This document shows positions 1-30,362 of a DNA stretch of 30,362 bases, piece by piece. The DNA is from Nitrospiraceae bacterium (GTDB lineage: Bacteria > Nitrospirota > Nitrospiria > Nitrospirales > UBA2166). The notes under the pieces were generated by a model. The model saw nothing but the letters and a program-made list of their open reading frames with translations, made no database searches and was not told the origin of the DNA. Both the position numbers and the translations under genes were made by a program. Positions within the stretch are counted from its first letter, which is position 1. Each line of letters starts with the position of its first letter. The stretch spans positions 1-30,362 of the forward strand of contig PBSN01000022.1 of assembly GCA_002726235.1 (NCBI GenBank), given 5' to 3'.

Positions 1-297
1 TCAGCCAATGCGACAAATCGAAATACGCACTGGATCTGGTCAGATCATGCAGGGATAAATTCGATGCGTTCAGAGCTATCAGGGGCAGACCTCGGTTCTG
101 CTCGATCTGCCCTGCGAAATTTATCTACAACCGATTTCTCAAATCGGATCATGGGAAGGAATGCATCCAAACGTGTGGACTCCAACCAGGGACACATTTT
201 GGACCGATTGGGTCGGATTCAGAACAATCCGGATTTCTACAGAACCACGACTGGGTCAAACATTTTGCAGAGCCAGGAGATTGCGTATAACATATAA
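1..297 (+). CDS. Possible 3' end of a gene entering from the left edge
   Basis: A reading frame is open from the first base to a TAA at 295-297 (98 codons). The first in-frame ATG is at 64, so it could be the tail of a gene that begins outside the window or a small protein of 77 residues. The sequence is polar, rich in Ser, Asn and Arg, with no membrane segment, signal peptide or cysteine motif, and I do not recognise a family. No ribosome binding site is obvious before the ATG at 64. It points towards the 3' end of parB (convergent). An open frame of this length can arise by chance, so the call is weak. Confidence 0.3.
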   Translation, partial: SANATNRNTHWIWSDHAGINSMRSELSGADLGSARSALRNLSTTDFSNRIMGRNASKRVDSNQGHILDRLGRIQNNPDFYRTTTGSNILQSQEIAYNI

Positions 298-356
298 GGT
301 GTACTGTGTAAAAGCTCACATTCATTCACACATTTAGATATGATACACATAAGTAA

Positions 357-384
357 TTCATTCATTCATTCATTCATTCATTCA
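357..384. repeat. Tetranucleotide tract (TTCA)7 abutting the parB stop codon
   Basis: Seven uninterrupted TTCA units occupy this stretch, followed by TT and then the TAA (minus strand) of parB at 386-388. On the parB coding strand the tract reads (TGAA)n just after the stop. A further TTCATTCA lies about 35 bp to the left. Tetranucleotide tracts are prone to slippage; this one lies outside the coding sequence, so it could change only the 3' untranslated region. Confidence 0.95.
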
Positions 385-385
385 T

Positions 386-1231
386 TTAGCGGAGGATAAT
401 CTCAAGAATTCGTTCCAGGTCTTCGAGGGAGTAATAGTCAATAGAAATTCGTCCGCCTTTTGGTCCAGTCGTTAGCTTCGCATTTGTTCCAAGGCGCCGT
501 TTAAGCTGCTCTTCGACATTTGTCGCGTTAGGATCTTTTAGTTTTGCGACCGGGCGAGGCCGTCTTGCTTTTGGCTGAAGAAGCCCCTCGAGGTCTCGTA
601 CAGACAACTTCTCGTGCACCGCCCGTTTTGCCCACGCCTGTTGCTCATCAATATTGGACAGCGAAAGCAGAACCTTGGCGTGCCCCATCGTAAGACTTCC
701 GGATTCCACAAGCTCCTGAACGCCATGTGGCAACGTTAAGAGCCGCAACATATTAGCCACTGATGACCGCGTTTTTCCAACACGCGTTGATAGCTGATCC
801 TGGGTAAGCGAGAACTCTTGAATCAGACGCTGATATGCCCGTGCGACCTCAATGGGAGTCAAGTCTGCACGTTGGATATTCTCAATTAGGGCTAATTCCA
901 TAACCTCATGATCGGAAACCTGCTTGACCATTGCCGGAATGGTGTGAAGGCCGGCGAGAGAGGCCGCTCTCCACCGTCGTTCCCCTGCAATGAGTTCAAA
1001 CTTCTCATCTGGCGTCTCTCGGACCAACACCGGTTGAAGAATTCCATTGTGTTTTATTGATTCCACCAACTCATCAATCTCTGGCTGGGAAAAACGACGT
1101 CGGGGCTGATTCCGATTGGGAATGACGCAATCGACACGAATCTCTTTCCGCTCATCAAGCGTCTCAATGGACAAGAGTGTGTCTTTTGAGAAAATGGCAT
1201 CTAAGCCTCTACCCAACGCTTTCTTTTCCAT
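386..1231 (-). CDS. parB: Chromosome partitioning protein ParB
   Basis: ParB is the CTP-dependent DNA-sliding clamp that loads at parS and works with ParA to segregate the replication origin. The 281-residue length is typical. The N-terminal ParA-contacting segment starts KKALGRGLDAIF. The ParB/Srx domain carries the CTP-binding motifs GERRWR (residues 83-88) and ENIQR (117-121). A helix-turn-helix for parS recognition follows at about 142-165, and a C-terminal dimerisation segment ends in LERILEIILR. The ATG at 1231 is preceded by a good GAGGAG ribosome binding site. It lies 107 bp downstream of parA on the same strand, presumably in the same transcript, and a matching parS palindrome is present at 2375-2390. 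Identification is firm. Confidence 0.97.
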   Translation of the reverse strand: MEKKALGRGLDAIFSKDTLLSIETLDERKEIRVDCVIPNRNQPRRRFSQPEIDELVESIKHNGILQPVLVRETPDEKFELIAGERRWRAASLAGLHTIPAMVKQVSDHEVMELALIENIQRADLTPIEVARAYQRLIQEFSLTQDQLSTRVGKTRSSVANMLRLLTLPHGVQELVESGSLTMGHAKVLLSLSNIDEQQAWAKRAVHEKLSVRDLEGLLQPKARRPRPVAKLKDPNATNVEEQLKRRLGTNAKLTTGPKGGRISIDYYSLEDLERILEIILR

Positions 1232-1338
1232 TCATAACTCCTCAGGTTGTTTTGATGTTGGCTCAGGGTAAAACGCGAGAAACGCAAAACCAGCACGTAT
1301 AGGGCATACGTGAGGATTCAAGCACCGCACCCGCGCCG

Positions 1339-2136
1339 TCATGAAGCAACAGGAGAGTGACCGGAGAAGTCATGCCCCTTTTCAAGAACCTCATGTGCAA
1401 GTTCGATATATGCCCGCGCGCCAGCGGAATGATTATTGTAGGTCAACACTGGCCGTCCATAGCTTGGAGCCTCAGCGAGAGCGACATTTCTTGGAATCAC
1501 GCTGGCAAAAACCCTGTCAGTAAAGGTCGTTCGTATCTCTTGCGCCACTTGGTTGCAGAGATTGTTCCTCGCATCCAACATCGTCAACAAAATACCTTCA
1601 ATGCTAAGATTTTTATTATAGATCCGGCGGACGCGATTAATATTTTCCATGAGCTGGCCAAGCCCGTGTATGGCGTAATACTCGCACTGAACCGGAATGA
1701 GGACCGACTCTGCAGCCACCAGCGCATTGATAGTGAGAAGCCCAAAAGAGGGAGGACAATCAATCAGAATGAAGTCATGCTGCGCAGCAAGACCAAGGCA
1801 GATATTTTTTAACCTGTTTTCGCGGTGAGGCACATCTACAAGTTCCAATTCAGCGCCAGCCAAGGCAGGGGTTGATGGAATCAGTTTCAGTCCTTCAAGT
1901 GCGGTATCTTGAACAACATCAGATGGCAATTTTGTTTGCCCAATGGCATCATAGATTCCGCCGGCTCCGTTAGATCCGTTCAATCCGATCCCATTGGTTG
2001 CATTGGCTTGCGGATCAAAATCGATCAACAGCACGCGTTTGCCAGCATCTGCAAGCGAGGCCGCGAGATTTACCGCAGTGGTCGTTTTCCCAACGCCTCC
2101 CTTTTGGTTTGCAACGGCAACTACACGTCCCACCAC
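1339..2136 (-). CDS. parA: Chromosome partitioning ATPase ParA (Soj type)
   Basis: ParA is a Walker-type ATPase that binds the nucleoid and moves ParB-parS complexes. The deviant Walker A motif KGGVGKTT sits at residues 12-19, with LLIDFDPQAN (37-46, Walker A') and ILIDCPPS (123-130, Walker B). The length of 265 residues and lack of an N-terminal DNA-binding extension fit chromosomal Soj/ParA (type Ib-like size) better than long plasmid ParA. The start is a GTG (two GTG codons in tandem) preceded by a purine-rich GAGGGAAGG; no in-frame ATG fits the conserved N-terminus. Gene order mnmG-parA-parB is the common origin-proximal arrangement. Confidence 0.97.
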   Translation of the reverse strand: MVGRVVAVANQKGGVGKTTTAVNLAASLADAGKRVLLIDFDPQANATNGIGLNGSNGAGGIYDAIGQTKLPSDVVQDTALEGLKLIPSTPALAGAELELVDVPHRENRLKNICLGLAAQHDFILIDCPPSFGLLTINALVAAESVLIPVQCEYYAIHGLGQLMENINRVRRIYNKNLSIEGILLTMLDARNNLCNQVAQEIRTTFTDRVFASVIPRNVALAEAPSYGRPVLTYNNHSAGARAYIELAHEVLEKGHDFSGHSPVAS

Positions 2137-2272
2137 ATTTCCCTTCCCTCACCTAGATACGAGCTGTAGATTCCCGCAATGTTCACCGTATGGCATTGAG
2201 ACGAGAAGTCACACACAGCCAGACGAAATGCACAAAAACTCATAAAATCAAAACCCCCAATATATAGTATGC

Positions 2273-2305
2273 CATATACTGCGTGGCGCAATATATGGTA
2301 TAAAT
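2273..2305. promoter_or_regulatory. AT-rich motif between mnmG and parA, also seen before the AlgE-like gene
   Basis: The 222-bp gap between mnmG and parA contains CATATACTGCGT followed after 8 bp by TATATGGTATAAAT. The same two blocks, with a 3-bp spacer and few changes, recur at 12273-12300. An inverted repeat AGTAT-GCCAT-ATACT covers 2266-2280. On the minus strand this area could hold the parA promoter, but no strong -35/-10 pair is visible. Function is unknown; AT-rich chance similarity is possible. Confidence 0.3.
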
Positions 2306-2358
2306 CGAGCATTTAGGCATCGCCATTCCGTCAAATGGCATCCTACCACAGGATGGGG

Positions 2359-4305
2359 TCAAACGGAACCAGATTGTTCCACGTGGAACAATTTTTCTCT
2401 TCCGCCTGCCTCCTTTAGGCGTTTATCCTTCTCGATCGAGATCATGAGGAGGGAAATTGCGGCAGGAGTCATGCCAGAAATGCGAGAGGCCTGCCCAATA
2501 GAATGCGGCCGAATAGACTTCAGTTTTTCCAGTGCTTCAGATGAAAATCCAAGCACGTCGTCATAATTGAAATCGCCCGGAATTACCTGCCGCTCAATCT
2601 TCTTGAATTTGGAGATCTGCGCCACCTGCCTCTGAATGTAGCCATCGTATTTTATGCGATTGTCAATTTCCGCAATAATCTCTGCCTCAGTAATGCGCCC
2701 TGGCTCCAAAGCAGCAAACAACCGCTCATAGCCAACATCAGGCCGCCTCAATATCTGTGCCAGCGAAAGGGGAGAGGTCGGGCCATTTATCCCTGCCTCG
2801 TGAAGTTTGGATTGACCTGCCGCGTAAAAGCCAACTCGAGTCGATTCTAACCACTGTATTTCGGCCTCAATGGCCGCAAGTTTCTGCTCGACCCGCCGGT
2901 ACGCATCTTCCGAGACCAAACCAAGGCGAAACCCATGCTCCATGAGCCGGTGGTCTGCATTGTCCTGCCTCAATAGCAATCGATACTCGGCACGCGAGGT
3001 AAACATGCGATACGGTTCTGAGACATCCTGTGTAATTAGGTCGTCGATGAGAACCCCGATATATGCCTGGGAACGATCGAGGATGACTGGTGGTTGTTCC
3101 TTAATCTTCATCGCTGCATTAATTCCAGCCATTAATCCCTGAGCTGCCGCCTCCTCATATCCAGAAGTCCCGTTGATTTGCCCCGCATGATACAAACCTT
3201 CAACAAGCTTGGTTTCCAATGTTGGGTGCAATTGCCTCGGAGGGAAATAATCGTATTCGATCGCATACCCTGGCCGAATAATATGCGCATGCTCTAACCC
3301 TGGAATACTTCGGACAAACGCGATCTGCACATCAATGGGAAGGCTAGTTGATATGCCATTGGGATAATACTGGTTTGTTACAAGTCCTTCTGGCTCAACA
3401 AATACCTGATGCCCCGATCGACCCGGAAACCGCACCACTTTATCTTCGATCGACGGACAATATCGCGGGCCAATCGCATCGATGGCACCGCTGTATATCG
3501 GCGACCTGTCCAAATTGTCTCCAATGATTCGATGCGTTTCCTCAGTGGTATAGGTGAGGTGACAGCATCGCTGTGGATTCATAATACGTTCCGTCCGGTA
3601 TGAAAACGGTTTTGGTGGATCATCACCAAACTGCGTGGTCATAACGTCAAAGTCTATGGAATCCTTATCGAGGCGTGGAGGTGTGCCAGTTTTGAGCCGC
3701 CCAACCGCAAAACCAAGATCACGCATACAATCAGACAGCAATTCCGCTGACGCCTCGCCAGCTCGCCCAGAGGGGAAATGATTCATCCCAATATGGGCTA
3801 ATCCCTTGAGAAATGTTCCGGATGTCATGACGACAGCTTTCGCGCCGAAATGTATTTTTCGCCCACCTCTATCTCTGCTTGTCAGCCCACAGACCCTCGC
3901 TCCTTTAACGAGCAACCGCTCAACCGTTCCCTCAGCAATTTCCAGCAGAGGTTGCTGGTCTAATGTGCGTTGCATCCCCTGCTTATACATATCCATGTCT
4001 GTCTGTACTCGCAACGCCCGAACTGCCGGCCCCTTGCTCATATTCAACATGCGAAACTGTATCCCGGCGTAGTCCGTGTTGTGCCCCATTTCACCACCTA
4101 ACGCATCTATCTCCTTTACTAAGTGGCCTTTGGCAATACCGCCAACTGCTGGATTGCAAGACATTTGAGCAATCCTGTCGATCGTCATAGTGAGAAGAAG
4201 CGCCCGGCACCCCATTTTTGCCGCAGCCAAGACCGCCTCGCATCCTGCGTGCCCCCCCCCAATCACAATGACATCATATGCCCGATCGAACGAAGAAATA
4301 CTCAT
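2359..4305 (-). CDS. mnmG: tRNA uridine-5-carboxymethylaminomethyl modification enzyme MnmG (GidA)
   Basis: With MnmE, MnmG uses FAD, NADH, methylene-THF and glycine or ammonium to build the cmnm5 group on U34 of certain tRNAs. The 648-residue length is normal. Family signatures are the FAD-binding [10 protein letters not shown] (residues 14-23), [20 protein letters not shown], the GLKTGTPPR-like [11 protein letters not shown], and [16 protein letters not shown]. The C-terminus is the usual helical MnmE-binding domain. The ATG is 5 bp after the TAA of the CDGSH gene (4311), with only a weak AAAGA before it, so translation is probably coupled. Two oddities: codons Gly16-Gly18 are an uninterrupted G9 run, and codons near the end, for LFHVEQ, contain a perfect parS site. 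Confidence 0.98.
2375..2390. promoter_or_regulatory. parS: parS centromere site (perfect palindrome) inside mnmG
   Basis: TGTTCCACGTGGAACA is a perfect 16-bp palindrome, extending to 20 bp (2373-2392). It matches the parS form known from Pseudomonas and differs by little from the Bacillus consensus TGTTTCACGTGAAACA. It is read through as codons for Leu-Phe-His-Val-Glu-Gln at the MnmG C-terminus. It lies about 1.1 kb from the parB start, so parA, parB and their binding site travel together. Confidence 0.9.
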
Positions 4306-4310
4306 TCTTT

Positions 4311-4550
4311 TTACAAACCCTTGTGCGCCCCATCGCAGAACGGTATGTTTTTTGAATACTTACACATACATACCCAAACTTTTGTCTCTTCCTCAAGCAC
4401 GAATGCTTTCGGCGTAAACTCCGTCCCTTGGTGAGATCCATCGCAAAATGGTTGAGTCACAGATCGACCGCAATGGCACCAATAGTATGTTCCCGCTTCA
4501 AGCGTGAGAATTACCGGTTTCTTCGCTACAATATTTGGCTTCTCCATCAT
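4311..4550 (-). CDS. Double CDGSH iron-sulfur domain protein
   Basis: The 79-residue protein contains two complete CDGSH motifs, each C-x-C-x(2)-S-x(3)-P-x-C-D-G-S/A-H. The ligands would be Cys25, Cys27, Cys36, His40 and Cys61, Cys63, Cys72, His76. Each should bind one [2Fe-2S] cluster with 3Cys-1His ligation, as in mitoNEET-like proteins. Small soluble double-CDGSH proteins are common in bacteria, and their roles in redox or cluster transfer are poorly defined. I start at the ATG at 4550 because GGAGAA lies 6 bp before it; a longer reading to 4589 would need a TTG without a ribosome binding site. It is 5 bp upstream of mnmG and follows the ferredoxin gene on the same strand. Confidence 0.92.
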
Positions 4551-4722
4551 GCTAGCTTCTCCGGTTGACAGTTTCCGTATTAATATCAAACACTTACGCC
4601 CGCAACGGCTCGTTCAAAGCCCGGCGAGACCTCTCCCAGTTGCCCTTGCCAAAGCCCTTGGATCAGTCATGGGAACAAACCGCTCGAGCGTAAAAAATGG
4701 TCGATGGGGCAAGTTATAAAAA

Positions 4723-5136
4723 TTAATGCTGCTCCCTGACCAAATTCTTATTCCAGGCAGGAATTTCAACGACGAGGTTCTGAGTTCCGTTGGGTACACA
4801 TTGGCAACTCAACCGTGACTGCAAACTTACACCTGGCGCTTCGTCAAGTTGATCATACTCATCATCGGTGCCTTCGTTGCAAGAGTCGATGCCCTCTTTC
4901 ACAATCACATGGCAGGTCGCACACGCACAAACCCCGCCGCAGGCATGCTCAATGTCAACGCCAAAAGCCAGTGCAATATCCAAAATGCTCCCAGGCTGTC
5001 CCGTGTGCCCATAGGGAATTTTCGCGGGATCAACCTGCACCTCGACGCGCAAATCTGAACCAATAAAATTTATGGTATACGGTTGCGTTGCGGCGTCAAT
5101 ATCACTCTGTTCGATGTACGGATTGCTTCCAGCCAT
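4723..5136 (-). CDS. [2Fe-2S] ferredoxin, ISC/adrenodoxin type
   Basis: The cluster ligands follow the adrenodoxin/ISC pattern C-x5-C-x2-C-x35-C (Cys66, Cys72, Cys75, Cys111), within HACGGVCACATCHV and SRLSCQC. Such ferredoxins donate electrons in iron-sulfur cluster assembly or to oxygenases. At 137 residues it is about 25 longer than E. coli Fdx, mostly through a polar N-terminal extension and a longer loop (residues 20-60). The ATG at 5136 has AAGGA about 10 bp upstream. No isc or hsc genes flank it. The nearest upstream gene on the same strand is a ferredoxin reductase-like flavoprotein (5424-6338), a plausible redox partner. Confidence 0.93.
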   Translation of the reverse strand: MAGSNPYIEQSDIDAATQPYTINFIGSDLRVEVQVDPAKIPYGHTGQPGSILDIALAFGVDIEHACGGVCACATCHVIVKEGIDSCNEGTDDEYDQLDEAPGVSLQSRLSCQCVPNGTQNLVVEIPAWNKNLVREQH

Positions 5137-5423
5137 TCTGTCGTTGTCCTTGTTCGAATTGTTGTAAAAATAATTTACTGTAGTCAGCCGATATCGATAA
5201 GAGAGTTGAGCGGTATTATACCGCGCTTCGCACAGGCGTGAATACGATTACAGCACGAGGTGCCAAGATATTATGCAGTAGCGACAAAATCGATCTATAG
5301 CCAGCGCACTGCTCCACATTTTTTTGCCCTCTATATATTTTTCTTACGTAAATTCCACAGCGAGTTCCTGCGCAAGACGATGTATCCTAAAACGAATGAA
5401 GACGCTCGAACTTTGAAGATTTT

Positions 5424-6338
5424 TTACCACGCCTCTGCTCGAAAACTTCGCGGTTGCAGGCCGGCTTGTGCGAGTCCTTCGGTTAACTGACGACATACTT
5501 CCTTACTCCCACATAGGCGAACATGCTCGTTCAAAATATTCGGCACAATTTCAAGCAGTGGTTCGAGACTGATCCTTTGCTTTCCATTTTGTTGCTCACC
5601 GATGTTCATAATTCGTCCTGTTCCATGGCTCCAATCATCCGGCCACTCGCGTGTCAATACAGGATGATAGGCAAAGTTTTGAGGCCATTCCGCTACCATC
5701 TCTTGCAACTCCTCGTGCGCCATCAATTGTCTGTGATTTTTCACGCTGACCACCACGCGGTAATACCCTCCAGCGCAAACACTATTACGTCCAAAATTCA
5801 ACGCCTTCATATGGCGAATATGCGCGAGAAATGGCGTAATTCCTGTCGAAAGAGCAATGCCGAGAAAGCGCATGGTTGGCCACTCATCATCTGGCTCAAG
5901 CCGAAGATTTGAATTTTCAATCGATGAACAGTGTTCGTATGGAGCAAGCGCAGTCCCGTCCGGCGTCAAATTCAGGAGAACAGGAATCGTCTCCCCAGCT
6001 GACTGGAAAGCTGTGACGTCAGCAGTCTGCCACCAGACAGAGGTGTCAGCCTTCTCCGCGTGGGTATCATTGATAATGGTTTGGAGAACCCCCTTGGCAT
6101 TAATCGACGGATTCGATCTGGTATACATACGTCGCCGCTGTCGCCCAGTCCTTGCCCCAAAGGGTTTTGCAAGAAATGCCGTTCCAGGACGCATCTCGTC
6201 AATGACCGGATAAACCTTTCCATCAATTTCATACTCTTGAGGCAAGGTGAGTTCGATGTTCCGAATTTCGCTTGGATCAATGACCGTTAGATCTGTGATG
6301 GTTGCAGGAACAAAGATCTCTCTCACGGTCACCCGCAA
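5424..6338 (-). CDS. Ferredoxin-NADP+ reductase-like FAD/NAD(P)-binding oxidoreductase
   Basis: About 304 residues with the two-domain FNR layout. The FAD-binding motif R-x-Y-T/S appears as RMYTRSNP (residues 70-77). The nucleotide-pyrophosphate motif appears as GIALSTGITPFLAHI (160-174). The late motif LCGSKEV (275-281) and a C-terminal aromatic tail (FRAEAW) match the family. It likely moves electrons between NAD(P)H and a small iron-sulfur protein, such as the ferredoxin encoded 287 bp downstream on the same strand. The start is uncertain: no ATG fits. TTG at 6338 is drawn, and GTG at 6332 has a better-spaced GGAAAG. The region around residues 80-120 is more divergent than usual. The physiological partner and NADH/NADPH preference cannot be read here. 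Confidence 0.78.
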   Translation of the reverse strand: MRVTVREIFVPATITDLTVIDPSEIRNIELTLPQEYEIDGKVYPVIDEMRPGTAFLAKPFGARTGRQRRRMYTRSNPSINAKGVLQTIINDTHAEKADTSVWWQTADVTAFQSAGETIPVLLNLTPDGTALAPYEHCSSIENSNLRLEPDDEWPTMRFLGIALSTGITPFLAHIRHMKALNFGRNSVCAGGYYRVVVSVKNHRQLMAHEELQEMVAEWPQNFAYHPVLTREWPDDWSHGTGRIMNIGEQQNGKQRISLEPLLEIVPNILNEHVRLCGSKEVCRQLTEGLAQAGLQPRSFRAEAW

Positions 6339-6505
6339 ACTTTCCGTCGATGTCGTAAGGGCATATTCACCAGCACGCTAGAAAACTCTGTTGCAGCAAT
6401 GCAACCGTGCGTGTAGCATGCACCGAGTACTCGTCCCGAAGACCGCAGGGCCTGACAAACATCCAGACACCAGCAAAACCATCGCCGCTGTAATGCTAAA
6501 GAATC

Positions 6506-7081
6506 ATGATTGTCCCGACACACTTCTGTAGCCTGTGCGGCGCACCCACATCACTCAGGGTTCCTTTCGGCGATGATCTCCCTCGATTTGTATGCAATGC
6601 CTGCGAGCACATTCACTACCAAAATCCTAAAATTGTTGTCGGAACCATTCCTCAGTGGGAAGACCACATCCTGCTCTGCCGCCGAGCAATCGAACCCGGT
6701 TATGGTCAGTGGACACTCCCCGGTGGTTTCATGGAAAACGGGGAAACCGTTGAACAAGGTGCGATAAGAGAAACATTGGAGGAATGCGGAGCCGAGGTCG
6801 ACATCACTTCACTCTTTTCGATCTACAGTCTTCCCCGCATCAGTCAAGTCTATATGATGTTTTGTGCAAACATGCGCGATGCAACTTTTACCGGAGGAGG
6901 GGAAACCCTTGAAGCAAAGCTATTTCGCCACGATGCTATTCCGTGGGATGCACTCGCATTTCGCGTCATACACGCCATCATGAATCACTATATCGACGAC
7001 GCCGCACACAACAGTTTCTCCATTCACATCGGAACAATTCTCCCCTCATCCGATGAACCTCTTGCCTCTCACGCGCCATGA
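6506..7081 (+). CDS. Nudix hydrolase with N-terminal zinc ribbon
   Basis: Residues 8-33 form a Cys4 zinc ribbon (Cys8, Cys11, Cys30, Cys33). The Nudix box GX5EX7REUXEEXGU begins at Gly74, with Glu80, Arg88-Glu89 and Glu92-Glu93 as the metal-binding core. Zinc-ribbon Nudix enzymes include NudC-like NADH pyrophosphatases and ADP-ribose pyrophosphatases. The 191-residue length and lack of the NudC SQPWPFPxS motif favour an ADP-ribose or nucleotide-sugar pyrophosphatase. The ATG at 6506 has no strong ribosome binding site. It is divergent from the reductase gene, and the 167-bp gap between them probably holds both promoters. Confidence 0.92.
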   Translation: MIVPTHFCSLCGAPTSLRVPFGDDLPRFVCNACEHIHYQNPKIVVGTIPQWEDHILLCRRAIEPGYGQWTLPGGFMENGETVEQGAIRETLEECGAEVDITSLFSIYSLPRISQVYMMFCANMRDATFTGGGETLEAKLFRHDAIPWDALAFRVIHAIMNHYIDDAAHNSFSIHIGTILPSSDEPLASHAP

Positions 7082-7522
7082 AACTCCCTAGATTGTCAGG
7101 TGGTCTCTGTCCAGGAGTTGTCCAGAACACTCGATCCGATGAACACATTCTGGACGAATACACATTGAGAGCTTCACAATACAACGAAAAATTGACCCAC
7201 GGTTCCGCTGTACACAGAAAATCGAAATCCTAAACGTTGATATACGGGAGTAAAGAGAATCACGTTGCGGTAGAGCCAAGCTCAAGCCGCCTGATCATTC
7301 CACGTTATACATCGCGAATGGTCGATTGAAACTTTACTACGCCATCTGCGGAAATCTCATCCTCTGCATGGCCAGTTTTGCCATGTTCGTGAGATCCTCC
7401 TCGATTTCCCACAAGCCGCAAAATCACAATCCTCGCCTATATCTCGCACATCACACCATCGCCCCAATGATCATTTAGCGGTGAGGTGTCCGAATTTTCC
7501 CTGCTTTTTCAATGAAGTTGTA
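7082..7522. other. Gene-free stretch between Nudix and cupin genes
   Basis: About 440 bp with no reading frame that looks like a gene on either strand. The longest frames are below 70 codons, have no ribosome binding site and resemble nothing I know. The genes on both sides end here (convergent), so terminators are expected, but I see no clear hairpin with a T-run. Confidence 0.6.
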
Positions 7523-7864
7523 TCAATCATAATGCACCGCGAGCCAGATCGTTTCCTGAGTATCATCCGTCCATTCGACCCGGTGTTTTCTGTGCGCATT
7601 GATGGTGACATAATCGCCTGGTTTGAGAACAATCAGTTCGTCGATGTCTTCAAATAAGATTCCCGCCCTACCCTTGAGAAGTATCACCCACTCGTTTATA
7701 TCCTGGCACAACCACGTGTCCTTCGGTGTCGAATGTCCCTTGGATATGATGCGCTCAACGCGCCAGTGCCGCCCTGCAATAACATCCTCGAATACCTCCT
7801 CGGACAGATGAGGAGGGATGTTTGAAAATAGGTTACCCCCATCCACCTCCCTGACCTTCCTCAT
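7523..7864 (-). CDS. Small single-domain cupin protein
   Basis: A 113-residue cupin (double-stranded beta-helix). The first cupin box is weakly conserved, around WLCQDINEWVILLKGRAGILFED. The second is LKPGDYVTINAHRKHRVEWT, with the family's typical PGD and His residues for metal binding. Homologous small cupins are widespread stand-alone proteins of unknown substrate. The ATG at 7864 is chosen because a longer frame to 7972 overlaps the upstream exported-protein gene and adds a segment unlike a cupin. The ribosome binding site is weak. It lies 62 bp after the outer-membrane protein gene on the same strand, so they may be cotranscribed. Confidence 0.83.
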   Translation of the reverse strand: MRKVREVDGGNLFSNIPPHLSEEVFEDVIAGRHWRVERIISKGHSTPKDTWLCQDINEWVILLKGRAGILFEDIDELIVLKPGDYVTINAHRKHRVEWTDDTQETIWLAVHYD

Positions 7865-7926
7865 ATTCTCTGTAATCCCTGAAAGCACACTTCCCGGAGG
7901 ACAGGTCGCACTTTTGGCTGGGTTAA

Positions 7927-8757
7927 TCAAAAAAATCCGAAAAAATCCTTCAAGGAAAAAATAACTCGCCAAGTGATCAGTGGCGTAAAATCCCCATCGG
8001 ATCTTCGCTCCACCCCGTGTCCAAGTTGGACAGTATACTGTTCTGCAAAATGAATATGCACTTGCGGCATGATCATCGCCTCCTGGATCCCGGAGCTCTG
8101 GAAGGAAAAATTGGTTTCAAGGCCAGAAACGAGCCAGGAGGTGGTGTTATGAAAGAGGCTGAAATTGTACAATCCCGACACTCCCTTAGCATCGCGATCT
8201 ATTCCCTTAGTATCGCCATCTACTCCCTCAATTTTACCACCTTCGCTCTTATCATTTTGCTGCACTCCCATCATGTGCATCATACTCCACTCCCTGTTTA
8301 ACCGGTGACCAACCAAGTAGAGGGCAGTACTTTTAAACGTCTTCTTGTGGGTGTCGAGTTTCCCAAAATATTGCCATCCATGAACCAAGTGTCCATCAAC
8401 GGGTGTGCCGAAGAGACCTTGGAAGGCAACCTTATGCGCATTTGTCGCGTCATCTTTTAAGATTCGCTCGTATTCGATGCCGAATCCGTCTAAAACGGCA
8501 AGCTCAAATTCTGGGGCGATATCCAGTTTCCCTCCTTCACTGCCCATTGACTGCTGGAACAGGGAGTTTATCTCGAAGTCGCCACCTACGGAGCCAAGAG
8601 GTCGGACTAAGTCAAACACCATGGGCTCTGGAATGCGAGGAAATTTATCCTCATGCACACCAACGGCAAAGGCTGGAGACCCACCAATCCACTGCATCAC
8701 CACAAGAAAAAGCACTGTACGCAAAACCCCAATCGCCACGGTTATAACTACAGTCAC
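7927..8757 (-). CDS. Putative outer-membrane or exported beta-rich protein, unknown family
   Basis: A 276-residue protein with an N-terminal hydrophobic signal segment ending near SPAFA (about residue 31). The remainder alternates polar and hydrophobic residues and ends in an aromatic residue (GFF), as beta-barrel outer-membrane proteins often do. Segments such as 'FELAVLDGFGIEYERIL' and 'YTVQLGHGVERRSDGDFTPLITWRVIF' suggest antiparallel strands. A Gly/Asp/Lys-rich loop near residues 178-193 is built of 7-residue imperfect repeats encoded by 21-bp DNA repeats. No family name is offered. The start is uncertain: GTG at 8757 lacks a ribosome binding site, and a TTG 11 codons later would give a more compact signal peptide. 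The cupin gene follows. Confidence 0.7.
   Translation of the reverse strand: MTVVITVAIGVLRTVLFLVVMQWIGGSPAFAVGVHEDKFPRIPEPMVFDLVRPLGSVGGDFEINSLFQQSMGSEGGKLDIAPEFELAVLDGFGIEYERILKDDATNAHKVAFQGLFGTPVDGHLVHGWQYFGKLDTHKKTFKSTALYLVGHRLNREWSMMHMMGVQQNDKSEGGKIEGVDGDTKGIDRDAKGVSGLYNFSLFHNTTSWLVSGLETNFSFQSSGIQEAMIMPQVHIHFAEQYTVQLGHGVERRSDGDFTPLITWRVIFSLKDFFGFF
8182..8223. repeat. Two tandem 21-bp repeats inside the exported-protein gene
   Basis: Two copies of a 21-bp unit beginning TCCCTTAG (8182-8202 and 8203-8223) differ at only three positions, and a third partial copy (TCCCTCAATTTT) follows. They encode an exposed G-x-D-x-D-x-K type loop. The unit is a multiple of three, so copy-number change would alter loop length without a frameshift. 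Confidence 0.9.
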
Positions 8758-9013
8758 GCAAACAAAAATTGCTGTGGCAAAAGGAGCGTGCTCAGCGGCG
8801 ATTCATCTAGTGGACGGATTGACTCGTGAGAATGTGCCAACAGCGCCGTAGCAAGCGCGTCTCCACGACCCCCATCCCAGGAACAAACAAGAGTTTGTGG
8901 CCCACCTTCACAGCCAATCCCTTGCTCTCGGTAATCACGGCATAGGCAGAAAGACACCCATCGCTGATGCCAGTCACAGATCTCATTCTTTTGTTGCGTC
9001 TTGCTCCACGGCA

Positions 9014-9406
9014 TCACGGTCCCTGCAATTCATTCCGGAGTTCATCCAATTCTCTCTTGAGGTCCTCTTCGGTTTGGGGAGAGACCCCTGCAAAGTGGAC
9101 TGCTTTTTCACCGTTAAGATGAGCAGGCGTCAAAGCGTATGTTCCGCGTATTGATACAGTCCAGATGCGACAAGCAGCAATCCCGTCGGCACCAGTGAGG
9201 ACATAGGCGATGCTTCCGGCAACTCCACCAAGCATTGCGTATGTCATTTTTGCCGGTGTGTAAAACATATTGGCAAAAAAAGCGCCGAGCTCAGCGCCCT
9301 CCTCATAGACTTCAGACTCTGCGTGGACAAACGGAACCATGAAAAGCTGGCAGGCCAGCAGTAGCAAAACGACCACCGTGAGGACTCTCTTTGTCGGCAA
9401 TACCAT
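9014..9406 (-). CDS. Conserved-looking small exported protein, unknown function
   Basis: A 130-residue protein with a clear signal peptide (MVLPTKRVL, a hydrophobic core, then a likely cut after VHA at about residue 29). A Gly/Ala-rich, weakly hydrophobic segment (AMLGGVAGSIAYVLTG) may be a membrane hairpin. Then comes a single cysteine and a motif IWTVSIRGTYALTPAHLNGEKAV that looks conserved. The tail is a charged helix (EEDLKRELDELRNEL). I have the impression of similar small exported proteins in Nitrospirota and deltaproteobacteria but cannot name a family. The ATG at 9406 has GGGAG 9 bp upstream; a longer frame to 9457 would bury the signal peptide. Downstream, 8758-9013 holds only doubtful short frames before the next gene. 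Confidence 0.75.
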   Translation of the reverse strand: MVLPTKRVLTVVVLLLLACQLFMVPFVHAESEVYEEGAELGAFFANMFYTPAKMTYAMLGGVAGSIAYVLTGADGIAACRIWTVSIRGTYALTPAHLNGEKAVHFAGVSPQTEEDLKRELDELRNELQGP

Positions 9407-9771
9407 TGGTTTGATCTCCCTGATCGTCACCGATTTGTACTCCTCATCATACCGCACAGCGATACTCCTACATTTTCATGAACTCATTGCCTGTTCCCCT
9501 CACTTAGATAGCAAGCACACTACGCCACCACAATAATGCTGGCTCACCCACAAACTTGTGCACACCATCAACAGCACAACAGGTTATTCTGCCTTAGCAG
9601 TGTACGCTAAAAATGTTATAAATCACACCGACGGTGGTGATGTCATTATCGTTATTCGTGGGAGCCTTTCCCGACACACCGAGATACACTCCAAATGCCA
9701 ATAAAGCTCTCCAAAGAGAAAACCGCAGGGAGAGAAATATTCATGCTCCCATATAACCTCATCGACAAAAA
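9407..9771. other. Divergent intergenic region upstream of the first porin
   Basis: About 365 bp between the minus-strand exported protein and the plus-strand porin. It should hold both promoters. The stretch around 9606-9630 is AT-rich (GCTAAAAATGTTATAAATCAC) and resembles sequence at 12293-12308 before the AlgE-like gene. No gene, tRNA or repeat array is visible. Confidence 0.5.
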
Positions 9772-11130
9772 ATGATGCATCGGACCCTCGGCATCAGCAT
9801 TATCTCGCTTATCATGCTCATTTTTGCCGCCTCGCAAGCATTTGCCTCCCTAGAAGACATTTTGTACGAGAAAGGAGTGATTATTACAGCCAGTGAACAT
9901 GACGCGATCAAAGCGAAAGCGGAGCGAGCACAGGAAAAACAAGAATATCAGCTACCAGTATCACTAAAGCAACCTGCTTCACCAAAAACCAAAGAGCTAT
10001 TGGATCAAGTAGAATGGAGCCCTGGAAAAGGCATGTCCTTTGGGTCAAAAGATGGAAATTATCTGACAAACATAAGATTTAGACTCCAAAGTCGTTTTTC
10101 CACCCCATTCGACTCCGATCCCAGAAAGATTGAAGATTTTGATGCGCAAAATTCCACCTCGTTCGATCTCCGTCGGGCTAGAATTAAGGTAGGCGGTCAT
10201 GGCTACAAACCGTGGATTGGATACTACTTTGAGTATGATTGGCCGTCGTCATCACTATTGGACTGGCACATCTCACTCGGAAAATATGAATGGTTCAAAG
10301 TCCGCATTGGCCAATGGAAAATCAACTATAATCGCGAACGAGTCGATTCCTCCGGAAAACAGCAGTTTGTGGAACGCTCAATAGTAAATCGTGAATTTAC
10401 GGTTGACCGGCAAAAGGGTGTCATGGCATACGGGCGTCTATTCCCAGGAACATTAGCCGACCTGAATTACTACGCGGGCGCCTTTACAGGAACAGGTCAA
10501 GGCACGCAACTTAACGATGACACGAACTTGATGTACATGGGAAGGTTACAGTGGAATTTTCTCGGCCGGGAGCTCAAGTTTTCCCAGAGTGACGTGGAGT
10601 TTCATGAAAAACCTGCCGGCAGCCTTGCATTCGGCTATGCAACGGTCGACAGCAATTGCACTCGCTTTTCCAGTGGAGGATGTGGCAACCTGGATGAGTT
10701 TACCAATTCCAATGATGCAGAGGCCGGTCAGTTTCGAATCAACCAAATAGTGGAGGAATTTGCTTTCAAATGGCGCGGCTACTCAATCCAGCATGAATTT
10801 CATTGGAAACAAATTAAAGATTCAATTGAAGGCCTCCAAACAAATCTCAGGGGTAGTTATACCCAGGCGGGATTTTTTCCCCACTACCTGATCAATGAAA
10901 TTCCTAAACAACTCGAGTTCGCGGGACGCTATGCGTTTGTCGATCCCAACACATCGGTGAAACATGCGGGAATAGACAAACGCGAGGAAGTAAGCGCTGC
11001 CATCAACTGGTTTTTCTCCGGACACAACAACAAGGTCACCCTTGGGGTCAGCCACTTAACCATTGCAGAGTTAAACGCGATGAACCGCAGTGATGAACGC
11101 ATTCAACTCCAGTGGGATATCTCTTTCTAG
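9772..11130 (+). CDS. Phosphate-selective porin O/P-like outer-membrane protein
   Basis: A 452-residue outer-membrane barrel. A signal peptide ends near FASLED (about residue 26). A short helical segment, LEDILYEKGVIITASEHDAIKAKAER, follows and is typical of OprO/P-like porins in several phyla. The barrel begins near residue 95 (NYLTNIRFRLQSRF) and ends in a C-terminal Phe, the BAM recognition signature. Motifs like FDLRRARIKVGGHGYKPWIGYYFEYDW and FKVRIGQWKINYNRE are characteristic of the OprO/P family. Family members pass phosphate, polyphosphate or other anions, and the substrate here is not known. A PstS-like gene starts 47 bp downstream, which fits oxyanion uptake. ATG at 9772 or 9775 may be the start; no strong ribosome binding site is visible. 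Confidence 0.9.
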   Translation: MMHRTLGISIISLIMLIFAASQAFASLEDILYEKGVIITASEHDAIKAKAERAQEKQEYQLPVSLKQPASPKTKELLDQVEWSPGKGMSFGSKDGNYLTNIRFRLQSRFSTPFDSDPRKIEDFDAQNSTSFDLRRARIKVGGHGYKPWIGYYFEYDWPSSSLLDWHISLGKYEWFKVRIGQWKINYNRERVDSSGKQQFVERSIVNREFTVDRQKGVMAYGRLFPGTLADLNYYAGAFTGTGQGTQLNDDTNLMYMGRLQWNFLGRELKFSQSDVEFHEKPAGSLAFGYATVDSNCTRFSSGGCGNLDEFTNSNDAEAGQFRINQIVEEFAFKWRGYSIQHEFHWKQIKDSIEGLQTNLRGSYTQAGFFPHYLINEIPKQLEFAGRYAFVDPNTSVKHAGIDKREEVSAAINWFFSGHNNKVTLGVSHLTIAELNAMNRSDERIQLQWDISF

Positions 11131-11177
11131 CGAACACACCACACAACCATACTGGCACCCTGCCAAAGGAGAAACGG

Positions 11178-12164
11178 ATGATCGTACGTCGTATCGCAAG
11201 CAGCCTGATAGGAATTGGGTTAATTGGATCGTTCATATGCAGCACCGCCTTTGCCCAAAGAGTCGTCCCAATTGATCCCTCACTCAAACCCTACACTAGA
11301 ATCAGCGGCATCTCAGGAAATCTCGGCAGCATTGGTTCTGACACTCTGAACAACCTCATGACGCTCTGGGCCGAAGGATTTCGAAAACAATATCCGGCCG
11401 TGAAAATACAGATCGAAGGGAAAGGGTCGAGCACGGCCCCTCCTGCCCTCATCAATGGAACAGCCCACCTTGGCCCAATGTCGCGAAAGATGAAAGGGAC
11501 AGAGCTTGATCGATTTGAGGATAGGTTCGGATATCCGCCCGCAGTATTCAGAGTTGCCGTGGATGCGCTCGTGGTGTACGTCAACAAGGACAATCCCATC
11601 CCCGGAATAACCTTAGCAGAACTTGACGCCGTCTTTTCCAAGCAGCGGCGACGGAAACATGCCACGCCAATCACGAAGTGGAAGGATGTGAAAATTAAGG
11701 GACCACTCGCACAATCTACCATAGGTCTCTACGGCCGAAATGCAGCCTCTGGCACCTATGGATTCTTCAAGAAGCTGGTCTTGAAAAACGGCGATTTCAA
11801 AGATGTCGTCAAGGAACAACCCGGATCGGCCTCTGTAGTGCAAGGAATCACCAAAGACATCACAGGAATCGGCTATAGTGGGATTGGCTACAAAACATCG
11901 GGCGTGCGAGGTGTTCCGCTCGCGGTTTCTGAGAGCAAACCATTTGTGAAGGCCAACTACGCCAACGTCATGAACGGATCCTATCCCATCTGGAGACATC
12001 TCTACATCTATGTCAACAAAGCGCCTAACACACCAGTATCGCCGCTCATCGCGCAATTTTTGACGTACCTCTACAGCAAAGATGGCCAGCAAATAGTGGT
12101 AAAAGATGGATACTTTCCACTCTCCGCGCCTGACGTGCAAGAGGAACTCAACAAATTGCACTGA
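11178..12164 (+). CDS. PstS-like periplasmic phosphate/oxyanion-binding protein
   Basis: A 328-residue periplasmic protein of the PBP-like (PstS) fold. The signal peptide ends at AFA-Q (residue 26). Signature segments are GSIGSDTLNNLMTLWAEGF, EGKGSSTAPPALINGTAHLGPMSRKMK and YGRNAASGTYGFFK, which supply the Ser/Thr/Arg/Asp side chains that grip the phosphate ion in this family. Start chosen at ATG 11178 because AAAGGAGA ends 5 bp before it; a longer frame upstream has no site. No pstC, pstA or pstB permease genes are in the window, so it must work with a distant transporter, act as a scavenger or sensor, or bind a related oxyanion. It sits between two porin genes on the same strand, presumably in one operon with the first. 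Confidence 0.88.
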   Translation: MIVRRIASSLIGIGLIGSFICSTAFAQRVVPIDPSLKPYTRISGISGNLGSIGSDTLNNLMTLWAEGFRKQYPAVKIQIEGKGSSTAPPALINGTAHLGPMSRKMKGTELDRFEDRFGYPPAVFRVAVDALVVYVNKDNPIPGITLAELDAVFSKQRRRKHATPITKWKDVKIKGPLAQSTIGLYGRNAASGTYGFFKKLVLKNGDFKDVVKEQPGSASVVQGITKDITGIGYSGIGYKTSGVRGVPLAVSESKPFVKANYANVMNGSYPIWRHLYIYVNKAPNTPVSPLIAQFLTYLYSKDGQQIVVKDGYFPLSAPDVQEELNKLH

Positions 12165-12269
12165 CGGGAAGAACGCGATATCGCGAATAAACATCCGTAA
12201 AAGACGGGCGGCATCCCACAAATGTCACTGCCGTGCGATCACAGTCAAATTGCAGAAATGATAATTTAA

Positions 12270-12300
12270 TAGCATAAACTGCGTAATTATATGCTAAAAT
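12270..12300 (+). promoter_or_regulatory. Inverted repeat and probable promoter before the AlgE-like gene
   Basis: TAGCATA (12270-12276) and TATGCTA (12290-12296) form a perfect 7-bp inverted repeat separated by 13 bp. TATGCT or TAAAAT could serve as a -10 box only 10-15 bp before the ATG at 12310, which has no ribosome binding site, so the transcript may be leaderless or nearly so. The same CATAAACTGCGT...TATATGCTAAAAT blocks appear at 2273-2305. Confidence 0.35.
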
Positions 12301-12309
12301 TATCACACT

Positions 12310-13713
12310 ATGCAGACCGCCATGGGACTCGTTGTCGCCGCAATGTTTTTCGGTGCCCACATAGCCTTCCTCTCAATCGACTGTGCATTGGCATCAGGGC
12401 TCCAATCTGCCCCCTCCCCGGATCATGCTCTAATCCAAACCAAAGAAACCACATGGTCCCGGTATCTGCAATCCACGGCAGCACTTCCGGATTGGGTTGA
12501 TCTCGGAATTGAACAACGTACTCGCGTGGAAAGTTTCGATCATCCGTTTCGCCCCGGTGAGTTTGACACCAACGCCCAGATGCCCCTTCGCTCACGCGTG
12601 CGGTTCGGGCTGAACGGTCCATCTAGCCGCTTCCTGTTTGAAGGGCAAGACTCTCGGAGTCTCGGAACAGATCCAGGAGAGTTTACGGATAACAGGCTGG
12701 AAAATACTACCGATGTAGTGCAACTACTCGGTTCATTCACACTACACAACGTATTGGGAACGGGCCTTCGTACTGACATGCACATCGGCCGAATGACGAT
12801 GGATTTCGGGCGCCGCCGCTACGTCGCCCGAAACGATTTCCGCAATACCACGAACTCATTTAATGGCGTGCATTGGCAGGTGGCCCGAGAGAACGCTTGG
12901 CGGCTCCGAGCGTTTTTTACGCTTCCCACCATCCTCCGAGAACAACGTGCCGATACATTTGATACGGACTTTGCATTTTGGGGAACCTACTACGAGACCC
13001 AGCAGATGCCATGGATCCACACCAACCTCTATTACTTCGGCCTGAATGACCAACGCTCAACCAGCACCAAGCACCGACAGCTCCATACCTTTGGAGGGCG
13101 CGTGTATGCACCATCAAAAGCTGGGCAGATTGATTATGAAATCGAGGTAGCGGGACAAGGAGGGCATAGGGGCACAAAGGATCATTCCGCGTACAACCCT
13201 CACGTGGAACTGGGATACAGCTTCAATCTGCCATGGTCCCCACGTCTGCTCGCCCAATATGATTATGCCAGTGGCACGCGATCGCCAAACGGCAATCAGA
13301 GTCACACCTTTGACAACCTATTCGGAGCACGGCGATTTGAGCTGGCACCGACAGGAACGTTTGGTCCCTTTACTCGATCCAACATCAGCTCACCTGGTTG
13401 GCGTGCCATGGCGCAACCTGCCAGAGGATGGAAACTCCAGATCAAACATCGGATCTGGTATTTAGCCCAGGCTCGCGACCAGTTTGCGGGATCAGGACTC
13501 CACGATATGACTGGCAGATCGGGAAACTTCCTCGGACAGGATATCGAGCTGCAAGCGCGCTGGAAGATCAACGCCAATATGGAATTTGACGTGGGCTATG
13601 ATCATTGGTTCAAGGGTAGTTTTTTCAACCGGCTCCCCACATCAGCATCATTGCCCGCAGGCGGCGAGAAGGATACGCATTATTTCTACCTGTCAACAAA
13701 GATAAGATTCTGA
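12310..13713 (+). CDS. Alginate-export (AlgE)-family outer-membrane beta-barrel
   Basis: A 467-residue protein with a signal peptide ending near CALA-S (about residue 28). The alternating beta-strand pattern ends with TKIRF (C-terminal Phe). Features of the alginate_exp family are an early strand WVDLGIEQRTRVESFDH, then IGRMTMDFGRRRYVARNDFRNTTNSFNGVHW, and late segments for YDYASGTRSPNGN and DNLFGARRFEL. The family includes AlgE, but most members outside Pseudomonas have nothing to do with alginate and are general outer-membrane channels. There are no alginate genes here. It follows the PstS-like gene by 145 bp on the same strand. The start has no Shine-Dalgarno; ATG at 12322 is an alternative. 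Confidence 0.85.
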   Translation: MQTAMGLVVAAMFFGAHIAFLSIDCALASGLQSAPSPDHALIQTKETTWSRYLQSTAALPDWVDLGIEQRTRVESFDHPFRPGEFDTNAQMPLRSRVRFGLNGPSSRFLFEGQDSRSLGTDPGEFTDNRLENTTDVVQLLGSFTLHNVLGTGLRTDMHIGRMTMDFGRRRYVARNDFRNTTNSFNGVHWQVARENAWRLRAFFTLPTILREQRADTFDTDFAFWGTYYETQQMPWIHTNLYYFGLNDQRSTSTKHRQLHTFGGRVYAPSKAGQIDYEIEVAGQGGHRGTKDHSAYNPHVELGYSFNLPWSPRLLAQYDYASGTRSPNGNQSHTFDNLFGARRFELAPTGTFGPFTRSNISSPGWRAMAQPARGWKLQIKHRIWYLAQARDQFAGSGLHDMTGRSGNFLGQDIELQARWKINANMEFDVGYDHWFKGSFFNRLPTSASLPAGGEKDTHYFYLSTKIRF

Positions 13714-13732
13714 GTGGCGTAATCGACCGCCG

Positions 13733-13779
13733 CACTTTCAGGAACTGAGGGCGTGAAACCCTCAGTTCCTGATCAAGTG
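13733..13779. terminator. Long perfect hairpin between convergent porin genes
   Basis: TCAGGAACTGAGGG (13738-13751) and CCCTCAGTTCCTGA (13759-13772) form a perfect 14-bp stem with a 7-nt loop. CACTT (13733-13737) and AAGTG (13775-13779) extend it after a 2-nt bulge. It fills the gap between the stop codons of the AlgE-like gene and the BBP2-like porin. It lacks a T-run on either strand, so it may act as a bidirectional transcript-end or RNA-stabilising structure instead of a classical intrinsic terminator. Confidence 0.65.
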
Positions 13780-14976
13780 TTAGAATGAGTAGATTAGCTG
13801 CGCTCCGATGGTGGTTTGATTATTGGAAAGTTCATCGGCCGCATCCGTCCCAAAGACGTTTTGATTGGATATGTCATACCGGTATTCAAGCCTCGTCATC
13901 AGGTCGGGCGTCAGTTGATAGGAGGACGTAAGCGTCAGCCCATACAACGTTTGATCAATCCCAGTTCGCGCACCTTCGTAGTCATCAAACCGCTCACCAC
14001 GAAGCGTGAACCCTAATTTCTCAGTGGGAGTATAATTTGCATACCCAACGAGCGCATTCCATTCACCGCCATTGCCCAGCAATGCCCGTGAGTTTTGGCC
14101 AAACGCGCTATCCGAAAAATCTGGATCGAAAATTCCCTCTGATCGATCAAACAAGGCAGAGCTTCTGGCTCCGTCCTGTTGCTCCTTCCCATAGTTAACC
14201 TGGGTAACGAACTTGAATCGAGAACTTGGCGTATAGGTCATCACGGTATCATAGAAAAACCGCTGGCTACTCGTGCGTTCATCTTGTTCAGATCCGTAAT
14301 AGATGGCGTGGTTCCAAGAAACCTTGTCAGTCAAATCGAGTGACACCCCAGCTTCAAGGGTCTTGGCATCATTGTTATCATCTAAATTATCCCACCCATT
14401 GAGGGCGCCTAATGTCAGACCAACCTTCGAACTGACATCATAACTGAGTCGCAGACCCGTATGAGTTTTTGGCCCGAATCCAAAAGCATATGAATTCGAA
14501 AAGTTCATGTTCTCGTTGCTGTTGATCTCCTCTGCTCCGGCAAGAGTTCTAAATTTCCCAGCCGTCACAGTCAGCCCCTTCCCAACAGGAAGAAGATAGT
14601 TCACATAGGCCTCCTGAAAATCAACCTGATCCGTGGCACTCGTGCCATCCTGAGCGGTGACATCAGCATTTTTCCCGAAATCAAGTGAGACAAAGAATCC
14701 AGCCCGGCTCTCAGCCGTCGCTTCTTTTCCCATAAACAGATGAGCGGTGTTCATCCGAAAAGAATCAGCTTCAGTATCGTAGACCCGGCCATTACTCTGC
14801 CTGTCTGCCGGTTCGTTCAAATTAGTCGAATATGAGGTGTCAACAAATCCTCCGACCGAGATCCCTGACTTTTCAAGCATGGACTTTCCATCGGCGCTAG
14901 CCCACGCCGCGCCAAAAAGAATAAATGCCCCTGCCATGAGCACGATCACAACATTCACAAAACTTTGCTTTGCCAT
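13780..14976 (-). CDS. BBP2/OmpL-like putative beta-barrel porin
   Basis: A 398-residue outer-membrane protein. The signal peptide ends at WASA-D (about residue 28). The mature part starts with GISVGGFVDTSYSTNLNEP and continues with FRMNTAHLFMGKEATAESRAGFFVSLDFGKNA, VDFQEAYVNYLLPVGKGLTVTAGKF and GFGPKTHTGLRLSYD, typical of putative beta-barrel porin-2. It ends in YSF. Substrate unknown. The start is ATG 14976, because an ideal AAGGAGG lies 5 bp before it; an ATG 15 bp upstream would place that site within the coding sequence. It is the last gene of a minus-strand series of outer-membrane genes, separated from the next one upstream by 299 bp, so it may have its own promoter. Confidence 0.88.
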   Translation of the reverse strand: MAKQSFVNVVIVLMAGAFILFGAAWASADGKSMLEKSGISVGGFVDTSYSTNLNEPADRQSNGRVYDTEADSFRMNTAHLFMGKEATAESRAGFFVSLDFGKNADVTAQDGTSATDQVDFQEAYVNYLLPVGKGLTVTAGKFRTLAGAEEINSNENMNFSNSYAFGFGPKTHTGLRLSYDVSSKVGLTLGALNGWDNLDDNNDAKTLEAGVSLDLTDKVSWNHAIYYGSEQDERTSSQRFFYDTVMTYTPSSRFKFVTQVNYGKEQQDGARSSALFDRSEGIFDPDFSDSAFGQNSRALLGNGGEWNALVGYANYTPTEKLGFTLRGERFDDYEGARTGIDQTLYGLTLTSSYQLTPDLMTRLEYRYDISNQNVFGTDAADELSNNQTTIGAQLIYSF

Positions 14977-15275
14977 TCTTCCTCCTTGCATCTGCTGGTT
15001 GGTAAGTTAAGAGACACCGCGTACAGGAACACACTTCGCGGCCATGCCGACAAGCATCACATTGACAAGCACCTCACAACGGGGCACTCAAAAACGCCAC
15101 CCTAGCCCGTGCCTGACACGGAACCGGATTACGCTCGGCAAACGTAACCTAGCGCACATTGCCATTCTCATACTGTGATGCAGATTACGAGACAGACGGT
15201 CACCGTGCCGATACTTCCTGCTGGCTTGGCGACCGCCATTACGCTACGCGATCGAACGTTTCAACATTTCCGTGA
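14977..15275. other. Intergenic region between two minus-strand porin genes
   Basis: About 300 bp with no reading frame of interest. It probably carries the promoter of the BBP2-like porin and the 3' end of the upstream transcript, but I see no convincing -35/-10 pair or hairpin with a T-run. Confidence 0.5.
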
Positions 15276-16790
15276 TTAGAATTTAACCAACACGTTAATC
15301 CGCGATTTTATACGCATAGGATTATCCAAGTCCATTGATGAATTCCCTTGAAAGCTGGAAAGGTCCTCATTCTCTCGGTACTGCAGGTAGGTGTCCCAGA
15401 TCAAGGACACATTCTTTTGAACTTGGTACTCCAAAAAGATGGTTTGGGTCTGGGTATTGGTGAATTGAAGATCGTCACTGTTGTATTGTCCAATCGCAGC
15501 ATCGGCTTCGATATCGGCATACCCATAGCCTATGAGCCAGTCACCAGGCTTACGCAATTTACCCACAGTGGCATAGACCTGAAATGCATCGTTTTCCTTG
15601 CCGACTTCCTTCCCGGCAAAGGTCGTCCCGGCCTTGGCGCCAAAGTTATGGGCAACATCGAAGAAAAACCCAATTGGCAACCCCATGAACTCGGCATCAT
15701 ACTGTCCATTGATTTCGAGAATTTGATAATCCGACACGAAACTGCAGTCCCGCGTTTTCCCATCTCCGTTGCACTTTGCCATTCTCCCAGTACCGTCAGC
15801 ATTCATGGGCCCGTTGAGCTTGTTCGTCATGTTGCCGAGTGGCCCTTCCCTAGCCTGCAATTGGCCCCCAGCGATCGAATCGGGATTCTCATACGCATAG
15901 AAGGCCGCTCCGAACTTCGCTTTCCCCTTCGTTAATCCAAATTCCTCCAGTGCTGGGGTATCGAGAGACGCCAAAGCCTGTCCACCAAACATGAGATTGC
16001 CAGGATTCTTGTTGCCAATGTCCAGACGCCTCACGCCTTGATCATCAAAATCCTTAGCTTCATCAAACTGATCCACCACGAGCACACCACCGGTAAGTCC
16101 CAGTTCCGAGAATATCCCGACATCCTTACGATGAAACTGCTGCACGAGCCCCTCTGGCTGGACATCGTTATCCCACACGATTTCAGCCGTCATGTTCCCC
16201 GCTGACGGACGCCACCACGGTACACCAAACTTTCCGCCTGTCGTGGTAGACCATTCGTTTGGTTTATACCGTAAATACGCATTATCGAGATTTAAAAATG
16301 TCTTCCGGCTAAACCCTTCACTCAGATTGATTTCCGCCGTATTCACAAAATTCGGATTTCCTGACCCCATTCGGAACCCAGCAGTCAAGTCATCGGTGAC
16401 CTGCGCTGTCAGTCCAAAACGCAGTCTCATCCGTTGCCGATATCGGTCAGCGCCATCCGAAAAATTTCGATTTTTATTGTACTCAGTCCGCAACCGCAAG
16501 TCCCCCTGAAATCGCAACCGCTCAGCAATTTCAGCCCCTACTCGTCCGCCAAGTATAGGGACCTTATCCGGTGGAATTTTCTTTACCAGGTCCTCAACCT
16601 GAGCCTTGAGCTTAGCAAGGTCATCGTCATCAGTCTGCGTCCCAGACGCCCCCACTTCGGAGTCGAGGGAAATCATCTCCGGATACTCCGCCGCAACCGC
16701 CTGAGGCACCCCGCTACCGAGGAACCCAGTAGACAACAGAATTCCCATTCCTGCGATGGCGATTGTCATGAGTCTGTATTTCATCATCAT
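15276..16790 (-). CDS. Putative porin (Porin_5-like) with N-terminal coiled-coil
   Basis: A 504-residue outer-membrane protein. A signal peptide ends near VAAEYPE (about residue 34). A short acidic linker and a heptad-like helix follow (DDDDLAKLKAQVEDLVKKI, residues 55-73), probably periplasmic trimerisation or peptidoglycan-facing. The barrel starts at RLRFQGDLRLRTEYNKNRNFSDGADRYRQRMRLRFGL, a signature of the 'putative porin' family. The C-terminus is INVLVKF. A loop with two cysteines (Cys-Asn-Gly-Asp...Arg-Asp-Cys) near residues 341-350 could form a disulfide. Three ATG codons stand in tandem at 16790-16782 behind a GCGGGGAT site, so the exact start is uncertain by one or two codons. It follows a lipoprotein gene by 56 bp, likely one operon. 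Confidence 0.88.
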   Translation of the reverse strand: MMMKYRLMTIAIAGMGILLSTGFLGSGVPQAVAAEYPEMISLDSEVGASGTQTDDDDLAKLKAQVEDLVKKIPPDKVPILGGRVGAEIAERLRFQGDLRLRTEYNKNRNFSDGADRYRQRMRLRFGLTAQVTDDLTAGFRMGSGNPNFVNTAEINLSEGFSRKTFLNLDNAYLRYKPNEWSTTTGGKFGVPWWRPSAGNMTAEIVWDNDVQPEGLVQQFHRKDVGIFSELGLTGGVLVVDQFDEAKDFDDQGVRRLDIGNKNPGNLMFGGQALASLDTPALEEFGLTKGKAKFGAAFYAYENPDSIAGGQLQAREGPLGNMTNKLNGPMNADGTGRMAKCNGDGKTRDCSFVSDYQILEINGQYDAEFMGLPIGFFFDVAHNFGAKAGTTFAGKEVGKENDAFQVYATVGKLRKPGDWLIGYGYADIEADAAIGQYNSDDLQFTNTQTQTIFLEYQVQKNVSLIWDTYLQYRENEDLSSFQGNSSMDLDNPMRIKSRINVLVKF

Positions 16791-16846
16791 ATCCCCGCTC
16801 TCCTATTCATCTTCATCCTCGCAACGTACTGCAGAATCTCCCACCC

Positions 16847-17266
16847 CTAAGGCTGGGGAAACATCTCCTGCCGTAAATCCTCAAACTCTTCCTCCATGAG
16901 CTGCCGATGAAATCGGCTAAGTCGCGCACTCTCTTCAGCAGATTCTAACGCCTGCTTGGCAAGCTGACGATAATGCCCCACCAAGGCTGAATCCGCACCC
17001 TGAATTTCCGCGTGGGAAGTCGCCCTCTCAAGATATTGCTCGGCCTTACGCCGCTGCTTTTCTGCCGCTTTTGAGTAGAAGATGGAACGCGAAATATTAC
17101 TACCCTGAGGGCCCTCAAGCTCCGCGATGTTCTCGGAATACGAGGGCTTCCCACTCGTCGCGCATCCCCACGGCAACATGCTCAAAGTCGCGACGATCAG
17201 CAACCTCCACACGAAGCGGGCTCCCCTAGACCTTAAAAGCCCTGCACCAGCACTCTTGGGTTCCAA
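16847..17266 (-). CDS. Small coiled-coil lipoprotein
   Basis: A 139-residue protein with a lipoprotein signal: Arg-rich N-terminus, hydrophobic segment, lipobox LPWGC with the lipid-bearing cysteine at residue 35. The mature part is almost wholly helical, rich in Glu, Gln, Arg and Ala (AAEKQRRKAEQYLERA, QLAKQALESAEESARLSR), suggesting a coiled coil in the periplasm. The start appears to be TTG at 17266, since GGGAGG lies 6 bp before it and no in-frame ATG precedes the signal. It is encoded just before the Porin_5-like gene, so a role in porin assembly or tethering to the cell wall is possible but unproven. It broadly resembles small DUF4398-type lipoproteins; I could not confirm this. Confidence 0.8.
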   Translation of the reverse strand: MEPKSAGAGLLRSRGARFVWRLLIVATLSMLPWGCATSGKPSYSENIAELEGPQGSNISRSIFYSKAAEKQRRKAEQYLERATSHAEIQGADSALVGHYRQLAKQALESAEESARLSRFHRQLMEEEFEDLRQEMFPQP

Positions 17267-17405
17267 GGCTAACCTCCCGGAAAAGCGGTCGACTGTATCA
17301 TGCTGTCAAAAGCACTGTCAATTTCCGCGTCCCCCCAAACAGCGGTGATGGGACATGCCGATTCCCCGAAACCAACGGTTGGTGCCAGCATTGTTGTCCC
17401 ATTTC

Positions 17406-18854
17406 CTAATACCACCGCAACTGCAGCATCATTTGTGCTTGATCGTTATTGTAGGTATCCATCGCGGCGTCACGGCCACTGAGCCCGTCACGATTGCGAA
17501 TTTCGTAGTTCATCATGATTTTTGATTGGATGCCACCCGGTTGATTAATGAGGTAGTAATTCACTCCAAGGGTGAGCCGTGTGTATGTATTGTTAGCCAC
17601 GTTATTGGGATCCAGCCATTCATACCGGACGGTCGGCTCCCACTGATTTTCAAATTTATACTTGGCATACAGATAGCCAGTCGTCCGCTGGGCGCCCGCC
17701 GTCGAGGCAAATCCGGTTACATCTGTTGCCCCTCGACTCACCGCTCCGGGCGCATCGTGCCCGGTGATGTACTCGCCTTGTAACCACAAACCGTTGTGGT
17801 CGGCAATGGGGCTGGACGAGGTTTTCATATCGGTTCCGGGTGTCCAGCGAAAATCAAGTCCCATTCGGTCGTATTTGCCGTCCCCTCGGCCGAAGACGTT
17901 ATTATTTATAGCCGTTGAATGCCCGAACATGGTGGAGGCACTCACCCAGAAGCCTTTAAAAGGATGATATCGGATGCGCCCGATAAAGTCTTTTTGTGAA
18001 TTGTTATCAAATGAACCGCCAAATTTACCATTGACACTGTTCCCATTCATTATGAGCGCATTGTATTCAAGGTAGTTGTCTGGGCCAAACCGTACCGGAG
18101 TACCGATGAATTGCAAATACTGATCACGTTCTTGGATGAACTCGACAGCGTCTGCGCCACTTCCAACGCCGGCGAGATAGGGAAGCTCAATAAAGTCCAG
18201 CAACCCTGCAGAGGTATCAGCTGAAATCCCAAACGGAATACGCCATTGGCCAATGCGGACAGTGTGAACGTATGGAGCCATCCCTTTCAAAGACCCTGTC
18301 GGAGCAAGATCAATGAAGGCTTCACGCATGAGCTGCGTGTTGGTCGGGTCCGCTTTTTCACCCGTTGGTGAAGTTGGCCGCCGAAGACCTTGACTGGTGA
18401 AGTTGGCCAAGATGTGCCATTTTTTCACCTGAATCGGCCCAAAATCACCTAAGCTTCCCCGTAGCGTGAACTCTGCCCGCTGAATGTTAAAATCATTGGT
18501 GCCAACGCCTTCCGGAGTATCTCGCTGGCTATCGCGGTAGCGAATTTGGAGCGAATTCAATCCAAACGAGAGTTTGGGCAAATTCACCGGCGTGGACCGG
18601 TCGAACGTGGGAAGTTTGCTCACCTGGGTTTTCCAGGCTTTCAGTTCTTCAATCGCTTGTTCTTGCTCTTGCTCTTGCTCTTGCGCACTTGTCCCTTGCT
18701 GGTCTTTAAGTGTCTGCAGTTCGTTCTCCGTGATGAGTCCCTTTGCATGAAAGATGTCCTCGCCCTCCGCGATGACATAGCCGGGGCTCAGTATCAGTGC
18801 AAAAAATGGAACGATCAAAAACAGTTGGTGCATTACTTCATCCTTTCTCTTCAT
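17406..18854 (-). CDS. OprO/P-like porin with a Glu-Gln repeat linker
   Basis: A 482-residue porin. The signal peptide ends near VIAEGED. A short helix (IFHAKGLITENELQTLKDQ) then gives way to an (EQ)n linker at residues 58-66, which leads into a helix (AIEELKAWKTQVSKL) and the barrel (LSFGLNSLQIRYRDSQRD). The family pattern is seen in FNIQRAEFTLRGSLGDFGPIQVKKWHILANFTS and VRIGQWRIPFGIS. The C-terminus is QLRWY. The start may be ATG 18854 or ATG 18833; the second has AAAGGA 7 bp before it and gives a more usual signal peptide, while the first adds a basic start MKRKDEV. The linker is encoded by hexanucleotide repeats, so length variants could occur. It heads the minus-strand outer-membrane series. 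Confidence 0.88.
   Translation of the reverse strand: MKRKDEVMHQLFLIVPFFALILSPGYVIAEGEDIFHAKGLITENELQTLKDQQGTSAQEQEQEQEQAIEELKAWKTQVSKLPTFDRSTPVNLPKLSFGLNSLQIRYRDSQRDTPEGVGTNDFNIQRAEFTLRGSLGDFGPIQVKKWHILANFTSQGLRRPTSPTGEKADPTNTQLMREAFIDLAPTGSLKGMAPYVHTVRIGQWRIPFGISADTSAGLLDFIELPYLAGVGSGADAVEFIQERDQYLQFIGTPVRFGPDNYLEYNALIMNGNSVNGKFGGSFDNNSQKDFIGRIRYHPFKGFWVSASTMFGHSTAINNNVFGRGDGKYDRMGLDFRWTPGTDMKTSSSPIADHNGLWLQGEYITGHDAPGAVSRGATDVTGFASTAGAQRTTGYLYAKYKFENQWEPTVRYEWLDPNNVANNTYTRLTLGVNYYLINQPGGIQSKIMMNYEIRNRDGLSGRDAAMDTYNNDQAQMMLQLRWY
18661..18684. repeat. Hexanucleotide tract (TCTTGC)4 in a porin gene
   Basis: Four perfect TCTTGC units, with a diverged copy on the left side, encode Glu-Gln dipeptides in the porin linker. 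A change in copy number would add or remove two residues per unit and stay in frame. Confidence 0.93.
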
Positions 18855-19050
18855 CTTTCTCTCATCTCACATGTCAGACATCAATCCATAAATCGAACCA
18901 GCGCGTCTTCCGAACAAGAGGTTTCCGCGCCCATAGTACCGAATACATTGCTTCAAGTCACCCAGAGTCTTATTGATATGATCAACGCAATGCCTTGCTT
19001 CGTAAAAATCTTCCGCTCACAGCTTGTCCGCTTGAGCAGTGCCGAGCGAT

Positions 19051-19833
19051 TCAGGTGATAATGTGCAGCAGGATCATTCCCCCGACCAACACCATGAGCA
19101 CACCAGCATACATTTCGAGATGTGCTCGCTCGAGTTTTTGCGCCACGAGAGGACCAAGGTACCCGCCAAGTACAACCCCTGGAACCACAAAGAACATCGT
19201 GGAGATAAGAACAGCTTGATCTCGAACGAGCGCCTCAACCAATGCAGTATCCATGCGCGAGCACAACGCAAAAAAACTCACGATAAAAGTGATGGTCACC
19301 GTGGTTCCAACTGCTTCGGCATGATGGTGTATCTGCCGATGATTCATGAGACATGGCCGCAACAGTTTCCCCAAACCAGTTGTGATAAATCCGATTAAAA
19401 ACCCGCCAATTGCCCCCACACTCCAATACACGCGAGTATGGGGAATGGGCGGCGCACCTCGCAGTCCAACCTGTTGCAATATGCGATAGCACCCAAAAGC
19501 AGTGATGAACACACCAAACATACTAAGCACTAAGCTATGCGAAACGTGGCTGGACAAGATGCCTCCTCCCACACTCAGAGGAATGCAGATTTTGAGATAT
19601 TGGCGCACCAAAAACCAGTGAATCAGATTGGCGCGAAAATTTTTCCATACCCCAGAACCAAACCCAAACATCATCGTCACTAACCCAAGCCAAAAGGCAG
19701 TTTTTGCATCAAACCCAAGCCACACAACATACACGGGAATCCAAAAGTTGGACCCATTAATTCCCGAAGAAATGGCTAGAATGGCAATTCCAATCCCAAG
19801 CGGAAACAAAAACCAAACTTCAGGATCAATCAT
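19051..19833 (-). CDS. TSUP (TauE/SafE) family membrane permease
   Basis: A 260-residue inner-membrane protein with about eight hydrophobic segments. Two similar halves start near residues 10 (LFPLGIGIAILAISSGINGSNFW) and 135 (WSVGAIGGFLIGFITTGLGKLL), each with the Gly-rich turn of the TauE/SafE family. Members export or import sulfite, sulfoacetate and other small organic or sulfur anions; the substrate here is not deducible. A His cluster (NHRQIHHHAE) lies in the loop near residues 166-175, where some TSUP proteins are also His-rich. ATG at 19833 is preferred over the GTG just before it; neither has a clear ribosome binding site. The gene stands between the porin series and the carbonic anhydrase, transcribed away from the latter. 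Confidence 0.85.
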   Translation of the reverse strand: MIDPEVWFLFPLGIGIAILAISSGINGSNFWIPVYVVWLGFDAKTAFWLGLVTMMFGFGSGVWKNFRANLIHWFLVRQYLKICIPLSVGGGILSSHVSHSLVLSMFGVFITAFGCYRILQQVGLRGAPPIPHTRVYWSVGAIGGFLIGFITTGLGKLLRPCLMNHRQIHHHAEAVGTTVTITFIVSFFALCSRMDTALVEALVRDQAVLISTMFFVVPGVVLGGYLGPLVAQKLERAHLEMYAGVLMVLVGGMILLHIIT

Positions 19834-20261
19834 CACGGGCAGGGGAGCGAAGGAAGAAAATCGCGTGGTGACGATAGCAAATACTCGCTAGAGACCAGAG
19901 GTGGCCTCACAATCGCTTCCACTCTTCCCTTCTCAGTATCGATTAGACTCTTCGATTTCAGAACAAATCGCTTATACAGAAACGATCATAGCGATGTCCA
20001 ATCGACCGAGTCAAACACACAGAACAACGGCACCATCCATATCCACATTCACTCGTACAGCATGAATGCTTTGATAACGACGACTTGTACGCACTCTCCC
20101 GATTAATTGCGTATTAAACTTCCTTGTATTTTTTACTATAATGGTATATCGTTGCGCGGCGCTGAGGTTGCCGTTTTTTGATTTGAGCCGTTGACGGCCC
20201 TCCAAATCGATCTAAATCCGACGTAAACGCAGTATGTGTTAGCGATGGAAGGAGTGCGGAG
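19834..20261. other. Divergent intergenic region before the carbonic anhydrase
   Basis: About 430 bp with no gene. It lies between the minus-strand TSUP permease and the plus-strand carbonic anhydrase and must carry both promoters. The right half is AT-rich and holds the promoter candidate at 20114-20142. Confidence 0.6.
20114..20142 (+). promoter_or_regulatory. Candidate sigma-70-type promoter of the carbonic anhydrase gene
   Basis: A perfect TATAAT (20137-20142) is preceded at 17 bp by TTAAAC (20114-20119), a weak -35. The start codon lies about 120 bp downstream, leaving a long leader. No second site or operator is evident. Confidence 0.45.
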
Positions 20262-21077
20262 ATGAGGAGTATGGTGTTAGCGCTAATGATGGTGTTCGTA
20301 GGTGTATCTGTTCATGCAGAGAAGTCTGCTGTCGCAGACTGGGGATACCAGGGAAAGAGTGGTCCCGAACACTGGGGAAGTCTTGGAGCATCGTTTTCCC
20401 TTTGCAACACAGGGATGGCTCAATCACCAATCGACATGGTAAGCACTCATTTGATTGAGTTGGATGACATCAAATTTTCCTATGTCGACGCCCCTTTCCA
20501 CGTGATTAACAATGGCCACACACTAGAAGAGATTGAGCCGATTTCCCCTATGGTGAACTCTCGATATCCTCAGCATGGTCAGACCGCAAACCATTTCTCC
20601 AATGATAGTACTATTACATTTGATGGTGACCTGTACCTGCTTGAGCAATTCCATTTTCATACCCCGAGTGAGCATACCCTGAATCATCAACATTTTGCGA
20701 TGGAAATGCACCTTGTCCATCACAATGCACGGCATGAATCGGCAGTCATCGCGGTATTCATGAAAGAGGGAAAACACAATCAGGTATTTCAAGAATTTTT
20801 AGACCATGCCCCCACCCAAGTAGGTGGCGTTATAGACGACCATGAGCATACACTAAACCCCAAACATCTCTTGCCGAAGAATCACTCCTATTATCGATAC
20901 TTTGGATCGTTTACCACTCCTCCCTGCTCTGAGGGCGTCATTTGGGCTATCATGCACGATCCCATTGAGATCTCGACCGAACAGATTCGTCAGTTCACAC
21001 GTCTTTTGGGCCACACCAATATACGCCCAACGCAACCTCTTCATAAGCGATTTGTCTTGGAATCGAAGCCTAACTAG
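20262..21077 (+). CDS. Periplasmic alpha-class carbonic anhydrase
   Basis: The enzyme interconverts CO2 and bicarbonate at a zinc ion. The signal peptide ends near VHAEK (about residue 19). Zinc ligands are His131 and His133 in QFHFHTPSEH and His150 in MEMHLVHHN. His86 (NNGHT) is the counterpart of the proton-shuttle His64 of human CA II. Thr218-Thr219 (TTPPC) match Thr199-Thr200. Cys48 and Cys222 would form the disulfide seen in bacterial alpha-CAs. The spacing from His86 to His131 is 45 residues, against about 30 in CA II, because of an extra segment (about 91-117) rich in Pro, Asn and His. GGAAGGAG precedes the ATG. As an exported enzyme upstream of dabA it fits inorganic-carbon supply. 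Confidence 0.96.
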   Translation: MRSMVLALMMVFVGVSVHAEKSAVADWGYQGKSGPEHWGSLGASFSLCNTGMAQSPIDMVSTHLIELDDIKFSYVDAPFHVINNGHTLEEIEPISPMVNSRYPQHGQTANHFSNDSTITFDGDLYLLEQFHFHTPSEHTLNHQHFAMEMHLVHHNARHESAVIAVFMKEGKHNQVFQEFLDHAPTQVGGVIDDHEHTLNPKHLLPKNHSYYRYFGSFTTPPCSEGVIWAIMHDPIEISTEQIRQFTRLLGHTNIRPTQPLHKRFVLESKPN

Positions 21078-21100
21078 CTCCAGAAGGAGGGAAGTGAATA

Positions 21101-21140
21101 GTCGACAGCACTTGCGAGTCAGCGAGTATTTGCTGCCGAC
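21101..21140. terminator. Weak inverted repeat after the carbonic anhydrase gene
   Basis: GTCGACAGCA (21101-21110) and TGCTGCCGAC (21131-21140) pair at 9 of 10 positions across a 20-nt loop, 24 bp after the stop codon. There is no T-run. It could be a weak transcript-end structure between the carbonic anhydrase and Usp genes. Confidence 0.25.
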
Positions 21141-21205
21141 AGTCAATCTTCTCCTTTCGTGATTGGTGGTGTGCCTCTTTACGTTTTAATTTGACGGAGG
21201 ACGAT

Positions 21206-22096
21206 ATGCGTATAGTTGTTGGAATAAGTAGCGACGATCAGACATTTTCTCTCCTGCGCGTAGCCGCTCAACTCTATCCCCAGGCGGCATTCACATTGGT
21301 ACACGCGATCGATCACGGGCTCACACGATATCCAACTCTCGGAACCAAGGCTCGGGATAAGGTGCACGAGGAAATGTCTCCTCTCCTAGACGCCGGGCAC
21401 ACACTCCTAGAGAAGGCGGCAAAGTCTATCCCGGCTGACCTAAACATCACGCCTGAGACCGCGTGCAGCCTTGGAAATCCATCACGTCTGATTATCAAGG
21501 CTGCGGAGAAGAAAGCAGCTGACTTGATTATCATTGGCTCACGTGAGCACCAGCACGAGGAGAGAGAGTTCACACTCGGCTCCACCTCCCACCAAACCGC
21601 AAGCCATGCTCCTTGCGCGACATTGACCATTAAAAACACCCAGATAACTCAGATCCGTCGCGCATTGATCGCCGTTAAATCGCCTGACGACAGCGCGCAA
21701 ATTTATCGCTGGCTTGCGTCTAACCCATTTCATAGCCCAGTCGAGGTGACTATACTGCATGTTGTGCCAGCACTTCACTCGTATCTCGCGAATCACGCAC
21801 TGGCTCAGTACGATCAATGGCATGACTTTTTACATAATGATTCGATGGGGTCGGGACAAGATTTCGTGGATAACGTCTCAGCAATGTTCACTAAACCACC
21901 AGCAAGCAACCATTACAAGGCGCACGGACAGATTGCCAATGGCGATCCTGCAGACATCATTATCAAGGAAGCAGCCCAGTATGACCTGGTGATTGTAGGA
22001 TCCTCTGGTGCCTTGAGCGCAATTCGGTTCCTCTACGGAAGCGTCGTACAGAAAGTCATCCATCGTATCTCCATTCCCATCATGATCACCGGATAG
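21206..22096 (+). CDS. Tandem-domain universal stress protein (UspA family)
   Basis: A 296-residue cytoplasmic protein of two Usp domains (about 1-142 and 147-296). The second domain carries an intact ATP-binding pattern G-2x-G-9x-G-S (GSSG...YGSVVQ). In the first the equivalent stretch (GSREHQHEEREFTLGST) lacks the second Gly, so it probably does not bind nucleotide in the same way. Tandem Usps are common regulators or chaperone-like proteins in stress and energy limitation. The ATG at 21206 has an ideal GGAGG 5 bp upstream. It lies between carbonic anhydrase and the carbon-uptake genes, all on the plus strand, so it may share their regulation. Confidence 0.93.
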   Translation: MRIVVGISSDDQTFSLLRVAAQLYPQAAFTLVHAIDHGLTRYPTLGTKARDKVHEEMSPLLDAGHTLLEKAAKSIPADLNITPETACSLGNPSRLIIKAAEKKAADLIIIGSREHQHEEREFTLGSTSHQTASHAPCATLTIKNTQITQIRRALIAVKSPDDSAQIYRWLASNPFHSPVEVTILHVVPALHSYLANHALAQYDQWHDFLHNDSMGSGQDFVDNVSAMFTKPPASNHYKAHGQIANGDPADIIIKEAAQYDLVIVGSSGALSAIRFLYGSVVQKVIHRISIPIMITG

Positions 22097-22131
22097 GAGA
22101 AGCTTCTCTCGTTAACCCGTAACACTATACG

Positions 22132-22151
22132 AATGTTTCGCCGGAAACATT
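22132..22151. terminator. Short perfect hairpin after the Usp gene
   Basis: AATGTTTC and GAAACATT form a perfect 8-bp stem around a GCCG loop, 35 bp after the stop codon. A T-run is lacking, so intrinsic termination is doubtful. It marks a likely transcript boundary between the Usp gene and the dab genes. Confidence 0.35.
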
Positions 22152-22204
22152 GCGTACACCCCGATTCAACATCTTCCGTGTTTACTACCCGCAAACAGTA
22201 TTGT

Positions 22205-22227
22205 TCGCACAAATAACATTTGTGAGA
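22205..22227. promoter_or_regulatory. Imperfect palindrome upstream of the dab gene set
   Basis: TCGCACAAAT-AAC-ATTTGTGAGA pairs at 9 of 10 positions across a 3-bp centre. It lies just before a weak promoter candidate, TTGCAT (22235) and TATATT (22256) with 15-bp spacing. It looks like an operator for a dimeric regulator, but the regulator is unknown. Confidence 0.35.
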
Positions 22228-22343
22228 CACCTGCTTGCATTTTTATTCCGAAGGGTATATTGACTGTTGGATTATGTATTTCCTGCACTCTGCGCTCTCA
22301 CTCAATCTCCCCTATAGGCGTGGGAAGGGAACATGAGTACATC

Positions 22344-23474
22344 ATGAGTACATGTAGCGACACACTAAACGACGCCGTATTTAAAAGTAGCGAGGAACCT
22401 CGTCGTCGACTCATGAGATCGAAATTTCAGCCACGGAGTACGGGAGCACTTGTCTCGACACTCTTGCTCGTCAGCGGGCTGTTTATAATCAGCACATCAA
22501 CCACCTATGCATCTCACCTTGGGCAGTCGCCATCGCGTGCTGCACTAGTCGACCCTGTTCCTTCAAATCCCGTGAGCGGACGGGCTGTTTCGATTGAAAC
22601 ACTTACTACTGCAGATGTCTTGGCTCGCGTCAACCTCGTTCGTGCTACGCTTGACCAGATCCGCATCGAAATGGGCCAACCGAAAGATCAGCGGGTAGAG
22701 ATTGTGGCAAGCAACGTCACGCCACGTGAAGCGGTGTTTAAAGCATTCACGTTGCTTCGCAAAGCGAACCATTTACGCTTCGAAGTCACAGGGACCATAA
22801 CCCCTGAAAAGCAGATCGCTATCCCACACGACATTCATCCACTTCACACATGGAGAATCGTGAATGCGGCTTACGGCCCTCTCCTCACCGTAAAACACAC
22901 CCTTGGGATTCACGAACAAATCAAAGAGCAGCAGCAAACAGCCGGTGTGACGCCGAGCACTCTGTTTCGCGCTATGGCAGCAGCCAACCGTCAGTTTGAT
23001 ACGTTGTTCATGCAAGGGGTTTCATCCAATAACACCGTGCAGCAAGTGGCATTGGCCAGCGGTCATACAATGCGCCTGTTAGAGCAGTTTCCACAACGTG
23101 TCCCGGTGTCGACGATGCCGGAATTCGAACGTGGCAAGCAACCGGGTGAGGTGCATGCCCTCCTTGTACGGGCGTACGAGAAAGTCCGCGCAATCGCCAC
23201 AGCATCAGGGGTGCCGACCATGAAACTTGAGGTTGTTCCCTCGAAACGATCCCACATAATCACCGCCAGCGATGTCTTTGACGTAGCCATTATCCTCGTA
23301 TCTCAATTGGCATATCTCCATGGACAGCTTCAGGATACCGACCCAACTGGCATAAGCTTTGACCCCGGCTACAAGGTTGCGTCACACGTTTATCAACAGG
23401 CCTCATTGCTGCTGGCCCAACTCACCACCTTAGAGTTGTATGTGAATGAAAATCCAGAATGGCTTGTTCGCTGA
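22344..23474 (+). CDS. Unrecognised exported helical protein with internal duplication, upstream of dabA
   Basis: A 376-residue protein I cannot assign to a family. A hydrophobic segment at about residues 33-55, ending YASHLG, is a signal peptide or membrane anchor. The rest is nearly all helical and appears to hold two related domains. Residues about 90-143 (VNLVRATLDQIRIEMGQ...REAVFKAFTLLRKANHL) resemble about 269-323 (ALLVRAYEKVRAIATASGV...ASDVFDVAIILVSQLAYL). It has few cysteines and no obvious enzyme motif. It ends 64 bp before dabA on the same strand, so it may be an accessory or regulator of that carbon transporter at the periplasmic face. The start is doubtful: ATG 22344 follows GGAAGGGA by 13 bp, and ATG 22413 would give a neater signal peptide. 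Confidence 0.8.
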   Translation: MSTCSDTLNDAVFKSSEEPRRRLMRSKFQPRSTGALVSTLLLVSGLFIISTSTTYASHLGQSPSRAALVDPVPSNPVSGRAVSIETLTTADVLARVNLVRATLDQIRIEMGQPKDQRVEIVASNVTPREAVFKAFTLLRKANHLRFEVTGTITPEKQIAIPHDIHPLHTWRIVNAAYGPLLTVKHTLGIHEQIKEQQQTAGVTPSTLFRAMAAANRQFDTLFMQGVSSNNTVQQVALASGHTMRLLEQFPQRVPVSTMPEFERGKQPGEVHALLVRAYEKVRAIATASGVPTMKLEVVPSKRSHIITASDVFDVAIILVSQLAYLHGQLQDTDPTGISFDPGYKVASHVYQQASLLLAQLTTLELYVNENPEWLVR

Positions 23475-23538
23475 TGCTTTTCCACGATGCATCACCATCC
23501 ACGCCCACGTGGAACCTAAAGGAAAGTAGGAAACCAAA

Positions 23539-26500
23539 GTGAGTACGGCGCAGACTTCCGAACATCGCACAGTAGGTGCAAACGCAGGAGCCGTCTCCTC
23601 TTCTATGCTAACCGAGGCAGAGTGCGAGAAGCTTCGAGTTCTAGTATCACAGGCGGCCGAGGTCATTTCCCCAAACTGGCCAATGCGAACGTTTGCTTAT
23701 CGCAATTCCTTGATGGGGTTTGAGCATCTGCACTTTCATGACGCGATCTCGCACGCGAAGGACCTGCTGGGAGGAGAAGGCTATCTTTCGATTGCAGAGT
23801 ATCGCGCGTGCTACGCCGCAGGCCGGATTTCCGAGAAAGAACTTCTGGACGCTCTGCGCTCGAGGGAACCAACGCTTGCAACGCAGGACAGCATTCGTGT
23901 TGGAAAGCAAAGTTTTCACCCTGAAACAATTCTTCTGCCTCACTTTGTATACGGTATCGATTCGCTCAATCCCAAATTGTTGCAGTGGCAATTAACGGAG
24001 GGAAATGCTTCTCGCCGTATCCGTCCTGATGTTCCCCAGACCATCAAGGATCAGCTGCTAGCATACGACGAGGAAGAGTTCTACATCCATTTGCTGTGGT
24101 CCAAGAGCTTGGAAGCACTTGCGATCTCTGAAGATGGATTGCCTGAATCCTACAAACATGCCGCCACTGAAGACACGGCGCACTCGACCCACCAGAGCAT
24201 CCGTACCGCAGCTGAGATCCTCGACGATCTTATCAACTCTGATCTGAACCGAGATATCAATGAACACATGGTCAAATGGTGCGCGGCATTTGCAGATGAA
24301 GGCATGGCAGATTGGTCAATGCCTTCACGTACAGACGGATTTTATGCCGCTTGGAAAAATATTGCTCGCCGCGAAGCATTCCGGTGGACCCTGGGAAGTT
24401 CTTCCTCAGCACAAGGAATGCGGACGCTCCCTGAACGCCCTGAAGACGCTATCGCGTTAAGCTTTGCCCTCCTGAGAATCCCCGAGCAACATCAGGAACA
24501 GTACCTACGTCGGCACCTCAGCCAGCTACCAGGCTGGACAGGCTATATTCGCTGGAGATCAAAGAATCCTGATTATCCTGAACAAGGCCGTCACCCAATT
24601 GATCCGCTGGAATACCTGGCCGTACGAATGTTTTACGAGGTTGAGCTGGCCAAAATAGTTTGTCAGCGCACATGGGGCATTAACCCAGAACTTCCCGATC
24701 TCATCGCACGTGCCCAATCCAAGAAGCTGGAGAACTCCGACGCTCATGCTCATGACTTGTACACAGAAGCGGTTTGCCAGGACGCTTGGCGTCTCTTCCA
24801 TCTGGCACAGTTCCTCGATATTCACCCGGAAGATCTTCAAACGTTGTCGCCAGAAGATGCTAGATCACTGCTATCCTGGCTCAACCGATTTCCGACTGAC
24901 GTACTCCGCCCTATCTGGCACGAAGCCTACGAAGCACAGTATCGAAATTCCCTGCTTACGCGACTGATTAGTCATCGTCAGAGACCTGGATACAACGAGA
25001 GCACCCAACATCCGAGACCGCGAGTGAACGCCGTATTCTGTATCGACGCTCGCTCCGAGTCTTTTCGTCGCCACTTGGAAGCCCAAGGTGGATATGCCAC
25101 GATCGGGTTCGCTGGATTCTTCGGGACGCCAATCTACTACCGGCTACTCGATCGAGAAGAAGAGTTGCTCCTTTGTCCTGTCCTGATCAAACCAAAATAC
25201 GAGGTGAGGGAGGGCCCGCGGTGGAATCAAGACCCCGAGGTACTCGAGTACATGCTTGGAGACCAGTGGAGTCGCTTTGGCCACCACCTCTTCCACCAAA
25301 TCAAATCAAACCCTACAAGTTCCTATCTCACATTCGACCTGTTTGGATTTGTGTTTGGGCTGGTAATGCTGGGAAAGACCTTGCTCCTAAAGCCCTATGA
25401 CCTTATTCGTGAATGGTTTCGTCGCTGGCTCGTTCCCCCGGTCGCAACCCAAATCCCAGTAGAGAAATTCCCTGAAGAAGAGCGTGAAGCCTTCATTGCT
25501 GGCAATCAACGAGCTCTTATCTCCGAGGCGTTCGAACACCGATTTAGCCACCGGCACGACGTGGTTGCACTCCCACAGAGCATCCTTGAAGCATTTCGCC
25601 TCGCTGCCCTTGGGGAGCCCGAAGATCGCAGTTATCGTACGACGCGACAAATTGCAGCCTCCGAACAACTAGGTCTTTCGGTAGACGAAGAGCAAGATTT
25701 TCTAGAGGAGCTCCGATCCGATCACGGGATTAACTCCCTTACCCACCAAGCACAGCTCAAATACTTTGCCGAACGCAGATTCTCCCCGGCAGAACAAGCA
25801 GCAGTAGTCGAAAACTCGCTCCGTGTTATGTGCCTAACCAAAGGATTCGCGCGATTGGTTCTTCTCTGCGCCCATGGAAGCACTACGGAGAACAATCCGT
25901 ATGCCTCCGCGTACCATTGTGGGGCATGTGGCGGAAACCCGGGGGGGCCGACTGCCAGAGTCCTGGCGTCCCTGGCCAACAGAGTGTCCGTCCGTCAAGA
26001 GCTATGGGATCTGGGGATCGAAATTCCCAACGACACGTGGTTCATTGCCGGTGAACACAATACAACTACGGATCGTGTCGCCTTGTTTGATTTAGAGGAA
26101 GTTCCCGAGGGACACCGACCGGATTTGCTCCAGTTGCAAAAGGATCTGGAAGCGGCTTGGCGCCGAAATACCCAAGAGCGCTGCAATCGTCTACCAAAAG
26201 CCCCCAGTCGATCACCATCAACGGCCACTGCCCGCCACACATGGAACTCGAGCCGTGACTGGGCTCAAGTCAGACCGGAGTGGGGACTCTCGAGCAACGC
26301 CGCTTTTGTGATTGGACGGCGCTCTCTCACGCAGGGCCTCACGCTTGACGGTCGATCCTTTCTTCACAATTACGACCAATCGCAAGACACAACAGGCAGG
26401 ACGCTGGAAACTATCATGACCGCTCCGTTGGTAGTTGTGCAAACAATCAACTCGCAATATTTTTTCTCTGCGACGGACACGTGGGCGTACGGATCCGGAA

Positions 26501-26820
26501 CCAAAGTCTTGCATAACGTCGTTAGTGGAGTCGGGGTGATGCTCGGAAGACACAGTGATCTACAAACAGGGTTTCCCCTACAATCCATGACAACGGGGGC
26601 CTCTCGATTTCATGAGCCACTTCGTATCCTTGCAATCATCGAGGCAGACACGGAAAGAATTTCCTCCATCATTTCCCGTCATGAGGTACTTCAGAGATTT
26701 TTCACCAATGAGTGGATGTACCTTGTCTCTTGCTGTCCTACAACAGGAACATTTTCTCAATATCACCCGGAAGGAACCTGGAAAATGATTGCATCGCCAA
26801 TTAGCCAGGACAAGAGCTAA
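23539..26820 (+). CDS. dabA: DabA, inorganic carbon transporter subunit (DUF2309)
   Basis: DabA is a beta-carbonic-anhydrase-like zinc protein on the cytoplasmic side of the membrane. With DabB it drives vectorial CO2 hydration to bicarbonate using an ion gradient. The zinc/active-site set is intact: Cys501 and Asp503 in CIDARSE, His779 in LCAHGS and Cys794 in YHCGACGG. The His-Cys spacing of 15 equals that of Halothiobacillus DabA (His524, Cys539). Other family blocks are ISPNWPMRTFAYRNSLMGFE at the N-terminus, and DWAQVRPEWGL, LHNYDQSQD and TWAYGSGTK near the C-terminus. At 1093 residues it is of the long form. It starts with GTG after AGGAAA. Its stop is 11 bp before the NuoL-like gene. 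Confidence 0.96.
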   Translation: MSTAQTSEHRTVGANAGAVSSSMLTEAECEKLRVLVSQAAEVISPNWPMRTFAYRNSLMGFEHLHFHDAISHAKDLLGGEGYLSIAEYRACYAAGRISEKELLDALRSREPTLATQDSIRVGKQSFHPETILLPHFVYGIDSLNPKLLQWQLTEGNASRRIRPDVPQTIKDQLLAYDEEEFYIHLLWSKSLEALAISEDGLPESYKHAATEDTAHSTHQSIRTAAEILDDLINSDLNRDINEHMVKWCAAFADEGMADWSMPSRTDGFYAAWKNIARREAFRWTLGSSSSAQGMRTLPERPEDAIALSFALLRIPEQHQEQYLRRHLSQLPGWTGYIRWRSKNPDYPEQGRHPIDPLEYLAVRMFYEVELAKIVCQRTWGINPELPDLIARAQSKKLENSDAHAHDLYTEAVCQDAWRLFHLAQFLDIHPEDLQTLSPEDARSLLSWLNRFPTDVLRPIWHEAYEAQYRNSLLTRLISHRQRPGYNESTQHPRPRVNAVFCIDARSESFRRHLEAQGGYATIGFAGFFGTPIYYRLLDREEELLLCPVLIKPKYEVREGPRWNQDPEVLEYMLGDQWSRFGHHLFHQIKSNPTSSYLTFDLFGFVFGLVMLGKTLLLKPYDLIREWFRRWLVPPVATQIPVEKFPEEEREAFIAGNQRALISEAFEHRFSHRHDVVALPQSILEAFRLAALGEPEDRSYRTTRQIAASEQLGLSVDEEQDFLEELRSDHGINSLTHQAQLKYFAERRFSPAEQAAVVENSLRVMCLTKGFARLVLLCAHGSTTENNPYASAYHCGACGGNPGGPTARVLASLANRVSVRQELWDLGIEIPNDTWFIAGEHNTTTDRVALFDLEEVPEGHRPDLLQLQKDLEAAWRRNTQERCNRLPKAPSRSPSTATARHTWNSSRDWAQVRPEWGLSSNAAFVIGRRSLTQGLTLDGRSFLHNYDQSQDTTGRTLETIMTAPLVVVQTINSQYFFSATDTWAYGSGTKVLHNVVSGVGVMLGRHSDLQTGFPLQSMTTGASRFHEPLRILAIIEADTERISSIISRHEVLQRFFTNEWMYLVSCCPTTGTFSQYHPEGTWKMIASPISQDKS

Positions 26821-26831
26821 CTAGACGCATC

Positions 26832-29045
26832 ATGGTAGACTTCGCGTACATTCTTATCCCGATTCTCCCCCTTGCGGCTTTCTTGATCATTGCGCTGGGT
26901 AGTCGATGGCTGGGCGAGGCAAGCCATCGGTTGGCTATCCCAGCAGTCTCCACTTCATTCATTCTTTCGATTCTTGCCTGTATTGACGTGTACCAAAACG
27001 GCCCTAGGTCGATCCCGCTATATTCCCTTATCAGCGAAGGCGCCTTGACCATCAACGTGAATCTCTATGTCGACGCGATCACAGCAATGCTGCTGCTGCT
27101 TATCACTGGAGTGAGCAGTCTCGTTCACGTCTTTTCCAGCCGGTACATGCAAGCGGATCCGCGTTACGCCCGTTTCTTTGCTGTAATCGCACTCTTTACT
27201 TCTGCCATGATCATGTTAGTCATGAGCGGAAATCTCCTGATTTTATTCATGTTCTGGGAGATCATGGGCCTGTGTTCTTACTTGCTAATTTCCCATTGGT
27301 CTCGCCGTCCGTCAGCCTGCAACGCCGCAACAAAAGCCTTTCTGGTGAATGCGGTGGCAGATATCGGCCTCGTGTTTGGAATATACCTGACGTGGGATAC
27401 TTTCGGCACTCTTGATATTCAGACGATCCTGTCCACTGTATCAAACTACACCGATCAGACAGTCAACCTCCTTGGATTTATTGGTCTCGAGTGGCAAGTC
27501 CCTATCCTCTCCATCATTGCATTACTGCTGCTCATGGGCCCTATTGGAAAGTCCGCGCAGATTCCGCTTCACGTCTGGCTTCCATTTGCAATGGAAGCTC
27601 CGACTCCGGTGTCTGCACTCATCCACGCGGCAACTATGGTCAACGCAGGTGTGTATCTCCTGATCCGGATGGGACCACTTTATCTTTTGACTCCGTCCAT
27701 CATGACTGTAGTGGCGATCGTCGGTGGTTTGACCGCCCTCTTTGCCGCTGTGGTGGCTCTCACCCAATTTGATATCAAGCGCATTCTGGCGTATTCAACA
27801 ATCAGCCAACTCGGGTTTATGGTTCTCGCGTGTGGGGTCGGCGCTTATGGCGCCGCTATTTTTCATCTCCTCACCCATGGAGCCATGAAGAGTTTTCTGT
27901 TTCTCTCCGCAGGCAACGCTCTTGAAAGTCTCGGGAAGTCTCACCATGGCACCCACGAAGGCACCCACAGCCCCCCCCGTACACAAAACACACGGCACCT
28001 CTTTCCTCTCTACGCCGGATCATTTATCCTGGCGTTGATCCCTCCCCTCATTATTTTCTCTGGTCCTTATGAACAGCTGTGGACCGTCTCGGGGCTTGTC
28101 CAAGCCCAAGTCCTTTTCTGGATCCTTGGGTTGGCAACCGTGTTTTTCGCGGGCTTCTATTTGTTTCAGGGAATACTAGAACTCTTCAAGCCGCCCGGTC
28201 GCATCGACTGGTACAAGGGATTTCGTCTAGGCATGCTGCGACCCCGCATTTTTTCGGCCTCGCTGCTTCTTGGACTCATTCCCATGACGGCCGGGCTAGC
28301 TGTTTTTCTCATCCTCGTCTGGAATGGTTTTCTCGAATTCATCTCTCCAGCTCTCCCAGTGGGAGATTTGGATCATGCACCAACCCCGACCGCACACATG
28401 TTCTCTCTCGACTACGGGTTGAGATTTCCTGGGACAACCCATGCTGAGCTAGTACCCTCGACCGCGACATCGCCACTCATGAGCATGAGCATCGGCTTTG
28501 GTGTCGCAATAGCCGGCTGGGCGACAGCGTTCTATGCCTATATGTTCCCACCACGCCTCTCACCCCGATGGAAAGAATACAAAAAAACGCTCTATGTATT
28601 CTTTCTGAACAAAGGCTACTTCGACGAAATGTATGAGGTCGTATTCATTCGCCCCAGCTTGCGGCTTACCTCATGGCTCTGGCGAGTTGTCGATAGAGGG
28701 ATTGACCAAACATACATGGCAGCAGCCGGCACCTCCGCCCAGACGGCCCGTTGGCTCTGGCAAGTTGTCGATAGAGGGATTGACCAAACATACATGGCAG
28801 CAGCCGGCACCTCCGCCCATATAGCCCGCTCACTATGGAAAGGGGTAGATGTAAATCTCATCGACCGACCTGCCAACAAGTTTGCAACCATATCATTTGA
28901 AATCGCAACGAAAATTTCGAAAGTCTTTTCCGTTAAGAAAGACGCTGAACCTAAGCTATCCCGAATTCTTTTGGTGTTTCTTGGTGTGCTTCTTGTTCTG
29001 GTCGTGGTCATTGAGTTCTTGTTCTCACAGATCATGAAAGGATGA
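26832..29045 (+). CDS. DabB/NuoL-like proton-translocating antiporter subunit
   Basis: A 737-residue membrane protein of the Mrp/NuoL family, the ion channel partner of DabA. Charged residues of the proton path are present: Glu143 (FWEIMG), Asp177, Lys240 (GPIGKSAQIPLHVWLP) and Lys353 (THGAMKSFLFL). Unlike the short DabB of Halothiobacillus it has a long NuoL-type C-terminus: TM15 (SIGFGVAIAGWATAFYAYMF), the YFDEMYEVVFIRP segment, an amphipathic stretch equivalent to the lateral helix, and a final TM (LLVFLGVLLVLVVVIEFLF). Residues 615-640 and 641-666 are a nearly identical tandem duplication, followed by a third diverged copy. A His-rich linker (HHGTHEGTH) follows Lys353. It overlaps the next gene by ATGA. 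Confidence 0.92.
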   Translation: MVDFAYILIPILPLAAFLIIALGSRWLGEASHRLAIPAVSTSFILSILACIDVYQNGPRSIPLYSLISEGALTINVNLYVDAITAMLLLLITGVSSLVHVFSSRYMQADPRYARFFAVIALFTSAMIMLVMSGNLLILFMFWEIMGLCSYLLISHWSRRPSACNAATKAFLVNAVADIGLVFGIYLTWDTFGTLDIQTILSTVSNYTDQTVNLLGFIGLEWQVPILSIIALLLLMGPIGKSAQIPLHVWLPFAMEAPTPVSALIHAATMVNAGVYLLIRMGPLYLLTPSIMTVVAIVGGLTALFAAVVALTQFDIKRILAYSTISQLGFMVLACGVGAYGAAIFHLLTHGAMKSFLFLSAGNALESLGKSHHGTHEGTHSPPRTQNTRHLFPLYAGSFILALIPPLIIFSGPYEQLWTVSGLVQAQVLFWILGLATVFFAGFYLFQGILELFKPPGRIDWYKGFRLGMLRPRIFSASLLLGLIPMTAGLAVFLILVWNGFLEFISPALPVGDLDHAPTPTAHMFSLDYGLRFPGTTHAELVPSTATSPLMSMSIGFGVAIAGWATAFYAYMFPPRLSPRWKEYKKTLYVFFLNKGYFDEMYEVVFIRPSLRLTSWLWRVVDRGIDQTYMAAAGTSAQTARWLWQVVDRGIDQTYMAAAGTSAHIARSLWKGVDVNLIDRPANKFATISFEIATKISKVFSVKKDAEPKLSRILLVFLGVLLVLVVVIEFLFSQIMKG
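28674..28829 (+). repeat. 78-bp tandem duplication in the NuoL-like gene
   Basis: Two adjacent 78-bp units (28674-28751 and 28752-28829) match at 73 of 78 positions, with 57 consecutive identical bases. Each encodes a 26-residue unit beginning W-L-W-x-V-V-D-R-G-I-D. A third related segment, S-L-W-K-G-V-D, follows at the same spacing from residue 667. Confidence 0.98.
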
Positions 29046-30362
29046 ACATGGATAGTTTGGTCTCCCATCTGGTGAGTTGGATTGTGTTGACCCCCTTCAT
29101 TGGGATGGTCATCATCGGATTCCTGCGCCATGCTGAAGTCATTCGCTGGGCGACTCTCGCTACCACCTTGCTCGTACTCGGCCTTACCCTGGGCTTGTGG
29201 GCTGGATTTGATCACACCGCTACAGGAATGCAGTTTGTCGACCGCGTAGCACTAGGAATTTTCTCCTTCCAATACGCAGTTGGCGTGGACGGCATCAGCT
29301 TACCACTGATTCTGCTCACCGCATTCCTTATCCCTTTGTGCGTCCTAGGATCCTGGACAGGTATCAAGGAGAACGTAAAGGCCTTCATGTTGCTCATCCT
29401 TCTGGTGGAAGGAGCCGTGGCTGGCGTATTCACTGCTCTGGACACGTTCCTTTTTTTCCTCTTCTGGGAAATCACGATGATTCCCATGTATTTCATGATC
29501 GCGCTATGGGGAGGCCCCAACCGAATTCAAGCAGCAGTCAAGTTCCTCCTGTTCAGCGTGGCGGGAAGTCTATTACTCAACCTTGGGATTGAGGCTCTAC
29601 ATCACGAAGGAGGAAATACATACGATGTTGTGGCTCTGACCCAGGTAGAATTTTCCCCCGAGGTTCAGTTTTGGATTTTCCTGGCACTGTTTGTGGGATT
29701 CGCGATTAAAGTACCCATGCTTCTCGTCCATGGTTGGATTGCCGATGCGCACGGTGAGGCACCAACGGCAGGCAGCGTTATCCTCTCTGGACTCTTGCTC
29801 AAGATGGGAGCTTACGGATTTCTTCGCTTCTGTCTCCCGATCTTTCCCGAGACCTCGGTAGCATTCGCCCCGTTCATCCAGTGGCTCTCCGTCCTAGCTA
29901 TTCTCTACGGCGGCGCCATGGCCCTTGCACAACATGATTTCAAACGCCTTATCGCCTATTCCTCCATCGCCCATATGGGATTCGTCACCTTGGGTATTTT
30001 TGGGTTCAACAATCAAAGCGTCCAAGGCGCCGTCCTTCAGATGGTCAATCACGGAATTACCACCGGTGCCCTGTTCCTCATAGCTGGCATGTTGTACGAC
30101 CGCACGCATGACCGGACGATCGACAATTATGGAGGGTTGCATCAGGTGATGCCGAGATTCGTGGTGGTTTTAGGCATTTTTGTCGTGGCAGCCTTTGGAT
30201 TGCCGGGAACCGGAAATTTCATCGGAGAGTTCCTCGTTTTGGCCGGAACTCTCTCGCATAGTTACCTCATGGTCCTGCTTGTCTTGGCAGGAATTGTGCT
30301 TGGCGCCGCCTACATGCTCGGGATGTTTCAACGGATGGCACTGGGCCCTGTCTCCCCTCAGA
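29042..30362 (+). CDS. NuoM-like proton-translocating subunit (3' end outside window)
   Basis: The first 440 codons of a NuoM-type antiporter subunit, open to the window edge. The ATG overlaps the NuoL-like stop codon (ATGA), so the two are translationally coupled. Family motifs: Glu143 (FLFFLFWEITMIPMYFMI), Lys223 (FAIKVPMLLVHGWIADAHGEAPTAGS), Lys254 (LLLKMGAYGFLRF), QHDFKRLIAYSSIAHMGF, MVNHGITTGALFLIAGMLYDR, and FGLPGTGNFIGEFL. In NuoM the second motif normally reads xHTWLPDAH; here it is VHGWIADAH. With no other complex I subunits beside it, and dabA upstream, it is likely part of a DabA-NuoL-NuoM carbon pump, although an alternative complex I fragment cannot be excluded without the sequence to the right. 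Confidence 0.95.
   Translation, partial: MNMDSLVSHLVSWIVLTPFIGMVIIGFLRHAEVIRWATLATTLLVLGLTLGLWAGFDHTATGMQFVDRVALGIFSFQYAVGVDGISLPLILLTAFLIPLCVLGSWTGIKENVKAFMLLILLVEGAVAGVFTALDTFLFFLFWEITMIPMYFMIALWGGPNRIQAAVKFLLFSVAGSLLLNLGIEALHHEGGNTYDVVALTQVEFSPEVQFWIFLALFVGFAIKVPMLLVHGWIADAHGEAPTAGSVILSGLLLKMGAYGFLRFCLPIFPETSVAFAPFIQWLSVLAILYGGAMALAQHDFKRLIAYSSIAHMGFVTLGIFGFNNQSVQGAVLQMVNHGITTGALFLIAGMLYDRTHDRTIDNYGGLHQVMPRFVVVLGIFVVAAFGLPGTGNFIGEFLVLAGTLSHSYLMVLLVLAGIVLGAAYMLGMFQRMALGPVSPQ

Follow-up and report, generated by a model that had tools for sequence, protein, structure and literature searches.

In this work, we ask why a NuoL-like protein, encoded next to DabA in a Nitrospiraceae genome, carries near-identical repeats within one segment, and what such a lengthened segment may serve. 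The window, that is the whole stretch of 30,362 nucleotides analyzed, is contig C22 of a genome assembled in 27 contigs, and features at its 3' end an operon composed of dabA, a nuoL-like gene and nuoM, truncated inside the last of them (Table 1).

Table 1. Features of the dabA locus and of the region upstream of it, in window coordinates.
Feature	Position	Strand	Description
Alpha-carbonic anhydrase, upstream	20262..21077	+	PF00194 E=5.5e-44
UspA-like protein	21191..22096	+	Named from universal-stress appearance; homologue directly downstream of nuoM in Nitrospira operons
dabA	23539..26820	+	1093 aa; Pfam PF10070 DabA E=5e-247, full length
nuoL-like DabA partner	26832..29045	+	737 aa; TIGR01974 NDH_I_L 486.7 bits, cut-off 407.5; PF00361, PF00662
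HL region, YFDEMY to TM16 start	28617..28961	+	116 residues to TM16, versus 58-60 in the canonical complex I NuoL of the order; alignment, length
HL unit 1	28674..28751	+	Residues 615-640
HL unit 2	28752..28829	+	Residues 641-666; 73/78 identical to unit 1; identical 57-bp core at 28763-28819
HL unit 3	28830..28910	+	Residues 667-693 (S667-T693); LWxxxDVxxIDRP; kept in all orthologues (alignment)
TM16 anchor, after the lateral helix	28962..29042	+	Hydropathy, alignment; sole part with pLDDT above 70 in the segment model
nuoM copy A	29042..30362	+	Truncated at contig end; TIGR01972 502.8 bits
550-bp tract	29813..30362	+	100% identical to copy B (C15:1091-1640, L014); remainder of both genes 55-95% identical in 60-bp steps

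The dabA locus and its second nuoM

The operon continues on a second contig, C15, the start of which coincides with the end of the window (C15:1-59 and 30304-30362, an exact 59-bp overlap). This contig completes nuoM copy A in frame, with a stop at C15:245, and contains a second gene, nuoM copy B (C15:320-1828, 83-84% amino acid identity to copy A), followed by a SulP-like gene. The two copies share an identical tract of 550 bp, while being far less similar elsewhere, which indicates that the pair is recombining: the tract reflects recent gene conversion or unequal recombination. The assembly therefore only gives a lower limit, of two nuoM genes.

The nuoL-like product scores above the NDH_I_L profile cut-off (TIGR01974) and contains, as judged by alignment and hydropathy, a lateral helix (HL) segment followed by TM16, which places it among NuoL proteins. 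Its neighbor is a DabA protein according to Pfam (PF10070), but the locus departs from a DAB complex having a single short DabB, with a short HL and without NuoM, the partner being a 737-aa NuoL-type protein accompanied by two nuoM genes. Nor does it belong to a redox complex I operon: no nuo redox genes were seen around dabA-nuoL-nuoM-nuoM and the SulP-like gene that follows. With the 2M type of complex I it shares the adjoining second NuoM gene and an HL insertion of about 26 residues, relative to one-NuoM relatives.

The alpha-carbonic anhydrase encoded upstream is consistent with an inorganic-carbon locus. Two other short repeats lie elsewhere in the window: a 21-bp tandem repeat (2.3 copies, at 8180-8228) within ORF 7927-8757, and a hexamer repeat (18656-18684), coding for a stretch of EQ close to the N-terminus of ORF 17406-18854.

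The repeated lateral helix module

The original prediction had assigned two tandem 78-bp units to the lateral helix in a NuoL-type protein, and both points are confirmed: the units lie in frame within the nuoL-like ORF (TRF score 285), encode residues 615-666, and fall in HL, after the YxDExY motif and before TM16, when aligned with NuoL relatives, among them complex I NuoLs from the same order. Adjacent matches of 60-99 nt elsewhere in the ORF reach at most 51% identity, versus 94% for units 1 and 2, which excludes chance as the source of the repeat. No further occurrence of the 78-bp repeat was found in a search of the whole-genome contigs.

In alignments, the repeat unit matches LWKxVDVxxIDG, the canonical HL sequence, and its consensus, obtained from 55 units of DabA-Mrp relatives, is WLWRVVDxRGIDRxVxGIGxxSVGxAR; the 78-bp unit encodes the canonical HL module. 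Since canonical NuoL carries the module once (LWKRVDVAIIDGAVNGIARG), unit 3 of the window, which is diverged (SLWKGVDVNLID versus WLWRVVDRGID), represents the ordinary one, and units 1 and 2 are additions. A third, diverged unit had indeed been foreseen; it is present, but rather than being extra it corresponds to the single HL module of every NuoL.

The five differences between units 1 and 2 fall at unit positions 11, 69, 71, 72 and 78 (clustering p = 0.006). They are clustered outside the identical core, so that two origins are equally possible: a brand-new duplication, or an older unit homogenised by recombination. The prediction of a young last duplication is thus retained as far as the youth of the event is concerned, while recent homogenisation fits the data equally well. 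That the assembly doubled one unit is, in contrast, extremely improbable. The genome is fragmented, but the copies differ at five sites, their identical core is shorter than the 59-bp overlap between contigs, and the module occurs in one or two copies in orthologues, and in three or four in other genomes.

A straight-helix calculation, in which a 27-residue unit makes half a turn too much, shows the hydrophobic face flipping from unit to unit, so that HL is probably made up of successive rods and interrupted once in each unit. An AlphaFold model of the isolated HL segment (pLDDT 51) features helical rods broken at residues 622-625, 648-652 and 672-679, all three breaks falling at the D..ID motif; both this model and that of the full protein, based on a two-row alignment (pLDDT 33), are too poor for helix placement. 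These low-confidence predictions might suit repeats forming a disordered or cytoplasmic insert outside HL. Such a reading is very doubtful, given the alignment of the unit with the canonical HL sequence and the regular breaks, one per unit, of the rods predicted, at low confidence, for the segment.

HL modules and nuoM genes across orthologous operons

A few Nitrospira-like genomes from this order, and one Methylococcaceae genome bin (L079), contain DabA orthologues with 66-72% identity; a wider search of contigs yielded L079 only, and no more were found in 369 genomes of its class. Five intact operons (G257, G361, G301, G316 and G300) contain one HL unit and one nuoM, followed by usp (UspA-like) and sulP. 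Two HL units and two nuoM genes are found in L079, three units and at least two nuoM genes in the window operon. In G358, which carries two units, the contig ends within nuoM and has exactly 127 bp in common with the contig that completes the gene; this is what a collapsed second nuoM would give, and fits such a gene without proving it. G238 has one unit and a nuoM split between contigs: this break might have pointed to a second nuoM, but was not taken as such, since dabA is broken likewise in the same assembly.

Lateral-helix length co-varies with nuoM number in these orthologous operons (Fisher p = 0.036 with G238 and 0.048 without it, relatedness being ignored, with two or three independent changes). 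A longer arm, reaching an extra subunit or DabA, was part of the original prediction, and is plausible: the longer helix does accompany an extra nuoM in orthologues, and a second nuoM lies past the window end, while contact of the third module with NuoM or DabA is hypothetical.

Two complex I clusters of the window genome show the rule independently. In the first (C3), containing one NuoM and NuoN, the upstream subunit has a stretch of 42 residues after ISEAYRT; in the second (C17), containing two NuoM and NuoN, 68 residues are found at the same site, exactly 26 more. Hence, one NuoM goes with a short helix and two with a helix 26 residues longer. Both clusters (L184 and L013) contain MrpD-like subunits and resemble Complex_I_3 of Manganitrophaceae.

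In a tree of the unconverted part of nuoM, some forks of which are weakly supported, copy A falls with the first copy of L079 and with the nuoM of four single-copy genomes; copy B lies close to that of G316 and G358. Single-copy genomes, all with one HL unit, thus have an A-type nuoM in four cases and a B-type one in G316; the tree suggests that the nuoM duplication is ancestral, one copy having been lost at least twice. The G316 operon (L146) is itself likely a recombinant, the NuoL core grouping with one-unit Nitrospira-like genomes, and the C-terminus and nuoM resembling those of G358.

Length steps among relatives and exceptions

HL length was measured in two ways, between common anchors and to TM16. 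On common anchors, HL spans 23-24 residues in MrpA, which has one antiporter neighbor (MrpD). Two neighbors (M, N) go with 51 residues in NuoL of the Nitrospirales complex I and with 47 in that of E. coli, and three (M, M, N) with 76 in 2M complex I NuoL. Lengths step by about 27 residues among relatives, and DabA-linked NuoLs are longer than the 2M ones. Measured to TM16, HL is 58-60 residues long in canonical NuoL, 84-86 in 2M, and 113-114 or 141-142 in the DabA-Mrp type; within the window clade it takes 61-67 residues in four one-unit orthologues, 86-89 in those with two units, and 116 in the window. Two further one-unit orthologues measure 79-81, their HL region being interrupted by a stretch of about 14-20 non-repeat residues. 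Among DabA-linked NuoLs, arrays of 2-4 units are both old and recurrent.

By HL length, each DabA-linked clade lies at least one unit above the prediction from its antiporter-gene count. This excess would agree with a longer HL reaching DabA, and not a further NuoM, as would the finger of DabA2 inserted into its membrane partner (PMC13144422). We consider such an arrangement unlikely: DabB of the DAB2 complex binds DabA directly, and yet has a short HL, at residues 499-527 (PMC13144422), and the one-unit orthologues, for all the similarity of their DabA, lack a long HL.

A strict rule, by which unit number equals NuoM gene number, was tried and rejected: it fails in the paralogous operons dabA-mrpEFG-mbhDE-mnhB-mrpC-mrpD-nuoL-nuoM, where three or four HL units are found with the same genes, two antiporter-like neighbors being encoded. 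Such operons were observed in Nitrospirales (L045-L059, L148 and L149), and their gene content raises the possibility that they encode a DabA-Mrp-NuoLM supercomplex. Two close relatives, L051 with four units and L058 with three, have identical gene content, and L051 underwent a separate young unit duplication (95.1% DNA identity). Unit gain is thus recurrent, and may precede gene gain or occur without it.

These exceptions are what would be expected from near-neutral drift in repeat number, in which the array grows and shrinks by recombination, and the 26 added residues rest on the membrane or bulge out as a loop, without recruiting a further subunit. The third unit of the window, whose third partner is hypothetical, the single-unit difference between L051 and L058, the second independent duplication in L051 and the non-repeat inserts of the two one-unit orthologues can all be read in this way. 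The register, however, is constantly about 26-27 residues, the WLWxxVDxxxID motif is kept over many units, and drift does not predict that module number matches nuoM number, as it does both among the orthologues and between the two complex I clusters; it is therefore regarded as a doubtful explanation.

A proposed modular brace

The interpretation we hold to be probable is that a young module duplication, or homogenisation, occurred in the NuoL of a DabA complex, and that HL would be a modular brace, its length following the number of antiporter-like subunits. In the 78-bp event, one 26-residue HL module would have been duplicated in tandem, or homogenised by recombination, in a NuoL-type subunit presumably belonging to a DabA membrane complex encoded by dabA-nuoL-nuoM-nuoM. 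As a helix, the module would measure about 39 A (26 x 1.5 A), taken as near the spacing of one antiporter-like subunit. In Mrp, HL links the TM7 helices of successive antiporter-like subunits (PMC7419157); here, it could act as a brace, with one module per antiporter-like subunit lined up behind NuoL. Modules would thus physically span the NuoM subunits, and more PMF-driven channels would couple to one DabA. The third module of the window would serve a further position, either a third NuoM hidden by the assembly or DabA. A counterpoint to one module per NuoM is that the window shows three units and two visible nuoM copies: the newest module could be partnered by a third NuoM that the assembly has collapsed, by DabA, or by nothing.

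A bolder version of the brace, which we put forward tentatively, is that HL works as a tape measure, each module of 26-27 residues docking one antiporter-like subunit, and modules and nuoM genes being amplified and lost together by recombination. The operon would then be just past the step from two to three modules, and would have one channel position more than any examined orthologue, filled either by a third NuoM, its gene collapsed during assembly, or by a second copy of one NuoM.

Relation to known systems

Insertions of 26 residues are known in NuoL of the Nitrospira 2M complex I and in MrpD2 of Complex_I_3 (PMC9040806). The 2M complex I (Chadwick et al. 2018, via PMC9040806 and PMC6606698) is similar in having an HL insertion of about 26 residues along with one extra NuoM; there, however, the insert is a single diverged stretch within a redox complex, while the window features an array of three repeat units in a DabA operon without redox subunits. 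Complex_I_3 of Candidatus Manganitrophaceae (PMC9040806) combines the insertion in MrpD2 with two NuoM, and is similar to the C3/C17 pair of the window genome; it differs from the window operon in being a complex I, without DabA. The 2M insertion being already known, what is new is its occurrence in a DabA complex, with visible repeats.

DabA lies beside a NuoL homologue also in DAB2 (DabA-DabB; PMC13144422) and in the YbcC-NuoL operons of COGNAT, clade C of which already has DabA upstream of NuoL, with NuoM and SulP (PMC5700660). DabB2 of DAB2, in contrast, is a 551-aa protein with a short HL and without NuoM (PMC13144422), while the window partner is a full NuoL, with TM16, a tripled HL module and two NuoM. 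Finally, the Nitrospira Mrp cluster with NuoL/NuoM-like genes (PMC7784846) is apparently of the same kind as L045-L059, in which the NuoL homologue has three or four 27-residue units, and differs from the window operon by including mrpB-G and mrpD. The Mrp-type cluster is closely preceded by dabA in many genomes, which the passages of PMC7784846 consulted do not mention.

These observations bear on how the proton-pumping arm of complex I relatives gets its length, and hence on how their ion stoichiometry is set. NuoLs with one to four recognizable helix modules, together with the one or two NuoM genes of the orthologous operons, constitute a natural series, in which this question is directly testable by adding or deleting a module. 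The series further suggests that CO2-hydrating DabA complexes may be powered through more than a single proton channel.
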